In this document: positions 1 to 64,000 of the stretch, in pieces
How positions within the stretch are numbered: position 1 is the stretch's first letter
Layout: every line of letters starts with the position of its first letter
Source: an uncultured Caulobacterales bacterium
GTDB taxonomy: Bacteria; Pseudomonadota; Alphaproteobacteria; Caulobacterales; Maricaulaceae
DNA length: 64,000 nt
Reading direction: 5' to 3'
Assembly (NCBI GenBank): GCA_937929915.1
Contig: CALFUN010000008.1
Location: 186,001-250,000, forward strand
The notes under the pieces: model-generated
The model's database searches: none
What the model was told of the DNA's origin: nothing
What the model saw: only the letters and a program-made list of their open reading frames with translations
Made by a program: the position numbers and the translations under genes

Positions 1-483
1 CGTTGGCACCCACGTTTATTGCGTCATGCGAGGCGCTTGGTTGGGCATCCTGACGCGGTACAAGATGTTATGCAAGATGCGGCTATGGCCATTGCACGGA
101 ATATTCACCGCTTGAAAAATCCCGACAGTTTTGGGCCTTGGGCATATGTCATTGTGCGTAACCGTGCGGCCAATCATATTAAAAATCTGCAAAAACACCG
201 AATGATAAAAGACACGCTTCGTATGGAATCTGAGATATATAATCATGGGCCGTTAGCGCCAGAGCCTGTGCCAGATAAGGCACAACATCTCATCGACCTC
301 ATTCCCAAACTCCCTTTGAGCGATCAAGAAGTTCTCTGTGCCTATTACGTAAATGGTATGTCGGTAAGCGAAATCTCCACCTGTCTTCATGTGCCAGCGG
401 GAACAGTGAAGTCACGCCTTTATAAGGCACGGGCCCATCTGAAATTGGCTTATGATGCGAATATAAACACTGAAAGGAAATGA
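1..483 (+). CDS. ECF-type RNA polymerase sigma factor, 5' end outside window
   Basis: The reading frame is open from base 1, so the true start lies upstream of the window. The visible part has a sigma-70 region 2-like stretch (DAVQDVMQDAAMAI, then a WAYVIVRNRAANH segment) and a region 4 helix-turn-helix near the C-terminus (LPLSDQEVLCAYYVNGMSVSEI followed by VPAGTVKSRLYKAR). This is the standard two-domain layout of extracytoplasmic-function sigma factors. Its stop codon overlaps the next start (ATGA), so it is translationally coupled to a small membrane protein that may tune it. The family is clear; the regulon is unknown. Confidence 0.85.
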   Translation, partial: RWHPRLLRHARRLVGHPDAVQDVMQDAAMAIARNIHRLKNPDSFGPWAYVIVRNRAANHIKNLQKHRMIKDTLRMESEIYNHGPLAPEPVPDKAQHLIDLIPKLPLSDQEVLCAYYVNGMSVSEISTCLHVPAGTVKSRLYKARAHLKLAYDANINTERK

Positions 484-851
484 TTATGAATGAATTTGAA
501 AATGAACTGCGATCTGTTTTAAGCGATGGTGATCAGCAATTTTTAAAAGAGACACTTGATGAAACGGGGTTTTATAAAGATGTTTTTAATAATCTAAAAG
601 GCCCTGGCGGCGGCTTAAATATCGCGGCTTGGATAGCGGTTTTTGTTATGAGCGCTTTGCTGATTTTCTGCCTTATAAAGGCCTTTCATGCGGAAACAAC
701 GCGGGAGCAGATTTTATTTGCGACAATAGCTATCATGGGAAATTCGGCACAAATAGCCTTTAAGATGTGGATTAATATGCGCATGAACCGCCGCGCAATA
801 TTGACAGAAATCCATAAGCTCAGATTAAGCCTTACCCAGCAAAATGGGTGA
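480..851 (+). CDS. Small membrane protein coupled to the sigma factor (DUF6768-like)
   Basis: This 123-residue protein starts in an ATGA overlap with the sigma-factor gene; an alternative ATG lies six bases further on. It has an acidic N-terminal half and two likely membrane helices (about residues 49-67 and 80-95), then a basic cytoplasmic tail rich in Arg. It resembles the short DUF6768 proteins that often follow ECF sigma genes in alphaproteobacteria, but that match is from memory. An anti-sigma role is suggested only by position and topology. No zinc-binding anti-sigma motif is visible. Confidence 0.6.
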   Translation: MIMNEFENELRSVLSDGDQQFLKETLDETGFYKDVFNNLKGPGGGLNIAAWIAVFVMSALLIFCLIKAFHAETTREQILFATIAIMGNSAQIAFKMWINMRMNRRAILTEIHKLRLSLTQQNG

Positions 852-857
852 CCAGAG

Positions 858-1706
858 CTACGGTTTTTTAATTTTTAAGACTAAATCTTGAAACGATTTT
901 ACAGGTAAGGTTTCGGGGCGTGCGGTGGGGTCAATGCTGCATGCACTTAGCCAATCGTCTAAAATAAGGTCATATTTTTTTGCGATAGATTTCAGCGAGC
1001 CGCGCAACATTTTACGCCTTTGCCCAAAGGCTGCGGCGGTGATTTCGCCAAGGGTTTTTAGGTCTTGGAAAGGCTTATTAAGCGGTTCCAAAACCACAAC
1101 GGCGCTATCGACTTTTGGCGGCGGGGTAAAGGCGCGGGCTGGCACGTCAAACGCCATATAGCAGCTAGCTGTGCTTTGGCATAATATCGCCAAGCGGCCA
1201 TAGGCATTATCGCCCGGCTGAGCAACGACGCGCTGGGCGACTTCTTTTTGAAACATCAATACCATTTGTTCCCAGAATATGGGTTTGGCGCTAATCCAAT
1301 TAATGAGCATTTTTGTCCCGACATTATAGGGCAGATTAGCTACGATTTTACGCGGCGCGGGTAGAAGACCAGCTATATCTATACGTAAGGCATCGCCATG
1401 GATAATTTCAAGACGGCCATCTGCCATATCGCCAATTTCTGCGAGCGGTGCCATGAAGCGCTCATCCATTTCAAGAGCCAAGAGTTTTTGTGCGCCGCGC
1501 AGCAAAAGCGCGCGCGTTAATCCGCCAGGACCAGGGCCGACTTCTGCAACGTGATGACCTGCTAAAGGGTCAGCCAGACGCGCAATTTTATCGGTGAGGT
1601 TCATATCCAATAGGAAATGCTGGCCAAGTTTTTTATTGGCACCAAGGCCGTGTGCGCGCACCGTTTCTGTTAAGCTGGGCAGGCTTTTGATATTATCTGT
1701 CATCAT
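858..1706 (-). CDS. rsmA: 16S rRNA dimethyladenosine transferase RsmA (KsgA)
   Basis: This 282-residue enzyme dimethylates two adjacent adenosines near the 3' end of 16S rRNA, using S-adenosylmethionine, during small-subunit maturation. Visible hallmarks are the N-terminal GQHFLLD motif, the SAM-binding stretch VAEVGPGPGGLT, the acidic motif II region and the catalytic NLPYN motif. Length is normal for the family. Its start overlaps the end of pdxA by 14 bases, matching the conserved surA-pdxA-rsmA order of proteobacteria, so it is probably the last gene of that operon. Confidence 0.95.
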   Translation of the reverse strand: MMTDNIKSLPSLTETVRAHGLGANKKLGQHFLLDMNLTDKIARLADPLAGHHVAEVGPGPGGLTRALLLRGAQKLLALEMDERFMAPLAEIGDMADGRLEIIHGDALRIDIAGLLPAPRKIVANLPYNVGTKMLINWISAKPIFWEQMVLMFQKEVAQRVVAQPGDNAYGRLAILCQSTASCYMAFDVPARAFTPPPKVDSAVVVLEPLNKPFQDLKTLGEITAAAFGQRRKMLRGSLKSIAKKYDLILDDWLSACSIDPTARPETLPVKSFQDLVLKIKKP

Positions 1707-2697
1707 GATGGCCCGAATGGCGATTATCTGCGATTATGCGGGCTTGGCGTATCGCTGCAATCAAGCTATCGGGCCGCGCGATATTTTGGCCAGCAATGCC
1801 AAAAGCTGTGCCGTGATCAGGGGATGTGCGAATAATTGGCAAGCCAAGCGTAATGTTCACACCGCCATGAAAATCAAGTGTTTTGACGGGAATAAGCCCT
1901 TGGTCGTGATACATAGCCAGAACGGCGTCATAGCCTTGGCGGGCTTCGGTATGGAACAATGTATCAGCAGATTGCGCATCTGTGACATCATGGCCCTCTG
2001 CTCGTAAAATAGCGGCGGCGGGGTTGATAATCTCAATTTCTTCGCGCCCTAAAGCACCGCCTTCGCCTGCATGAGGGTTGAGTCCGCATAGCGCCAATCG
2101 CGGTGTATCTATACCAAAGTCGGTTTTAAGAGCGCCGAGCATGACACGGGCTTTATTCGTAATCATATCCGTTGTGAGCTGCTTTGCGACATCTTTGAGC
2201 GGCATATGGACGGTGACCAACCCTACACGCAAATCTTGCGCCGCGAGCATCATGACCGGGCCTTGTGTATAGGGCGCTGGGCGGTGCTGTGTTAACGCGC
2301 CGAGATATTCAGTATGGCCCGGATGTTGAAAGCCGGCTTGATATAACACCTCTTTGGCAATGGGATTGGTGATAAGTGCGTCAGCTTGGGCCGTTAGGCA
2401 TAGCTGCGTCCCGCGCTTTATGCTGGCCGTAATCGCATTTGTATTGCTCGGGCTAATCTGTTTTGTCGTGACGGGCGCATCTATTGGGATGACGGGCAGG
2501 GCGCCCGAAAAAGTGTTGGCGGCGTCTTTTATGTCATCAATACAGCTTATGTTTTGTGCACTAAAAATGGATGGCGGTGCTAAGACCGCGAAGCTATAAC
2601 GCTTATCATCTTTGAGAGCTTGCCATGCTTTTAAGGTGATCTCAGGGCCAATTCCCACAGGGTCGCCCATGGACAGAATAAGCGGGCGATGGGTCAT
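1693..2697 (-). CDS. pdxA: 4-hydroxythreonine-4-phosphate dehydrogenase PdxA
   Basis: This 334-residue enzyme carries out the NAD-dependent oxidation of 4-phosphohydroxy-L-threonine in pyridoxal 5'-phosphate synthesis. The N-terminal MGDPVGIGPEI segment is diagnostic. The conserved metal-ligand histidines sit in the PGHTEYLG, GLNPHAGEGG and AMYHDQGLIPVK segments. It lies 18 bases downstream of surA and overlaps rsmA, as expected for the conserved operon. Length is typical and nothing is missing. Confidence 0.95.
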   Translation of the reverse strand: MTHRPLILSMGDPVGIGPEITLKAWQALKDDKRYSFAVLAPPSIFSAQNISCIDDIKDAANTFSGALPVIPIDAPVTTKQISPSNTNAITASIKRGTQLCLTAQADALITNPIAKEVLYQAGFQHPGHTEYLGALTQHRPAPYTQGPVMMLAAQDLRVGLVTVHMPLKDVAKQLTTDMITNKARVMLGALKTDFGIDTPRLALCGLNPHAGEGGALGREEIEIINPAAAILRAEGHDVTDAQSADTLFHTEARQGYDAVLAMYHDQGLIPVKTLDFHGGVNITLGLPIIRTSPDHGTAFGIAGQNIARPDSLIAAIRQARIIADNRHSGHHDDR

Positions 2698-2715
2698 GTT
2701 AGAAATGGCGTAGAG

Positions 2716-3972
2716 CTAGCGAACGACCAAGGTCGCTTTGCGGCGTATATCACGCAAAAGGCGCTTTGAGGCTTGCGCAAGCTGCTCATCTGTCAAACCA
2801 TCTTCGATTTGCTGGCGAGTTGGTATGCCTGTACCCGTTAGCTCTTTGTCGCACACCATAATGGAGGTAGCTCCGTTTGGCCGTTCAAATGGGTCTGACA
2901 ATCCGCCTATCTCTGTATTTTCGATCTTGGTAATAATTGCATCGCTCAGATCGGAGGCTTTTAGTTCTCCCATAAGTTCTGTTGAGACATCCTCCATGGT
3001 ATCCACGTCATCAATGACCGTATCGCAGGAGGTGAGCTTCCCTTTCAGGTCTTTAAGTTGGCTCATGGCAAGCTCTTTATCTTCGGAGGTCACTGTGACT
3101 TGGCGTAGATTATAAAGTGTTTCGGTTTCAGAAGTTTTTTTATCAATAAGCCCAATGACATAATACCCGCCGGGGACTTCGATTGGAGTGGAAACTGTCC
3201 CAGGTTCCATCTGGCGAATGATTGCGTCAAGCTCGGGGCGCAGCTCTCCTTCTTGGATATATCCAATATCGCCGCCATTAGCGGCAGATGTCGCAGATGA
3301 AAAACTACGAGCCAGGAGTTGGAAGGGAGCGCCGTCTTTGAGCTGCGTAATCATAGCATTTGCGCCTTCAAGCGCGCCTGTCATGCCATTGATTTCTGGC
3401 GTAGCTTCAATGAAAATTTCAGAAACACGATATTTTGGTTTATCCGCATTGGCTGTCATGCGGTCCATCATTTCTTCGATTTGTGAGTCTGTGATGCGAA
3501 TGCGCGAGCCGTAAACATTGTTGATAATACGCTGCCACGCGATTTCGGAGCGGACTTGTTCGCGCAGGGTTTCCATAGAAATACCAACGCTTTGTAGCTT
3601 TCCAGCCATTTCTTGAGGGTCAACACCTCTTTGTGTTAAAAGCTGGGCGACGCGTCTATTGACTTCATTATCGCTGACGGTGCTATCATATTTACTTAGC
3701 TCTTGAACCTGTAGCCTTTCATTGACCAGATTATTCATCGCTTGTCTTTGAAGGCGCGCCAATGATTCTTCGTCGCGCGGGGCATTTGTGGTTGCCAGTA
3801 AGTAAAGCACGCGCTGTTCTAGGTCATATGTGGTAATGATGTCATTATTGACAATGGCGGCAATGCCTTGGGCGTTATTTTGCGCATAGGCCATCGAAGC
3901 GCTCAAAGCTGTACCGCAAGCTAGAGTTAGCGCAATTACCGTTTGAACCATTTTCTGAGAAAATTTAAACAT
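2716..3972 (-). CDS. surA: Periplasmic peptidyl-prolyl isomerase/chaperone SurA
   Basis: SurA escorts outer-membrane proteins across the periplasm. I prefer the ATG at 3972 because it begins a classic signal peptide (MFKFSQKMVQ, hydrophobic core, then AYAQ); the longer frame to 4026 adds 18 residues that do not look like a signal. The N-terminal chaperone region spans roughly residues 30-170. One clear parvulin domain follows (KYRVSEIFI through GGDIGY to the PGGYYVIGL segment). The second parvulin domain is degenerate. It is followed by pdxA and rsmA and lies downstream of lptG. Confidence 0.9.
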   Translation of the reverse strand: MFKFSQKMVQTVIALTLACGTALSASMAYAQNNAQGIAAIVNNDIITTYDLEQRVLYLLATTNAPRDEESLARLQRQAMNNLVNERLQVQELSKYDSTVSDNEVNRRVAQLLTQRGVDPQEMAGKLQSVGISMETLREQVRSEIAWQRIINNVYGSRIRITDSQIEEMMDRMTANADKPKYRVSEIFIEATPEINGMTGALEGANAMITQLKDGAPFQLLARSFSSATSAANGGDIGYIQEGELRPELDAIIRQMEPGTVSTPIEVPGGYYVIGLIDKKTSETETLYNLRQVTVTSEDKELAMSQLKDLKGKLTSCDTVIDDVDTMEDVSTELMGELKASDLSDAIITKIENTEIGGLSDPFERPNGATSIMVCDKELTGTGIPTRQQIEDGLTDEQLAQASKRLLRDIRRKATLVVR

Positions 3973-4123
3973 AATTATAACATATCTTGTTGGTTTATCG
4001 GATGCTTTATAGAGCGTATTTATCAATAATATGCACTATATAGATTTGATTTCGTAGTAAATCATTAACCGAAATTTGAAAATTTGTGCAGTTAATTTTC
4101 TGTCACGCTAGAGATAAATGCAG

Positions 4124-5221
4124 TTAGCCATCCTCAATTCTAGCCAGATAATTTATGCCAAATAGCAAGATAAGCACAGGAATCGTCCAACTTGCTAGTA
4201 AAACGGGTAATATCGCAACTTCGCCAAAGGCTTTGATGACATTATCCATAAAATAGACGCCAAATCCAATGATTGAACCTGTAATCAATAAGCGTAAAGA
4301 CCCGCCCTCTCTGGCAAGGTGCATAGATACGCCAGCGGCGATGAATGTCATAGCAATCAGGGTTACGGGTAAAGCCAGAAGACTGTTGAACTGCATCCGT
4401 AAATGTCGCGTAGAAAAGCCAGCGCGTTGATTGGCTGTAATGGCCGCCGGGATATGCCAAAAAGATGGGTTTGAAACCTGCGCGGTTTGGTTTTGTAAAT
4501 CATCTAAAGTGATATTGGTTTGTAATGTAATCACGGTATGGTTTTTGGGAGGTTTGCGATGTGCAGTTTCTACAGCGTCATTGAGCTGCCAGTAACCCTT
4601 TGTAATAAGTTCGGCAGATTTTGCATCAAATCTACGGGTAAATTCCGATGTTCCATCTGGACTAAGCTGGAGGATATAAAATGTCGGCGATAGAATGGTT
4701 TTCTCATCAATTTTCAAATCGCGGGCAAAAATAACAATTTGCTGGGTTTCATTCCCGTCTCTTAACCAGACTTGCCCACCATCATTGGAATGAAGCGAAG
4801 CGCCCCAAAGCGCGCTTAAATCTGCATGTTTATCTGTCAGCTTTACGGCGAGTGGGTTTAAGGCGGTTGACCATAAAATACCTAAAGCACCCGTGACGTA
4901 CAAAGCAGGTCTGAGAAATTTCCAAGCCGATAATCCTGCGGCCCTAATAACAATTAATTCCGATCGCCTATTCATCCCATAAAGTGCGCCCATAACGCCG
5001 AATAATACAATGAAGGGAATGGTTTGCTCAATTAATTTAGGCGCTTTGAGAAGAGTTAAATATAGCAAGTTAAGCGATGAAATTTGAGTATCACTATCAA
5101 GGTTTCGAGAGCTTTCGACAAAATCCACAAGCATAATGATTGCCGTGACAATCAGGAATGCGATGAGAAGTGATTTAATAATACATCGCGCGATATATAT
5201 ATGAAGTGTTTTGCCCATCAT
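4124..5221 (-). CDS. lptG: LPS export ABC transporter permease LptG
   Basis: This inner-membrane permease of the LptB2FG complex extracts lipopolysaccharide from the inner membrane. The 365-residue protein has N-terminal membrane helices (IIKSLLIAFLIVTAIIMLVDFVE and the helix around FIVLFGVMGALYGM), a periplasmic beta-jellyroll middle, and three C-terminal helices. The coupling-helix segment RRSELIVIRAAGLS is characteristic. It overlaps lptF by four bases. In many alphaproteobacteria lptD would come next, but here surA follows after a short gap. Confidence 0.92.
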   Translation of the reverse strand: MMGKTLHIYIARCIIKSLLIAFLIVTAIIMLVDFVESSRNLDSDTQISSLNLLYLTLLKAPKLIEQTIPFIVLFGVMGALYGMNRRSELIVIRAAGLSAWKFLRPALYVTGALGILWSTALNPLAVKLTDKHADLSALWGASLHSNDGGQVWLRDGNETQQIVIFARDLKIDEKTILSPTFYILQLSPDGTSEFTRRFDAKSAELITKGYWQLNDAVETAHRKPPKNHTVITLQTNITLDDLQNQTAQVSNPSFWHIPAAITANQRAGFSTRHLRMQFNSLLALPVTLIAMTFIAAGVSMHLAREGGSLRLLITGSIIGFGVYFMDNVIKAFGEVAILPVLLASWTIPVLILLFGINYLARIEDG

Positions 5222-6360
5222 GCTGAAATGCTTGGTTTTATATCATAACGGGAAATGCTTGCAGCGTCTTTACGCTCTTTCATTTGGGGCCAAAATAAAT
5301 AAGCCATAGAGGTTATGATAATCAAGAGCGGTAAAGTATATTGTCCGATATTCATAGCCGTATTGGCCTCGGCGCTAGCGGTTAAAGCAAAACCAGTGAT
5401 GCGCGCTGAAAATCCGATACAGGCGCATAAGGCTATGTGGCGGCCATATCCTAGCCGTAAATGTTGTCCGCTAATCATAAAGCATAAAGCCAATAAGGGT
5501 AAGGCTAGATTATAAAGCGGGGCTACGATACGGCTATGGCCTTCTGCGCGTAATTCGCGTTTGATTTTTCGGGTTAAATATTCTCGCGGATTAGGACGTA
5601 ATAATTCATGTAAATATCTATCCGTCGTTTTTAACCGCAGCACATTATCAAGCGGTATAATATCGGACATATCGATTTGGTAATTATCAAATCCAATGAG
5701 GTCTATTTTCCCGCTAGGTAGACGTTGTTGAACAAAACCGTCTTTGAGATTTATGTTAATAGCATTGCCTTGACCATTTATGACGCCAAATTTAGCCGTA
5801 TGGGTGATTTCCGTATCCTGAGTGCGCGCATCAAAAATCAAAATATCTTTAAGGCTATTATCTGCGCCGATTTCGCGCACATAGACCGTAAGGTTGGGCG
5901 CAGGAGTGATAAAGCGCCCCGCTTGCACCATTTGCGATGCAATGTCCGTACGCACGGTCAAGATTTCTTTGCGCAGTTCACGAAAGGCAAAAGGCTGCAC
6001 GATAAGGTTGATGATAAGATGCGCCATCATGGCATAGACACCTAGCCGTATGATCGGCGTGGCAATTTGCCAAGGTGTGATGCCTGAAGCTTTGGCAACA
6101 ATCAGTTCGCTATCCATATTCAAGCGGTTAAGCGCGTAAAGCACAGCCATAAATGTCGCTAAAGGCAGGATGATTGTGATAAGTTGCGGCAAGGCCAATA
6201 GGGTAATGTAAAAAAATGTTGCCGCGCTTTGGCGGTTTTCGACAATCAAATCCAAGGTTTGCAGACTTTGCGTTAGTAAAGCTAAAGCCGCTAATGCGCT
6301 CAGGCTAATGACAAGCGGCCAGAACGCTTGTGATAATATATATCTTTGCAGCAAGCGCAT
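5218..6360 (-). CDS. lptF: LPS export ABC transporter permease LptF
   Basis: This is the partner permease of LptG in the lipopolysaccharide transport complex, 380 residues. It has the same fold: N-terminal helices (ILSQAFWPLVISLSALAALALL), the coupling segment NMDSELIVAKASGITPWQ, a periplasmic domain and C-terminal helices. It is the first gene of the lptF-lptG pair and lies divergent from pepA, sharing the 6361-6506 promoter region. This arrangement is also seen around pepA in enterobacteria. Confidence 0.92.
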   Translation of the reverse strand: MRLLQRYILSQAFWPLVISLSALAALALLTQSLQTLDLIVENRQSAATFFYITLLALPQLITIILPLATFMAVLYALNRLNMDSELIVAKASGITPWQIATPIIRLGVYAMMAHLIINLIVQPFAFRELRKEILTVRTDIASQMVQAGRFITPAPNLTVYVREIGADNSLKDILIFDARTQDTEITHTAKFGVINGQGNAININLKDGFVQQRLPSGKIDLIGFDNYQIDMSDIIPLDNVLRLKTTDRYLHELLRPNPREYLTRKIKRELRAEGHSRIVAPLYNLALPLLALCFMISGQHLRLGYGRHIALCACIGFSARITGFALTASAEANTAMNIGQYTLPLLIIITSMAYLFWPQMKERKDAASISRYDIKPSISA

Positions 6361-6506
6361 GGCAGTAAATTTGCCCCTAATTCCAAAATTAACAGTTTAT
6401 TTGCAATCTTATTGACCGTCTTAATTTATAATGCCCCTTCTAATACAAGCTGGACTAGTTTACCAGTCAATGAAATTAGCATTTGAGTTAAAATGAGGTC
6501 ACATCC

Positions 6507-7970
6507 ATGAAAATCAGTTTCGGCAAAGACGCAGCAGCAAAATCAGGCGCGGCGCTTATCATTCTCGGCGCGAAAGATAGCTCGGCCTATCACGATATAG
6601 ACAAAGCTGGTCTGGTAGCGACTGCCAAAGCCGCAGGGTTTAGTGGCGGAAAAGGGGATAAGTTTTCAACTTATGTTGTGAATGGGAGCAAAGCTGTCAA
6701 GGTTATTGCGGCGGGGCGCGGTAAGGCCGAAATTTTTGATTATGAACTCTGCGCGGCGAGCGTGGTTAAATCCTTGCGCGGTAGCGGAGAAACCTCGTTA
6801 ACTGTGCATTTAGCCGCGACAGATGCAACGCCAGATGATGCCGCGCGTGTTGCTCTTGGCGCGCGCTTGGCAGGCTATATTTTTGATACGCATAAATCCG
6901 CGGCGACAAAGTCCAAAAAATCGCCTCTAAAAACTGTCAAAATTACTTGTGATAATCCGTCAGCGGCCAAAAAAGCCTATGAGAATTATTACGGGCCAGT
7001 TGGCGATGGCACGATTTTGGCACGGGATTTGGTCAATGATCCGCCCAATATTGTCTATCCGAAAGCCTATGCGGCGCGCATCAAAAAACTCGCAGATTTG
7101 GGATTGAAAGTCGAAGTCTTGGGTGAAAAACGCATGGAGAGTTTGGGAATGCACGCGCTTTTGGGCGTTGGCCTTGGCTCAGAACGTGAATCGCAGATGG
7201 TTATTATGCGCTGGGATGGCGGTAAAAAAGGCGCAAAGCCTGCTTGTCTTGTCGGTAAAGGGGTAACCTTTGATACGGGCGGGATTTCGCTCAAGCCGGG
7301 TAATAATATGTGGGATATGAAAGGTGATATGGGCGGATCCGCTGCGGTGGTGGGTACCATGATGGCGCTGGCCTCTCGTAAAGCTAAAGCGAATGTTATT
7401 GGTGTTGTCGGCCTTGTTGAAAACATGCCGGACGGCAAAGCGCAGTTACCAGGGGATATTGTTACCTCTATGTCGGGCCAAACGATTGAAGTGCAAAATA
7501 CTGACGCGGAAGGCCGCCTCGTGCTGGCTGATGCCCTGCATTATTCTGTCACGAGATTTAAGCCCGCCGCGATGATTAACCTGGCTACGCTCACAGGCGC
7601 GATTATTTCTGCGCTTGGCTATGAGCATGCAGGTTTGTTTTCAAATGATGATGAATTGGCCGCGCAGATTTCGGCAGCCTCTGAAACCTCGACAGAAAAG
7701 ACGTGGCGTCTGCCGCTTTCGCCCGCTTATAATAAGCTCATCGACTCGCCCAATGCAGATATGAAAAATATCGGCGGGCCAGCGGCAGGGTCAATCACGG
7801 CAGGGCAATTCTTGCAACGTTTTGTAGGTGAAAATACACCTTGGGCACATTTGGATATTGCGGGCATGGGCATGAAGAACCAACGCACAGACCCGCGCGA
7901 GCCGACCTTTGGCACAGGCTATGGCGTGCGCCTGCTCAATCGGTGGATTGCTGATAATTTTGAAGGGTAA
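6507..7970 (+). CDS. pepA: Leucyl aminopeptidase PepA (M17)
   Basis: This is a cytosolic manganese/zinc aminopeptidase that removes N-terminal residues. The C-terminal catalytic domain carries the M17 signature NTDAEGRLVLADAL and metal-binding residues in GKGVTFDTGGISLKPG and MKGDMGGSAAV. The N-terminal macro-like domain is present. The length of 487 residues is normal. A GAGGT-type ribosome site precedes the ATG. It is followed 48 bases later by holC, a widely conserved pair. Confidence 0.95.
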   Translation: MKISFGKDAAAKSGAALIILGAKDSSAYHDIDKAGLVATAKAAGFSGGKGDKFSTYVVNGSKAVKVIAAGRGKAEIFDYELCAASVVKSLRGSGETSLTVHLAATDATPDDAARVALGARLAGYIFDTHKSAATKSKKSPLKTVKITCDNPSAAKKAYENYYGPVGDGTILARDLVNDPPNIVYPKAYAARIKKLADLGLKVEVLGEKRMESLGMHALLGVGLGSERESQMVIMRWDGGKKGAKPACLVGKGVTFDTGGISLKPGNNMWDMKGDMGGSAAVVGTMMALASRKAKANVIGVVGLVENMPDGKAQLPGDIVTSMSGQTIEVQNTDAEGRLVLADALHYSVTRFKPAAMINLATLTGAIISALGYEHAGLFSNDDELAAQISAASETSTEKTWRLPLSPAYNKLIDSPNADMKNIGGPAAGSITAGQFLQRFVGENTPWAHLDIAGMGMKNQRTDPREPTFGTGYGVRLLNRWIADNFEG

Positions 7971-8018
7971 TTGCGGCCAAAACTTATTCAGGTCAAATGT
8001 CATCAAGGATGAATCGCT

Positions 8019-8465
8019 GTGACTGATTATTGGTTCTATCACCTTGAAGCCTCGCCTTTAAAAGGTGTGCTGCCGGGCTTGCTAGAAAAAACCTTGCAAA
8101 AAGGTTGGCGAGCTTTGGTCAAACTTCCCGAAGCGGAACTGGCGGATATGGATGCTTATTTATGGAGCTTCCAAGAGAATAGTTTTCTGCCGCATGGCCG
8201 AGATGATGAACCTCAAGCCGAGCAGCAACCTATCTTACTTAGCGCGCAAGCGCAGAGCGCGGCAGGCTTTGATGCTGTGTTTCTCATTGGCGGGACAGAT
8301 GTGCCAGATATGGGCCGTGCCGCCCGCGTAATGGTGATGATAAATGGCCGCGACAGCGCCGATGTCACCCGCGAACGCGCGCGCTGGAAACAGCTCAAAG
8401 ATACAGGCGTAAGCCTAGCCTATTACCAACAAAATACGCACGGTAAGTGGGAGAAGAAGGCGTAG
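8019..8465 (+). CDS. holC: DNA polymerase III chi subunit HolC
   Basis: Chi links the clamp loader to single-strand-binding protein. The 148-residue protein has the N-terminal FYHLEASPLKGVLPGLLEK and the middle segment ILLSAQAQSAAGFDAVFLIGGTDVPD typical of alphaproteobacterial HolC. The start is GTG; no in-frame ATG fits. The last 21 codons and about 25 bases after the stop recur as a diverged copy near 9710-9810, beyond the next gene. Confidence 0.9.
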   Translation: MTDYWFYHLEASPLKGVLPGLLEKTLQKGWRALVKLPEAELADMDAYLWSFQENSFLPHGRDDEPQAEQQPILLSAQAQSAAGFDAVFLIGGTDVPDMGRAARVMVMINGRDSADVTRERARWKQLKDTGVSLAYYQQNTHGKWEKKA

Positions 8466-8491
8466 AGGACTGGTAAAAGGTAAGGCTTTAT
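8393..8491 (+). repeat. Direct repeat copy 1 (functional holC 3' end)
   Basis: This stretch covers the last codons of holC (LKDTGVSLAYYQQN and onward), the stop codon and the downstream GGTAAGGCTTTATT. It matches 9710-9810 at both protein and DNA level, with scattered substitutions and one lost codon. The two copies bracket the membrane protein gene at 8682-9698. Confidence 0.85.
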
Positions 8492-8681
8492 TGTCTTGAA
8501 AGTAAGTGCGCTTGAGCGGCATAATTTGGGTTACTCAACCGCTATAGAGATATGCTTATTGTGAATTGATAAGTTCAATTTTCTCCAAAAGATTCAAGAC
8601 CAAAGCTAGACAAACCGTTATGCTCAATCTACCAGAAGACTTATAAAGGGTTATTAAGTTACAGAGCTATAGGGGGTAATA

Positions 8682-9698
8682 ATGGTTCACGTAGATGAAA
8701 ATATGTCAGATGAGGGTCTATCACCCTGGCATTGGACAGATTATTTTAGTCATTATCGTTACTGGGCCTTAAGCCTGGGGTTAATGTTTGTTCAGTTCAC
8801 TGGGGTTTTATTTAACAACACACGCTTTCAGTTTCTTTCTAACACTGGCGCTGGCTCGAGTGATCTCTTTGAAGCAATATTTCCTATTTATATTTTCAGC
8901 ACCATGATCGGTGCTATTTTCGTCCTTTATGCTGTAAGAAAACGTTTTAAAACGACTTTATTATCGTCTGCCATATTATATGTTATATTGATTGTAGCTT
9001 TCTTTTTATTAAGAGATTTGCCTGCCGCAATTCTTATGTCTTTAATGACTTTAATTGCAATATGTTCGGCTGTCTTTTGGGTGACGGTGGTCGTTACTAT
9101 CCTGCAAGGTCGCTCAAACACTAGCTCCCTAACTATAATTGCAATCAGTACCTATATTACATCGCAAGTCACGGCATTGATATTAGGTATGTATGCTAAT
9201 AAAATAAGAGTTCTTGAGAGTTTAGATGAGCCGTGGCAGTATTGCTTCATAGTTATACCGGCCATTATCGGTATTATTTTATTGGCTTTTGCTAATCGTA
9301 AATTTTTCACCCTTGCGCCAACAAAAACGATTGAACCCCAAATAGCAGAACGACGCAGTCCCGTTGCGGTTGCTTTGCTCTCTGCATTTGTTCCATTTTA
9401 TTATTACTATTTTATAGCCACGCGCCCGCGTGAGTTAAAAACGCTGGGTTCAGAGATTAAAACGCCAACGGGCGGTGGTATGATAGCTATGGTTTTATTT
9501 GCAGGATTAATCACCCCGCTCTGGTATGCACGCATGCGAGAAGCCCTCAAAGAAACATATCCTGAAAATGTTATGCTTAAAAAACGATCTCATAAATTTA
9601 TTGGGTTTATCAGCATTTTGTTCCCTGCATTCGGAGCTGCCATGCTTCAGTCTGATATGAATGCAGTAAAGATAGATACAGATAGTCGGGGGCAGTAA
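8682..9698 (+). CDS. Polytopic membrane protein of unknown function
   Basis: I do not recognise this 338-residue protein. It has about nine likely membrane helices, starting at YWALSLGLMFVQFTGVLF and ending at FIGFISILFPAFGAAML, separated by short loops. A longer polar loop sits around residues 205-225 (APTKTIEPQIAERRS). No transporter signature is visible. A GGGGGT-type ribosome site lies before the ATG. Codon use is more AT-rich than in pepA or holC. The gene is enclosed between two copies of the holC tail, suggesting it was acquired by a duplication or insertion event. Confidence 0.7.
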   Translation: MVHVDENMSDEGLSPWHWTDYFSHYRYWALSLGLMFVQFTGVLFNNTRFQFLSNTGAGSSDLFEAIFPIYIFSTMIGAIFVLYAVRKRFKTTLLSSAILYVILIVAFFLLRDLPAAILMSLMTLIAICSAVFWVTVVVTILQGRSNTSSLTIIAISTYITSQVTALILGMYANKIRVLESLDEPWQYCFIVIPAIIGIILLAFANRKFFTLAPTKTIEPQIAERRSPVAVALLSAFVPFYYYYFIATRPRELKTLGSEIKTPTGGGMIAMVLFAGLITPLWYARMREALKETYPENVMLKKRSHKFIGFISILFPAFGAAMLQSDMNAVKIDTDSRGQ

Positions 9699-9709
9699 GT
9701 TTTAGCGCC

Positions 9710-9810
9710 TATCTAAAATTAGGCGTAAGCCTTGCCTATTATCAACAAAACGCGCGCGGTACGCGGATGAAGACGGCGTAAAGGATCGGTGAGAGGTAAG
9801 GCTTTATTTT
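9710..9810 (+). pseudogene. Duplicated holC 3' fragment (direct repeat copy 2)
   Basis: Reading in frame to the stop at 9779-9781 gives LGVSLAYYQQNARGTRMKTA, which aligns with the HolC C-terminus (TGVSLAYYQQNTHGKWEKKA). The match continues past the stop into the same GGTAAGGCTTTATT as downstream of holC. It has no start codon and is a relic. Confidence 0.8.
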
Positions 9811-9956
9811 CCCGCAAACCAGCATAGCCAAGCGGTTTAAGTGATGATCGGTCAGATACGTCATAACTTACCTTAATTTGCAAACTGAATAATAACTCTA
9901 TTTTACAGTAAATTGGAGTGTTTTCATTATAGAATATTTGATGTATATTGCCCATG

Positions 9957-9975
9957 TCGCATTTTGAAAATGCGA
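9957..9975. promoter_or_regulatory. Perfect 19-base palindrome upstream of the LOV-HTH gene
   Basis: TCGCATTTTGAAAATGCGA is a perfect inverted repeat around a central G. It ends about six bases before the GAGGAGG ribosome site of the LOV-HTH gene. It could be an operator, possibly for autoregulation, or an mRNA hairpin shielding the start. The sequence alone does not decide between these. Confidence 0.5.
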
Positions 9976-9987
9976 TTGAGGAGGAAC

Positions 9988-10596
9988 ATGGGACAACACT
10001 ATGAGTCTTGTTTAAGGGACATGATTGCCAATAGCACTTTGGCTTTTATTGTTTGCGATCCCAAGTTAGATGACAATCCTATTGTCATGTGCAATGACGC
10101 ATTTCTTGAGCTTACAGGCTATGATAAGGATGAGATTATAGGCCATAATTGCAGATTTCTACGCGGTAAAGATACGGAACCCAAACAAACGCAAAAAATC
10201 GTCAAGGCCTTGAGCGAGCATAAACCTGTTTTAGCCCAGTTGACGAATTATAAACGTGACGGAACGCCTTTTTTTAATGCTGTTATGATTGCGCCTATGT
10301 TTGATGAGGCTGGTAACGTCGTCTATTATCTAGGATCTCAAATGGAGATTACCGAAGATGCCTCCCAAGCGCGTTCAAAGCGGCAGGATTTGGCAGTTGA
10401 ATTGGTGAAGTTGCTATCCCCGCAACAAAAACGTGTCCTCGAACAAGTCTCTAAAGGGTATATGAACAAAGAAATTGCCCATATACTTCAAATCAGTGAG
10501 AGTACCGTCAAGATGCACCGCGCTGAGGCTTTTAGTAAGATTAATGTCTCGACCACCGCAGAGGCGATTAGGGTGGCTATTGAAGCGGGACTTTAA
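9988..10596 (+). CDS. LOV-HTH blue-light-responsive transcription factor (EL222-like)
   Basis: With the ATG at 9988, behind a strong GAGGAGG site, the protein has 202 residues. Residues about 12-130 form a PAS domain of the LOV type. The flavin-adduct motif GHNCRFLRG is intact, with the reactive cysteine at position 55. Residues about 140-202 form a LuxR-type helix-turn-helix (LSPQQKRVLEQVSKG, then EIAHILQISESTVKMHR). This is the two-domain plan of EL222 from Erythrobacter litoralis, in which blue light frees the HTH to bind DNA. The in-frame start at 9913 is less likely because it has no ribosome site. Confidence 0.88.
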   Translation: MGQHYESCLRDMIANSTLAFIVCDPKLDDNPIVMCNDAFLELTGYDKDEIIGHNCRFLRGKDTEPKQTQKIVKALSEHKPVLAQLTNYKRDGTPFFNAVMIAPMFDEAGNVVYYLGSQMEITEDASQARSKRQDLAVELVKLLSPQQKRVLEQVSKGYMNKEIAHILQISESTVKMHRAEAFSKINVSTTAEAIRVAIEAGL

Positions 10597-10731
10597 ATCT
10601 CAACACTCAAACAAATTAGGTGTACCCTAACGCATTGAACACACAGGTTTATTATTAATCGGGAAAATATTGCTGGGCCAGAGCTTGGCTCCTTTGGGGG
10701 GAAAGGCAGCTAGTATTCAAAAGGGACAATC

Positions 10732-10800
10732 ATGAACAATAGGTCTGACCCAGCCTCTACATTCAAGCGGATTTTGAATATTATTCAACCTGTCTTTTAG
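10732..10800 (+). CDS. Possible 22-residue small ORF
   Basis: An ATG preceded by AAGGGAC opens a 22-codon frame (MNNRSDPASTFKRILNIIQPVF) that ends in TAG. It lies between the LOV-HTH gene and the convergent cyclophilin gene. Only the plausible ribosome site supports it, and it may be chance. Confidence 0.2.
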   Translation: MNNRSDPASTFKRILNIIQPVF

Positions 10801-10830
10801 GCCATGTTGGATATTGGCGCGCCAAGTGGA

Positions 10831-11424
10831 TTATTTTCGATAGGCGCGCGTAATTCGCACGGGCTTGGTTAGGATTTGGCCTTCGGTCACACCGTTATCT
10901 GAAACACCGTTTGCCTCTTGGTTTTGAATGGCGCGTACGACATCCATACCGCTTATAACGCGGCCAAAACTGGCATAACCTTCGCCGTCAGGGTTACGCG
11001 TGCCGCCCGTATCCAGAAAACTATTATCGCCAATATTGATGAAGAAATAGGCCGCGCTGCCGCTGCCAGGTTCATCACGAGCAATAGATATTGTACCTGT
11101 GATATTGGATAGCCCTGTCTGCGTTGTGCGTTCATGGGCTATACCGCTGGTCAGAGGCAGCGTATCGAGCCGTCCGCCTTGTATCAGAGACATGCCCATT
11201 TCAAGCGGGTCATTATCGGCGCGTACAACGCGGTAAAAGCCTTCATTATCATAAAGGCCATTATCGACATAATAAAGAAAATCTGCCGCCGATATGGGGG
11301 CTTTGTCCTTATAAACTTCAATCTCGATCGGTCCCATCTCGGTTTGTAGCACGACATTGGGCCGCTTATCCGCGCAAGCAGAGAGGAGCGTAAAGGCGGT
11401 CAGGGTCAGAGCAAGATATTTCAT
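10831..11424 (-). CDS. Cyclophilin-type peptidyl-prolyl isomerase lipoprotein
   Basis: The ATG at 11424 gives a 197-residue protein with a lipoprotein signal (LLSAC lipobox), so it is probably anchored in a membrane facing the periplasm. The cyclophilin domain begins at VVLQTEMGPIEIEVYKDKAP and contains IQGG, GTISIARDEPGSGSAAYFFIN and FGRVISGMDVV, the segments that form the active site. The longer start at 11460 adds residues ahead of the signal and is less likely. Single gene, no operon partners visible. Confidence 0.88.
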   Translation of the reverse strand: MKYLALTLTAFTLLSACADKRPNVVLQTEMGPIEIEVYKDKAPISAADFLYYVDNGLYDNEGFYRVVRADNDPLEMGMSLIQGGRLDTLPLTSGIAHERTTQTGLSNITGTISIARDEPGSGSAAYFFINIGDNSFLDTGGTRNPDGEGYASFGRVISGMDVVRAIQNQEANGVSDNGVTEGQILTKPVRITRAYRK

Positions 11425-11460
11425 AAAACCGTTCTGCCGTGATTTGCGCAGGCTTGTCAA

Positions 11461-11784
11461 AGGGGATTTGGTAAGATGCGATGCGTGTTAATTGAAAGGG
11501 TAGGTGATTTTAGACAGTGAAGAGTTACAGTCTCTCAGATTTTGAATTCTACTACTCCCGAAAGCGAACATCTGAACATTTTGACATGATGTTAATTGAG
11601 GGACGAGGGAGACATTGGATGAGCGGCTCAAAACGCCTAAAGAAGGCCGCTCGGCAATTTTGACCTAAATGTTGTTTTGAAACCTTTCCCTTTTGAGCGC
11701 CGCCTAATAAATTTCCTATATAGTGAAATTCAAATATGTACTAAGGTCCAAATTAACACATTATACTCGAGACTTGGGGCAGTA
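11461..11784. other. Intergenic region with one copy of a flanking repeat
   Basis: No coding frame is supportable here. It holds the repeat at 11620-11645 and a short inverted repeat (GAGCGGC at 11621-11627 with GCCGCTC at 11646-11652). The segment from 11677 is open in frame with the next CDS but lacks a ribosome site. Confidence 0.5.
11620..11645 (+). repeat. Imperfect direct repeat, left copy
   Basis: TGAGCGGCTCAAAACGCCTA at 11620 and onward matches TGAGCGGCTTAAACTCGCCT at 13234 with a few differences. The two copies lie just outside the DUF4932-like gene on either side. Confidence 0.5.
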
Positions 11785-13221
11785 GTGAATAAATCTAAAT
11801 CAACCACCAATTTTATTTGTCTTCTGGGAAGTGTATTTTGTCTTGCATCTTGCGCAGCTAAGCGTGACTCAGTTGCCGAGCCTCAAAAATTAAATAGGGT
11901 CGAAATGACTGTGGAAACGCCCACTCTCGATTTCATTTTCGGTGATGATCGTTTGAACGGTGCTATCACACTTCCCAACGATCAAAACCCGAGCGACATC
12001 AATTTACCAAGCGGCACCACCCCTTTGCGTGTTTGTCTCGCGCAAGGAGAAGAGGAAGCCTGCGCGGTTGCTGTTCCAGATGAACCTGTTTCGCTTTTTG
12101 CGATCTACGAAGGTACGGAAAACGAGTTCGTCGTGAATTACCCTGGTCCGCCAGCAACCTTCAATAACGCCTATCGAGAGGCCCATAAAAGCAAGGTCAG
12201 AATAGAGGTGCCAGACGTTTACGAGCTGGTGAATATTGCCATTACGCTCTCGGATTATGCGAAACGCAATCCGGGTGCCATTGCACAGTCGCCCTATGCG
12301 GATGAGGTTCGTTCGCACTTCACCCCTTGGGCAGACCATCCTTTCATCCAAGCCGTCAATATGTTGTTTGAGAGCAATCAAGGCATGTACCCAATCCTAA
12401 AGATGAAAGGGGCGGCGTTTGATTTTGCGGAAGGCGATACAATAAAAAGAAGTGATGTCTACAAAACCATAGGCTGGGGAAGAAATGTCCTCATACCCTT
12501 ACAGTCGGAGATGAGCGACTTCGCAAAACGCTCGGGGTTTCGGACATTCTATGACGAACATCGGTCATTTTACCAAGCGCAAGTCAATGAAATTGAAACC
12601 GATATTAATGTTCAAGAAATGTGGGATTGGCTACAAATCACCTTTCCCGACGTGCAGGCTTACGATACCGTTCGCGTGCTCTTTTCGCCTTTAGTGGGGT
12701 ATAATCAATCCTTGGCTACTTTTGACGATAATGGGTTTCGAGAACTTCAACCTCATGTCAATTTTCCTTACCTCATAAAATCGCGCGACCGCTCAGATGC
12801 CGCAGATGAAGCGATGCGTGGCGTATTCCTCTTTACCGAACTTAATCACGGTTTCATAAACCTGGTCACCGACGACATGACTGGTGCAATCTACACCGCT
12901 ATGGGTGCAGATCTGACGCCCTATGCGCGCGCGGGCTCTGCGGCCACATCCCCATCATATAACGGTCATACTGCGGTCTTTACGGAAATGCTGAATTGGG
13001 CGCTGATGAGTGTTTATGCCCAAAGCCGTTTGGATGAAGCAACCGCATCAGAAGTCGCTCGGGATATATCGAAGACTATGGTCAATGACCGCGGCTTTAC
13101 GAGGTTCAAGCCATTCCAAGACGCGCTTTTGGAGATGACAGCACATCCCGATGCCCCGCCTTTAACCGAAGTGATCCAGCGTCTCGCGACGACAGATACG
13201 AAAAGATGGACCGCCGAGTAG
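11785..13221 (+). CDS. DUF4932-like lipoprotein
   Basis: I place the start at GTG 11785, preceded by TGGGGC. It gives a 478-residue protein with a lipoprotein signal (FICLLGSVFCLASC). The N-terminal region carries beta-rich segments (MTVETPTLDFIFG). The larger C-terminal part resembles DUF4932 proteins. The segment FLFTELNHGFIN looks like a degenerate zincin helix (TExxH instead of HExxH), so any peptidase activity is doubtful. It is a single gene bracketed by short direct repeats at 11620 and 13234. The family call is from memory and function is unknown. Confidence 0.6.
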   Translation: MNKSKSTTNFICLLGSVFCLASCAAKRDSVAEPQKLNRVEMTVETPTLDFIFGDDRLNGAITLPNDQNPSDINLPSGTTPLRVCLAQGEEEACAVAVPDEPVSLFAIYEGTENEFVVNYPGPPATFNNAYREAHKSKVRIEVPDVYELVNIAITLSDYAKRNPGAIAQSPYADEVRSHFTPWADHPFIQAVNMLFESNQGMYPILKMKGAAFDFAEGDTIKRSDVYKTIGWGRNVLIPLQSEMSDFAKRSGFRTFYDEHRSFYQAQVNEIETDINVQEMWDWLQITFPDVQAYDTVRVLFSPLVGYNQSLATFDDNGFRELQPHVNFPYLIKSRDRSDAADEAMRGVFLFTELNHGFINLVTDDMTGAIYTAMGADLTPYARAGSAATSPSYNGHTAVFTEMLNWALMSVYAQSRLDEATASEVARDISKTMVNDRGFTRFKPFQDALLEMTAHPDAPPLTEVIQRLATTDTKRWTAE

Positions 13222-13233
13222 AGGTTATAAAAC

Positions 13234-13260
13234 TGAGCGGCTTAAACTCGCCTAAAATAA
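13234..13260 (+). repeat. Imperfect direct repeat, right copy
   Basis: This is the right-hand partner of the repeat at 11620-11645. It begins 12 bases after the stop of the DUF4932-like gene. Confidence 0.5.
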
Positions 13261-13376
13261 GACACTGAGCTAAGGTCCGCAGTGGGGATCTTGCGCCGTT
13301 TACCAGAGGCAATAAACGCTCAAATAAAGATACTTAAAAAACGTGACACAATTCGTTTTGTTCCACACAAAGCCTA

Positions 13377-14120
13377 CTATTTCAGACTATCTGTAAAGGC
13401 CGTGAAATCTTCAACGGTGTCAAATATATGGGCGATCTCTCCATCAGAACGCTTAATGACAAATCTCTGTGGATATTTTACTCTGCTTTTTGTTATTGTT
13501 CCAAAAACACCAGGAATAATTCTTTTTTGCACAGTCATTGGTTTTTTCAAAATACGTATATAGCCGTCTCGTCTTGCCACGGGCCGTTCCTCAATCCGCG
13601 CAGGGGTTTTAACGACCCTTCGACTTACGCGTTTCTTTACGGCCCGAATATCCCGTGACTTAACCGTTCCTGCTGTCTTTAGGGTTCCGTCGGGATTGTA
13701 TGTCGGGTCAGTCAGATAATATTCAATTCTCGCGGGCTTAACTTCGATAACCTCAGTGATCGTCTCAAATTGAGCGGGGATTGAAACGAATTTTGTTTCC
13801 ACCTTCGGATAGGTCTCTAAAACTTCACTGTCCTCTTTTACCCATTTATATTTAGCGGAAATGATGATCTCTTCTGAACCTTCTTGAACGATACTATTTT
13901 CCGTGTATGTCTCATATATGGGTGGTGCAATTTCAAGGCTCCAAAGCACTCCAATGCCATATGCTCCGCCTGTAGAACCGTCATGCACGAAAGCAGGCGT
14001 CTGCGATTGGTAGGCACTTATTTTGTCTTGAAGAGAGTCTGCAGATTCATCGCTTTGCTGGCACCCTAGAAGAAGGAGCGTTAAAATTATTGAATTTGTA
14101 ATTTTGATAAATATCCGCAA
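13377..14120 (-). CDS. Hypothetical lipoprotein with repeated VKPAR/VKTPAR segments
   Basis: This 247-residue protein has a clear lipobox (ILTLLLLGC at residues 12-20). The mature part contains a periodic pattern of basic beta-like stretches: FVSIPAQFETITEVIEVKPA, then KKRVSRRVVKTPARIEERPV, then KKPMTVQKRIIPG. This pattern is common in uncharacterised cell-envelope lipoproteins of marine bacteria. No catalytic motif is visible. It converges on the DUF4932-like gene and no operon partner is seen. Confidence 0.6.
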   Translation of the reverse strand: MRIFIKITNSIILTLLLLGCQQSDESADSLQDKISAYQSQTPAFVHDGSTGGAYGIGVLWSLEIAPPIYETYTENSIVQEGSEEIIISAKYKWVKEDSEVLETYPKVETKFVSIPAQFETITEVIEVKPARIEYYLTDPTYNPDGTLKTAGTVKSRDIRAVKKRVSRRVVKTPARIEERPVARRDGYIRILKKPMTVQKRIIPGVFGTITKSRVKYPQRFVIKRSDGEIAHIFDTVEDFTAFTDSLK

Positions 14121-14356
14121 TGCATCATCTCATGTTTTGAAAACAAATTATTTCAGTAAGACGTGCCAGAAAAACTAATTCTTGGAGTCAATCTAAAGTT
14201 TTCATCAAATATTCTAATTGTCTTAAAATCGCCCAAAGTCAGTCTTTAAACTTATGTTCGATTCGAGGATGACCTTCCATTTCTTGAAGCTAGTAATTAA
14301 TGTCCGTTTCGTCGCCAACATAGGTAATGTCAAATAATCATCTGTAATTTCAGCCA

Positions 14357-14396
14357 TAAAAAAACCGCCTTCAAAGGTAACTTTGCGGCGGTTTTA
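14357..14396 (-). terminator. Rho-independent terminator of the trmD-rplS operon
   Basis: Read on the minus strand, AAAACCGCC and GGCGGTTTT flank an inner AAAG/CTTT pairing and are followed by a run of T. It lies about 30 bases after the rplS stop codon. Confidence 0.85.
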
Positions 14397-14424
14397 AAAT
14401 ATTTTGTAATACGTACCGTAAAGA

Positions 14425-14817
14425 CTACTTTTTTGCGGCTTTTTTCATGCCGCGGCCTGTAGTACGCTCTGTGATACGGGCTGATTTCCCGCGGCGATCG
14501 CGTAGATAATAAAGCTTTGCGCGGCGAACCTTGCCGTGACGCTTAATTGTGATGTCTTCAACAAGCGGTGAATAGATTGGGAACACACGTTCCACGCCTT
14601 CGCCGTAAGAAATTTTACGAACCGTGAAGCTCTCATTGATGCCAGCGCCAGAACGGGCAATGCAAACGCCCTCAAAGGCTTGCAGACGTGTGCGCGTGCC
14701 TTCTGTGATGCGGACTTGCACAACGAGCGTATCGCCAGCCGAGAAATCAGGGATAGTTTTGCCAGACTCGAGGAGGCGGGCTTTTTCTTTTTCATTCAAT
14801 TTTTCAATCACGTTCAT
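14425..14817 (-). CDS. rplS: 50S ribosomal protein L19
   Basis: L19 sits at the subunit interface. The ATG at 14817 follows AAGGAGAC at good spacing and gives 130 residues beginning [13 protein letters not shown]. The core motifs [49 protein letters not shown] and [23 protein letters not shown] are all present. The start overlaps the end of trmD by 14 bases. The usual operon partners rpsP and rimM are not upstream of trmD here, because a divergent lipoprotein gene lies there. Confidence 0.97.
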
Positions 14818-15547
14818 GATCGTCTCCTTGGTCAAAGGCTTGCCATAAATCAGCTCGGCGTGCCTTGGTAATCTCTTCTTGTTGCTTGCGCCGCCAATCT
14901 GCGATCTTTTTATGATCGCCGCTTAGTAGCACCTCCGGGATAGCCCGGCCTTCAAACTCTCTTGGCTTGGTATAGAGCGGATACTCTAGCAAGCCATTTT
15001 CAAAACTCTCCTCCGAAGCGCTTGTCGCATCCCCCAGAACATCTGGCAGCAGGCGCACGCAGGCTTCGATCATGACCTGTGCTGCAACTTCACCGCCTGC
15101 GAGGACATAATCGCCAATGGAAATTTCTTCCATGTGCCGTGTGTCTATCACGCGTTGGTCAAGCCCTTCAAACCGTCCACAAAACACAATAATCCCCGAA
15201 CCTGTTGCAAGCTCTCTAACGCGTTTCTGCGTGAGCGGCTTACCGCGCGGGGTCATGTATATAAGTGGTCGCTCATCTCCCGATAAAACATCGGCGCTGG
15301 CCACACTGTCAATGGCTTTTGCGGCTATGTCAGGTTTTAACACCATGCCAGGGCCGCCGCCTGATGGCGGGCTATCAACAGTTCGGTGTCTATTAGTGGA
15401 AAAATCTCGGATGTCCACCGTTTCTAACGCCCAAATGCCGCTTTTTTCAGCCCCGCCAATGATTGACGCCCCTAAAACGCCCGGAAAAGCGTCTGGAAAG
15501 AGGGTGAGGGCGGTCACACGCCATGGTTTTCGCTCTGTTTTAGCCAT
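14804..15547 (-). CDS. trmD: tRNA (guanine-N1)-methyltransferase TrmD
   Basis: TrmD methylates G37 of tRNAs with G at position 36, preventing frameshifting. The 247-residue protein carries the SPOUT-family knot segments [40 protein letters not shown] and the conserved [10 protein letters not shown]. It is immediately upstream of rplS, as usual. The start is the ATG at 15547. Confidence 0.96.
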
Positions 15548-15708
15548 GATGGGCGGTTTAGAGACTCAAATGGCATTTGGCTAGATGATACATGGATAAG
15601 CTCGGTTTGGGCGTAATTTAGATCAAAAGAGCAGGCTCGGGCGATTATGGTTAACCAAGTGTAAAGGCTTTGCAGGCATCAACAATAAAGGACGTTTTTA
15701 GTGGCTTT

Positions 15709-16221
15709 ATGATTCGACGATATATTCAGACATATATTGGCTTTATGGCCATATCGGGCCTAGCTGCCTGCGCCAATACGGCCTCGAGCTATGGTGTTGG
15801 GGGCAGTGCTGTGTCTAATCTGCCAAATTTTCAACCTGTTGCAGGGCAAGGACAATATATCCGCCCTGAATTTTTGGAGCCTATACCCATTCAAACTTTA
15901 CCGCCTGAAGATTTATGTCGTTCGCGGCTATATTTGACACTTGTGGGCCAGCATGAGGGGGCGATCTTTATTGCTGGCTTGCCAGGGCGCAAACGTATTG
16001 TGAAACCTGCAACCCTTGAAGGGTTTCAGTCTGATGAGCCTAATGATTTTACCCCGCCGCCGCCATTGGTTGAAATCATCGACTTTCTACCGCAACAACC
16101 TATCTATCTGTCCTCTATACGAACCATTATGGATCGGTTCTTACTGACCAATGAAGATGAAACACGTTTGACGTTAGAGCTCGACGATGAAGGCTATGTT
16201 GCGGATGTGCGCTGCGGTTAG
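15709..16221 (+). CDS. Hypothetical lipoprotein
   Basis: With the ATG at 15709 the protein has 170 residues and a lipoprotein signal (IGFMAISGLAAC). The mature part includes LPPEDLCRSRLYLTLVGQHEGAIFIAGLPGRKR and an acidic C-terminal segment. No known family is recognised. A TTG at 15670 would add 13 residues but does not improve the signal. It ends directly against the convergent gene at 16222. Confidence 0.6.
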   Translation: MIRRYIQTYIGFMAISGLAACANTASSYGVGGSAVSNLPNFQPVAGQGQYIRPEFLEPIPIQTLPPEDLCRSRLYLTLVGQHEGAIFIAGLPGRKRIVKPATLEGFQSDEPNDFTPPPPLVEIIDFLPQQPIYLSSIRTIMDRFLLTNEDETRLTLELDDEGYVADVRCG

Positions 16222-17031
16222 CTACCCATATTGTTGCCGCGCACTTTGCACATAATGTTTATCAAAGGTTAGATTACGCGCATTTGGCTCATTCATGATT
16301 TGCATGAGTTTTACATCTGTCTGGTAATCTTCAATTTGCTTATAGGCCTGCGCGATCTTTTTGCGGCAGGTTTTGGGCATGATTGGGCCATAAGTCGCCG
16401 TGATTTGCTCTGATGATTGACGGCGCACGCGCAGCGCTATGCAGGTTACAAAACATAATGTGTTCTCAATTAAACGCAGCGGTATAGGTTTTAAATCAAG
16501 TGTGTTGGTGAGGTAATTTGATACATAAGATGTTAGGTTCATTAAGTTAAAACCTTGGCGATTGTAACAGGCGGCTGATAATATTGCCATGCGTTTCATG
16601 AGCGGGCTTTGGGCATATTCGCTTTGAATTTCAGAAAGCCGTAACTCAGCGAGCTTGAGTATAATATGGGCGGCAAAATAACCTGTCTGGCTGCATAGCT
16701 CTGGGTTATAGAAAATGATTGTCTGGCCTAAATTGTCAGAAAATCCGCCATTTATGTCTTGCGGATTATCTGGCGAGGCAAGTGGATGTATGTCGACAGG
16801 CCAATCTTCCATATTGCATTCGGCTTTAATTGTGATGAAATTATCACTCGCCCAATCTGTGACAGTGCGGGTGTCTGTATCTGTCCAAGCCATACGATAA
16901 AGCCGGTCAGATTTGTGTAGAGGAGAGGGGACTTTAGGGCGCTGGATTGGCCCAAATTTTTGGATTAATTGTGCAAGTGTTTCTGTATATAAAAGCGCGT
17001 CTTCTTCGCGCACAAGACGAGTATTAAACAT
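16222..17031 (-). CDS. Hypothetical protein
   Basis: I do not recognise this 269-residue protein. It is soluble-looking, with no signal or membrane segments and several cysteines (NMEDWPV region, CYNRQGF, CFVTCIALRVRR). Secondary structure appears mainly helical in the second half. It lies downstream of the ABC-F gene on the same strand (73 bases apart) and could be co-transcribed. Confidence 0.55.
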   Translation of the reverse strand: MFNTRLVREEDALLYTETLAQLIQKFGPIQRPKVPSPLHKSDRLYRMAWTDTDTRTVTDWASDNFITIKAECNMEDWPVDIHPLASPDNPQDINGGFSDNLGQTIIFYNPELCSQTGYFAAHIILKLAELRLSEIQSEYAQSPLMKRMAILSAACYNRQGFNLMNLTSYVSNYLTNTLDLKPIPLRLIENTLCFVTCIALRVRRQSSEQITATYGPIMPKTCRKKIAQAYKQIEDYQTDVKLMQIMNEPNARNLTFDKHYVQSARQQYG

Positions 17032-17104
17032 GATGTCATCCCACGTAAACCGATCATAAAGATCGTAAAATTAATCCCCCCAGACTAATTTTTAGAGATT
17101 ACAC

Positions 17105-18991
17105 TTATGCATCAAGCTCGGCTTTGGCGGTTTCATATGTTTCGAGTGCGCCTAACCAATCTTCTTCCAGAAGCTCAATAATCTTTGTTAACTCTACACG
17201 TTTTTGGCCTAATTTGACAGCTTTATCGGGATTTAGGGTAAATAAATCCTTAGCTGTTAACGCCTTATCTATGGCGTTCAAATCCGTTTGTGCCGTTTGA
17301 ATTTTCATTTCAATCTTCTCAGCAATACGTTTAAGCGGCGCTATCTTCTTTCGAGCATCGGCTCTATCTTGCCGAGATCGCTTGCGTGAGTTTTCTTCGT
17401 TAGAGTTTTGTTTATTATGGTTTTTTTCTTTCTCTAATTGGAAGTTACGGTAGTCTTCAAGAGATCCGTCATAATTTTTAACCGTTCCATTATTAACCAG
17501 CCATAATCTATCGACAACAGATTCAAGCAGATTTCTATCATGAGAAATAATCAAGACGGCACCTTCATATTGGTTAAGAGATTTAATTAATTCCGCGCGA
17601 CTATCAATGTCGAGATGGTTGGCAGGTTCATCCAAAACTAGCAAATGCGGTTTATGAAATCCGATGAGTGAAAAGAGCAATCGGGCTTTCTCCCCGCCTG
17701 ATAAATCGCCCGCGGCAGTTTCGGCATTTTTAACACCAAGCCCGAAAGCCGCAAGCCTTGCGCGGCGCTGCGCTTCGGTTGCATCGGGCATTAAATCTAC
17801 GATATGATCATAGGCAGAGGCTCGCGGGTTAAGCGCATCAATTTGGTGCTGGGCGAAATAACCAATACGTAGTTTTTTATGGCGTTTAATAAAGCCATCT
17901 TCCAGCGGGGAAATCTCGCCCATAATCGCTTTTGCAAATGTCGATTTGCCTTGCCCATTTTTACCGAGCAAGCCAATACGGTCATCATGATCTATGCGCT
18001 GTTCTAGGTTTTTCAAAACAACCAAATCACCATAGCCAAGTTTGACTTTGTCAAAGCGAATAATGGGCGGGTTGAGCGCGCGCTCTGGCCCTTCCAAAAC
18101 AATCGGGGCAATCGGGTCACTAATGATTGTGGCGATAGGCGCCATTTTTTCGAGCCGTTTCACGCGACTTTGTGCCTGTTTGGCTTTGGAGGCTTTGGCT
18201 TTAAACCGTGTCACAAAGGCTTCGAGTTTGCGCCGTTCATCTTCTTGTTTACCCATCAAGGCCATGTTGAGGCGGTTTTGCTCGGCCAGTTGCCGCTCGA
18301 AATTATTATAATTTCCGGGGTAATTATACAGCTTACGGCCCCGCAAATGCGCAATATGTGTGACGGCTTCATTTAAGAAATCTCTGTCATGGGAGATGAT
18401 TAAAGCGGTACCGGGATATTTGCGAATATGATTCTCCAGCCAGACAGCGCCTTCGACATCCAAATAATTTGTCGGCTCATCAAGCAATAGCATGTCGGGT
18501 TGTGCAAATAACATCGCGGCGAGAGCCACACGCATACGCCAGCCGCCTGAAAACTCAGAGCAAGGCAAGAGTTGGTCGTCCCCATTAAACCCAAGACCAG
18601 AGAGTATAGAGCCTGCGCGGCTTTCGGCGGAATAGGCCGAAATATCTGCAAGGCGAGTGTGAATTTCTGCGATTCGGATAGGGTCATGCGCGGTTTCAGC
18701 TTCCTCCAGAAGGGCTGTGCGTTCCGTATCAGCGATTAAAACAGTGTCGAGCAAGGATTGCGGCCCGCTGGGGACTTCTTGGTCAACCACGCCAAGTCGC
18801 ATATTTTTACGTAGGTTAATCTCGCCATCATCAGGGCTGATGTCTTGTTTAATTAAGCGAAAAAGCGTTGATTTCCCCGTCCCATTTCGGCCAACAAGCC
18901 CGACCTTGCTGCCTTCATAAATCGCCAGCGTAGCTTGCTCAAATAGGGGGCGGCCCTCTATGCGGTATGTTAAATCGTTAATATGTAGCAC
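17105..18991 (-). CDS. ABC-F family ATPase (YheS-like)
   Basis: This 628-residue cytosolic protein has two ABC cassettes and no membrane domain, the layout of ribosome-associated ABC-F factors. The first cassette has GRNGTGKST, FSGGWRMRVALA and LLLDEPTNYLD. The second has GKNGQGKST, LSGGEKARLLF and LVLDEPANHLD. The inter-domain linker is rich in Lys/Arg (RFKAKASKAKQAQSRVKRLEKM), as in YheS. A C-terminal coiled coil rich in Lys and Glu follows. The start codon is GTG. It probably resolves stalled ribosomes, by analogy with the family. Confidence 0.88.
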   Translation of the reverse strand: MLHINDLTYRIEGRPLFEQATLAIYEGSKVGLVGRNGTGKSTLFRLIKQDISPDDGEINLRKNMRLGVVDQEVPSGPQSLLDTVLIADTERTALLEEAETAHDPIRIAEIHTRLADISAYSAESRAGSILSGLGFNGDDQLLPCSEFSGGWRMRVALAAMLFAQPDMLLLDEPTNYLDVEGAVWLENHIRKYPGTALIISHDRDFLNEAVTHIAHLRGRKLYNYPGNYNNFERQLAEQNRLNMALMGKQEDERRKLEAFVTRFKAKASKAKQAQSRVKRLEKMAPIATIISDPIAPIVLEGPERALNPPIIRFDKVKLGYGDLVVLKNLEQRIDHDDRIGLLGKNGQGKSTFAKAIMGEISPLEDGFIKRHKKLRIGYFAQHQIDALNPRASAYDHIVDLMPDATEAQRRARLAAFGLGVKNAETAAGDLSGGEKARLLFSLIGFHKPHLLVLDEPANHLDIDSRAELIKSLNQYEGAVLIISHDRNLLESVVDRLWLVNNGTVKNYDGSLEDYRNFQLEKEKNHNKQNSNEENSRKRSRQDRADARKKIAPLKRIAEKIEMKIQTAQTDLNAIDKALTAKDLFTLNPDKAVKLGQKRVELTKIIELLEEDWLGALETYETAKAELDA

Positions 18992-19084
18992 AATAGCTCG
19001 CTATCACGGCTTTACATTTGGTGAAACGGGCTTTAACGGGTGCGCGAGATTTTTTAACATTTTCATCCATTAAAGGAGCCCAAA

Positions 19085-19507
19085 ATGGCTATCCAACGTA
19101 CATTTTCTATCATTAAGCCTGATGCAACAGCGCGGAATTTGACTGGTAAGGTCAATGCTAAGATCGAAGAGGCAGGTCTGCGTATTATTGCACAAAAACG
19201 AATCCAGCTTACAGCTGAACAGGCGGGCGGGTTTTACGCTGTCCATAAAGAGCGTCCATTCTATAATGATCTTGTGTCTTTCATGACATCTGGCCCTGTT
19301 GTTGTTCAAGTTTTAGAAGGCGAAAATGCGATTGCAAAATATCGCGAAGTTATGGGCGCGACAAACCCCGCCGAAGCCGATGCGGGGACAATTCGGGCTG
19401 AATTTGCACAAAGTATTGATGCCAATACGGTTCATGGGTCTGATGCACCGGAAACCGCGGCGGAAGAAATCCCGTTCTTTTTCTCTGATGACGAAATTGT
19501 CGGATAA
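19085..19507 (+). CDS. ndk: Nucleoside diphosphate kinase
   Basis: It transfers the terminal phosphate of NTPs to NDPs through a phosphohistidine. The 140-residue protein begins [13 protein letters not shown] and has the active-site segment [12 protein letters not shown], containing the catalytic histidine. A strong AAAGGAG ribosome site precedes the ATG. A hairpin terminator lies just downstream. Confidence 0.97.
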
Positions 19508-19529
19508 AATAGACCGATATGACAAAACA

Positions 19530-19557
19530 AAAAGGCCAGAGCAAGCTCTGGCCTTTT
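19530..19557 (+). terminator. Rho-independent terminator of ndk
   Basis: AAAAGGCCAGAG and CTCTGGCCTTTT pair perfectly around a CAAG loop and end in TTTT. It may also work for the convergent TadG-like gene, since the A-run gives a T-run on the other strand. Confidence 0.9.
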
Positions 19558-19607
19558 CTAATTGGGAGTACCAATTAGTATTTGTGTCACCCCATATGAA
19601 TAACGTC

Positions 19608-20957
19608 CTAGGACTTAATTCGGATAAGTTCTTCAACAATCGCATTTTGGATTGTATCAAATGCGGCTTCAAGCTCTTCGTTATTATCTGCACGTACGAA
19701 GTTTTCCACTGAACTTGCACAGCTATTCAACAATGAGAATGCTGTTGATTGATTAGCAACTGAAACAGAGGCTGTTGATGTTGGGTCTGAGCTTCGATTT
19801 CTATTATATTCTCCAACTTCAAGTGCATATCCAATGGTGAATATCTCCGTGCCTTGGGCTTTAAGCTGATCACAAGCTTCGATTGTTAATCGGTCAGAGG
19901 CTAAGATTAAGAAGCCACGTTCAAAGCCGCTTCTATTCCGGTAGCTACGCAGCCACAAATTTCTTGACGTATCAAATTTATAATAGAAACGTGACCTACG
20001 GCTAGGAACAAAATCAAACTGTCCTGATGTGTTTTGACCATCTGACATAAAGATTACGAACTTTAATGGTTCTTCATAGGCTTTACCGGCTCTTACAGCC
20101 TCGCGGCGATGCGCTTCATTTTCATCGCGCATTTCTTCCAATGCAGCCCGCATAGGCGGGTTCGAATTTGTGCTACCAGAAGGTCTCATATTATTCACCT
20201 GAGAAGGTGATAAGAAACCAAATTGCATTTCCACACGGTTATTACTGACAATATCAGAGCTATAGGGCAACATGCCCATACGGATAGTTTTCTGATCATC
20301 TTCGCCTATGTTTAACCGAGACTCGAGTTCTCTTGTAAATGTATTGACTGAATTTTTCAGCCCATCTATGCGCGGAGCGGCGCCAAAAGGACTACGTCCA
20401 CTCTCAAGAGCGAGCTTATCATCCCAAGCCATTGATCCTGAATTGTCAAGGACAAGTGAAATTGACGCAGGGAAAGCCGATTCGGCATCTAGGTAAGAGA
20501 CGACAGATTGCGACGTGAAAGGTAATGTATCATTGCCAAATATTTGTGCAAAATATGGTTTGGTTTGCCCCGAAACTGTGACGGTTGCCTCTTTGGCATT
20601 ATCATCATAATCGACACGTATATTGACTTTTTCGGCACCGCCCTCAACAGATGATTTAAAATCATAACCGAGTTGCGAAGCGTTATAAGTAATGCCATCA
20701 CGGTAACCTTCTTCATCCGTCTTTGGGGGGCGGTTATGATCTTTAATGTAAATTGCAGCAGCCAAAGCTGTTGAGTCGGCAATACTTTGTGATTTGCTTT
20801 TCGCACTACTTAATGCAGAAAAATCAACCGCAGCTCCAAGGACTCCAACAAGAACGGTCAAAGATATAGCAAAGGTTAGCGCTAGATTGCCTTCTTCATT
20901 TTTACGAAAGCTACGAAAGCTATGTAACAAACTTGAACTATGATTTGTTTTAAACAT
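19608..20957 (-). CDS. TadG-like pilus-assembly protein with VWA domain
   Basis: The N-terminus (FRKNEEGNLALTFAISLTVLVGVLGAAVDF) is the TadE/TadG signal-anchor with the conserved glutamate. The rest of the 449 residues is extracellular and carries a von Willebrand A domain with an intact metal site (VLDNSGSM) and a second acidic segment (FVIFMSDGQNTSG). Such proteins belong to tight-adherence (Flp) pilus systems, but no other tad genes are in the window. No partner gene is adjacent on the same strand. Confidence 0.8.
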   Translation of the reverse strand: MFKTNHSSSLLHSFRSFRKNEEGNLALTFAISLTVLVGVLGAAVDFSALSSAKSKSQSIADSTALAAAIYIKDHNRPPKTDEEGYRDGITYNASQLGYDFKSSVEGGAEKVNIRVDYDDNAKEATVTVSGQTKPYFAQIFGNDTLPFTSQSVVSYLDAESAFPASISLVLDNSGSMAWDDKLALESGRSPFGAAPRIDGLKNSVNTFTRELESRLNIGEDDQKTIRMGMLPYSSDIVSNNRVEMQFGFLSPSQVNNMRPSGSTNSNPPMRAALEEMRDENEAHRREAVRAGKAYEEPLKFVIFMSDGQNTSGQFDFVPSRRSRFYYKFDTSRNLWLRSYRNRSGFERGFLILASDRLTIEACDQLKAQGTEIFTIGYALEVGEYNRNRSSDPTSTASVSVANQSTAFSLLNSCASSVENFVRADNNEELEAAFDTIQNAIVEELIRIKS

Positions 20958-21083
20958 TGTATTAGTATCCCACGATGCCGCACATTACGGCTATAATCTT
21001 GGTCAAGTTACAGGGAAGGGTTTTACAGCGTCTTGATAGATATATTTAATAAAGAATGAACTGGGATTAGGGTTAAATTCGTT

Positions 21084-21677
21084 TTAACTATCAATGATGT
21101 TCGTGTTTAGGGCTTTGATTAAGGCTTTGGGGTAAAGGGCTTGTTCGAGGGGTAATAAACGCTCTGCCAGACTATCAGCTGTGTCACCCGGCAGGATATT
21201 TAAGCGCGCCTGTTCAATAATACCCCCTTCATCTACGCCTTCGCTAACCCAATGCACAGTGCAGCCATGTTCTTTATCTTTTGCTGCGATGGCGCGGGCA
21301 TGAGTATTAAGGCCTTTATATTTAGGCAGGAGCGATGGATGGATATTGATGATGCGGTTTTGCCATTTTTCAACAAACCCCGCAGTTAAAACACGCATGA
21401 ACCCTGCGCAAACGACAAATTCTATCTCATGCGCCAATAAGGCGGCGTGAAGTTCATTTTCGAAATCTTCGCGAGTTTCAAAGTCTTTATGATCTATTGC
21501 GAGGGCAGGAATGCGCATTGCGTCAGCTTTATACAGGCCCGCCGCTTCAGGGCGATTGGAAATTACCAAAGCTATATTTGCAGGGTAGTCTGTCTGCGCC
21601 TGCGCGGTCTTGGCAATCGCGACCATATTAGAGCCGCGGCCAGATATTAATATCGCTGTGCGGGTTTTTGCGCGCAT
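21084..21677 (-). CDS. purN: Phosphoribosylglycinamide formyltransferase PurN
   Basis: It transfers a formyl group from 10-formyl-THF to GAR in purine synthesis. The 197-residue protein has ISGRGSNM at the N-terminus, the catalytic NIHPSLLPKYKGLNTHARAI segment and GCTVHWVSEGVDEGGIIEQA. It follows purM by one base gap and is clearly co-transcribed. Confidence 0.96.
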   Translation of the reverse strand: MRAKTRTAILISGRGSNMVAIAKTAQAQTDYPANIALVISNRPEAAGLYKADAMRIPALAIDHKDFETREDFENELHAALLAHEIEFVVCAGFMRVLTAGFVEKWQNRIINIHPSLLPKYKGLNTHARAIAAKDKEHGCTVHWVSEGVDEGGIIEQARLNILPGDTADSLAERLLPLEQALYPKALIKALNTNIIDS

Positions 21678-21678
21678 T

Positions 21679-22704
21679 TTAAGTCTGTCTGAGTTGCCCG
21701 ATGACAGTGGCTATCTCGCCGCTCGCCTCTAACTCTGATAGCACATCCATTACCGCCTCTGGTTTGACGCAAATGACCATGCCAATACCGCAATTAAAGG
21801 CCCGCTGCATTTCGTCCTCGGCTATATTGCCTGTCTCTTGTAGCCATTTAAACACGGCCGGGCGCTCCCAACTCTCAAAGTCAAATTCCGCGCGCAGGTG
21901 TTTTGGCAACATACGCGGGGTGTTATCGGTTAATCCGCCGCCTGTAATATGAGCAAGACCTGAAATCTGGCCTGAGCGAATTAGCGGGAGCAATGATTTC
22001 ACATAAAGCCGTGTTGGCGTAATCAGCGACTGCCCTAACGTCTGGTCTTGAGCGAAGGGCGAGCTATCATCCCATGATAGCCCTGAAATCTCGACAATTT
22101 TACGAATAAGCGAATAGCCATTGGAATGCGGTCCAGATGAGGAAAGGCCGATTAATATATCACCTGCGGCCATATCGTCGTGTCGCGGCAGCATAGAATC
22201 GCGCTCTGCGGCCCCGACAACAAATCCTGCCAGATCAAAATCATCGCCTTCATACATGCCGGGCATTTCAGCAGTTTCCCCGCCAATCAGCGCGCAGCCT
22301 GATTCTGTGCAGCCTTTGGCAATACCTGAAATTACGGCTGCCGCTTTGTCTGTATCTAAATGTCCTGTGGCAAAATAATCGAGAAAGAAAAGCGGTTCTG
22401 CCCCGTTTGCAAGGATGTCATTGACGCACATGGCCACCAGGTCAATGCCAACTGTATTTAAAATACCCGTATCTATGGCAATACGCAGCTTTGTGCCGAC
22501 ACCATCTGTACCGGAAATAAGCACGGGGTCTTTAAACCCTGCCGCTTTGAGGTCAAAGGCTCCGCCAAACCCGCCAATAGAGCCGTCCGCGCCTAATCTT
22601 TGTGTGGCTTTGACCATAGGCTTGATACGGTCAATAAGAGCTTCGCCTGCATCAATATCTACGCCTGCATCGGCATAGGTCAATCCTGTTTGTTTCGCGC
22701 TCAT
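21679..22704 (-). CDS. purM: Phosphoribosylformylglycinamidine cyclo-ligase PurM
   Basis: PurM closes the imidazole ring to make AIR. The 341-residue protein begins with [17 protein letters not shown] and includes [46 protein letters not shown] and the C-terminal [11 protein letters not shown]. It forms the purM-purN pair, divergent from the DUF2066-hdaA pair. Confidence 0.96.
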
Positions 22705-22901
22705 TACTCGTCCCTATGCCCGTTCATGCCGCACATTCTGTACGGCTTTATATATAGACTCATTTCGGGCGCTTACAACACGGCTTTTGGGTGGCTGGCA
22801 AGGGGATAGCGCGTGAATGGCATGATATTATTTGACGAGATGACATAAAATCAACGTGGTTAGGGCTATTCATGGCCATAAAAGCGGTTTAATCAGATTC
22901 C

Positions 22902-23939
22902 ATGACAAGATTTTTGACTCTCTTTTTCGCGCTTCTATTCTGGGCAGTTTTTAGCGTCGCCCATTTGGCCCATGCGGCTGACCCATTTACCGTGACGGGC
23001 GTGCCAGTAGATGCGACAGCCAGCAATGCCATTGAAGCGCAAACCTTGGCATCTCAAGACGGACAACTCCGGGCCGCTCAGATTTTGCTAGAGCGCGTTA
23101 CATTGGACACGCAGCGCCTTGTAAGTCCTTTGCCTGAGTTAACAGCCGAAAATGTACAGCGTATGATCCGCGCCATCTCTGTTGATAATGAAAAACGTTC
23201 GGCCAACCGGTATTTAGGGGATTTATCCGTCGCCTTTAACCCGCGCGAAGTACAAGCCTTTTTACAAGCCAATAAATTGACCTTAGTATCATCACAAGCG
23301 CGGCCACGTCTTGTAGTGCCCGTTGCGATTATTGGGGATGATGTTGCAGGAACATCAACAACAGCCCTGATTGAGGCGTTTCAAACAGGCGGTTTTGCCC
23401 ATGCCTTAACACCGATTTCTGGGGTGAGTGATGTGCAAGCCTTCGCGCCGAGTGAAGATGATCTCAAAGCCCTCGCAGCACAATATGGTACGAATCAAGT
23501 GCTTTTGGTTGAAGGGTCAAATGCGGGGTTTGGCTATTCGGCAAATATTACGGATTTATCTCTGGTTACGGGCGATTCGAGACAAGCCCGTGTCACTGGC
23601 GCGTCAAATCCGGCTATTTTAGCGGGACAAATTGTGGCACAACTCGAAAATGATTGGAAAGCGGCATCTGTAACGCTTGCCTCTGAGGCCATGACATCGC
23701 CTGTCACCGTGCTTTATGACTCTCACAGTGAATGGCAAAGCTTGCAACAAGCGATTAATACCTCTGCGCAAATTCAAGATGCGCGTCTTGATGCGCTCTC
23801 AAAAGACGGCGCGTTAATGACTGTCACCTTTGGCAATTTAGACCGCTTGCGCACGGAGCTTCAGTTTAAAGGCGTGAGCGTGCAGCAAGATCCTAAATTA
23901 GGGCTTGTTTTCGCGAGCGTGACGTCTGGACGACTTTAG
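22902..23939 (+). CDS. DUF2066-family exported protein
   Basis: The 345-residue protein has a signal peptide (FLTLFFALLFWAVFSVAHLAHA) and then the opening of DUF2066 (DPFTVTGVPVDATASNAIEA). It is periplasmic by prediction and has no known activity. It sits eight bases upstream of hdaA, an order I associate with alphaproteobacteria, where it lies divergent from purM. Confidence 0.75.
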   Translation: MTRFLTLFFALLFWAVFSVAHLAHAADPFTVTGVPVDATASNAIEAQTLASQDGQLRAAQILLERVTLDTQRLVSPLPELTAENVQRMIRAISVDNEKRSANRYLGDLSVAFNPREVQAFLQANKLTLVSSQARPRLVVPVAIIGDDVAGTSTTALIEAFQTGGFAHALTPISGVSDVQAFAPSEDDLKALAAQYGTNQVLLVEGSNAGFGYSANITDLSLVTGDSRQARVTGASNPAILAGQIVAQLENDWKAASVTLASEAMTSPVTVLYDSHSEWQSLQQAINTSAQIQDARLDALSKDGALMTVTFGNLDRLRTELQFKGVSVQQDPKLGLVFASVTSGRL

Positions 23940-23947
23940 AGGTATTT

Positions 23948-24559
23948 ATGTCTGGCGCGCCTTTCCCAAAGCAAATCCCGTTGAATTTGCGCCCAGAGCC
24001 CGTTTATGATTTTGAAAACTTCATTGAAAGCGCCTCTAATCGCGATGCGCTCAAAATTGTGCAAGCTTGGCCAAATTGGCCAAGTGCAGCCTTGTTATTA
24101 TTAGGGCCGCAAGGCAGCGGCAAGACGCATTTAGGCTGCGCTTGGGCCGCTTGCCATGCTGGAGTTGTCTTTATAGATAATGCCCAGCATCAAGAGGAAA
24201 CAGCCTTATTCGATATGATAAACCGCGCATTGAGCGGGGACATCGCAGGACTGTTGCTGGCAAGCTCTGTAATCTTTACACCCAATATGCCAGATTTACG
24301 CTCACGCCTTAACGCCATGCCAAAGGCGGTTTTGCAAGACCATGATGAAGATAGTTTAGAACCTGTCTTGCGGCATTTATTTGCGCAAACCGGGCGGGAG
24401 GTTTCAAAAGATGTCGTCGCGTTTATGCTCGAAAATACAGATAGATCTATCAGCGCTCTGCGTAATCTTGTTAGCGAACTTGATATTGCCGCAGGCGCTG
24501 CAAAAACGGATGTTACCAAATATTTTGTGAGCCGTTATTTGAAGGCGCGTCATCTTTAA
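23948..24559 (+). CDS. hdaA: DnaA-related regulatory inactivator HdaA
   Basis: This 203-residue DnaA-like AAA protein is shorter than DnaA and lacks its DNA-binding domain. It has the Walker A motif LLLGPQGSGKTHL, a weak Walker B region, and the sensor-like segment DLRSRLNAMP. HdaA works with the beta clamp to promote ATP hydrolysis by DnaA after initiation; the N-terminal QIPLNLRPEP resembles a clamp-binding motif. It is coupled to the DUF2066 gene. Confidence 0.85.
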   Translation: MSGAPFPKQIPLNLRPEPVYDFENFIESASNRDALKIVQAWPNWPSAALLLLGPQGSGKTHLGCAWAACHAGVVFIDNAQHQEETALFDMINRALSGDIAGLLLASSVIFTPNMPDLRSRLNAMPKAVLQDHDEDSLEPVLRHLFAQTGREVSKDVVAFMLENTDRSISALRNLVSELDIAAGAAKTDVTKYFVSRYLKARHL

Positions 24560-24670
24560 TAGTTTACGCTTGCGCCGTTTAAACTCCGCATTGATTTTCG
24601 TAAAATACGTCTGAACGGGCTTGTAATGTGGGTGTTTGCATGTTTATCTTTCATAGGAAAAGGGTGACGT

Positions 24671-25219
24671 ATGAAATATAGGCTTCGGGGATTTTCAGTA
24701 ACTTTGTCTTTGATGGCTGTTATGGGATGTTCTTCGGAAACTGTCTTGCTTGAGGATAAATCTCTGCCAAATGTGAGCGAAATGTCTGCCGCAGATGTGA
24801 CGGGGACATGGCTGGATGGATGTGCGGATGCGTTTAACGTTCATGTTGCCAATGCCGAAAGCGGCGCGCCAATTTCTATTCCTTGGCTGACAATTTATAA
24901 TCAACAAAATGACCCTGTTTTGCATAATAATGGTTATTCATCATCTCATAAAAAGACATGGGATAAAGCGGCAACTGGTAAATCTTACGCCAATGATGCA
25001 CCCAGCCTTGAAACCGTAGCGCATTATGCGGGTCTAAATATCTCCGATATTCCTAATAGCGATCTAGTGTTTGTCAAATATTCAGCCGATTGGTGCGCGC
25101 CTTGTAAGCTCCAATCAGCGGATTTAAAGGGATTTAAGACTGAGCATCCAGAGCTTAAAGTGGCCCACGTCGAAATCATCGCCGATGCGAAAAACATGCG
25201 CGGGATATGTTCACGATAG
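24671..25219 (+). CDS. Lipoprotein with partial thioredoxin-like domain
   Basis: The 182-residue protein has a lipobox (LMAVMGCSS). Near the C-terminus, the segment VFVKYSADWCAPCKLQSADLKGF contains a redox WCxPC motif. The thioredoxin fold is incomplete: translation stops about 28 residues after the motif, before the usual cis-proline strand. Neighbouring frames show no continuation. It may be truncated or a short variant. Confidence 0.6.
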   Translation: MKYRLRGFSVTLSLMAVMGCSSETVLLEDKSLPNVSEMSAADVTGTWLDGCADAFNVHVANAESGAPISIPWLTIYNQQNDPVLHNNGYSSSHKKTWDKAATGKSYANDAPSLETVAHYAGLNISDIPNSDLVFVKYSADWCAPCKLQSADLKGFKTEHPELKVAHVEIIADAKNMRGICSR

Positions 25220-25568
25220 GCTGTTTAGATTTTCATACATTGCCTGCTCCATGCGAATAATTTACCTTTTTTTGATTCTGAATCAGTATTTGCGCAAAAT
25301 TTATTGAAAATAGGCTCCCTGTTTGAAATTATTTTTTTAGAGCTAATAAGGTTTTCATTCGCTTAAAAAGTTTAATTAAATCATACGTTTATTGTAGGTT
25401 TTAGGTTGTGATAATCATTATGATGCGAATGTTTCAACGTCCCAAGTTTAAAAATTCAGTTTTTATTCACCCAACTTAGGTCTATATATTTCCTGTTTGT
25501 TAATCATATGCCAATTCCCGTGGTGGGGCGGCAGGGTTATGAATGATATAACTTTAAGGGAATTTACA
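25220..25568. other. AT-rich intergenic region upstream of the outer-membrane protein
   Basis: No gene is supported before the ATG at 25569. Near 25407, GTGATAATCATTATGATGC is a partly palindromic Fur/Irr-like sequence. The match is only approximate, and I would not assign a regulator from it. Confidence 0.4.
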
Positions 25569-27014
25569 ATGAAAAAAGTCATTTTATTAAGCGCAGTTTC
25601 AGCGCTTGGAATCATGGCATCTGCACCTGCGAGTGCGAATGATGATGATGGTATCTATATTCGCGGCAGTGCTGGCTATGGTATTCATACAGACAGTGAC
25701 ATTAGAGGTGATTTGCGTAGTGCCGTCCATGCGGGCGGTATCCAAAGCCAAGGCGATCCTGCCTATTCTGCGGGTATAGGCTATGATTTTGGCAATAATT
25801 GGCGTTTAGAACTTGATGGCGATTATCTTCAAACGGATCTTGGGTCTATTGGACAGTTACCAAATAGTTCAGCTAAATTACGGACGTCATCATTGATGCT
25901 AAACGCGCTTTATGATTTTGATAGTTTCGGGAAATTAGAACCATATGTCGGGGCTGGCGTGGGTATTGTGAATGGCAATGCTAACTTAGTTGCCCATGAT
26001 TTCCTAAATAATGGTGTTTTAGACACTTCGCCTGCCTGTGTAGGCCCAAGAACAGCCGGACAAGGTGAAAGTTGCGATATCCGTGATTTTGATAGAGGCT
26101 TTGGCTGGCAATTATTGGCGGGTCTAGGCTATAAGCTGACAGATAATCTGACATGGGATACGCATTACACATATTTAAACGGGCCTAATTTAGATTTGTC
26201 TGGCGCGCGTACGAACGGCGTCACAGGCGGTCAATTTCCGATTACTGCAACGCTTGAAGATGTTGGCGCGCATAGTGTTGTAACAGGTTTACGCTATAAA
26301 TTTGGTCATAATCATGCACCTAAGCCTATAGTAACGCCGCCAACTCCAGAGCCAGACTTCACATGTTGGGATGGGAATGTCGTGTTTAATTCTGGTCAAT
26401 GTGCTGCAAAGCCAGTGCCGAAACAAACATGTTGGGATGGCTCCGTCATTAATGCGAATGCGACATGTCCAGCGCAACCAGTGCCTGAGCCCGCGCCAAC
26501 AACGTATTCATGTTGGGATGGAAGCGTCACATATGACCTTGCAACTTGCCCAGCGCAACCTGCTCCGCAGCCAGTGCGTGCAAACCTTAACCTTTGCGGT
26601 GAGTCGTCCGTGGCTATCTTTAATGTACCTGTGAACTCAACGCCGAAGCAAATGCCGCGTTTGGGGACTTTGCCAGAATTTGGCGACTCGCATGATCTGT
26701 CACCGTCTCAATTCTATGACAAACTTAATGCACGGTATAATGATAACGCAACCGATAAGGCTTATTTGAACTATCTGTTTAAATCCATGGGCTATTCTAA
26801 TGGATGGGCAGATGCGCAGCCTTATATGTTCTCCGAAGAAGTTCTACCAGTTGGCACACGCGGCTTGTTGGGCTTAGGTAAGCAGCATCACTATAGCTAC
26901 TCTATTTTGCCAACCAATGATCGTGATCGCCAAGCGTTCCGTATTCAAAGCGCAAATGGCTCAGTGGTTCACTTTATGAAAACATGTGGTAATTACATGT
27001 ATGCCTGTGAATAA
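25569..27014 (+). CDS. Outer-membrane beta-barrel protein with CWDG repeats and unusual C-terminal domain
   Basis: The ATG at 25569 opens a good signal peptide (MKKVILLSAVSALGIMASAPASA), giving 481 residues. The first part (GIYIRGSAGYGIHT to GLRYKFGH) is an eight-stranded OmpA-type barrel. A Pro-rich linker follows with three copies of a CWDGxV...C unit, at about bases 26362, 26429 and 26510. Instead of the usual OmpA peptidoglycan-binding domain, the last 145 residues form a different domain (NLCGESSVAIFNVP to CGNYMYACE) that I do not recognise. A terminator follows directly, so it is monocistronic. Confidence 0.8.
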   Translation: MKKVILLSAVSALGIMASAPASANDDDGIYIRGSAGYGIHTDSDIRGDLRSAVHAGGIQSQGDPAYSAGIGYDFGNNWRLELDGDYLQTDLGSIGQLPNSSAKLRTSSLMLNALYDFDSFGKLEPYVGAGVGIVNGNANLVAHDFLNNGVLDTSPACVGPRTAGQGESCDIRDFDRGFGWQLLAGLGYKLTDNLTWDTHYTYLNGPNLDLSGARTNGVTGGQFPITATLEDVGAHSVVTGLRYKFGHNHAPKPIVTPPTPEPDFTCWDGNVVFNSGQCAAKPVPKQTCWDGSVINANATCPAQPVPEPAPTTYSCWDGSVTYDLATCPAQPAPQPVRANLNLCGESSVAIFNVPVNSTPKQMPRLGTLPEFGDSHDLSPSQFYDKLNARYNDNATDKAYLNYLFKSMGYSNGWADAQPYMFSEEVLPVGTRGLLGLGKQHHYSYSILPTNDRDRQAFRIQSANGSVVHFMKTCGNYMYACE

Positions 27015-27037
27015 AATGTGCTAAATGTTTAAATTTG

Positions 27038-27068
27038 AAAGCCTCCATATTTATGGAGGCTTTTTTTT
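27038..27068 (+). terminator. Rho-independent terminator
   Basis: GCCTCCATA and TATGGAGGC flank a short TT loop and are followed by eight T. It lies about 25 bases after the outer-membrane protein stop. Confidence 0.9.
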
Positions 27069-27092
27069 GGCAAGATTTATTAACGAGGTTTA

Positions 27093-27833
27093 TTAAAATG
27101 GGATTGTTTGTCCATCCCAAGCTTTAAGTGAGCCGTTATCTCGAAGGCGTAGCCCGTCTATGACGTCTAAGAGTTTTTTAGCGCTAAATTCTGGTGTAAA
27201 TAATTTGCCTTCGGGGACATTGCCTTGAAAGGGTTTGGATAAGGCTGTGTCAACAGTGCCAGGATGCAGCCCCGCGATGATTGTTTCGGGGAACCGCCGT
27301 CCATATTCTATGGCGAGGTTTTTTATCACCATATTCAGTGCAGCCTTGGCGGCGCGATAGGCATACCAGCCGCCGATACGGTTATCAGAAATAGACCCCA
27401 CCCGCGCGGAGAGGGCCGTAAAGACGGCTTTTTTATCACGGCGTAATAAGGGTAGAAAGGCTTGCGCGCACATGGCAGGCCCGATTGTGTTGCACATGAA
27501 ACTTTGCGCAAAACTGTGATGCGACATTGCGCGTATATTTTTTTCTGGCGCTATGCCTTCGCCTTGTAATAAGCCTGTTGCGATGATGATAAGATCAAAC
27601 TTGCCTGTAGTTTTTAAGTGCTGCGCGGCGTCAGATAAGCTCTCCGATTGGGTGAAATCAAATGGGATAGGGTGAATTTTTGGATCAGGATATGGCTGCG
27701 GGTTTCGTGAGAGTGCATAGATTTGCGAGACTTGCGCAGAATCTGCAAGAGCTTGAGTCAGCGCACTGCCTATCCCGCCGCTCGCGCCCACAATGATGAC
27801 ACGTAAATCTTGAGCCATAGTGGGTAATAACAT
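27093..27833 (-). CDS. Short-chain dehydrogenase/reductase
   Basis: The 246-residue protein has the SDR cofactor motif VGASGGIGSAL near the N-terminus and the catalytic pair in GGWYAYRAAKAALN (YxxxK). The start at 27833 shares a base with the DUF2256 stop (TAATG), supporting coupling; an inner ATG at 27818 is also possible. Substrate is unknown. In proteobacteria this SDR is often found with DUF2256 and an FeS-type photolyase, as here. Confidence 0.85.
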   Translation of the reverse strand: MLLPTMAQDLRVIIVGASGGIGSALTQALADSAQVSQIYALSRNPQPYPDPKIHPIPFDFTQSESLSDAAQHLKTTGKFDLIIIATGLLQGEGIAPEKNIRAMSHHSFAQSFMCNTIGPAMCAQAFLPLLRRDKKAVFTALSARVGSISDNRIGGWYAYRAAKAALNMVIKNLAIEYGRRFPETIIAGLHPGTVDTALSKPFQGNVPEGKLFTPEFSAKKLLDVIDGLRLRDNGSLKAWDGQTIPF

Positions 27834-27967
27834 TAGCGTTGCCTCTTACATTTTTCAGAACAATAGCGCACGTCATCCCAAACAGCTTGCCATTTCTTGC
27901 GCCATGTAAAGGGACGGCCGCAAACGGCGCAATCTTTGGTGGGCAAGGTCAGTTTTTTATGGGCCAT
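27833..27967 (-). CDS. DUF2256 zinc-ribbon-like small protein
   Basis: This 44-residue protein begins [20 protein letters not shown] and has two Cys pairs (CAVC and CSEKC) around the WRKKW and VWDDVRYC segments, consistent with binding one zinc. It overlaps the SDR start by one base (TAATG). It is divergent from the photolyase gene, and the three genes are a recurring neighbourhood. Function is unknown. Confidence 0.85.
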
Positions 27968-28049
27968 GGGTTTTTATAAACGATATATCTGAGCTTTCAT
28001 TGGGCAATATGTCACGGTCATTCAATGTGTGGTCGTGATAGATAATATT

Positions 28050-29615
28050 ATGCCTAAAACTCTTATTCCAATATTTGCAGATCAACTCACGCAATCTCTG
28101 AGTAGCTTAGCGGCTGCGGACCGCGCGGAATCTGTGATTTTAATGATGGAGGTTATGGGCGAGGCAACCCATGTCCCGCATCACCGTACGAAACTTGTTT
28201 TCTTATTCTCAGCGATGCGCCATTTTGCGCAGCGATTGCGAGATGCAGGCTGGGAGGTTGATTATATCTATCTTGATGAGCCTGCCAATACGGGCGATTT
28301 TACAGGTGAAGTGAAGCGGGCCATTGCGCGCCATACGCAAGCTAGCCAAAAGATTGAAAAAATTTATGTTACAGAGCCTTCTATTTATCGTGTTTTAGAG
28401 ACGGTGAAAGAATGGCAGGCGGTTTTGGATAGGCCCGTACATATTTTCCGTGATGATCGGTTTATTGCTACAAAAGATGAATTTGCGGATTGGGCGCACG
28501 GACGTAAAGAATTACGTCTTGAATATTTTTATCGTGAGATGCGCCGAAAAACAGGTCTGTTAATGGACGGAGATAAACCCGTTGGCGGCGCTTGGAACTT
28601 CGATAAATATAATCGCAAGCCGCCAAAGAAAAATATGCAAATTGCGCCTATGCTCAAATTTACACCCAATTTGGTAACGCAGGACGTTATTGATATGGTC
28701 GCGCAGCGTTTTGATACGCGTATTGGCGATATAGATACGTTTTTCTATGCGGTCACGCGCGAAGATGCCTTGCGGGCCTTAGAGCATTTTATAGACCATA
28801 GGCTAGCTGATTTTGGCGATTACCAAGATGCGATGATGGTTGATGAACCCTTTTTGTTTCATTCCATTTTATCGCCCTATTTAAATACAGGCTTATTATC
28901 TGCGATGGAAGTGTGTTTGGCCATCGAAGCGGCATATGCCGCAGGGAAAGCGCCTATAAATGCGGTTGAAGGGTTTATCCGACAAATTATTGGTTGGCGT
29001 GAATATATCCGCGGAATTTACTGGTATAAGATGCCAGCTTATAAATCGCTTAACTATTTAAATGCCACAGAAGATTTGCCTGATTTTTTCTGGACAGGTC
29101 ACACAGATATGCAGTGTTTGTCGCAAACAATTCAGCAAACGCTTCAATATGCCTATGCGCACCATATTCAGCGCTTGATGATTACAGGAAACTTTGCGTT
29201 GCTCGCGGGGGTCGATCCATATGCTGTGCATGAGTGGTATTTATCAGTTTATTTAGATGCGTTTGAATGGGTGGAATTGCCAAATACTCTGGGCATGAGT
29301 CAATTTGGCGATGGGGGATTGCTGGGCTCTAAACCCTATACGTCAAGCGGGGCATATATTAACCGGATGAGTAATTATTGTAAATCTTGCCGTTATGATG
29401 TGAAGCAAAAAATAGGTGATAAAGCCTGCCCGTTTAATGCTTTATATTGGCATTTTTTAGATAGGCATCAAGATAAGTTAAAAGACAATATGCGTCTCTC
29501 TATGCCATATCGTAATCTTGAAAAAATGGATGTACAATATAGATCCGCTCTGATGCAGACAGCGGAACGTTTTTTAGACACTCTATCAAGGTCAAAAACA
29601 AAAGAGTATTTATAA
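28050..29615 (+). CDS. phrB: FeS-containing bacterial cryptochrome/(6-4) photolyase (PhrB type)
   Basis: I favour the ATG at 28050 (521 residues) over the GTG at 28029. The N-terminal antenna-binding domain starts TLIPIFADQLTQSL. The FAD domain contains FIRQIIGWREYIRGIYW and QRLMITGNFALLAGVDP. Four cysteines for a [4Fe-4S] cluster are visible: one in DMQCLSQTIQQT and three in MSNYCKSCRYDVKQKIGDKACPFN. These features define the prokaryotic iron-sulfur photolyase family, which repairs (6-4) photoproducts. The LOV regulator 18 kb away is a possible but unproven controller. Confidence 0.92.
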   Translation: MPKTLIPIFADQLTQSLSSLAAADRAESVILMMEVMGEATHVPHHRTKLVFLFSAMRHFAQRLRDAGWEVDYIYLDEPANTGDFTGEVKRAIARHTQASQKIEKIYVTEPSIYRVLETVKEWQAVLDRPVHIFRDDRFIATKDEFADWAHGRKELRLEYFYREMRRKTGLLMDGDKPVGGAWNFDKYNRKPPKKNMQIAPMLKFTPNLVTQDVIDMVAQRFDTRIGDIDTFFYAVTREDALRALEHFIDHRLADFGDYQDAMMVDEPFLFHSILSPYLNTGLLSAMEVCLAIEAAYAAGKAPINAVEGFIRQIIGWREYIRGIYWYKMPAYKSLNYLNATEDLPDFFWTGHTDMQCLSQTIQQTLQYAYAHHIQRLMITGNFALLAGVDPYAVHEWYLSVYLDAFEWVELPNTLGMSQFGDGGLLGSKPYTSSGAYINRMSNYCKSCRYDVKQKIGDKACPFNALYWHFLDRHQDKLKDNMRLSMPYRNLEKMDVQYRSALMQTAERFLDTLSRSKTKEYL

Positions 29616-29658
29616 TTTAAGGAAATTAGATAATATAAAATTTAATATATTCAGTAGC

Positions 29659-30378
29659 TTAAAATGGACAGTTCATTTTATAAGTGACGGGTTTTCCGCC
29701 TGTAGGTTCTCTTAATGACACGCAGTGAGCGTGAAGTTGTAAGCGCGGCGCGGCGCAAAATATTCGGTCTTCTGCATAAATCATATCCCCTAAAATAGGA
29801 TGCCCGATTGCGAACATATGCACGCGCAGTTGATGCGAACGCCCTGTCTTAGGATAAAGCGCTATACGGGTGACATTGTCTTGCCGATTTAAAACTTTCC
29901 ATTCAGTGAGCGCTTTTTTCCCATGTTCAATACTCACCATTTGGCGCGGACGATTTGGCCAATCTGCGATGAGCGGTAAGTCGATTTGCCCGCTATCTTT
30001 TTCAACATAACCGTCCACACATGCGATATATGTTTTCTCGATCTGGCGCTTTTCAAATTGTAATCCGATATGGCGTTGTGCATGTGATGTGAGAGCGAAA
30101 ATCATCAAGCCTGACGTGGCCATATCCAAACGATGTACGGTTAAAACGTTTGGGAATAGATTTTGCAAACGCCTTTCTACGCAATCAGGATAGGTTTTAC
30201 CGGGGACAGATAATAACCCTGCTGGCTTATTGATGATAAGATAATCTTCGCCGTGATAGATGATGTCAATATCGCCCGGCGGCGGAGCATAGATAAAATC
30301 ACGCCGATCTGGGAGTGTAGGAGCCACGGAATTTATCGCGTTAATCCACGCGTTCGACGACAACATCTTCGCCGTCAA
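29659..30378 (-). CDS. RluA-family pseudouridine synthase
   Basis: The 239-residue enzyme lacks an S4 domain and has the RluA catalytic motif HRLDMATSGLMIFA, plus the supporting segments NKPAGLLSVPG and GRSHQLRVHM. The HRLD aspartate is the nucleophile. The target RNA cannot be told from sequence; RluA itself modifies 23S rRNA and tRNA. Its start lies within the rnd coding region (38-base overlap); the inner ATG at 30366 would shorten this. Confidence 0.9.
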   Translation of the reverse strand: MTAKMLSSNAWINAINSVAPTLPDRRDFIYAPPPGDIDIIYHGEDYLIINKPAGLLSVPGKTYPDCVERRLQNLFPNVLTVHRLDMATSGLMIFALTSHAQRHIGLQFEKRQIEKTYIACVDGYVEKDSGQIDLPLIADWPNRPRQMVSIEHGKKALTEWKVLNRQDNVTRIALYPKTGRSHQLRVHMFAIGHPILGDMIYAEDRIFCAAPRLQLHAHCVSLREPTGGKPVTYKMNCPF

Positions 30379-31495
30379 GACGCAAAGCGATTTTGCCAGC
30401 TAGCATGTCAATCGCATCTTGCCCAAAAATATCGCGCCGCCAACCTTTCAAAGCTTGCACTTTGGCCTTTTCGCCAAAGGCCGCGATTTGATCAATGTCG
30501 CGTGTCGTAGCGACAAGGCGCGGGGCGATGCCATCAACTTCTGTGCGCAGCCGTAATAAGGTACGTAGCATTTCCACGCGCGGGCCAAGGGAGGGGGGCA
30601 TATGCTGGACTTTCGGGGCTGCAGGGGCATAATCATCGGCATTATCAATCGCTGCGCGAATGGCGTCGACAAGAGCTTCGGCATGGCTGGATTTTTCAAA
30701 TCCGCGTGGGATAGCGCGCAATTTTGTGAGAGCTTTCAAATCACGCGGGCGCTGCTGGGCAAGGTCATATATGGCATCATCTTTGAGGATGCGGCGGCGC
30801 GGCACATCTTTTTGCTGTGCGACACGCTCCCGCCATGCGGCGGCGGCTTTTAGCGCTGCAAGGTAAGGCTTTTTGGGGTTTCTGACTTTTAGGCGTCGCC
30901 AAGCGTCTTCGGGCTCAAAATTATAAAGGGCCTCTTCCATTTGCGGAGCCATTTCCTCTAGGACCCAAGACAGGCGGTTTTTATCTTCAAGTTCAGCCAC
31001 GAGCGGCTCATACAGGCTTTGCAAATGGGTCACATCGGCAAGGGCGTAAGAGAGCTGTTTATCGGAGAGCGGACGGCGCGACCAATCTGTGAAACGCGCG
31101 CCTTTGTCTAAATCAAGACCTAGGCGGCCTTTAACAAGACTGCCATATCCTACGCTTTCACCAAAACCGAGCGCCATGGCAGCGATTTGCGTATCAAATA
31201 TTGGGCCAGGCACAGCGCCGCAGATTTGATAAAAGATTTCCATATCTTGACGGGCTGCGTGCAAGACTTTGGTGATGCTTTTATCCATTAAAATATCAAT
31301 GAGAGGCGCAAGATCCAGATCGTCTGCAAGCGGGTCGATAATGGCTTCTTGCTGGCAGGTCGCGACCTGTATCAAACATAGGATAGAGTAAAATGTACTC
31401 TCACGCATGAATTCTGTGTCAATACAGATGAAAGGCGCTGATTTGGCGGCTTGGCAATATTCTGCCAATGCCGCATTGGTTGTAATTATGTTCAT
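30341..31495 (-). CDS. rnd: Ribonuclease D
   Basis: A 3'-5' exoribonuclease of the DEDD family that trims tRNA precursors. The 384-residue protein has the exonuclease I motif FICIDTEFMRES, exo II around KVLHAARQDMEIF, and exo III SYALADVTHL with its tyrosine. A C-terminal HRDC domain is present (PRRRILKDDAIYDLAQQRP). Length is normal. It overlaps the downstream rluA-like gene. Confidence 0.94.
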   Translation of the reverse strand: MNIITTNAALAEYCQAAKSAPFICIDTEFMRESTFYSILCLIQVATCQQEAIIDPLADDLDLAPLIDILMDKSITKVLHAARQDMEIFYQICGAVPGPIFDTQIAAMALGFGESVGYGSLVKGRLGLDLDKGARFTDWSRRPLSDKQLSYALADVTHLQSLYEPLVAELEDKNRLSWVLEEMAPQMEEALYNFEPEDAWRRLKVRNPKKPYLAALKAAAAWRERVAQQKDVPRRRILKDDAIYDLAQQRPRDLKALTKLRAIPRGFEKSSHAEALVDAIRAAIDNADDYAPAAPKVQHMPPSLGPRVEMLRTLLRLRTEVDGIAPRLVATTRDIDQIAAFGEKAKVQALKGWRRDIFGQDAIDMLAGKIALRLDGEDVVVERVD

Positions 31496-31502
31496 AATGC
31501 GC

Positions 31503-32240
31503 TTATGCCGCTTTTACCCCGTGATGTCCAAAGACTTCATCAAGAAGTTCCAGCGTTGCATTCCACGCGCGGCGTTCCGTATCAGCATTATATTTCAAAC
31601 CCATTTTTGGATCATCTGCCTCTGGGTTCATAAAAGCATGTGTGGTTAGGCCGTAAGCATGCAGGCGCCAATCACAGCCTGATTGTACCATTTCTTCGCA
31701 AATTGCCATCGCATCGGCGGGTGGTGCCATGGGATCATCCCAGCCATGTGCAATGATGACCTTCGCTTTTATGGCTTTCTTCGGAAGGTCAGGCGCGCCG
31801 AGTAGGCCGTGAAAGGAAATGGCAGCTTTTAAATCCATGCCCGCTCTGGCCATATCAAGCGTGCAAAGCCCGCCGAAACAAAAGCCCATAGCCGCGACAT
31901 GGCTCGGGTCAACTTCGTCTTGCGCGCAAGCGGCTTTATATCCCGCTTTAAGGCGCTCTTGTAGTAATTTACGGTCTTCCATGAATATATTCATTGCCGC
32001 AGAGCGTTCTTCCACGGTTTCAGGCTGCGCGCCATCGCCGTAATTATCCAGAACAAAGCCAATATAGCCATTGGCCGCCATAGCGATGGCCTTGTCTTGC
32101 GCAAATCCATCAAGACCGCCCCATGCGTGATTGATTATAACACAAGGTTTGGGGTCGGCATATGTATCATTCCACGCCATATATCCCACGCATTTCGTTT
32201 TGCCATGCATATATTCTACGGGTTTCGTTTTGATCGTCAT
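31503..32240 (-). CDS. Dienelactone hydrolase family protein
   Basis: The ATG at 32240 follows AAAGGTGC and gives 245 residues; the 57 bases upstream in frame do not look coding. It is an alpha/beta hydrolase with the nucleophile elbow GFCFGGLC, a cysteine nucleophile as in dienelactone hydrolases. An acid (AHGWDDPMAP) and a histidine (YGLTTHAFMNPE) complete the triad. The substrate is unknown. It lies upstream of rnd with a seven-base gap. Confidence 0.88.
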   Translation of the reverse strand: MTIKTKPVEYMHGKTKCVGYMAWNDTYADPKPCVIINHAWGGLDGFAQDKAIAMAANGYIGFVLDNYGDGAQPETVEERSAAMNIFMEDRKLLQERLKAGYKAACAQDEVDPSHVAAMGFCFGGLCTLDMARAGMDLKAAISFHGLLGAPDLPKKAIKAKVIIAHGWDDPMAPPADAMAICEEMVQSGCDWRLHAYGLTTHAFMNPEADDPKMGLKYNADTERRAWNATLELLDEVFGHHGVKAA

Positions 32241-32441
32241 GTAAAGCACCTTTAATTCACTTAGCAATAATCGGTTGATGTGTGTTTTACGCATCAAAGC
32301 TGTCGGGTCAATGAATGTGAGGGCGATTGCGGTGTTAATATAATATTAGCCATGTTTCTTAGGCCAGTCTTAACCATATATTTTAAGGAAATCTTAGCCA
32401 TGTTTCCTCATGATTGGTAAGAAATTAAACAGGAGCGCCTT

Positions 32442-33407
32442 ATGGCACGCGCAAACATTATCATATCCGCAGCTTTGGCCTTAGGCCTTGCTGCGTGTTC
32501 AACCGTACAAGAAAACCCGAATTATCAATATTCAACGAAATACCAAGGGGCTGCCGATACATCCTATGCGTCTAATGGGGCCACGACAACGGCAGCGAGC
32601 TATAGCACGCAGCCTACATCTCAGACCTATCAAAATCAAGCTTACCAAGACCAAGCTTATCAGGGCCAAACCTATCAGGGATACTCAACCGCACAAGCCG
32701 AGCAGCAAGATTGTCGCCGCAAGGAAAGTAATCGCGAGATTATTGGCGGCGCGGCAGGCGGAACTCTTGGCGCGATTGCGGGTAAGAAACTCATTGGCGG
32801 CACGGCTGGCACAATCGCTGGGGCTGTTGCTGGCGGCGTTGCAGGTTACGGCATTGGCGATATTTCTGTCGATTGTAGTCCGTCTGTAGCACCTGCACCT
32901 GCGCAAGCCTATCAAGCGGCCCCTGTGCAAAGCTACAGTCCAGATGCACCAACGGATACGCAATATGCAGGACAAGATGTGACAGGAACGCCAGGGTATG
33001 AAATTTTTCAAAATGAAAATGTTTCGCCAGTAACGGGGTCGTCTGTGAACCCGTCTACAGTGACAATATCTGGGCCAATTCACTCGGCCTCATCAACTTA
33101 TCCTGCTAATGTGCCGCCGCAAAATCTGACAAATGGGGCCGTAGAGGTGACGAATTATGATTATTCAGCCAATCTAATTTCCGCAGATACGCCTATTGAT
33201 TCGGCAAGTTACCCAGCGGATGAAACACGGATTTTAAGCGGAATCCCTGTGTTTCAAAGCTATACGGTACAGCCAGGTGATACGGTTTATGGCCTATCGC
33301 GTAAATTATGTGTTGGCGTAGCTGACATTCAACAACACAATAATATCAGTGCAAATTATGGCATCAATATTGGCCAAACCATTCAACTGCCGCAAAATCG
33401 TTGTTGA
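32442..33407 (+). CDS. LysM lipoprotein with glycine-zipper segment
   Basis: The 321-residue protein has a lipobox (ALALGLAAC). It continues with a YQxQ-rich repetitive stretch, a glycine-zipper segment (GGAAGGTLGAIAGKKLIGG, then a second Gly-rich helix) and, at the C-terminus, a LysM domain (YTVQPGDTVYGLSRKLCVG to IGQTIQLP). This suggests an envelope protein that binds peptidoglycan. No partner gene is seen; a terminator follows. Confidence 0.85.
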   Translation: MARANIIISAALALGLAACSTVQENPNYQYSTKYQGAADTSYASNGATTTAASYSTQPTSQTYQNQAYQDQAYQGQTYQGYSTAQAEQQDCRRKESNREIIGGAAGGTLGAIAGKKLIGGTAGTIAGAVAGGVAGYGIGDISVDCSPSVAPAPAQAYQAAPVQSYSPDAPTDTQYAGQDVTGTPGYEIFQNENVSPVTGSSVNPSTVTISGPIHSASSTYPANVPPQNLTNGAVEVTNYDYSANLISADTPIDSASYPADETRILSGIPVFQSYTVQPGDTVYGLSRKLCVGVADIQQHNNISANYGINIGQTIQLPQNRC

Positions 33408-33449
33408 TCTGACATGTCTGTCTAAGACTGTTATTTTTAAAATGCCCTG

Positions 33450-33481
33450 AGCCTATGCAGAATATCTGCATAGGCTTTTTT
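33450..33481 (+). terminator. Rho-independent terminator
   Basis: AGCCTATGCAGA and TCTGCATAGGCT pair around a short AT loop, followed by T residues. It ends the LysM lipoprotein transcript. Confidence 0.88.
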
Positions 33482-33625
33482 GCGCTATATTTTGTGAGCT
33501 ATGATGAAGCTTTAGGACTTTATCTTAATGACGTTTGGCGGTATGGAGCTTGAAATGTTCGGTTCCGAATGAATTTTACAGTATTTATTTTGTGTCCGAA
33601 GTAATATTTTCGAAAGCAGATCCTC

Positions 33626-35038
33626 ATGCGCCAACGTCTTGCCAAAATCCTCGCCACGCTCGGCCCTGCGAGCCGCGCGCCCTCTATGATGCGCTTGCTG
33701 CATGATGTTGGTGTCGATGCGTTTCGTCTAAACTTCTCCCATGGCTCGCATGAAGACCATGCGGCTTGTGTTAAGGCCATTCGAGAGATCGAAAAAGAAA
33801 CGGGTAATCCCATTACCATTGTGGCGGATATGCAAGGCCCAAAGCTGCGCTGCGGGACATTTGAACAGGATGAGATAGAGCTGCGTTACGGCGAGACGAT
33901 TAAAATCACCCAAGGCTCAGATAATGGCTCTGATGGGCATGTTATCATGCCGCATCCTGAACTGATGGAGGCGTGTAAAGCTGGGACAGTGCTAAAATTT
34001 GATGATGGCAAGCTGATGGTCACGGTTCAATCCAATGATGGACAGGCGATTACGGCCAAAGTTGATGTGCCGGGTATGTTGTCAAATCGGAAGGGCATTA
34101 ACGTCATTAATGCGGTTTTGCCAATGTCGGCTATGACGGATAAAGACCGCAAGGATATGGCTTTTGCTTTAACTCAAGATGTTGATTTCATTGCACTATC
34201 TTTTGTTCAAACCGCGCAAGATGTTTTAGATGCCCGCGCGATTATTGGGGATAAGGCCGGCATAATTGTCAAAATCGAAAAACCGTCTGCTGTCGAAGAT
34301 CTAGATTCTATTTTAATTTCTGCTGATGCAGCGATGGTCGCGCGCGGTGATTTGGGGGTTGAGTTACCGCTGGAACAAGTCCCGATTGTGCAGCGCCAAA
34401 TCATTCGTAAGTGCCGCGCTCTGGGTAAGCCAGTAATTGTTGCGACGCATATGCTAGAGAGTATGATTGATGCGCCAACGCCAACGCGCGCCGAAGCCTC
34501 CGATGTGGCAACGGCAATTTATCAAGGCGCAGACGCGGTGATGCTATCTGCTGAAACGGCCGTTGGCCGTCACCCAGCAACAGCGGTGGCGATTATGGAC
34601 CGTATCATGCAAGCGGCCGAAAATGATCCAGAGTTTTGGGAGTATTTCCGCCGTATTCAGCTACCCCATAAAGCCACGCCCGAAGATGCGATTAGCCAAT
34701 CTATCAGCGGTATTGCCCAAACATTGCAAGCCAAAGCCGTTCTGGGTTACACAAGCACAGGATCGACCGTACAGCGCATTTCGCGCGAGCGGCCACCTTG
34801 CCGTATTATTGGCTTAACGCCCAATCCGAAAACAGCGCGCCGCCTAACATTATCTTGGGGCGTACAATCTGTTGTAACGGGGGATCCGATCAGCTTTGAC
34901 GCTATGCTTGATGATATTCAAACTGTATCGCGCGAAAAAGCAGGTCTTAAAACAGGCGATGTCGTCATGATTAGCGCAGGTATCCCATTTGGACGTCCGG
35001 GAACAACAGATACGCTAAAAATCGCAACGCTTGATTAG
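33626..35038 (+). CDS. pyk: Pyruvate kinase
   Basis: It makes pyruvate and ATP from phosphoenolpyruvate and ADP. The 470-residue protein has the N-terminal ILATLGPASR, the metal and substrate segment VKIEKPSAVEDLD, MVARGDLGVELPLEQVPIVQ and the KPVIVATHMLESMI region, all canonical. The C-terminal allosteric domain is present. It is a single gene. Confidence 0.96.
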   Translation: MRQRLAKILATLGPASRAPSMMRLLHDVGVDAFRLNFSHGSHEDHAACVKAIREIEKETGNPITIVADMQGPKLRCGTFEQDEIELRYGETIKITQGSDNGSDGHVIMPHPELMEACKAGTVLKFDDGKLMVTVQSNDGQAITAKVDVPGMLSNRKGINVINAVLPMSAMTDKDRKDMAFALTQDVDFIALSFVQTAQDVLDARAIIGDKAGIIVKIEKPSAVEDLDSILISADAAMVARGDLGVELPLEQVPIVQRQIIRKCRALGKPVIVATHMLESMIDAPTPTRAEASDVATAIYQGADAVMLSAETAVGRHPATAVAIMDRIMQAAENDPEFWEYFRRIQLPHKATPEDAISQSISGIAQTLQAKAVLGYTSTGSTVQRISRERPPCRIIGLTPNPKTARRLTLSWGVQSVVTGDPISFDAMLDDIQTVSREKAGLKTGDVVMISAGIPFGRPGTTDTLKIATLD

Positions 35039-35052
35039 CGCCCGGCAGAGAT

Positions 35053-35091
35053 ATTGCCGCTCTTAAAATGCGTATTTTTAAAAGCGGCAAT
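35053..35091. terminator. Inverted repeat between convergent genes, possible bidirectional terminator
   Basis: ATTGCCGCT and AGCGGCAAT pair, with TTAAAA/TTTTAA continuing inwards. It sits between pyk and the convergent TonB receptor. Neither side has a strong T-run, so termination is plausible but not certain. Confidence 0.5.
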
Positions 35092-35095
35092 GCCT

Positions 35096-37072
35096 TTAGA
35101 AGTCAGCAGACAGCGCAAATCTGAAATTGCGACCCGGCAGCGGAACTTCATCTTTCAAAAATGATGTGGCTTGCCGTGCTTCTACGTCGAATAGGTTTAA
35201 GGCAGATACGCTAAAGCGGACTTTTTGGCCTCCAACTTCAGCTTTCCACGCTGCGAATAGATTTATCAGTGTAAAATCATCCGTGACCGTTTCGAAATTT
35301 GCGATGCGGTTTTGTTCTGCGTTAAAATCAATCTCGGCGCGGAAATGCAAATTTTCTGTATCGGCATCAAGCCCTGCCAAGATAGAGAGCGGCGGAATGC
35401 GCGGAAGATTACCCGAGTCGGTTGTCGCACGAACAAATTCAGCCAGAGCGTCAATTTTGACGTCAACAGGGCCAAATGTGCCCACATCTGCCCCGCCTTG
35501 AACTTCAAAACCACGGAAGCGGGCATCTTCACCTACAAATTGGAACACAGCCAGATCATCTTCGATTTCGCCTGTTTCAAGCTCGAAAATATAATCATCA
35601 TAATCGGTATAAAACGCATTGAGCGTTAGAAAATGCCCGTCGCCGCGATAGCGCAGAGCGCCTTCTACGCCAAGTGCGGTTTCTTTATCCAGATTAACAT
35701 CCCCTAGCTCAAATTGGCTTGTGGCAAGGTGAGGGCCGTTGGAAAACAGCTCTTCTGTCGTTGGCGCGCGTTCCGTCCGAAACACGGTTCCGCCAAAGCG
35801 TAATTCGTCTGAAATATGAATATCCCCCCCGAATGACGCGCTAAAGAGATTAAATATGCGGTCATCATCAGAGGTGCTATCTTCTTGGTCAGTATGCTCA
35901 TAGCGCACAGCGCCTTCGATATGACCTTCTCCGATTTCAACTTCGTGGAAACTGTAAAGCCCATATTGTGTTGTCACAGTTGGCGGCACGAAAGCTTCTT
36001 CGCCAATGGCAGAGAAATCTCGGCGCCGAAATTGTCCGCCATGTGCAGCTTTCCACGCGCCGCGCTGAGTTTGAATGGCTTCAAGCCTGCCTTCAAAACC
36101 GTTATTTGCAAAGACAGTTCCAGGTTCGCCCGGGGCTTCAAATTCGATTTGGTCATAATCAGCAAATCCGCCAAAAAATTGCAAACGCTCGATAAACCCA
36201 TTTAGTTCTAAAGCCGCGTTCACATCCACGCGCAACTGGTCAACATCAATCGTTACGGCTTCATCGGGATCGCCGGGGATGCCGTAAAACGAGTTATAAT
36301 TATGCACAGCCGCCCCGAAGAAACCCCGCTCACCAATATAACTTAGCCCGCCAGTAAAAGAACTGGTATCAACAAAAGAATTGGTCAAAGGCTGTCCGTC
36401 TAGCTCTGGATTATTTGTATCTGGCAGACGGAAATTATCGGTTTCGCGGTAAGTTACATCTGCGTGAGCAACAATATTATCCGTCAAAGCTTGGTCGATA
36501 GAGGCTGCGGCTTCGCGGCCCAAATCTACACTGGAAGCCCCAATACGTACGGAGATTTCGCGGTCATCTTCTGGACGTTCATTCGGGATACGTCCGTCAA
36601 TAACATTAACAATGCCGCCAGAGCCCGAGCTGCCATAACGCAGCAATGATGCCCCGCGCAGAACTTCGATACGCTCGGCTTGTGCAGGTTCAACAGCAAC
36701 AGCATGATCAGGTGATGTTGATGAGGCGTCAATGGATCCAATACCATTGCTAAGGATACGTACGCGATCCCCGCCTTGTCCGCGAATGATGGGGCGCGAT
36801 GCGCCTGCGCCAAAATTCGTGGATGATACACCGGGTTCAGATTTTAGTGTTTCGCCGATTGTACCGGCAAGCCGGTCTGCAAGATCATCCCCAGAGAGGA
36901 CAGATAAGCCTGTGACGGCTTCGTCAACAGAGCGCCCTAGCGGAGAGCCTGTGACGATAATCTCGTCCTGTTCGCCGTGATTTTGCGCATAGGCTGTAGT
37001 CGGAATGAAGGTTGCCGGTAAGGCAGCGATAAGAGCCACCATAGGGAGGTGGGAAAAATTAGATTTAGACAT
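35096..37072 (-). CDS. TonB-dependent receptor, probable zinc importer (ZnuD-like)
   Basis: The 658-residue outer-membrane receptor has a signal peptide (LPATFIPTTAYAQ), a TonB-box-like DEIIVTG, a plug domain (GSGSGGIVNVIDGRIPNE) and a 22-stranded barrel ending in FRFALSADF. The size is on the small side, as in ZnuD. A small exported protein with NDNSHEHNG lies just upstream in the same orientation, behind a sequence resembling an alphaproteobacterial Zur box. Zinc is therefore the favoured substrate, but that is inference. Confidence 0.8.
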   Translation of the reverse strand: MSKSNFSHLPMVALIAALPATFIPTTAYAQNHGEQDEIIVTGSPLGRSVDEAVTGLSVLSGDDLADRLAGTIGETLKSEPGVSSTNFGAGASRPIIRGQGGDRVRILSNGIGSIDASSTSPDHAVAVEPAQAERIEVLRGASLLRYGSSGSGGIVNVIDGRIPNERPEDDREISVRIGASSVDLGREAAASIDQALTDNIVAHADVTYRETDNFRLPDTNNPELDGQPLTNSFVDTSSFTGGLSYIGERGFFGAAVHNYNSFYGIPGDPDEAVTIDVDQLRVDVNAALELNGFIERLQFFGGFADYDQIEFEAPGEPGTVFANNGFEGRLEAIQTQRGAWKAAHGGQFRRRDFSAIGEEAFVPPTVTTQYGLYSFHEVEIGEGHIEGAVRYEHTDQEDSTSDDDRIFNLFSASFGGDIHISDELRFGGTVFRTERAPTTEELFSNGPHLATSQFELGDVNLDKETALGVEGALRYRGDGHFLTLNAFYTDYDDYIFELETGEIEDDLAVFQFVGEDARFRGFEVQGGADVGTFGPVDVKIDALAEFVRATTDSGNLPRIPPLSILAGLDADTENLHFRAEIDFNAEQNRIANFETVTDDFTLINLFAAWKAEVGGQKVRFSVSALNLFDVEARQATSFLKDEVPLPGRNFRFALSADF

Positions 37073-37159
37073 GAAGAATACTCATTATTTTAACAAAATT
37101 GACGCAGGCCCATGCAAAATCATGACCGTGCGAGTAGATAGGGAGTTCGTGTAGTTTTG

Positions 37160-37486
37160 TTAAAATATAGCCGGCGGGCTTCGAGGCGGCGGCGCACGGC
37201 CTTGAGGTGTGATATAAACTGCCGAGATAAAGGCTTTATATGAGGGTGTGTTGGTGTAGGGGTTAAAACTCGAAACTAGCAGGGTATCAGGCACGATAAC
37301 ACTATCTTCTGAGCTGGTGAGCGTTATCTCACAGGCGACACCATTATGTTCATGACTATTATCATTATAGCGTGTGGCATGGGCGAGCGAAAAGCTTTGA
37401 GCAATGAAAATCATCCCCAAAATTACGCTCAATATAAAGCGGCGCCCCCAATTATGAGGTGTACGATATGTCATATGCATCGTCAC
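37160..37486 (-). CDS. Small exported protein upstream of the TonB receptor (DUF2946-like)
   Basis: The 108-residue protein has an N-terminal signal or anchor (FILSVILGMIFIAQSFSLAHA), then NDNSHEHNG, a potential metal-binding run of two His, and a terminal RAPPPRSPP motif. The combination resembles DUF2946 proteins often encoded next to metal TonB receptors. It precedes the receptor by 87 bases and probably shares its promoter. Confidence 0.65.
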   Translation of the reverse strand: MTMHMTYRTPHNWGRRFILSVILGMIFIAQSFSLAHATRYNDNSHEHNGVACEITLTSSEDSVIVPDTLLVSSFNPYTNTPSYKAFISAVYITPQGRAPPPRSPPAIF

Positions 37487-37489
37487 GAT

Positions 37490-37502
37490 GTAATATAGTA
37501 AC
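37490..37502. promoter_or_regulatory. Candidate Zur box
   Basis: GTAATATAGTAAC matches 10 of 13 positions of the remembered alphaproteobacterial Zur consensus GTTATAWTATAAC and lies four bases upstream of the small exported protein's start codon. A regulator of zinc uptake would fit the downstream receptor. Confidence 0.4.
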
Positions 37503-37587
37503 CCTTATTTCTGGTGGGTCACTAACAAAGCTTTATTGAGAAGGCTAGCCTAAATATCACATAAATTTAGATATGATTATCTATTTC

Positions 37588-38955
37588 TTACGCGCCTGAG
37601 ACAGGATCTGCCTTAACACTTTTCTCGACAACGGTTTTGACTGTGAGGCCTTGGACGATGATAGAGAATATCACAACGCCATACGTGGCCGTAAGAATGA
37701 GCGGTTTATAGTCATTATCAGGTAAAGAGAGCGCAAGCGCGACAGAAATGCCGCCGCGCACGCCGCCCCATGTCAGGACAGGAATCGCGCCTTTGGTGAA
37801 GCTCTTAAACGTTCCGATAATTTTCATCGGAGCAAATACCGCGCAGAGCCGTGCAAACAGAATTAGCGGGATAGCTAATAAAGTTATCAGCGCGAAATCT
37901 GGGGCAAGGCCGAGAACTAAAATTTCCAAACCAATCAGTAAGAACAAGACTGAATTTAAAATCTCGTCAATCATTTCCCAAAAGCCAAAGAGATAATTTT
38001 GGGTGTGTTTACTCATGGCAATAGCGGCGCCTTTATTGCCTATCATGAGCCCAGCAATGACAACAGCAATCGGGCCCGAGAGGTGGTGGCCGAGAATATT
38101 TACGCGCTGCGCGATGGCATATGTGCCTGCCACAAGGGCCAAGCTAATCAGAATTTCAATCGCATGTTCGTCAATCTTCTCCATCATTTTCACAGCGATT
38201 GCGCCTGCGGTGAAACCAAGTGCCGCCCCGCCAATCGCGTCAACGATAAATAGCTCTGCAACATCCCAAATACCAACGCCGCTATGCCCGCTGCCGCTCT
38301 GGGTTGCGGTTGCAAATGTATCAATCGGCCCCGCAAATAATATGCCGTCAAATATGGCATGACCGCTGGCTGCGCTGCCTGTGGCGATGGCGAGGATAAT
38401 AGTGAACACCACAACCCCAACGCCGTCATTAAATAGGCTCTCACCTGCGATTTTGGCCTCTAGGCTTTTTGGCATTTTGACGGTTTTCAATATAGATAGC
38501 ACAGCCACGGGGTCTGTTGGACTAATCAGTGCGCCAAAGACAAGCGCCCATATATAGGACAGGGCGACACCAAAGATTTTCGCCAAATAGAAAAACCCTG
38601 TACCCACAATAAAGGTCGAGAGAATAACGCCGCATGTCGCCATTAAGCCAATCGCCCATTTCGCATCTCGCATTTTATTGAAATCTACATGTAGCGCGCC
38701 GGCAAATAACAAAAAGCCCAGCATGCCTTTCATAAGAGTTTCGTTAAAATCAATCTGCTTAAGCGCGTTTTGAAGTGTGTCGGTCAGGCCAAGGCTTGGG
38801 AATACTGCTTGTAAGGCAAGCAAGGCAAATGAGGCAAAAAGCGCCATGAGCAATAAGCCTATTGTATGGGGAAGCTTTATATAAGCGCGGTTTACCCATG
38901 ATAAAATGGCCGAAAGAACAAGCAGCATGGCTGCGATTTCAAACAAACTTAACAT
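37588..38955 (-). CDS. CPA1-type Na+(K+)/H+ antiporter
   Basis: The 455-residue protein has about twelve membrane helices and the CPA1 motifs GALISPTDPVAVL and, further on, AGESLFNDGVGVVVF. The antiport aspartate is in the latter. The C-terminal cytosolic tail is short. It probably exports sodium in exchange for protons at the inner membrane. It is a single gene on the minus strand. Confidence 0.9.
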   Translation of the reverse strand: MLSLFEIAAMLLVLSAILSWVNRAYIKLPHTIGLLLMALFASFALLALQAVFPSLGLTDTLQNALKQIDFNETLMKGMLGFLLFAGALHVDFNKMRDAKWAIGLMATCGVILSTFIVGTGFFYLAKIFGVALSYIWALVFGALISPTDPVAVLSILKTVKMPKSLEAKIAGESLFNDGVGVVVFTIILAIATGSAASGHAIFDGILFAGPIDTFATATQSGSGHSGVGIWDVAELFIVDAIGGAALGFTAGAIAVKMMEKIDEHAIEILISLALVAGTYAIAQRVNILGHHLSGPIAVVIAGLMIGNKGAAIAMSKHTQNYLFGFWEMIDEILNSVLFLLIGLEILVLGLAPDFALITLLAIPLILFARLCAVFAPMKIIGTFKSFTKGAIPVLTWGGVRGGISVALALSLPDNDYKPLILTATYGVVIFSIIVQGLTVKTVVEKSVKADPVSGA

Positions 38956-39141
38956 AAACCCTCCAGATTCGCGCTACGCTAACGCTCGCCTGCGTGACAT
39001 AAAAGGAAAATCTTACGGCATGTCTTGAAAGCTAGGTGATTTTTTACATTGCGATTGCGCCCGTAAAGCGAAATAAGACTATGAGCCACATAGAGAGCGC
39101 GAAATTACGCCAACATGGCCGACATATATTTGGAGAGAGCT

Positions 39142-40467
39142 ATGCTATTTAAAAAAATGAGTTTCATAACCGCCGCGATGATGGCCGTAATGCTTGCGCC
39201 GCCGAGCTATGCCGCTGAGATTGATGGCAAACTTCGGAGTGATATTGCCAAGGATTATGAGAAAAATCTTGATGCGCTCTATAAGCATTTCCACGCAAAT
39301 CCAGAGCTGTCCTTTAAAGAATTTGAAACTGCCAAACGTTTAGCCAGTGAAATCCGTGCGCTGGGTTATGATGTCACTGAAGGTGTTGGCCAGACAGGGA
39401 TTGTGGCCGTATTGAAAAATGGCGCTGGGCCAACCGTGATGATCCGCGCCGATATGGACGGGCTGCCTGTGCTTGAAGATACGGGCTTGCCTTATGCGTC
39501 CAAAGCCCGCCAAGTGAGTGTGGATGGCCAAGAAAAGCCTGTTATGCACGCTTGTGGTCATGATGTGCATATTACCTCTCTTATTGGCACAGCGCGGCAA
39601 TTAATAGCCCGCAAAGATAAGTGGTCAGGCACATTAGTCCTTATCGGACAGCCCGCCGAGGAGCGTATTTCTGGCGCAAATGCAATGATCGAAGACGGTT
39701 TATTTACGCGTTTTCCGAAGCCTGATTATGCCCTTGCGCTACATGTCTCCTCGCAAACGCCAACTGGGAAAATTATTGTCAATGAAGGTTTGGCTTATTC
39801 CAGCTCTGACTCCGTTGATATTACGGTTCATGGTGTTGGCGCGCATGGCGCCTCGCCGCATTTGGGTCTTGACCCTGTTTTGGTGGCCTCGCAAATCGTT
39901 GTAAGCCTGCAAAGTATTGTCTCGCGCTCTATCGCACCCTTACAGCCTGGCGTGATTACCGTTGGCTCTATTCACGGGGGAACGAAGCATAATATTATTG
40001 GTGATAGTGTCGAGATGCAGCTAACTGTGCGATCGGATTCGCCAGAAGTCCGCCAAGCCTTGCTTGACGGTATTGACCGTGTGGCCAAAGGGGTGGCGCT
40101 TGCACATGGCACGCCCAAAGATTTGCTGCCTACGGTCATACGCCGCGAAGAAAACACGCCGCCGACAAAAAATAACGGCGCAACAGCCCGTATGTTAAAA
40201 TCAGCATTCAAAACGCATTTAGGGGATAATGTTATTCTAGAGCAGCCGCGCACAGGTATGGGGGCCGAGGATTTTGCTTATTTTGTTGACCCGAAACACG
40301 GGGTTAAAGGGGTCTATTTTAATGTTGGCGGTACGCCGCAACGCGATTTGAAAAAAGCGGCGTCCCATCATTCGCCCTTTTTCAAAGTCTCCCCCGAGCC
40401 CTCCGTCAAGCTTGGTACTGAGGCAATGGTTGTCGCGGCCCTGACGTTGTTTGAAGATGGGGAGTAA
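39142..40467 (+). CDS. Exported M20 family amidohydrolase/aminoacylase
   Basis: The ATG at 39142 follows GGAGAG and opens a signal peptide (FITAAMMAVMLAPPSYAAE); the ATG-like start at 39115 is less likely. The 441-residue protein has the M20 metal ligands RADMDGLPV, MHACGHDVH and the catalytic GQPAEE, plus the dimerisation domain (VHGVGAHGASPH). It resembles HipO/AbgB hydrolases that remove acyl groups from amino acids. The substrate is unknown. A terminator follows. Confidence 0.9.
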   Translation: MLFKKMSFITAAMMAVMLAPPSYAAEIDGKLRSDIAKDYEKNLDALYKHFHANPELSFKEFETAKRLASEIRALGYDVTEGVGQTGIVAVLKNGAGPTVMIRADMDGLPVLEDTGLPYASKARQVSVDGQEKPVMHACGHDVHITSLIGTARQLIARKDKWSGTLVLIGQPAEERISGANAMIEDGLFTRFPKPDYALALHVSSQTPTGKIIVNEGLAYSSSDSVDITVHGVGAHGASPHLGLDPVLVASQIVVSLQSIVSRSIAPLQPGVITVGSIHGGTKHNIIGDSVEMQLTVRSDSPEVRQALLDGIDRVAKGVALAHGTPKDLLPTVIRREENTPPTKNNGATARMLKSAFKTHLGDNVILEQPRTGMGAEDFAYFVDPKHGVKGVYFNVGGTPQRDLKKAASHHSPFFKVSPEPSVKLGTEAMVVAALTLFEDGE

Positions 40468-40481
40468 AGCAAAGCCTTTAG

Positions 40482-40506
40482 ACAGGCAGCACATTTAGCT
40501 GCCTGT
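40482..40506 (+). terminator. Hairpin terminator of the M20 gene
   Basis: ACAGGCAGC and GCTGCCTGT pair around ACATTTA and run into TTTC. The T-run is short. Confidence 0.7.
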
Positions 40507-40543
40507 TTCATGCTTATGCCCAACGGTAATTTTTTTAAATCCG

Positions 40544-41188
40544 TTAGGCTTGATCTAATTGAATATCTTCATATAGCCTCGCTATCGCAGCACTGCTGCG
40601 CCGTAAAATAGCGTCTTGATCTTCGAAGCCAATTTCAAAGAGCATTTCTATCATGGCATAGCCTATTTCAAGGGCCATACGGGTTCTGATTAAAAGCTCT
40701 TTACGTATATCTTGATCGGGCCCTGAATAGATTTGGTCGACTAAAAGAAGTGTGGTTCTTTCATGAGAGGCGAGGCGAATGGGCTGTAACTCTGGTATGG
40801 CGCGTAAAATTTTCAAAAGCACATGACCGCCTTTAAATTCGCGGGTTACATTGAGTGATTTGACTAAGTCATTATATACAGATTCTTCAGGATCATTTTC
40901 AGGTAATGTCATCCAACTCTGATTGCTTTTTAGGACTGCGTTTTGGGTTGACATTAAGCGCTCGCATAAAACTCTGAGCAAATCATGTTTATTTTTAAAA
41001 TAGCGGTAAAAGGCGGGCGGGGTCATGCCAGCGGCTTGGACAACGGCGTTTGAATTCAGGGCTTCAAAGCCGCTTTCCACTAATATGTCTTGTGCGCAGC
41101 CTAAGAGTTTTTCCAAAGTTTTTTGGCCGCGAGATTGTTTTGGGGCAATCGTGGCTAATTTACTCGTTTTTGTAGAGGGCTGATTCAT
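40544..41188 (-). CDS. TetR family transcriptional regulator
   Basis: The 214-residue protein has an N-terminal helix-turn-helix of the TetR type (ILVESGFEALNSNAVVQAAG followed by MTPPAFYRYFKNKHDLL) and a C-terminal ligand-binding domain. It lies upstream of no gene on its strand but next to the MFS-aminotransferase block, so it probably controls that locus. The operator is not identified. Confidence 0.9.
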   Translation of the reverse strand: MNQPSTKTSKLATIAPKQSRGQKTLEKLLGCAQDILVESGFEALNSNAVVQAAGMTPPAFYRYFKNKHDLLRVLCERLMSTQNAVLKSNQSWMTLPENDPEESVYNDLVKSLNVTREFKGGHVLLKILRAIPELQPIRLASHERTTLLLVDQIYSGPDQDIRKELLIRTRMALEIGYAMIEMLFEIGFEDQDAILRRSSAAIARLYEDIQLDQA

Positions 41189-41268
41189 TGGGAGGGTCTA
41201 ACGCGCGTAATGGCATATGGATAGATATAAAAACATTGTAGAGATATGCATGCCTTATCATACATATT

Positions 41269-42426
41269 TTAAGCCTGCATTTTAGAGTGCATGATGGCGA
41301 CTATGAAACATACAAAACTGATAGCGCATAATATCAATGTATAGCTTGACGGGGGACGCCCAGCTTCATCTAAAAGCAGAGCGGCGATGAATGGCCCTAA
41401 AGCCAAGCCTAAGAGTTGTGCCAGCGGATTATAAGCGGCCAGACGCCGAGAGCTATCAATCGCGAGAAGCCAGCCGACTTGAAAGGGAGCTGCAAATAAC
41501 CAGACAAACCCTAAAATCGCCAGAAAGCCATATGTGACATTTACGGATAAGGGCGTTGCTAAAATGCTAGCCGTGATACCTAAAATAATAAGAGCTATGA
41601 AAATTATAGTTTTTGCGTTGATGCGGTTTGGCATGGCTGCGCCTGCAAAGCCGCCAAGAATTTGAAAGCCAAGAATGACAGGAACAACCAAAGCTGTCGC
41701 GCTTTTCGGGATACCTTGGGCCATCATGACAATCTCGGCATAGCTAATTGTCGTTGATAAGACGGCCATGAAAAACCCAATACTCACAAGCGCGGCAAAG
41801 CCAGACAATGTTAAGCTATAGGGTTTTGTGTCTGCTGCCATATATTCACAGACCCCAGCAAATATTGGTAAAAGACATAGGCCCGCCCCAACCAATACAG
41901 CCAAAGCGATATACCCGCCTAGCTCGCCGAAAGATGACACAATAAAAAATGTTAAAATCATCGCAAATAGGAACTGGGCGATTGTCTGTCCTGTAATGAG
42001 GATGGCTGAGAAGAATTCGGGGCGTTTGGTGTTTAAAATGGCTTGCACGGCGACCCAAATAAATATCCCGCTCGTGCAGCCAGCAAATAAACGGATAGTC
42101 GGCACTTTTATACCTGATAAAAAGGGTGTCACAATATTCAAAACCATGACAATCAGCATAGCAATCAATAAGCGGGGTGTTTGGCGGGTGCCGCGCAGGA
42201 TATAACCGCCAATAACGCTGCCAAAAGCTAGCCCCATCAACTCCGTAAACATACTCAGCCCAATGATAGGCGGGGAAATAGCGCCGCTTTCAACCATGAG
42301 CGTGAGCAGCAGCGGGGCTATCCCAACAGGCACAAGCGCAATCATCCCCCAGCAAAGCGCCACACGAAGCGTTGTCAGGCTCTGAGGCGGGGCGGCTGCA
42401 GATGTCTTAGGAGAAATATCTACCAA
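41269..42426 (-). CDS. MFS transporter
   Basis: The 385-residue protein has about twelve membrane helices and a weakly conserved loop GYILRGTRQTPR after helix 2. It ends an apparent operon with the aminotransferase gene, only two bases downstream of it. Substrate is unknown, presumably linked to the aminotransferase pathway. Confidence 0.85.
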   Translation of the reverse strand: MVDISPKTSAAAPPQSLTTLRVALCWGMIALVPVGIAPLLLTLMVESGAISPPIIGLSMFTELMGLAFGSVIGGYILRGTRQTPRLLIAMLIVMVLNIVTPFLSGIKVPTIRLFAGCTSGIFIWVAVQAILNTKRPEFFSAILITGQTIAQFLFAMILTFFIVSSFGELGGYIALAVLVGAGLCLLPIFAGVCEYMAADTKPYSLTLSGFAALVSIGFFMAVLSTTISYAEIVMMAQGIPKSATALVVPVILGFQILGGFAGAAMPNRINAKTIIFIALIILGITASILATPLSVNVTYGFLAILGFVWLFAAPFQVGWLLAIDSSRRLAAYNPLAQLLGLALGPFIAALLLDEAGRPPSSYTLILCAISFVCFIVAIMHSKMQA

Positions 42427-42428
42427 AA

Positions 42429-43670
42429 TCAGGCCTTTTGGGGCGTAGTGATTGAACTTATCACCTTTTGGGCCAATTCAAGCGTTTGCGTAATATCGTC
42501 TTGCGTCATCGCGGCATTGATGAACATGTTGTGGAAATGGTGAAAATAAGCCCCGCCCTTAATCATGCCGTCAGCAAAGCCGGTGCCAACCATCATATCT
42601 CGGTTGCCAGCGTCATCATTGAACATAATGAGCGGCATTTGAACGGGGCCAGTTTGGCTAATGTTCAAACTATGTTTGGAGGCAATATCATTGAGCCCAT
42701 CTCGTAATATCGTGCCTAATGTAACCGTATGTTCAATGTAATCACTTGTTTTGATGATCTCTAAAGTTTTAAGCGCTGCGGCCATGGCTGCGCCTGCAAA
42801 CCAGAACGACCCTGTTGTGTAAATATCTGATGCGGCTTTTTTTGTACGCTCAGAGCCCATTAGGCAGGAAATAGGATGCCCATTTGCTATTGCCTTGCCC
42901 CAGCTTGATAGGTCAGGCTCAACGCCCAAGCTGTGCCAACTACAATCGCGCTCCATGCGAAACCCTGCGCGTACATCATCAATAATTAAAACCGCCTCTT
43001 TGTCGTCGCAGATTTGCCGTGCGGCTTTGGCATATTCAAGATTAGGCAATTCTTGGTCTATCAGAACATCATGTTTAAACGGGGAGGCAAAAATACCCGC
43101 TAAATCCTCTCCCGCATCCTCGGCCGCAGCGCGCAAGCTGCTGGCATCATTATATTGATAATAAATGAAATGTTTTCTGTCATCGGCGACAGTGCCGGCT
43201 GGCATGGGGGTACACCACGGGGCTGCTCCGTGATAGGCGCCTGTCGCCATCAGGATTTTCTTTTTATTGCGATGCGCGCGCGCTATCATTAATGCGATTG
43301 AGGTAGCGTCAGTGCCGTTTTTACAAAAAATAGACCAGTCGCAATGTGTCACAAGATCAGCATAGGCTTCTGCAAGATCAACCATTAAAGCTGTCGGGCC
43401 TGTTGCCACATCAATGCTCTGCATTTGCTGTGTGTAAGCGGCATCGATTTGAGCGTGACAATACCCAAAGAGGTTTGGGCCATAAGCTGACATAAAGTCG
43501 ATATAGCGCTTATCGTCATGATCCCACAAATAAGCCCCTTCTGCGCGTTTGAAAAATTGCGGCGCGCTGGGCGGTAAAAAAGAGACACTTTGATGGCCAT
43601 ACATGCCGCCAGGTATGACTTTACTCGCCCGTTGTTTTAACGCTTGGTCAGCTGGTCCGCTCATGTCCAA
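42429..43670 (-). CDS. Class III aminotransferase (glutamate-1-semialdehyde aminotransferase-like)
   Basis: The 413-residue PLP enzyme has the class III segments YLWDHDDKRYIDFMSAYGP, KNGTDATSIALMIAR, LIIDDVRAGFRM and the lysine-containing SSWGKAIANGHPISCLMG. It is closest in feel to glutamate-1-semialdehyde aminomutase but is not likely to be HemL, since it sits with sugar kinase, aldolase and transporter genes. It is divergent from the PfkB gene, with about 75 bases between start codons. Confidence 0.85.
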   Translation of the reverse strand: MDMSGPADQALKQRASKVIPGGMYGHQSVSFLPPSAPQFFKRAEGAYLWDHDDKRYIDFMSAYGPNLFGYCHAQIDAAYTQQMQSIDVATGPTALMVDLAEAYADLVTHCDWSIFCKNGTDATSIALMIARAHRNKKKILMATGAYHGAAPWCTPMPAGTVADDRKHFIYYQYNDASSLRAAAEDAGEDLAGIFASPFKHDVLIDQELPNLEYAKAARQICDDKEAVLIIDDVRAGFRMERDCSWHSLGVEPDLSSWGKAIANGHPISCLMGSERTKKAASDIYTTGSFWFAGAAMAAALKTLEIIKTSDYIEHTVTLGTILRDGLNDIASKHSLNISQTGPVQMPLIMFNDDAGNRDMMVGTGFADGMIKGGAYFHHFHNMFINAAMTQDDITQTLELAQKVISSITTPQKA

Positions 43671-43746
43671 TACCCCTCTGCTTACTTGCCTTATGATAGC
43701 AATTACTATATTAATTTACAATGACAAAACAACAAGGATTCCAAGA

Positions 43747-44676
43747 ATGTCCGACTTAATATGTATGGGGTTAACAACGCTCGACATTTCCGCCCGTCCG
43801 ATTGATAAGCTGCCTGATATACAAGAGACAATTTTGATAGAAAACATTACGTTAGCGCCAGCAGGGACAGCTGGCGGAACGGCGCTCATCGCCGCCACAT
43901 TAGGGCTTGATGTCGCGATTGCAGCCCAAATTGGTGATGATCTCAATGGCCGCATTTTAGCGTCTGAATTTGAGCGTGCAGCGATTGATACGGCCTATCT
44001 GACATTGAATGCTATGATGCCGACATCAACGACGATTTTAGCCATTCGCAGCAATGGCGAGCGCCCCGCTTTTCATCAAATGGGGGCGAGTATTATGACA
44101 GAATTTACCCCAGATTCTATTGCTGCGATGAAGACAGCGCGTGCGCTGCATTTTGCAGGTTTAGGGTTTCCCAATCTTTCTACGCCGCAGGCCATTGCTG
44201 CTTTGGCCGAGATTAAAGCGAGCGGTACATTCATCACATGTGATTTAATTTCCCCGCAACCCGGCATGAGCGATCTGTTGAAAGTTGTTTTACCGCATAT
44301 TGATGTGTTTTTACCGAGTGAGGCCGAAATCTCTGTGCTTTTAGGCGGAGATGTTACGCCCGAAGATGCGCTTGTGGCATTTACGCAAATGGGCGCAAAA
44401 TCCTGTATCGTGAAGCGGGGCGGGGCGGGGAGTATTGGTCTTATTGATGGTGAGTTTCATCATGTTGAAGCGGAAAAAATTTCAGTTGTTGACACAACGA
44501 GCTGCGGAGACTCTTATTGTGCAGCGATAATTACGGGACATCTAAAGGGGTTATCTATGCAAGAGTCTATGCAATTTGCAAGCCGCGTGGCAGGACAAGT
44601 TGCCTTAGCCACGGGAACGCTTGGCGCATTAACGGCTGATTACGGCGCCGCGCAACTTGCAAAGATGACAGGATGA
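43747..44676 (+). CDS. PfkB-family sugar kinase
   Basis: The ATG at 43747, behind AAGGA, gives 309 residues beginning MSDLICMGLTTLDIS; the open frame further upstream overlaps the divergent gene and is unlikely. The catalytic motif is present in DTTSCGDSYCAAIITG, with the catalytic aspartate, and an N-terminal GGTALIAATLGLDVAIAAQIG segment supports substrate binding. It overlaps the aldolase gene by four bases (ATGA). Confidence 0.88.
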   Translation: MSDLICMGLTTLDISARPIDKLPDIQETILIENITLAPAGTAGGTALIAATLGLDVAIAAQIGDDLNGRILASEFERAAIDTAYLTLNAMMPTSTTILAIRSNGERPAFHQMGASIMTEFTPDSIAAMKTARALHFAGLGFPNLSTPQAIAALAEIKASGTFITCDLISPQPGMSDLLKVVLPHIDVFLPSEAEISVLLGGDVTPEDALVAFTQMGAKSCIVKRGGAGSIGLIDGEFHHVEAEKISVVDTTSCGDSYCAAIITGHLKGLSMQESMQFASRVAGQVALATGTLGALTADYGAAQLAKMTG

Positions 44677-45335
44677 ATTTTCAAGAACTCATGTCTCGAT
44701 ATAAGCTCGTCAAGGTCATGAAGGCCATGGAGGCGGCTGGGCTAAATCATGGCACTGCGGGCAATGCGTCGGTAAGGTGCGCAGAGCATTTTCTTGTTAC
44801 GCCCAGCGGTGTTCCGCCGCTTAAGCTAAAGCCCTCTATGATCGTCAAGCTTGATATAAAAGGCCATTCAAAAAGCCGCTACAAGCCGACAAGTGAGTGG
44901 AAAATGCACGTCGATTTATTGGCACAAAGACCTGATATGAATGCCGTGGTGCATTGTCATTCACGCTTTGCGACAACGTTAGCTTGCGCGGGCCTTGAGG
45001 TGCCGTCTTTGCATTATATGACGGCGGTTTCAGGGGGGCTTAATATTCCTCTAGCGCCATATGCGACCTACGGCACAGCTGAGCTTGCGCAGTCTATTGC
45101 AAAGACATTGCAACAGGGCCGCCGAGCGTGTTTAATGGCCAATCACGGGCAAATTGCGATGGGAACATCACTGGAAGAAGCCTTTATTATCAGCAGTGAA
45201 GTTGAGGTTCAGGCGTCATATTATTACGGCACATTAGTCATAGGAAAGACGGTTTGTCTTTCCGAACAGCAAATGCACGATGTTGTTGTAAAGTTTAAAT
45301 CTTATGGTCAGAACGGTTCAAAACCGCCTTCATAA
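44673..45335 (+). CDS. Class II aldolase/adducin family protein
   Basis: The 220-residue zinc enzyme has GLNHGTAGNASVR, the metal histidines in VVHCHSRFATTLAC and a third in LMANHGQIAMG. It is L-fuculose-1-phosphate aldolase-like. Its translation is coupled to the PfkB kinase, so the pair probably phosphorylates and then cleaves a sugar or sugar-amine derivative. Confidence 0.88.
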   Translation: MNFQELMSRYKLVKVMKAMEAAGLNHGTAGNASVRCAEHFLVTPSGVPPLKLKPSMIVKLDIKGHSKSRYKPTSEWKMHVDLLAQRPDMNAVVHCHSRFATTLACAGLEVPSLHYMTAVSGGLNIPLAPYATYGTAELAQSIAKTLQQGRRACLMANHGQIAMGTSLEEAFIISSEVEVQASYYYGTLVIGKTVCLSEQQMHDVVVKFKSYGQNGSKPPS

Positions 45336-45386
45336 CTTACAAAACTATTTGAACTGTATATTGTAATTTTGGGTTTAAAAAGATGT

Positions 45387-45420
45387 TGTGAGTCCCAAGA
45401 TAAACGGCTTAGGACTCACA
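45387..45420. terminator. Bidirectional terminator between aldolase and TonB receptor
   Basis: TGTGAGTCC and GGACTCACA form a perfect nine-pair stem. On the minus strand the stem is followed by ACATCTTTTT. It separates two convergent genes. Confidence 0.7.
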
Positions 45421-45429
45421 TATTTTAGC

Positions 45430-47664
45430 CTAGAAATTTACGGATAATTCCACGCCATAGCTTCTAGGTGTCCCAAGTGTTGCCGAGGCGAAGCCAAAGT
45501 CACTATTGTTACTGACATTTGTAAAATAGGTTGTATCGCCGATATTATTACCAAAGACGGCTATGCCCCAATTCTGGCTTTCAGCGGTATAGCCGAGACG
45601 TAAATTGGCAAGGGTATAGGCCTCTTGTCCTGTGAAATCTAAATTTTCTGTCGAGAAGAAAACATCGTCACGATAGGCAAATGACCCTTGCAGATAGACA
45701 CTGCCATAGTCTCCCAAATCATGATCATAACGTGCCAAGCCTGAGACAGAGGCGTCTGGAGTGTTGGGTATCGTGTTGCCCGTTAAGTCGACACCGTTGA
45801 CAGACAGGCTGCCAATGCGAGAATCCATAAAGGCTCCCGTCAGGTTTAAAAGCAGGTTAGGATGCGGGTAGAATGTGGCATCAAATTCAGCCCCTAAGAC
45901 TTCGGCACTTGTTGCATTATCAAGCACAAGTAGTGGCAGGCCGCCTGTATTGATTTGCGTGAAGACCTGAAGGTCACTAAAATCATTATAGAATAGAGCG
46001 CCGTTCAAACGTAATTTATTGTCCAAAAGATCTGTCTTAAAGCCGACTTCATAGGCTGTTAAAAACTCAGGATCAAAAGGCTCTAATTGCGTTATGGCTT
46101 CGACAGGATCAAGGCTTAAGAAGCCGCCATTAAATCCGCCGCTTTTGAAACCGCGCGCAATGCTCCCATATAAAAGCGTATCGTCATCGAGCTTATAATC
46201 AAGACCAAACCGCCAAGAAAACTCACCATCTGATGTCTCTAAATCCGTACCTTCATAAACAACCAAGGGATTACCGACAATATCAGCCAGACTTTCTTCT
46301 TCGATTGTGCCGCGCGCATCAAATGTACGGTCTTCATCGGTATAACGTCCGCCCAATGTGAGAGTGAGTTTATCCGTTACCGCGACGTCTGTTTGGCCAA
46401 AGATTGCAAATGTTTCAATCGTTTGAAAGTTATTAGCGCGTGCAAAGAAAACGGGCGTTGGGTCAGGACTGGTTACGCCGGGAATATTTACGCCTAAAGG
46501 CGCAAAAAGCGGCCGTAATGACCCGAAGAGATCAATCGACTGATCTTGCTCTAAATCTTCTGTTAAGTAGAAACCGCCAATCAACCACGAGGAGTCGCCA
46601 TAGCTGCCCGTTGCGCGGAGTTCTTGAGAAAATGTTTCAGACTTCACATCATAATTAATGAACAAGATGTCCAAAGCATTTGCGTCAGTTTCTTCTGGCA
46701 GAAGGCGATCAAGCTCATCATAAGCAGAGATTGATGTGATTTGGATGTCTCCAATATCAAGCTTGGCTTCAATATAGCCGCCAATCGAATCTAAATCGAT
46801 GTCATCATCTCGGTTATACTGGCCCGAGAACGGATCGGTTTGGCTAGGTGTTCCCAGCGGACCTGTGCCATCTGGCCCTAAGCCAATAAAGACAAATTTC
46901 GCGCCTTCGGAATTGACATTTGCGCCGTGGACATTACCGCGCAGTGAGAAGTTCTCCGTAACATCAACATCAATCGTGCCGCGCCAAGATAATGTATCGA
47001 CGCTATTTTCATCTGTGATATTACTTGGATCAATTGTGTTTTCCAAGAAGCCATCAGAGTCGACTTTGTTAATCGCAAATCGCGCCCGAATATTATCGGT
47101 TATCGGGCCTGAAATTGCCGCCTCTACATCTGTTGTATCAAAGCGGCTATATGAACCTCTGGCTTGAAACTCAAATTCATCCGTTGGCTTGTTCGAAATG
47201 AACTTAACAGCTCCGCCTGTTGTGTTGCGCCCATATAAAGTGCCTTGCGGGCCTTTCAAAATCTCAAGTCTTTCCGTGTCAAAAAACTGGAAAGCCGTTA
47301 AAGCAGGCGAGCTTATATAAACTTCATCTGAATATATCCCAATCGGACCAGCATTATTGGTGTTAAAATCATTGAGTCCCGCACCTCGAAGAAAAATGAT
47401 AAGCTGGCTGCCTTCCCCGCTTGATGTACTTAGCTCTAGCCCAGGTATGAATTGCCCTAATTGCTCACTTTCCGTGATGCCGAGCGCATTAAGATCGTCG
47501 CCTGAAAATGCCGAGATTGAAATCGGAACATCTTGTATGTTTTCTGAACGCTTTTGCGCCGTGACTACGATTTCATCCAGCAAATCTGGTCGGTCTTGGG
47601 CTTGAGAAATGGCTGGAGCCAAACAGGCCAGAACGGTTGCGCTAGTTAATAAATGTCTCTTCAT
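45430..47664 (-). CDS. TonB-dependent receptor
   Basis: The 744-residue receptor has a signal peptide (LACLAPAISQAQ), a TonB box (DEIVVTAQKR) and the plug opening SENIQDVPISISAFSGDDL typical of sphingomonad-type receptors. A 22-stranded barrel ends in SYGVELSVNF. It converges on the kinase-aldolase pair. Together with the TetR and MFS genes this looks like one uptake and use locus. The substrate is unknown. Confidence 0.9.
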   Translation of the reverse strand: MKRHLLTSATVLACLAPAISQAQDRPDLLDEIVVTAQKRSENIQDVPISISAFSGDDLNALGITESEQLGQFIPGLELSTSSGEGSQLIIFLRGAGLNDFNTNNAGPIGIYSDEVYISSPALTAFQFFDTERLEILKGPQGTLYGRNTTGGAVKFISNKPTDEFEFQARGSYSRFDTTDVEAAISGPITDNIRARFAINKVDSDGFLENTIDPSNITDENSVDTLSWRGTIDVDVTENFSLRGNVHGANVNSEGAKFVFIGLGPDGTGPLGTPSQTDPFSGQYNRDDDIDLDSIGGYIEAKLDIGDIQITSISAYDELDRLLPEETDANALDILFINYDVKSETFSQELRATGSYGDSSWLIGGFYLTEDLEQDQSIDLFGSLRPLFAPLGVNIPGVTSPDPTPVFFARANNFQTIETFAIFGQTDVAVTDKLTLTLGGRYTDEDRTFDARGTIEEESLADIVGNPLVVYEGTDLETSDGEFSWRFGLDYKLDDDTLLYGSIARGFKSGGFNGGFLSLDPVEAITQLEPFDPEFLTAYEVGFKTDLLDNKLRLNGALFYNDFSDLQVFTQINTGGLPLLVLDNATSAEVLGAEFDATFYPHPNLLLNLTGAFMDSRIGSLSVNGVDLTGNTIPNTPDASVSGLARYDHDLGDYGSVYLQGSFAYRDDVFFSTENLDFTGQEAYTLANLRLGYTAESQNWGIAVFGNNIGDTTYFTNVSNNSDFGFASATLGTPRSYGVELSVNF

Positions 47665-48199
47665 GTGAGCTATCCCCTTAATATATAAATATATATAGCT
47701 ATTACTATTAAATAGTATATACTATCTTTTAAGGAAAACCACAAGTCTTAGATTTTATTCAAAGATTTTCTGTGATGAAAAGCGTCAAGACGCTTGGCTC
47801 TGTAGCGCTTAAAGTTGCAGCCAATAAATAAATACCCTTTATTATTGAAATATCGGATATGGGTAATGATTATCGCTGGAAGTTAGATATTTAAGGATTT
47901 CTAGAAAAACAGGTATGTTATCACAACTTATTATTATCCAAACAGCTTTAGAAAACCGTTATGAGTCAGTTGCTTTACGGAGCCTAACTTGTGATAATAC
48001 TTTCCAATACGCCAATTCTGACAGCGGAATTTCTTTAAAAATGCCCAATATTTAGTATTAAAAGCGCTGCTTTCCGAGTTGGTATTTTCTTAATTTTGGT
48101 GGTTTTGCTGATGTTTTGAATAATAATTGACACAATGACAATTAATGCTTGACTTATAAGTGTCTTTATGACACCCAAGATGCAAGACGGAGATTAATT
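47665..48199. other. Long intergenic region with a palindrome and operon promoter elements
   Basis: No gene is supported here. ACTATTAAATAGT at 47704-47716 is a palindrome upstream of the TonB receptor and may be an operator. At 48127 a TTGACA-like -35 precedes the NAD operon. At 48160-48174 GTGTC TTTAT GACAC forms a short inverted repeat. Nothing else coding-like was found. Confidence 0.5.
48160..48174. promoter_or_regulatory. Candidate NrtR operator
   Basis: The inverted repeat GTGTC-TTTAT-GACAC lies just upstream of the first gene of the NAD operon, which encodes an NrtR-like regulator. It is the natural place for an NrtR site, but I have no verified consensus for this group. Confidence 0.35.
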
Positions 48200-49060
48200 A
48201 TGCCTGTAAAAATATTTGATAAAAATGGAAATGCTCTAGAAGTGAACTTTGTTCAGTTCTCAGGCGGTGAGCGGCATGTGCAGTTGGGAGTGTTTGAAAA
48301 TTGTACTCAATATTTTCTAAGAGCTGATCTTCGTACATCTAATGATGTGTTTGATTTACTATTAACTGCGGACGCTCTTAATCAAAAGTTTGAAAAATGT
48401 GAGCTTTTTATAGAGGTTCCTTATCTTCCTTATGCCCGCCAAGACCGCGTTTGTGCGTCAGGACAGGCATTTTCCCTAAAAGTTCTCGCAGACATTTTGA
48501 GACAGATGCAAAATGTCCAAAAAATGATTGTGTGGGATTGTCATAGCCTAGTTGGAGTTGACTTGACCGGCGCTGAGAATGTGCCCGCTCAAGATATTCT
48601 CAAAGCAAATGCTGAACTGAGTGCCAAGATTATGGACTTAAACAGTGTTGTCATTTGTCCTGATAAGGGCGCTGTCAACCGCACACAAGAGATTATCAAT
48701 GCTTTTGAAAAAGACTTCCAGCCTGAGCCAATTGTTTATTGCGAAAAGGTCCGTGATCCTGCAACCGGCCAGATTACGCATACGGACGTAAAGGTAGATA
48801 GTCTTGAAGGCCGAACTGCGATTATCACAGATGATATTTGTGATGGTGGTTACACCTTCATCAAGGTGGCCGAGCAGTTAAAAGCCAAAGGTGCGGGCGA
48901 AGTTATTTTGTTCGTCACTCACGGTATATTCTCCAAGGGACTCGATGTCTTTGACGGGCTGATTGACCATGTCTTCACGACGGATAGCTTTGAGCATGCA
49001 CCTGACACGCGCCTCACCGTCATTCCTTACCAATTCCCATTTTTCCAAGACCAAGCTTAG
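48200..49060 (+). CDS. prs: Ribose-phosphate pyrophosphokinase-like protein of the NAD locus
   Basis: The ATG at 48200, behind GGAG, gives 286 residues. The fold is PRPP synthetase: the ATP-site segment IEVPYLPYARQDRV, WDCHSLVG, and the PRPP loop IITDDICDGGYTF. It is shorter than housekeeping Prs, as in phage-type homologs. It is the first gene of an operon with nadV, nrtR and others. It could make PRPP for NadV. Alternatively, like the phage Adps protein, it could pyrophosphorylate ADP-ribose. The sequence does not settle which. Confidence 0.85.
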   Translation: MPVKIFDKNGNALEVNFVQFSGGERHVQLGVFENCTQYFLRADLRTSNDVFDLLLTADALNQKFEKCELFIEVPYLPYARQDRVCASGQAFSLKVLADILRQMQNVQKMIVWDCHSLVGVDLTGAENVPAQDILKANAELSAKIMDLNSVVICPDKGAVNRTQEIINAFEKDFQPEPIVYCEKVRDPATGQITHTDVKVDSLEGRTAIITDDICDGGYTFIKVAEQLKAKGAGEVILFVTHGIFSKGLDVFDGLIDHVFTTDSFEHAPDTRLTVIPYQFPFFQDQA

Positions 49061-49069
49061 GAGGTCATC

Positions 49070-50551
49070 ATGAAACTCAACCCACTTACAGCGATAGATT
49101 TTTATAAAGCCGATCACCGCCGCCAATATCCAGAGGGTACGGAATATGTTTATTCTAACTTTACGCCGCGCTCTGGAAAGTTAGCGCCTGTTCTTGAGAC
49201 TTATGATGAGAAAGTCGTCTTCTTTGGCCTACAAGGTTTTATGAAGCACTTCCTTGTCGAAACTTGGAATGAGGCGTTTTTCAATCAGCCTAAGGCCGAG
49301 ATTGTACAAGCCTATAAAGCTCGTATGGACGGTGCCTTAGGGGTAGACGCTGTCCCGACTGATCATATCGATGCGCTACATGATTTGGGATACTTACCTA
49401 TTCGTATTAAAGCTCTACCCGAAGGTAGCCGTGTGAATATGCGTGTGCCGATGCTAACAGTGGTGAACACAAAGCCTGAGTTCTTCTGGCTTACAAATTA
49501 CCTCGAAACTTGCCTTAGCGCAGGTCTGTGGAAGTCATGCGCGACTGCGACTATTGCTTATGAGTATAAAAAGCTCCTGCGCGATGCGGCGGTTAAAACG
49601 GGCGTCGACCTAGACGGCATTGCTATACAGGCCCATGACTTTAGCTTTCGCGGTATGAGTGGTATTCATGACGCCATACAACATGGTGCGGGACACTTAA
49701 CCAGTTTTATTGGAACCGACACTGTTGCTGCGATTGATTATCTTGAAGACTATTACAATGCGGATGGTATTATCGGCGTCTCTGTTCCTGCTACGGAACA
49801 TAGCGTGATGTGTATGGGTACCAAAGAAGACGAAGTTGAAACCTTTCGCCGCTTAATCGAGGACCTATACCCGAAAGGCATTGTCAGTATCGTCGCCGAT
49901 ACATGGGACTTTTGGCAGGTTATCACAGAGTTCACTGTTACTCTAAAGGATAAAATCCTAGCACGGAAAACAAATGAGCTTGGCCTTGCTAAGGTTGTGT
50001 TCCGGCCTGATAGCGGCGACCCCGTTAAAATTATCTGCGGGGACCCTGATGCGCCGAAAGATAGCCCAGCCTATAAAGGCGCTGTCCAGTGCCTTTGGGA
50101 CGTCTTTGGCGGCACGGAAACGGGGGCAGGCTATAAAGTCCTGCATGAACGTGTTGGCCTTATCTATGGCGATTCTATCACGTTAGAGCGAGCCAAGCGT
50201 ATTCTTGATGGCCTTGCGGCTAAGGGTTTTGCCTCTAGCAATGTCGTCCTTGGAATTGGAAGCTATACCTATCAATATATGACACGGGATAGCTTTGGCT
50301 TTGCCATGAAAGCGACTTGGGGGCAGGTGAACGGTGAGGGCCGTGATATTTTCAAGGATCCTATCACCGACAGTGGATTGAAAAAATCTGCAAAAGGTCT
50401 TCTGCGTGTTGAGAAAAAAGGCGATGATTTCGTTCTCTATGATCAACAAACACAAGAGCAAGAAAAACAAGGTGCCTTTGAAATCGTTTTCGAGGATGGG
50501 CGGCTGCTTGTCGACGAAACACTCGAAAATATTCGCGCGAGACTAGCTTAG
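49070..50551 (+). CDS. nadV: Nicotinamide phosphoribosyltransferase (NAMPT/NadV)
   Basis: The 493-residue enzyme joins nicotinamide to PRPP to make NMN. Family segments are YKADHRRQYPEGTEYVYSNF, HDFSFRGMSG, IGTDTVAAIDYL and VPATEHSVMCMG with the phosphohistidine. Close coupling to the Prs-like gene (nine bases apart) recalls prs-nadV operons and the phage NARP1 pair, in which a related enzyme uses ADP-ribose pyrophosphate. Both readings restore NAD+. Confidence 0.93.
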   Translation: MKLNPLTAIDFYKADHRRQYPEGTEYVYSNFTPRSGKLAPVLETYDEKVVFFGLQGFMKHFLVETWNEAFFNQPKAEIVQAYKARMDGALGVDAVPTDHIDALHDLGYLPIRIKALPEGSRVNMRVPMLTVVNTKPEFFWLTNYLETCLSAGLWKSCATATIAYEYKKLLRDAAVKTGVDLDGIAIQAHDFSFRGMSGIHDAIQHGAGHLTSFIGTDTVAAIDYLEDYYNADGIIGVSVPATEHSVMCMGTKEDEVETFRRLIEDLYPKGIVSIVADTWDFWQVITEFTVTLKDKILARKTNELGLAKVVFRPDSGDPVKIICGDPDAPKDSPAYKGAVQCLWDVFGGTETGAGYKVLHERVGLIYGDSITLERAKRILDGLAAKGFASSNVVLGIGSYTYQYMTRDSFGFAMKATWGQVNGEGRDIFKDPITDSGLKKSAKGLLRVEKKGDDFVLYDQQTQEQEKQGAFEIVFEDGRLLVDETLENIRARLA

Positions 50552-50554
50552 AGT

Positions 50555-51313
50555 ATGACGATGACAGAGTCAGAGTCAGAGTCAAAGTTCTTAAAGTCCT
50601 ATAACCCAAAGGATTTTGACTCCCCGCTTTGCACAGTGGATATGGCAATAATTGCTGTTGAGGCGGGGGAGTTAAAAGTTCTTCTCGTGCAGCGGAGTGA
50701 ACACCCCCATAAGGGCTGCTGGGCTTTGCCTGGGGGCTTTGCAGACCTTAAACGCGATAACTCCATAGAGGCGACCGCGCATAGAAAACTCGCGGAGAAA
50801 ACGGGTATAAAGACCCCCTATTTGGAGCAAGTTGAGAGCATTGGTAATGCTATGCGTGATCCGCGCGGATGGTCTATCACCTTGCTATATTTTGCGCTGA
50901 TTGATTTTGAAGCCCTTAGTATTAAGGAGGGAGCTGTGACGGGCTCAGAACAAACTCAATGGATGTCAATTCATGATGCCCTTAAATGCGAACTTGCCTT
51001 TGATCACGCATTATTACTTCGAAAGGCTATTAATCGCCTGCGGAATAAAACCCGCTATACGGCTTTGCCCATCAGCCTTATGCCTGAGACGTTCACACTG
51101 ACGGAATTACAAACAATGTTTGAACTTATTCTAGGTACTTCCCTGCAAAAGAAATCGTTTAGGCGCCGCTTAGAGGCATCGGGCTTGCTTATAGGTTCAG
51201 GTGATATGCGCTCTACAGCACGGCGTCCTGCTGCCCTCTTTAAACGTTCAGACAGTTTTAAGAGCGACCATGTTTTTCCGGGACTTTTAGATGTAGAGAT
51301 AGAAAGTTTATAG
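50555..51313 (+). CDS. nrtR: NrtR-family Nudix-related transcriptional regulator
   Basis: The 252-residue protein has an N-terminal Nudix-like domain whose box is degraded (GGFADLKRDNSIEATAHRKL then AEKTGI), with Lys replacing catalytic Glu residues. This agrees with NrtR, which binds ADP-ribose without hydrolysing it. The C-terminal domain is a winged helix (SLQKKSFRRRLEASGLL). Its start is three bases after the nadV stop. A GAGTCA hexamer is repeated three times after the start, encoding an ESESES run. It probably represses its own operon. Confidence 0.88.
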   Translation: MTMTESESESKFLKSYNPKDFDSPLCTVDMAIIAVEAGELKVLLVQRSEHPHKGCWALPGGFADLKRDNSIEATAHRKLAEKTGIKTPYLEQVESIGNAMRDPRGWSITLLYFALIDFEALSIKEGAVTGSEQTQWMSIHDALKCELAFDHALLLRKAINRLRNKTRYTALPISLMPETFTLTELQTMFELILGTSLQKKSFRRRLEASGLLIGSGDMRSTARRPAALFKRSDSFKSDHVFPGLLDVEIESL

Positions 51314-51317
51314 CACC

Positions 51318-51884
51318 ATGATTTTGATGCAATGTGCAGAAAATATTTGGACCATTGAAGCTGCATTAAGCGCTACTCGTTGTGATGAACTAATCAATTT
51401 TAGTGAAGAAAAAGGGTATCAAGAAGCTACCGTTAGTCTGCCTGAAGGCGCGAAAATGATAAAAGGCCTGCGTAATAATTATCGCGTTGTTTACCAAGAT
51501 AAAAATCTTGCACAGAGTCTTTACAATAGGCTTCATGCGATTTTTCCAGTCGTAGGTGATAATTCTTTACCAATGGGTTTGAATGAAACATTTCGGTTTT
51601 ACCGTTATGATAAAGAACAACGCTTTAAACGGCATATAGATGGCCGAGTTAAAGTGAATGGGCATGAAAGTCGTCTAACCTTCATGGTTTATCTAAATGC
51701 CAATTTTGAAGGCGGAGAAACAAAATTTAATGATGTGCTTATCCATCCGAAAAAAGGCATGGCCCTCTTATTTATCCATGAACTAAAACACGAAAGCCTG
51801 CCAATTATCAGAGGGCAAAAATATGTCCTAAGATCGGATGTTTTTTATCCTAGATCAAAAAAAGACTTATCATATGACACGTAA
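51318..51884 (+). CDS. 2-oxoglutarate/Fe(II) oxygenase, prolyl hydroxylase-like
   Basis: The 188-residue protein has the facial triad of the family: HxD in RFKRHIDGRV and the distal His in LFIHELKHESL, with the 2-oxoglutarate Arg in YVLRSDVF. The double-stranded beta-helix core segment is LTFMVYLNANFEGGETKF. The substrate is unknown. It sits in the NAD operon with a four-base gap after nrtR. Confidence 0.85.
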   Translation: MILMQCAENIWTIEAALSATRCDELINFSEEKGYQEATVSLPEGAKMIKGLRNNYRVVYQDKNLAQSLYNRLHAIFPVVGDNSLPMGLNETFRFYRYDKEQRFKRHIDGRVKVNGHESRLTFMVYLNANFEGGETKFNDVLIHPKKGMALLFIHELKHESLPIIRGQKYVLRSDVFYPRSKKDLSYDT

Positions 51885-52359
51885 AATTATCTATATCGAT
51901 ATGGACGGGGTGCTTTGTGATTTTGAGGGTGCTTTTGCTCGCGATCAAAAAGCTTTTCCCGAAATTCCATATCCGCAAAGCAGGCAGGGATTTTACATAG
52001 GTTTAAAACCACTCAAAGGAGCGGTCCAAGCCATGGCTGCTTTATTACGAGATGAAAATATAGACCCCTATATTTTAACCGCACCCTCTATATATAACCC
52101 CTTAAGCTATACTGAAAAGAGGGTTTGGGTGGAAGATCACTTAGGTTTTGAGTGGGTAAAAAGACTAATAATCTCTCCCGATAAATCTCTGCTAATCGGA
52201 AATGCTTTAATCGACGACCACACTGAAGGGCGCGGGCAAGAAAATTTTAAGGGTAAGCTCATTCATTTTGGAAGCCCAAAGTATCCTAATTGGACCAGTG
52301 TTATCGACGACGTTTTTCAATCAAAAAGTCAGGCAATCAATTTTGGAGGCTTAAATTAA
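51874..52359 (+). CDS. HAD-family 5'(3')-deoxyribonucleotidase-like protein
   Basis: The ATG at 51874 lies inside the end of the oxygenase gene and gives 161 residues. The HAD nucleophile motif IYIDMDGVLCDFEG and the later lysine and IDDHTEGRG segments are present. The fold is that of small nucleotidases of the NT5C type. In this context it could act on a mononucleotide of the NAD cycle, which is inference. Confidence 0.82.
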   Translation: MTRKIIYIDMDGVLCDFEGAFARDQKAFPEIPYPQSRQGFYIGLKPLKGAVQAMAALLRDENIDPYILTAPSIYNPLSYTEKRVWVEDHLGFEWVKRLIISPDKSLLIGNALIDDHTEGRGQENFKGKLIHFGSPKYPNWTSVIDDVFQSKSQAINFGGLN

Positions 52360-52360
52360 A

Positions 52361-53428
52361 ATGTCCCAAGCTGAATACTCAATAATCCTGAGTGAGAACA
52401 CTTTTGAACGCATAGGAGCATATGCTTCGTATCTTCGTGGCGGCGAGAAAAGCGGTGCCAATCTCGCTAAAGGTTTAAAAGGTAAAGACTTAGAAGCATT
52501 AGACTCGCAGACCTTATTGGCTGCTCTGTTAAATAGTAAGAAACCGCAAATATTTGCCGAGAGTGCTGTTATGGGGGATGGTACAGATTGGACCTTAGAC
52601 GAACTTGGCATCTTAGGTGATATCAGTATCGGTATGACCGTCACGATTTACGACAATGGGGCACATCAAAATCCCGCTGTTCACGAAACACCTTTCACGG
52701 GCCATTTAATTTATACCCCCGGAGCACTGCTCCGAAATGATCAAGGTTATACGCCCGCAGATTGGCAAGCCGTAACGATTGAAGGTGAATATAACGCAGA
52801 TAAGTATTATGAATTATATGAACGCCGTTTGCTGCCAGCATTTGATTATATCAATACAAAAGCCATTCGAAGGGAAAGCCCAGCATTTATAACAATTCCA
52901 GGTATAGGTTGTGGTCAGTTTGCAGGACCTTTTAGGGGGCAAATGGGACATGTTCTTCAGGCTGCCCTAGTCCGTTTTCTGGACAATCATGGAGATAAAT
53001 TCTCTGGAATTAAGGCGGTTTATTATGACCCCTATAATGAATGCATAGATGAGAACCGACTCTTAAATGGCATTAGGTTTATTGTAAGGCCATTACTTCC
53101 AAATAATGAAGGTAGAAGTCAGTTGTGTAGGCCCGCATTTCTTGCACAAGATGTTCAAGATAATTTTGATGATTGCGAACTTTATAGCTTTGTAGCTTGG
53201 GATCATGTCTCATGGCCTGGTAATGATTATTATGTTGGATCGCGAACAACAGATGACGGTGTTAAGGCTGCTGCCACAAATACAATGGAGGTCATGACGG
53301 GAATAGAGGGTCAGTACTGCGTTGACACGCATAAATATCTAGCGCCAGAACCATTTGGTAATTGGTACGCCGTTGTTAAACGAAATAACCTAGAGATTTC
53401 TATCAAAGACAATCTCTATATCGTTTGA
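52361..53428 (+). CDS. Macrodomain-like protein of the NAD operon
   Basis: The 355-residue protein starts one base after the HAD stop. It has a motif ITIPGIGCGQFAGPFRG (about residues 180-196), reminiscent of the ADP-ribose-binding loop of macrodomains, and an N-terminal GGEKSGANLAKGLKGKDLE. No signal peptide is seen. A macrodomain would fit the NAD/ADP-ribose theme of the operon. The assignment rests on one motif and should be treated as tentative; otherwise it is an unknown protein. Confidence 0.55.
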   Translation: MSQAEYSIILSENTFERIGAYASYLRGGEKSGANLAKGLKGKDLEALDSQTLLAALLNSKKPQIFAESAVMGDGTDWTLDELGILGDISIGMTVTIYDNGAHQNPAVHETPFTGHLIYTPGALLRNDQGYTPADWQAVTIEGEYNADKYYELYERRLLPAFDYINTKAIRRESPAFITIPGIGCGQFAGPFRGQMGHVLQAALVRFLDNHGDKFSGIKAVYYDPYNECIDENRLLNGIRFIVRPLLPNNEGRSQLCRPAFLAQDVQDNFDDCELYSFVAWDHVSWPGNDYYVGSRTTDDGVKAAATNTMEVMTGIEGQYCVDTHKYLAPEPFGNWYAVVKRNNLEISIKDNLYIV

Positions 53429-53433
53429 ACTTG

Positions 53434-55023
53434 TTATTTAATGTCATTCCAAATCAATTCAAACTTTGCCAAGTATTTTTTGAGACGATCAGCATCATTC
53501 TTTGATTTCCGAGCTACTCTAGAGACCGCATATAGTTTTCGGCCAGCGTCACTCAAATTATCTGACTGGCGACATATTGAAATTACGTTTGCCAAGCTTG
53601 GTCGGTCAAAAGGGTCGATGTTTGAAAGCTGGTCTTGGTCAAGAACAGTTAGCAATATTTCTTCTTGTGGATCACTCGCGCTCAATCGCCATCCTTTCTT
53701 GAGTCGTTCTATTTCCCGTTCAACACTTGAGAGCTGAATTCTAGAACCATCGGCAAACGTGCATAGCCTCGTAATTGAGGCGGCTAGGTCTCTGAAGTTA
53801 GCATTCCATTTGGCTTCTGATGACAAAGCATATTTTAGGTAGGCGTCACGTGCCTCTTTGTTGAAGGTCATTTTGCGATTGTTGCGTGAACTAAATTTGG
53901 TGAGCTCAAAGTTTAGATTTGGCTCAATGTCTTCGCGGCGGTCCTTGAGGCCGGGAAGCGTATAACTCCACATATTGATGCGTGCGAGAAGGTCTTCACG
54001 AAACTTCCCATCAGCTACGAGCTGCGTAAGGTCAGTTGTTGTACCAGCTATGAGTTGAAAGTTACTTTTGACTTCTTGGTCGCCGCCAACAGGGTAGAAG
54101 CTTTGATCTTCAAGGGCTCTTAATATCATGGCCTGCTCATCCAGACCTAAGGCTTCAATCTCATCAAGGAATATAAGCCCTTTATGTGCCATGCGGAGCA
54201 GTCCCGCTCTGTCTTTTATAGCGCCTGCGTAAGCCCCGCGTTTATGGCCAAATAATGTGGACATGGCCGTATCGCCCCGAAGGGTAGCACAGTTAATCTC
54301 AACGAACTTGCCTTCCATTTGGTGACGACGCTTTTTAAGTTCGAATATGCGTCGCGCTAAGTGAGATTTACCTGCCCCAGTAGGGCCGGAAATAAGAACT
54401 GGGTTCGTTGTTCGAATGGCGACCTGCTCGATTTCATCAATCATGGCATTGAAGGCCGCATTGCGTGTCGGAATACCGGATTTCAGGAAGGATGTATCAT
54501 TCTCTCGCTCTGTTTCAAACCGATCTGCAAGGCGGTCATACTTAGAGAGGTCAAGGTCAATGACGGATACCTTGCCGGGCCCGCCTTGGTCTTTCCTACG
54601 CGGCGGAGAGAGCTGTAATATTTTTCCGGGTAGATATCTCGCTTCATTTAGCAGGAAGAGACATATCTGGGCGACATGTGTACCTGTGGTGATATGAAGA
54701 AGGTAATCCTCATTCTCCGTGTCAAAGCGGTATAGGTCTGTGAAATCAAATAGGGCTTCATAGACTTCTTCAAGATCCCATGGGTTGTGGATTTCCATTT
54801 CATTGATAACGACAACCGTTTCTGGCGAAACGATTTCAATATCATCGGCGACCTGTTGGGCGATTGTCATGTATTTGGGATCAACGAGTAGCTCGAAACG
54901 ATGAATGATTAGATCGTCTTGTCTGCAAAGGGCAACAGTCGGTCGCCAACGTTCCCAACGGGCCGTTCCCTTGCCATTATCAAGGTTGATTCCAAGAAAT
55001 CCTATCGCAACATTTTGTTTCAT
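53434..55023 (-). CDS. rtcR: RNA-repair operon activator RtcR (CARF domain, sigma54-type)
   Basis: The 529-residue protein begins with a CARF domain (VAIGFLGINLDNGKGTARWE, LLHITTGTHVAQICLFLL) that senses tRNA-end signals in characterised RtcR. Residues 213-220 are Walker A (GPTGAGKS) and 283-290 Walker B (LIFLDEIE). The loop that contacts sigma54 is GAYAGA at 263-268 rather than GAFTGA. A C-terminal segment with Lys/Arg-rich helices follows. It is divergent from rsr and should drive the rsr-rtcB-rtcA operon. Confidence 0.92.
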   Translation of the reverse strand: MKQNVAIGFLGINLDNGKGTARWERWRPTVALCRQDDLIIHRFELLVDPKYMTIAQQVADDIEIVSPETVVVINEMEIHNPWDLEEVYEALFDFTDLYRFDTENEDYLLHITTGTHVAQICLFLLNEARYLPGKILQLSPPRRKDQGGPGKVSVIDLDLSKYDRLADRFETERENDTSFLKSGIPTRNAAFNAMIDEIEQVAIRTTNPVLISGPTGAGKSHLARRIFELKKRRHQMEGKFVEINCATLRGDTAMSTLFGHKRGAYAGAIKDRAGLLRMAHKGLIFLDEIEALGLDEQAMILRALEDQSFYPVGGDQEVKSNFQLIAGTTTDLTQLVADGKFREDLLARINMWSYTLPGLKDRREDIEPNLNFELTKFSSRNNRKMTFNKEARDAYLKYALSSEAKWNANFRDLAASITRLCTFADGSRIQLSSVEREIERLKKGWRLSASDPQEEILLTVLDQDQLSNIDPFDRPSLANVISICRQSDNLSDAGRKLYAVSRVARKSKNDADRLKKYLAKFELIWNDIK

Positions 55024-55177
55024 GATTATTCAATAATATAAATTATTATATAAATATATAAATTATTTCTATATATTCAAAAGTTTATCTTGCAAAAATT
55101 ACCTCTAAACAATAAAATATATAATAAAAACAATTACATATCATTTTCCTTCAAAAACCATTTTTCACTAAGCGGTT

Positions 55178-55192
55178 AGGCATTCAGTTTCA
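55178..55192 (+). promoter_or_regulatory. Candidate sigma54 promoter of the RNA-repair operon
   Basis: AGGCATTCAGTTTCA resembles TGGCAC-N4-TTGCA with the -24 GG kept but the -12 GC changed to TC. It lies about 115 bases before rsr. RtcR in the divergent position makes a sigma54 promoter expected here. Confidence 0.4.
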
Positions 55193-55255
55193 TCAGTGTT
55201 GAAAGACGGAAATGACGCGGACAAATAGGTGTTCGCCTTCAACAGCAAAAACAAG

Positions 55256-55285
55256 GGCTGCCCTGTTAATTGGAGCAGGGCAGCC
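55256..55285 (+). ncRNA. Perfect 10-bp hairpin in the rsr leader
   Basis: GGCTGCCCTG and CAGGGCAGCC pair perfectly around TTAATTGGAG, ending about 22 bases before the rsr start codon. There is no T-run, so it is not a simple terminator. It may shape or protect the leader. No function is known. Confidence 0.55.
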
Positions 55286-55307
55286 TGAATGAAGAATGGA
55301 GATTAAA

Positions 55308-56894
55308 ATGGCGAACAAATCTATGTTTGCATCAGTGCGAGGTAAGTTACTCCCAGCGGCGTCAGTTTTGAATGCTGCCGGCGGGAAAGCCTTTGACTTA
55401 AGCCCGCGTCAAAAACTGGCGCAGCTAGCGGTTACAGGCTGTCTTAACGGAACATTCTATGCGTCTGCGCAAGATCAGCTTTCAGAAGTCTTGGAATTGA
55501 CAAAGACATTAGAGCCTGAATTCATTGCAAAAACAGCTATCTACGCTCGTAAGAGCGGCTTTATGAAAGATATGCCAGCCTTGTTGCTCGCATGTTTGAC
55601 AGTGCCTAACGGTAAGGGCGAAATGCGCTCTGATCTCGTTGCGCCTGTTTTTCACGAAGTCATTGATAACGGAAAGATGCTCCGAAATTTCGTTCAAATC
55701 ATGCGCTCAGGCGTTGTTGGACGTAAGTCTCTCGGAACAGCGCCTAAGCGTTTGGTTCAAAACTGGCTATTAAAGGCGAGTGATCGTGATTTGATTAAAG
55801 CTTGTGTCGGTAACGATCCGTCATTGGCCGATGTTATCAAGATGGTTCATCCAAAGCCTTTGACCGCTAGCCGCGAAGCTTTGTTTGCCTACTTAATTGG
55901 ACGCGAGCACGACTTTTCGAAACTGCCGCAATCAATCAAGGACTTTGAAGCCTTTAAAGAGCGCGGCGGCAAGGTTGTTCCAGACGTTCCGTTTCAGATG
56001 CTTACAGCATTGAAGTTGAATACAGATCATTGGACTCAGATTTCTGAGCGTGGTGGATGGCATATGGTTCGTATGAACTTGAATACATTTGCCCGTCACG
56101 GTGTCTTCAAGAGCCGCAAAGCTGTTAAGGCGATTGCGAAACGTTTGAGCGATGTCGAGGCTATCCGCAGGTCTAAAGTATTCCCGTTTCAGATTATGGC
56201 GGCCTATATGGCGTCTCAAAAGTCTGATTTGCCGATTGAAATCAAGGAAGCCTTGAGAGAGGCGCTTGAGATTTCACTGGAGAATGTTCCGAGCTTCGGC
56301 GGTAATGTCGTTGTTTGTCCGGATGTTTCTGGCTCTATGAGCTGGTCAGTTTCTGGATATCGCAAAGGCGCAACATCAGCCGTTCGCTGTATTGATGTCG
56401 CTGGCTTGATGGCTTCGGTTGTCTTGCGCAATAGCGAAACAGCCAAAGTGCTGCCTTTCGAGGTTTGCGTTGCGGATGTTGCGCTCGATACGAAAGACGA
56501 TGTCTTGTCCAATGCCGCAAAGCTCTCAGCTATTGGCGGCGGCGGAACAAATTGTGCTGCGCCTTTAGTTCATTTGAACCGGCGTCGGGCGAAGGTCGAT
56601 TTGCTGATTATCGTATCAGACAATGAGAGCTGGGCCGGCGTGCAAGCAGGACGGTCCACAGCTCTAATGCGTGAATGGGAAAAGCTAAAATCGCGTAACC
56701 CACATGCACAAATGATCTGTATCGATATCGTGCCGAATACAACAACACAGGCTGTAAGTCGTACAGATATCTTAAATATTGGCGGATTTTCCGACCGTGT
56801 TTTTGATGTCATCGGACGGTTTGCAAATGGAAATACTGGTTCCGACCACTTTGTGGGCGAGATCGATAAAACAGAGATAAGGAGTATAAATTAA
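55308..56894 (+). CDS. rsr: Ro60-like TROVE protein Rsr
   Basis: The start at ATG 55308 follows GGAG and gives 528 residues; the ATG at 55296 overlaps the ribosome site itself. The N-terminal TROVE HEAT-like ring binds Y RNAs and misfolded RNA ends (FDLSPRQKLAQLAVTGCLNGTFYA). The C-terminal von Willebrand A-like domain has the metal site PDVSGSMSWSVSG. The same leader, GGAGA-TAAAATGG, recurs before rtcB. It is the first gene of the operon with the Y RNA array and rtcB-rtcA downstream. Confidence 0.93.
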   Translation: MANKSMFASVRGKLLPAASVLNAAGGKAFDLSPRQKLAQLAVTGCLNGTFYASAQDQLSEVLELTKTLEPEFIAKTAIYARKSGFMKDMPALLLACLTVPNGKGEMRSDLVAPVFHEVIDNGKMLRNFVQIMRSGVVGRKSLGTAPKRLVQNWLLKASDRDLIKACVGNDPSLADVIKMVHPKPLTASREALFAYLIGREHDFSKLPQSIKDFEAFKERGGKVVPDVPFQMLTALKLNTDHWTQISERGGWHMVRMNLNTFARHGVFKSRKAVKAIAKRLSDVEAIRRSKVFPFQIMAAYMASQKSDLPIEIKEALREALEISLENVPSFGGNVVVCPDVSGSMSWSVSGYRKGATSAVRCIDVAGLMASVVLRNSETAKVLPFEVCVADVALDTKDDVLSNAAKLSAIGGGGTNCAAPLVHLNRRRAKVDLLIIVSDNESWAGVQAGRSTALMREWEKLKSRNPHAQMICIDIVPNTTTQAVSRTDILNIGGFSDRVFDVIGRFANGNTGSDHFVGEIDKTEIRSIN

Positions 56895-56915
56895 GGCTCA
56901 AGTCTTGAAGACATT

Positions 56916-56996
56916 AAGTGGCCGCGAATGCCGAGTGCTATAAGGACTACATTTGTGATATGTATGGTCCCTCTCGATTTATTGTCGCGACCACTT
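56916..56996 (+). ncRNA. Candidate Y RNA 1 (no tRNA-like part)
   Basis: AGTGGCCGCGA (56917-56927) pairs with TCGCGACCACT (56985-56995) to close the unit, with one mismatch. The conserved AATGC follows the 5' strand and TTG precedes the 3' strand. Inside, GGACTACAT pairs with ATGTATGGTCC across a small bulge. It starts about 20 bases after the rsr stop. It lacks T- or D-arm sequences, so it is a plain Y RNA. Confidence 0.7.
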
Positions 56997-57010
56997 TCTT
57001 TCTTCATTCA

Positions 57011-57112
57011 CATGACGAATGCCGTGAAGAATACATTGGTTGAAGGCACGAGTTCCGGCTCTTGCTAAGGCAGGTTCAAACCCTGCGGCTCTTCACAAAA
57101 CTTGTTGTCATG
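57011..57112 (+). ncRNA. Candidate Y RNA 2 with a T-arm
   Basis: CATGAC (57011-57016) pairs with GTCATG (57107-57112). AATGC follows, then GTGAAGA (57024-57030), which pairs with TCTTCAC (57090-57096). A T-arm GCAGG-TTCAAAC-CCTGC lies at 57070-57086. The D-loop-like ATTGGTTGAAGGC is also seen. No acceptor hairpin follows the T-arm, so tRNA mimicry is partial. Confidence 0.7.
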
Positions 57113-57125
57113 GCTTATCAGATTT

Positions 57126-57267
57126 TATGACGAATGCCTTAGAGATTACATTGGTAGACGCAGCCATTTGAAAGAATGGTTTTGAGGAAACTCGAAGTGA
57201 AGGTTCAAACCCTTCCATCAGCAATGATGTGGCGGAATAAATATCTCTAGAACAGCTTGTCGTCATA
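57126..57267 (+). ncRNA. Candidate Y RNA 3 (tRNA mimic)
   Basis: TATGACGA (57126-57133) pairs perfectly with TCGTCATA (57260-57267). An inner stem TAGAGAT (57140-57146) with ATCTCTA (57243-57249) continues. The T-arm is GAAGG-TTCAAAC-CCTTC (57199-57215). It is followed by CATCA-GCAA-TGATG, an acceptor-like hairpin capped by a GNRA loop. The D-arm is degenerate. A variable-arm-like GAG-GAAA-CTC precedes the T-arm. Confidence 0.75.
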
Positions 57268-57283
57268 GCTTGAATATGCGTTC

Positions 57284-57399
57284 GGCGAATGCTTATGGAA
57301 CTACATTCTTAATGCTGATGTCGCGGGTTCGAGTCCCGCTCGGAGAAATCCGGTAGCTCAGTTGGTAGAGCACAGATGTTTCACAGATACCTTGTCGCC
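57284..57399 (+). ncRNA. Candidate Y RNA 4 (permuted tRNA mimic)
   Basis: GGCGA (57284-57288) pairs with TCGCC (57395-57399). Order inside: ACTACATT, T-arm GCGGG-TTCGAGT-CCCGC (57323-57339), acceptor hairpin CGGA-GAAA-TCCG (57341-57352), TA linker, D-arm GCTC...GAGC (57356-57371) with the usual GG in the loop. T before D means the tRNA shape is circularly permuted, with the acceptor stem closed by a tetraloop. Confidence 0.8.
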
Positions 57400-57413
57400 T
57401 ACTGAATTTTATC

Positions 57414-57532
57414 GGTGAATGCCGGTGGAACTACATTGCACACCGGAGGTCGCGAGGTTCGAATCCTTGCCGATTTATCGTAGCTCAGGTGGATAAGAGC
57501 ACCGGAAATTGTTTCATCATCAACTTGTCACC
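57414..57532 (+). ncRNA. Candidate Y RNA 5 (permuted tRNA mimic)
   Basis: GGTGA (57414-57418) pairs with TCACC (57528-57532), a compensated change relative to the other copies. It has an inner CCGGTG/CACCGG stem with ACTACATTG between, T-arm CGAGG-TTCGAAT-CCTTG (57453-57469), acceptor hairpin CGA-TTTA-TCG, TA linker and D-arm GCTC...GAGC (57483-57500). It has the same permuted order as unit 4. Confidence 0.8.
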
Positions 57533-57567
57533 ACTTTGTGTTTGAAGCCTTGAACTATGAACTAAAA

Positions 57568-57694
57568 AATGACGAATGCTTACGAAATTACAACGCTCCT
57601 AAGAACGAAGGTTCGATTCCTTCCGATGTTAAGCAATTAACAGAGTAGCCAAGTGGATAGGCATTAGACGTTTCGTGAAACTTTTGTCGTCATT
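57568..57694 (+). ncRNA. Candidate Y RNA 6 (permuted tRNA mimic)
   Basis: AATGACGA (57568-57575) pairs perfectly with TCGTCATT (57687-57694). The T-arm is GAAGG-TTCGATT-CCTTC (57607-57623). The acceptor arm GTTAA-GCAA-TTAAC (57628-57641) extends by a T-A pair, a tandem G-A and a C-G pair. After the TA linker comes D-arm GCC...GGC (57648-57662). A GTTTC/GAAAC hairpin sits near the 3' end. The first true tRNA starts five bases later. Confidence 0.8.
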
Positions 57695-57699
57695 ATTAT

Positions 57700-57773
57700 T
57701 GATCCCTCGTCTAATGGTAGGACGCCAGTTTTTGGGTCTGGAAATCTAGGTTCGAATCCTGGGGGATCAACCA
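57700..57773 (+). tRNA. tRNA-Gln (TTG)
   Basis: The acceptor TGATCCC/GGGATCA, a D-arm with TCTAATGGTAGGA, anticodon loop TTTTGGG and T-arm TAGG-TTCGAAT-CCTG are all present, with CCA encoded. The U1-A72 weak pair is typical of tRNA-Gln. The discriminator is A, not the more usual G. Confidence 0.9.
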
Positions 57774-57777
57774 GAAT

Positions 57778-57853
57778 GCACTGGAAGCTCAACTGGATGA
57801 GCGGCGGCCTACGAAGCCGAAGGTTGCGGGTTCGAATCCTGCGCAGTGCGCCA
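57778..57853 (+). tRNA. tRNA-Arg (ACG)
   Basis: The acceptor GCACTGG/GCAGTGC has one G-G mismatch at the last pair. The loop CTACGAA gives anticodon ACG, which becomes ICG after deamination. T-arm GCGGG-TTCGAAT-CCTGC and an encoded CCA are present. The anticodon stem has one weak outer pair. Confidence 0.9.
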
Positions 57854-57854
57854 T

Positions 57855-57931
57855 GGCCGACTAGCCGAGCTGTTAGAGGTGCCTGACTTAGAATCAGGTT
57901 GTTCTAGGTTCGAATCCTAGGTCGGTTACCA
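57855..57931 (+). tRNA. tRNA-Leu (TAG anticodon) with short variable arm
   Basis: The acceptor GGCCGAC/GTCGGTT has two G-U pairs. The anticodon stem is CCTGA/TCAGG with loop CTTAGAA, anticodon TAG reading CUA leucine codons. The variable region is only TTGTT, although leucine tRNAs normally have a long variable arm. CCA is encoded. It is therefore an atypical member and may be a specialised version. Confidence 0.8.
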
Positions 57932-57943
57932 AAAATATTGAAT

Positions 57944-58020
57944 GCTAACTTAGTTCAACTGGATAGAACGCAGGATTGTGGCTCCTGAGATATTGGGTTC
58001 AAGTCCCTTAGTTAGTGCCA
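57944..58020 (+). tRNA. tRNA-His (GTG) lacking a normal G-1
   Basis: The acceptor GCTAACT/AGTTAGT, anticodon arm CAGGA-TTGTGGC-TCCTG and T-arm TTGGG-TTCAAGT-CCCTT are intact, with CCA encoded. The base before position 1 is T and the discriminator is G, so the G-1:C73 pair needed by most histidyl-tRNA synthetases is absent. Confidence 0.85.
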
Positions 58021-58025
58021 ATCGT

Positions 58026-58102
58026 TCGCGTGGGTCCTCGCTGGTAGGGGAGCCGCACTGTTAATGCGGTCGTTTCAGGTTCGAACCCTGTCACGCGAGC
58101 CA
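58026..58102 (+). tRNA. tRNA-Asn (GTT), second copy type
   Basis: The acceptor TCGCGTG/CACGCGA is fully paired. The anticodon arm is CCGCA-CTGTTAA-TGCGG. T-arm TCAGG-TTCGAAC-CCTGT and CCA are present. Its stems differ widely from the housekeeping tRNA-Asn at 63919 while the anticodon loop is identical, so it is not a recent duplicate. Confidence 0.92.
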
Positions 58103-58111
58103 AATTTATAA

Positions 58112-58189
58112 CGGGGTGTAGCTCAGTCCGGTCAGAGTTCTCGGTTTGGAGTCGAGATGTCTCAGGTTCAAATCCTGATACCCCGACCA
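58112..58189 (+). tRNA. tRNA-Pro (TGG)
   Basis: The acceptor CGGGGTG/TACCCCG with C1-G72 and A73 fits proline identity. The anticodon arm is CTCGG-TTTGGAG-TCGAG. T-arm TCAGG-TTCAAAT-CCTGA and encoded CCA are present. Confidence 0.92.
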
Positions 58190-58210
58190 ATTAACGCCGA
58201 AAGGCAAAAC

Positions 58211-58300
58211 GTGTGAGCGAGTATGCAAGCGGCCAAAGCAGGCAGTCTGTAAAACTGCACCCTCACGGGTACGCTGGTTCAAATCCAGCCTCGCACACCA
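58211..58300 (+). tRNA. tRNA-Tyr (GTA)
   Basis: This is a class II tRNA: acceptor GTGTGAG/CTCGCAC, anticodon arm GCAGT-CTGTAAA-ACTGC, variable arm CCC-TCAC-GGG, T-arm GCTGG-TTCAAAT-CCAGC and encoded CCA. The D-arm (AGTATGCAAGCGGCCAAAGC) is less regular than usual. Confidence 0.9.
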
Positions 58301-58337
58301 AAGCAAACGCGTTATAAGAACGCAAATGGAGACTAAA

Positions 58338-59570
58338 ATGGAACATCAAACTGAATATGGTTACGATGTTATAACCCAAGAAGGTTCTGTGCCTGTCAAA
58401 ATGTGGACACGCGGCGTTCCTGTCGAAGATGGTGCGCGCAAGCAGCTTTTACGGGCCGCGCAAATGCCTTTTATCTTTAAGCATGTGGCGGTGATGCCAG
58501 ATGTCCATATCGGTATTGGCGCAACAGTAGGTTCTGTTATTCCGACGAAGAATGCGATTATCCCTGCCGCAGTTGGCGTTGATATTGGCTGCGGGATGAT
58601 GGCGTGTCGTACGACACTTACAGCGAATGATTTGCCAGATAGCCTCGGACATTTGCGTTCAGCTATTGAGCGCGCTGTGCCGCATGGCCGCTCGTCTGGT
58701 CGCCGCCGTGATAAGGGCTCTTGGCATGACGCTCCAAAGACCTCTGAGGCAGCTTGGTCTGGTTTGGTCGATCGCTTTGACGTCATCACAGGTAAGCATA
58801 GGGTCATTGCTCAATCTAATAATCTCAAACATTTGGGGACGCTCGGAACAGGTAATCACTTTATCGAAGTCTGCCTCGACCAAGAAGATTGTGTCTGGTT
58901 CATGCTTCACTCTGGCTCTCGGGGTGTTGGCAATCGTATTGGCCGTTACTTCATTGAATTGGCCAAGAAAGACATGGAGCAATGGTTCATCAATATCCCC
59001 GATAAGGATTTGGCGTACTTCCCGGAAGGAACGGATCACTTTGATGATTATGTTGAGGCCGTGGGATGGGCGCAGGACTTCGCTTTCGCGAACCGCACTG
59101 TGATGATGCAAAATGTTATTGCGGCGGCGCGCGCTGTATTGCCTGTGCCGTTTGATGCAGAAGTGGAGGCCGTTAATTGCCACCATAACTACGTCACACG
59201 TGAGAACCATTTTGGTGAAAATATCTTTGTTACGCGGAAAGGCGCCGTGCGTGCTCGCAAGGGTGATATGGGTATTATCCCGGGGTCTATGGGAACGCGG
59301 TCTTATATCGTTCGCGGTCTTGGTAACGAAGAGTCATTCTGTTCTTGCTCTCATGGGGCGGGGCGTGTGATGTCTCGGACTGAGGCGAAGAAAAGCGTAT
59401 CGATGGAAGAACATTTGGACGCGGTCAAAGATGTTGAATGCCGAAAAGATATCGGCGTTTTGGACGAAACGCCCGCGGCCTACAAGCCGATTGATGATGT
59501 TATGGACGCGCAAAAAGACCTCGTTGAGGTCGTGCATACATTACGTCAAGTCGTATGTGTTAAAGGCTAA
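58338..59570 (+). CDS. rtcB: RNA ligase RtcB
   Basis: RtcB joins 2',3'-cyclic-phosphate or 3'-phosphate ends to 5'-OH ends using GTP and manganese. The ATG at 58338 follows GGAGA and gives 410 residues. Metal and guanylylation residues are in VGVDIGCGMMACR, GTGNHFIEV, HSGSRGVGN, NCHHNYV and the nucleophile histidine in SCSHGAGRVMSR. It lies 38 bases after the tRNA-Tyr gene, so the tRNAs are probably co-transcribed with it. Confidence 0.95.
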   Translation: MEHQTEYGYDVITQEGSVPVKMWTRGVPVEDGARKQLLRAAQMPFIFKHVAVMPDVHIGIGATVGSVIPTKNAIIPAAVGVDIGCGMMACRTTLTANDLPDSLGHLRSAIERAVPHGRSSGRRRDKGSWHDAPKTSEAAWSGLVDRFDVITGKHRVIAQSNNLKHLGTLGTGNHFIEVCLDQEDCVWFMLHSGSRGVGNRIGRYFIELAKKDMEQWFINIPDKDLAYFPEGTDHFDDYVEAVGWAQDFAFANRTVMMQNVIAAARAVLPVPFDAEVEAVNCHHNYVTRENHFGENIFVTRKGAVRARKGDMGIIPGSMGTRSYIVRGLGNEESFCSCSHGAGRVMSRTEAKKSVSMEEHLDAVKDVECRKDIGVLDETPAAYKPIDDVMDAQKDLVEVVHTLRQVVCVKG

Positions 59571-59620
59571 GATTAACGGGCGGCGTTCTTCGCCGCCCTA
59601 ACTTAAGAAAGGAACAGGTA

Positions 59621-60076
59621 ATGCTGCTAAGCTATGAATATCAGATATTAGTTTGCCTGAACTGTTCCGAGGCTGTGTCGAAACCCGTCCAAGTTTTACA
59701 TGAGCGTCAGTCCTCCATCAAATTTATAACGTCACTTGGATGGTCAATGTCAGACCATTTAAAGGCGCCTAAAGAGGGTGTGACTAGTTTTGGGTATGCA
59801 GATGGATGGCATCAAAACCATCCTAAAGCACTTTGGGCACCTTTATTGACTGGAGTTTGGATTAACCTGAAGGACATCAAAGAATCTGTTGAAACCATCG
59901 ATCTGCGGCATGCTAAGTATGATTACGGATGCTGCGGATTAGATGGATGGATAACGGGACCCAATCGGCTTTGCAGTTGTGGGGAGTTTGTAGGTACAGA
60001 GTTTAGTGACTGCGAAACGATACATGCATTTATACCAGATAATGAGAAAACAAAATGGCAGAACGTGAAATCATAA
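59621..60076 (+). CDS. Cys-rich protein of unknown function between rtcB and rtcA
   Basis: The 151-residue protein is preceded by AGGAACAGG and overlaps rtcA by 22 bases, so it belongs to the operon. It has CLNCSE near the N-terminus and a C-terminal cluster DYGCCGLDGW, GPNRLCSCGEFVGTEFSDC, a likely zinc site or recognition module. It is not archease: length is similar, but none of the archease motifs is visible. I do not know its function; a role in RNA repair is suggested by position. Confidence 0.7.
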   Translation: MLLSYEYQILVCLNCSEAVSKPVQVLHERQSSIKFITSLGWSMSDHLKAPKEGVTSFGYADGWHQNHPKALWAPLLTGVWINLKDIKESVETIDLRHAKYDYGCCGLDGWITGPNRLCSCGEFVGTEFSDCETIHAFIPDNEKTKWQNVKS

Positions 60077-61104
60077 TTGACGGCAGCGAGGGGGAAGGCG
60101 GCGGACAAGTTTTGCGAACCTCTTTGTCCCTATCGGCCATTACAGGTAAGCCTGTTCGGATTGAGAATGTACGTGGTCGACGGAAAAAGCCAGGTTTGTT
60201 CCGTCAGCATTTGACCGCCTTTAAAGCAGCGGCTGAAATATGCGATGCTCGCATGGAAGGAGCCGAACTTGGTTCTTCTGAAATTGCGTTTTATCCAGGC
60301 AAGATCAAAGGCGGTGAGTATGATTTTGCGATTGGTTCTGCCGGCGCAACAAACCTTGTTGCGCAAACGCTTTTACCAATTCTAGCGTATGCCGATAAAG
60401 CTTCCACGGTTACTATCACTGGCGGCACCCATAATCTATGGGCTCCTACATTTGACTTTTTGGATCAGGCGTTCTTACCGCAATTTCGGAAGATGGGCGG
60501 CCGTGCTTCTGTGGAATTGAATGCCTATGGGTTCTACCCCGCGGGCGGCGGGTCAATCACAATGACAGTTAAACCAACCGAGATGCCAAAACGTCTGGAA
60601 TTGATCGATGGTGGCGAACGTCTAAGCGAGCGGGCTGTCGCTATTGTGGCTAATTTAAAAAGGGATATAGCTAACCGAGAGCTTAAAGCTATACTGAATG
60701 CGTTTAATATGAAGCCTGAACAAGGCGAAATTATTCATGTTGAAGGCCCTGGGCCTGGCAATGCTGTCTCGTTATTTTTGGAATATGAAAATGTTACGGA
60801 AGTTTTTGTTGGACTTGGACAACATGGCGTGCGTGCTGAAACCGTTGGAAAAGACATAGTCAATCATGCCCAAAAATACTTATCAGCCAGAAGTGCCACG
60901 GGTGATATTAAAACGGCGGTTGGAGAGCATCTCGCAGACCAGCTTTTATTGCCAATATCATTGTTGGGTGGGGGTGTCTTTACGACAACTGATATCACGC
61001 AACATACGCATACTAACATAGATATTATTCGTCGTTTCTTAGATGTTGAGATAAGGCTAACTCAGAATGGCCGTAAATGTTGGACGGTTGAAGCTATAAA
61101 TTAG
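60055..61104 (+). CDS. rtcA: RNA 3'-terminal phosphate cyclase RtcA
   Basis: RtcA converts 3'-phosphate ends to 2',3'-cyclic phosphates, feeding RtcB. The 349-residue protein has the family segments IDGSEGEGGGQVLRTSLSLS, GSAGATNLVAQTLLPIL, GGTHNLWAPTFDFL and the C-terminal TQHTHTNIDIIRRFL with the nucleophilic histidine. It is the last gene of the rsr-rtcB-rtcA operon. Confidence 0.95.
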   Translation: MAEREIIIDGSEGEGGGQVLRTSLSLSAITGKPVRIENVRGRRKKPGLFRQHLTAFKAAAEICDARMEGAELGSSEIAFYPGKIKGGEYDFAIGSAGATNLVAQTLLPILAYADKASTVTITGGTHNLWAPTFDFLDQAFLPQFRKMGGRASVELNAYGFYPAGGGSITMTVKPTEMPKRLELIDGGERLSERAVAIVANLKRDIANRELKAILNAFNMKPEQGEIIHVEGPGPGNAVSLFLEYENVTEVFVGLGQHGVRAETVGKDIVNHAQKYLSARSATGDIKTAVGEHLADQLLLPISLLGGGVFTTTDITQHTHTNIDIIRRFLDVEIRLTQNGRKCWTVEAIN

Positions 61105-61221
61105 CAACTTCCGAAGATAATATTATATGTAGAAGTTCAGACTTGATCTGACAGTCGGGATTTTTCGTAAGGCACGAAGGGTTCCGATTATACCTCTTGA
61201 ACGGGGTGTGGTTTTGCTGGT
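61105..61221. other. Short gap after rtcA
   Basis: No gene or terminator with a T-run is visible. A small inverted repeat (TCAGA-CTTGA-TCTGA near 61136) may belong to an IS end, but the boundary is not clear. Confidence 0.35.
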
Positions 61222-61599
61222 TTGATGGTGGTGGCAGCCATAACGTCAAACAAAAGGAAACCACGATGTTGCAAAGTGAGCGGCGCGCCATTGATTCAAG
61301 CGCCAGTATACGACAAAATTATCAAACACAAAGTCGGGCTTCTGAACTTGGCGGAAGAGCTTGGGAATGTCTCCAAAGCTTGTCAGGTGATGGAATTATC
61401 CCGGGATACATTCTATCGTTACAAGCAGGCGGTTGATGATGGGGGCGTGGAGGCTCTATTTTAGCGCACATGCAGGAGGCCTAATCTGGTTAACCGAGTT
61501 GATCCCGCCACTGAGGAAGCTGTTCTCCGGTCGGCCACAGATTATCCCGCTTACGGTCAAGTTCGCACGTCTAATGAGCTCCGCAAGCGGGGGGTGTTT
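61222..61599 (+). pseudogene. IS481-family transposase fragment, frameshifted and interrupted
   Basis: The first frame encodes KIIKHKVGLLNLAEELGNVS and SRDTFYRYKQAVDDGGVEAL, the helix-turn-helix start of IS481 transposases. After a stop, another frame continues with NRVDPATEEAVLRSA and PAYGQVRTSNELRKRGVF. The reading then breaks off where an IS3 element begins at 61599. The catalytic core is absent. Confidence 0.8.
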
Positions 61600-62228
61600 A
61601 GACTTACTTCACTAAAGTGGAGAGTGTTTGGGTTTAGTTTTTTATCATCTCATATTTTATCGGAATTGTATACTCGAAGGCTGAGTGCCGCCTGACGGGA
61701 TTGTACCCCAAGGGCAGTCCCCAGAAGCCGTCGATATATTGACCGATTTCGGATAGAGCCTGAGCTCTTGAATGGAATGTCATGCGCCACACAAGCTTAG
61801 ACTTTAGGGTCTTGAAAAACGTCTCGACGATGGCGTTCGCAGCCCTCGAACCGATGGCGGACAGGCTTACTCTCCGCTGCGAAGAAGGCATTCGGCAAAA
61901 TTGATATTTAATCAATCTTTTTTTATCTATTTTTAATAGGTCGTGCTCCTGCCGCAAAATCTCATTCTCCCGCCTCAGACGGGCCAGTTCCTTGTGCAGG
62001 TCATCGTGAGGAGGGGCCGGATCTTGATCAAAGTCGACGGATTGCCACTTGGAAAGATTCGACATGCCGACCCCTAAATTTTCTGCAATATTGCGAACTG
62101 TTCGCCCGCTCTCTTAGCTCAAACGAACGGCTTCACGTCGAAACTCTTTGATAAACTTCTGTCTGGATACTGTCATAAGTATCTCCTAAATTACAGGAAA
62201 CACTCTCCACTTTATCGAAGAAAGTCCA
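61599..62228 (-). mobile_element. Deleted IS3-family element with terminal inverted repeats
   Basis: The ends share a near-perfect inverted repeat containing TAAAGTGGAGAGTGTTT, seen at 61613-61629 and again, reversed, near 62198-62214, with an outer TxGACTT-CTTC extension on both sides. The element is only about 630 bases, far below full IS3 length. It sits in the IS481 fragment. Confidence 0.75.
61634..62176 (-). pseudogene. IS3-family transposase relic (fused OrfA/OrfB remnant)
   Basis: The frame begins MTVSRQKFIKEFRREAVRLS, hits a TAA at 62114-62116, and continues with MSNLSKW and RRENEILRQEHDLLK of OrfA. It then jumps to the OrfB C-terminus (ANAIVETFFKTLKSKL and YNPVRRHSAFEYTIP). The internal deletion removes most of the DDE core, so it cannot be active. 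Confidence 0.8.
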
Positions 62229-62859
62229 TTAGCCAAACTCGTCGATATCTTCATGAATTGCGACCAGCGTTTCTCTGCAACAATCCAGTCCTTCGTGAAC
62301 AGCGACCATAAAATCTCTGAGCAGTAGCTTTCTATCTAACTAGGCTTTGCCGCTAACATCCTGTGTGGATGGCTCCCACTTTGCAAGGATTAATTCGAGT
62401 GGTTTGGACCTAAGTTAGATACGGTCCTGTTTCGGGCCTGTTAGCGCGGTCACTAATCGCTGACCCTGATGGTTTCCGCGAACAAGGTTCTATTTCGCTT
62501 ATCGGACTTTTTATGTCCGGGATATTTGACAGTTTAGCCTCGCTTGCGGCTAACCGGTTCGCCATCACTCCCATCGTGCTTATAAACTGTTTGCACTTAC
62601 TCCTTAGCTAATTTCGCTTTATGTTCCTACTCAGCCGCTCTAGGGGCGTAAAGTTCATTCTTTGTTAGCACAGCCCAGATGATACGCGCTGTCTTATCAG
62701 CCATCGCTACTGTCGCAAGCCGTGTCGGTTTTCGCTCAACTATGGATAGTATCCACGGATCAACGCTCTAAGGGTAACTGCGGGCCATTCTGACCCGCGA
62801 TGACATAGCCACGACAATAAGCTGCCTCAAGTATCGGTCGCCCATTCGTGATATTTTAC

Positions 62860-63646
62860 TCAGCCGTTTTTATCGCCGGAAGATTTATTGAGCGGCGTTA
62901 GCCCTATCCATGCCGCTAAGTCTCGCCTGCTCTTAAACTGATGTGCGCTACCAACGGTGGCGACAATGGCCGACGCATTGATAGGCCCGACACTAGGGAT
63001 AGTTTGCAAGAGCTTGATACGGTGATCTGTGTTCGCCGAGTCTGCAATGGCCTTGCCCATTTCAGCGATACGTAAGTTTAAGGACAAGAGCTGTTGACAC
63101 AGTGACCGTATAACCTCGAGTGCAACGTCAGGCAGGTTTTGGTGAATGTCTTTCTGAACATCCTCGGCAAAGCGGTGGATATACTCAAGGCCTTACGGGA
63201 TAATAACACCGAAATCGCCAAAAAGACCGCGTGTTGTATTAGACAATTGTGTACGCTGTCCAACTATCACTTTACGTGCACGGGTTGACAAAATAAGGTT
63301 TGTCGCTCCGCGGACTTAACTTCGAAAAAACGCATGGTCGGACGCGTGACAGCTTCACAGATAGCTTCCGCATCAGCTGCATCAGACTTTCCGCGTTTCA
63401 CATAAGGCTTTACATAACCCGGCGGCATCAATTTCACTACATGCCCCAGTGCCGTGAGTTCGCGGCCCCAATAATGAGCGCTACTGCAAGACTCTATACC
63501 GATGAGACAGGGCTGCAGCTTCGCGAGAACGGCAAGACCCGTACGCGCTGCAAGGGCTTGTTAAAGGCAACGCTACCGCCGTCCATCACGCTATGGACTT
63601 GAAAAATGTTCTTGGCTAAATCTAATCCTATTGTGGTAATACGCAT
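62860..63646 (-). pseudogene. IS110-family transposase relic
   Basis: The start at 63646 gives MRITTIGLDLAKNIFQVHSV, the IS110 N-terminus. A frameshift near 63540 moves to a frame with LIGIESCSSAHYW and KRGKSDAADAEAI. More stops follow, and the C-terminal domain reappears as QTIPSVGPINASAIVATVG and FKSRRDLAAWIGLTP. Element ends could not be fixed, though remnants seem to run from roughly 62.4 to 63.7 kb. Confidence 0.8.
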
Positions 63647-63918
63647 TTGGGTGGCTCCTATAGTTACCCAGTTTCTTGATGGTTCTGCATTATAGCGGTT
63701 TTAAACGCCGGGTACAGAAGCCATCCACACCATCCGCTACTGGGGGCAATAGCCCTATTAATTATATTTCATGCATATTGAAATAATTTACTTGTAATCA
63801 CAGATATTATCACAACAAATCTCCCGTTATCCTATTGACATTACAGGAAACAAAAGTCTTGCTTGTTATAATAGAAAGTTGAGATGGTATAAATTATCAC
63901 AATATTTGGATGAAGAAA

Positions 63919-63994
63919 TGGCTCCGCAAGCAGGACTCGAACCTGCGACAAGCTGATTAACAGTCAGCTGCTCTACCAACTGAGCTATTGCGGA
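63919..63994 (-). tRNA. tRNA-Asn (GTT), housekeeping type
   Basis: This is canonical: acceptor TCCGCAA/TTGCGGA, D-arm GCTCAGTTGGTAGAGC, anticodon arm GCTGA-CTGTTAA-TCAGC, T-arm GCAGG-TTCGAGT-CCTGC and encoded CCA. It gives a reference against which the divergent array tRNA-Asn at 58026 can be compared. It sits beside a cluster of IS relics, and tRNA genes are frequent integration points. Confidence 0.97.
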
Positions 63995-64000
63995 ATACCA

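What the first reader, a model, noticed from the sequence alone, without database searches (positions are those of the whole stretch)
56916..57694. Six tandem Y RNAs with covarying closing stems between rsr and the tRNAs
Six units each start with a strand ending in ..GA-AATGC (GCGA, GACGA, GACGA, GGCGA, GGTGA, GACGA) and end with TTG followed by the complementary strand (TCGC, GTC, TCGTC, TCGCC, TCACC, TCGTC). Substitutions on one side are matched on the other, which is direct evidence of selected RNA structure. Position after a Ro60 gene is known for bacterial Y RNAs, but usually one or two are described. A head-to-tail array of six, with gaps of roughly 13-35 bases, is unusual as far as I know.
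Basis: partly seen in the sequence, partly recalled or inferred. Interest (0 to 1): 0.9.

Follow-up and report, generated by a model that had tools for sequence, protein, structure and literature searches.

The report
Six Y RNAs with rewired tRNA mimics
Beside a bacterial Ro60 gene in an RNA-repair gene cluster lie six small Y RNA genes in a row; most carry a look-alike of a transfer RNA, and at least one is joined to it at a different point than the known form, which hints at a panel of tRNA mimics made when tRNAs are damaged.

Summary
In detail: six head-to-tail units (56923-57694) with the ...GA-AATGC / TTG-TC... closing stem; 1000 shuffles give at most one unit. Rfam's YrlA model finds five of six, the best 0.1 bit below its cut-off. 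Gene order: rtcR < > rsr - Y RNAs - seven tRNAs - rtcB - orf - rtcA.

Six is not special: 14 of 80 related loci have five or more units by the same scan. The interest lies inside the units. U4-U6 have the known YrlA layout, a tRNA opened at its anticodon. U3 is a class-II tRNA opened in its D-loop, acceptor capped by a tetraloop. That layout shows covariation and is seen in Alpha- and Betaproteobacteria, Verrucomicrobia and Acidobacteria. U2 may be joined through the acceptor (inconclusive); U1 has no tRNA part. Six of the seven operon tRNAs are only 56-70% identical to the same isoacceptors elsewhere in the genome. I read the array as a stress panel of Rsr tethers bearing different tRNA mimics; regulation, binding and purpose are inferred.

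The parts
53434..55023 (-). rtcR: RtcR domain plus sigma-54 activator domain; divergent regulator
   Evidence: Pfam PF06956 E 1.3e-80 and PF00158 E 7.1e-48; a relative lies in 60 of 84 rsr loci
55256..55285 (.). inverted repeat (two 10-base arms) just upstream of rsr, with matched changes in L006-L008; possible operator or leader hairpin
   Evidence: sequence and alignment A9, by eye; not counted
55308..56894 (+). rsr (bacterial Ro60); an in-frame ATG at 55296 is also possible
   Evidence: Pfam vWA_Ro60 E 1.8e-18 and TROVE E 3.6e-8 (searched from 55311); 93% identical to Hellea balneolensis
56923..56989 (+). Y RNA unit U1, short (67 nt), no tRNA-like module
   Evidence: closing stem and motif; counterparts in L006-L009; no Rfam match
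57011..57112 (+). Y RNA unit U2, T arm next to the inner stem; candidate acceptor-attached tRNA mimic
   Evidence: RF02553 28.9 bits; 80 of 80 cells paired but hardly any variation
57125..57268 (+). Y RNA unit U3, D-loop-attached circularly permuted class-II tRNA mimic (module 57151-57237)
   Evidence: RF02553 25.6 bits; best circular alignment is the genome's own tRNA-Leu(TAG), 62 vs shuffle maximum 41.5; covariation
57284..57399 (+). Y RNA unit U4, canonical YrlA layout, permuted, closest to tRNA-Asn
   Evidence: RF02553 68.9 bits; circular alignment to tRNA-Asn(GTT) 85.5 vs shuffle maximum 39
57414..57532 (+). Y RNA unit U5, canonical YrlA layout
   Evidence: RF02553 45.6 bits; circular alignment 53 vs shuffle maximum 34.5
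57568..57694 (+). Y RNA unit U6, canonical YrlA layout, acceptor capped by a tetraloop
   Evidence: RF02553 43.3 bits; sequence similarity to tRNAs not above shuffles
57700..58300 (+). seven tRNA genes with encoded CCA: Gln, Arg, Leu, His, Asn, Pro, Tyr
   Evidence: ARAGORN and RF00005; six are 56-70% identical to the same isoacceptors elsewhere in the genome
58326..59570 (+). rtcB, RNA ligase
   Evidence: Pfam PF01139 E 2.9e-131
59621..60076 (+). ORF of 151 aa between rtcB and rtcA
   Evidence: no Pfam match at E 0.001; no tblastn hit at E 1e-10 in 84 loci
60055..61104 (+). rtcA, RNA 3'-phosphate cyclase
   Evidence: Pfam PF01137 E 1.1e-77

Best explanation
The stretch encodes six Y RNAs that are probably co-transcribed with rsr, a set of divergent tRNAs, rtcB and rtcA as an RNA-repair operon, switched on by RtcR when tRNA fragments accumulate. 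Each RNA has a Ro-binding stem held by Rsr; four or five of the six carry a tRNA-mimicking effector end. The effectors are wired to the stem at different points of the cloverleaf (anticodon in U4-U6, D-loop in U3, perhaps acceptor in U2) but keep the elbow formed by T-loop and D-loop GG. The array thus presents several tRNA look-alikes that tether Rsr to tRNA-binding partners (PNPase or other tRNA-handling enzymes) during tRNA damage. Shown here: units, stems, the two permuted layouts, gene context. Inferred: co-transcription, regulation, Rsr binding, partners, purpose.
For: Units beyond chance; five of six matched by RF02553. D-loop layout: 107 of 108 cells paired and 13 of 25 pairs changed on both sides in five class-II modules, shuffled mean 3.9; 116 of 116 cells and 12 of 20 pairs in six class-I modules from other loci. 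U4 aligns to tRNA-Asn from the anticodon loop on (circular 85.5, linear 50); U3 to tRNA-Leu from the D-loop on (circular 62, linear 54.5); U3 counterparts in L006, L007 and L008 pick the same tRNA. Of 47 T-arm units filed as lacking a downstream D arm, 41 put GG just after the TACA motif, against 38 of 110 filed as having one (Fisher p 7.5e-10). Relatives of rtcR, rtcB and rtcA lie in 60, 64 and 49 of 84 rsr loci, many of them cut short. [quoted passage not shown] YrlA links Rsr to PNPase (PMC8394870, passages); YrlA 6CU1 superposes on tRNA with a circular permutation (PMC11472068, passages).
Against: No sigma-54 promoter stands out before rsr in the window and four relatives (best sites 12.5-14 of 20; shuffle mean 12.8, 95% point 15), although rpoN is present. 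U1 has no tRNA part and U2 is not proven. By sequence U6, U2 and U1 are no closer to a tRNA than shuffles, and the class-II module of L121 is barely above them and closest to tRNA-Phe, not Leu (38 vs 34.5). The D stem never varies within either counted alignment, and the counted structures were drawn by me on the same sequences. 24 of 80 units without a T arm also have the GG. No expression or binding data.
Confidence: 0.62

Rival explanations
1. The tRNA-like ends are decoys: they occupy anticodon nucleases or other tRNA-attacking toxins so that true tRNAs survive, while RtcAB repairs and the operon tRNAs replace the losses.
For: Hughes et al. suggest a competitor role for the YrlA tRNA-like domain (PMC7790460, passages). 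The U3 anticodon stem is closed by a short loop without a seven-base anticodon loop. At least two tRNA types are copied in one array (U3 Leu, U4 Asn).
Against: Rsr binding would not be needed for a pure decoy. Two D-type units elsewhere keep a seven-base anticodon loop by reading (L039 5365, L040 4454). Nothing about toxins was tested.
Confidence: 0.25
2. Units 1-3 are decaying copies of tRNAs or Y RNAs, made by duplication next to a tRNA cluster, without function.
For: Low Rfam scores (28.9, 25.6, none). The numbers of tRNAs and Y RNAs differ between close relatives (7 tRNAs and 6 units here, 2 and 5 in Hellea balneolensis).
Against: U3 stems are kept with matched changes, and the class-I D-loop layout too. 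U1-U3 keep their order in L006-L008, whose rsr is 82-93% identical.
Confidence: 0.08
3. The permuted units are permuted tRNA genes (as recalled from red algae), joined by RtcB into circles and processed to working tRNAs.
For: The 3' half lies before the 5' half, and an RNA ligase gene is in the same cluster.
Against: In U3 and U6 the acceptor strands are joined by GCAA without CCA, leader or trailer; U3 has no seven-base anticodon loop; each unit is enclosed in a Y stem.
Confidence: 0.03

Closest known systems
Salmonella rsr-yrlBA-rtcBA RNA-repair operon
   Same: rtcR divergent from rsr, then Y RNAs, rtcB, rtcA (PMC7790460 and PMC9879122, passages)
   Different: two Y RNAs there, six here; seven tRNA genes lie between the Y RNAs and rtcB here; no clear sigma-54 promoter found here
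YrlA (RF02553, PDB 6CU1)
   Same: U4-U6 have the closing stem and a circularly permuted tRNA in the order T arm - acceptor - D arm
   Different: U3 is opened in the D-loop, with an anticodon stem and a long variable arm kept; U2 may be attached through the acceptor; U1 has no tRNA part
Anabaena trn operon with TrcR
   Same: an extra set of tRNA genes regulated together with rtcB (PMC10272220, passages)
   Different: repressor-controlled, rtcB on the chromosome and trn on a megaplasmid; its main text holds neither 'Y RNA' nor 'Ro60'
Permuted tRNA genes of algae and archaea (recalled, no call)
   Same: 3' half before 5' half
   Different: here the acceptor strands are closed by tetraloops and there is no CCA

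Membership tests
Bacterial Y RNA | gene next to a Ro60/rsr gene | tested here: met
   rsr 55308-56894 directly upstream
Bacterial Y RNA | closing stem with conserved GA-AATGC / TTG-TC strands | tested here: met
   6 of 6 units; shuffles give at most 1
Bacterial Y RNA | binds Rsr | not testable with these tools
   needs pull-down or in vitro binding
YrlA (RF02553) | score over the curated gathering cut-off of 69 bits | tested here: not met
   best unit U4 68.9 bits; of five related loci scanned, L006, L007 and L009 have one unit each over the cut-off, L008 and L010 none
YrlA (RF02553) | tRNA-like module opened at the anticodon, order T arm - acceptor - D arm | tested here: met
   for U4, U5 and U6 only; not met for U1, U2 and U3, which are therefore not filed as YrlA
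YrlA (RF02553) | tethers PNPase | not testable with these tools
   reported for known YrlA (PMC8394870, passages)
RtcR-controlled RNA-repair operon | rtcR, rtcB and rtcA beside rsr | tested here: met
   Pfam matches
RtcR-controlled RNA-repair operon | sigma-54 promoter before rsr | tested here: not met
   best site 13 of 20, shuffle mean 12.8; L042 and L060 reach 20 of 20; rpoN present
Permuted tRNA genes | halves separated by a processable linker with CCA | tested here: not met
   acceptor of U3 and U6 capped by GCAA, no CCA

The most novel reading that the evidence does not exclude
Bacterial Y RNAs use at least two, perhaps three, different wiring points of the tRNA cloverleaf while keeping the elbow, and arrays combine these forms with a divergent backup tRNA set, so that one locus provides sensing, decoy or tether, repair and replacement of damaged tRNAs.
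Probability: 0.45. Interest if true: 0.78.

Novelty: new variant of a known kind. Interest (0 to 1): 0.6.

Why it matters
What Y RNAs do in bacterial RNA repair is open (the authors of PMC7790460 write that their study did not address it; passages). If the same Ro-binding stem carries tRNAs joined at different points but with the elbow kept, then the elbow, not the anticodon or acceptor end, may be what partners recognise; this is testable by swapping modules. Y RNA arrays and extra tRNA sets at one locus also give a concrete model for how cells answer tRNA damage. The D-loop layout suggests that Rfam's YrlA model, which scores U3 at only 25.6 bits, misses part of the family.

Tried and rejected
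Classifying layouts from single-sequence minimum-energy folds was too noisy: chance hairpins before the T arm made canonical units look D-type. It was replaced by rules on the place of the D arm and by alignments. Those rules also misfile units: at least L028 7853, L033 7827, L034 7814, L036 6864, L046 7830 and L075 2147 stand among the 110 without a clear downstream D arm, and L009 8061 among the 47 though it looks canonical. One search's stricter rule gave 88 of 157.

The first covariation count on U2 used wrong columns; one search is the corrected one and is inconclusive.

In alignment A4 (nine class-I D-type modules) three rows (L062, L071, L036) were misaligned at the T arm and dropped; one search uses six of nine. 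The class-II count uses five sequences, with the L121 row misaligned in the variable arm; L039 5365, class II by reading, was left out. Many of the double changes rest on one row, L121 or the window. A1 and A2 were not used for counts.

Model R1 gave 233 matches at E up to 1. It also matches canonical YrlA and tRNA-tRNA junctions, some ahead of true D-type modules, so weak matches are not counted as D-type.

The scan also includes chance units (for example L066 3672, L121 5951) and misses those ending in TCG.

Phage and plasmid searches: 337 and 25 records match, none over 80% of the query. I saw eight rows of each: the phage rows fall in the tRNA part (window about 58064-58286), the plasmid rows (Rhizobium, 72-73% identity) at window 57284-57435, U4.

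Papers not held: Chen 2014, Sim and Wolin 2018, Burroughs and Aravind 2016. Whether they describe the D-loop layout could not be checked. The listings showed none that does by title and abstract; searches list only the first 20.

Full report
Observation. The window lies in contig C8 of a genome of 2.49 Mb, 91.7% complete; the nearest named relative is Hellea balneolensis, rsr 93% identical. Six units stand between rsr and seven tRNA genes. They are far beyond chance: 6 units against a mean of 0.017 and a maximum of 1 in 1000 shuffles, none on the other strand. Rfam RF02553 matches five of six, at 68.9, 45.6, 43.3, 28.9 and 25.6 bits with a gathering score of 69. Of five related loci scanned, L006, L007 and L009 have one unit each over that score.

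How unusual is six. One scan of genome contigs with the rsr protein gave 80 loci. The same motif-and-stem scan found 216 units on the rsr strand and 16 on the other, which estimates the false rate. Per locus the median is 2; 14 of 80 have five or more; 7 have none (with a slightly longer length limit). Massilia aquatica (L023) has six between rsr (end 7545) and rtcB (start 8286). The scan misses units whose 3' strand reads TCG instead of TTG, such as the one at L010 7901. In the window's family 9 of 137 genomes, its own included, have an rsr relative at E 1e-40, so the locus is patchy.

What the units are. U4, U5 and U6 have a T arm, a closed acceptor stem and then a D arm: the known YrlA layout, a tRNA opened at the anticodon. 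U4 aligns in circular register to the genome's tRNA-Asn(GTT), starting in the anticodon loop, with 85.5 (linear 50) against a maximum of 39 in 100 shuffles; U5 scores 53 (linear 36.5) against 34.5; U6 is not above shuffles by sequence. U3 starts with the second half of a D-loop (TTGGTAGACGC), then an anticodon stem, a long variable arm, a T arm, an acceptor stem closed by GCAA, and ends with the first strand of the D stem (GTGGCGGAA). It aligns in that register to the genome's tRNA-Leu(TAG) with 62 against 41.5; but the unpermuted part alone gives 54.5, so the permutation rests mainly on structure. The counterparts in L006, L007 and L008 pick the same tRNA with 69.5, 60 and 66.5 (maxima of 25 shuffles 35.5, 45, 33.5); the class-II module of L121 does not (38 to tRNA-Phe, shuffles 34.5). 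U2 has an inner stem close to a T arm, as if attached through the acceptor stem. U1 has no tRNA-like part.

Is the D-loop layout real. On five class-II modules (window, L006, L007, L008, L121) 107 of 108 cells pair and 13 of 25 pairs change on both sides; 0 of 500 shuffles reach any of the five measures, and slid structures pair 33-52% of cells. On six class-I modules (L014, L040, L042, L043, L060, L010; three of nine candidates dropped for misalignment) 116 of 116 cells pair and 12 of 20 pairs change on both sides. I drew both structures on these sequences, which favours the share of paired cells; the matched changes are the stronger point. The D stem does not vary within either set; it reads CGC/GCG in one and GAGC/GCTC in the other. 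Model R1 of the class-I module, searched over the window and 84 loci, finds its six training members and two new ones (L081, L015) at E 5.5e-13 or better; L036, L071 and L062 follow at 4.1e-6 to 7.5e-5 among matches to tRNA junctions and YrlA. By reading, these three and L039 and L121 belong too. By record titles and recalled taxonomy these are Alpha- and Betaproteobacteria, Verrucomicrobia and Acidobacteria. For U2 80 of 80 cells pair but four sequences hardly vary (one pair changed on both sides; 144 of 500 shuffles do as well), so acceptor attachment is open; similar layouts are seen in L018 7575 and in L124.

What is kept. Among 237 scanned units in 85 sources, 157 have a T arm by pattern. 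Of the 47 filed as lacking a D arm after the acceptor, 41 have GG just behind the TACA motif, against 38 of 110 filed as having one and 24 of 80 without a T arm (p 7.5e-10 for the first two; labels imperfect). So when the D arm is not downstream, a D-loop GG tends to stand at the start. I infer that the tRNA elbow is the kept feature.

Neighbourhood. rtcR, rsr, rtcB and rtcA are clear by Pfam. The genome has rpoN, but no sigma-54 promoter stands out before rsr here or in L006-L009 (12.5-14 of 20; shuffle mean 12.8), whereas L042 and L060 score 20. An inverted repeat at 55256-55285 shows matched changes in L006-L008 by eye. RtcR control is thus inferred from gene order and from work on Salmonella (PMC7790460, passages; PMC9879122, passages).

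The tRNAs. The cluster (Gln, Arg, Leu, His, Asn, Pro, Tyr) differs strongly from the same isoacceptors elsewhere in the genome: identity 0.56 to 0.70 for six, while tRNA-Arg(ACG) was not found elsewhere in this incomplete assembly. The operon tRNA-Leu(TAG) is 77 nt and lacks the long variable arm of the other copy (85 nt). L006-L009 carry 2, 7, 5 and 12 tRNAs in the same place or among the units. tRNAs downstream of rsr also occur in L037 (3) and L052 (2), and seven acidobacterial loci have 7 to 32 tRNAs on the rsr strand, nearly all upstream of rsr (L027, L039, L040, L049, L051, L057, L058). A separate tRNA set regulated together with rtcB is known from Anabaena (PMC10272220, passages).

Mechanism. 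Most likely Rsr holds the Y stems and the mimics bring in tRNA-binding partners during tRNA damage; a decoy role is the main rival, and the two can coexist. Both need experiments. Novelty rests on the second wiring of the tRNA mimic and on the combination with a tRNA set; the key papers on bacterial Y RNAs could not be read here, so an earlier description is possible.

Noticed in passing
57700-58300: Six of the seven operon tRNAs are only 56-70% identical to the genome's other copies of the same isoacceptor, and tRNA-Leu(TAG) lacks a long variable arm; relatives carry different subsets.
   Followed up: partly
L027, L039, L040, L049, L051, L057, L058: Acidobacterial rsr loci have 7-32 tRNA genes on the rsr strand, nearly all upstream, in some with Y RNA units between or inside the tRNA array (L040 4425-4561).
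   Followed up: partly
L034 2293-3501, L036 1559-2549: Two betaproteobacterial loci have 8 and 10 tRNA genes beyond rtcR, on the rsr strand.
   Followed up: no
49070-53428: NAD-related and other genes (NAMPT-like, NrtR-like NUDIX regulator, 2OG oxygenase, 5'-nucleotidase-like, large MavL-family macrodomain protein) end next to rtcR.
   Followed up: no
55256-55285: Inverted repeat ending 10 bases before the ATG at 55296, with matched changes in relatives by eye.
   Followed up: partly
59621-60076: ORF of 151 aa between rtcB and rtcA without a Pfam match and without a tblastn hit at E 1e-10 in 84 loci.
   Followed up: no
L039 5365-5512, L040 4425-4561: D-loop-attached Y units that by reading keep a seven-base anticodon loop, unlike the window's U3.
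   Followed up: no
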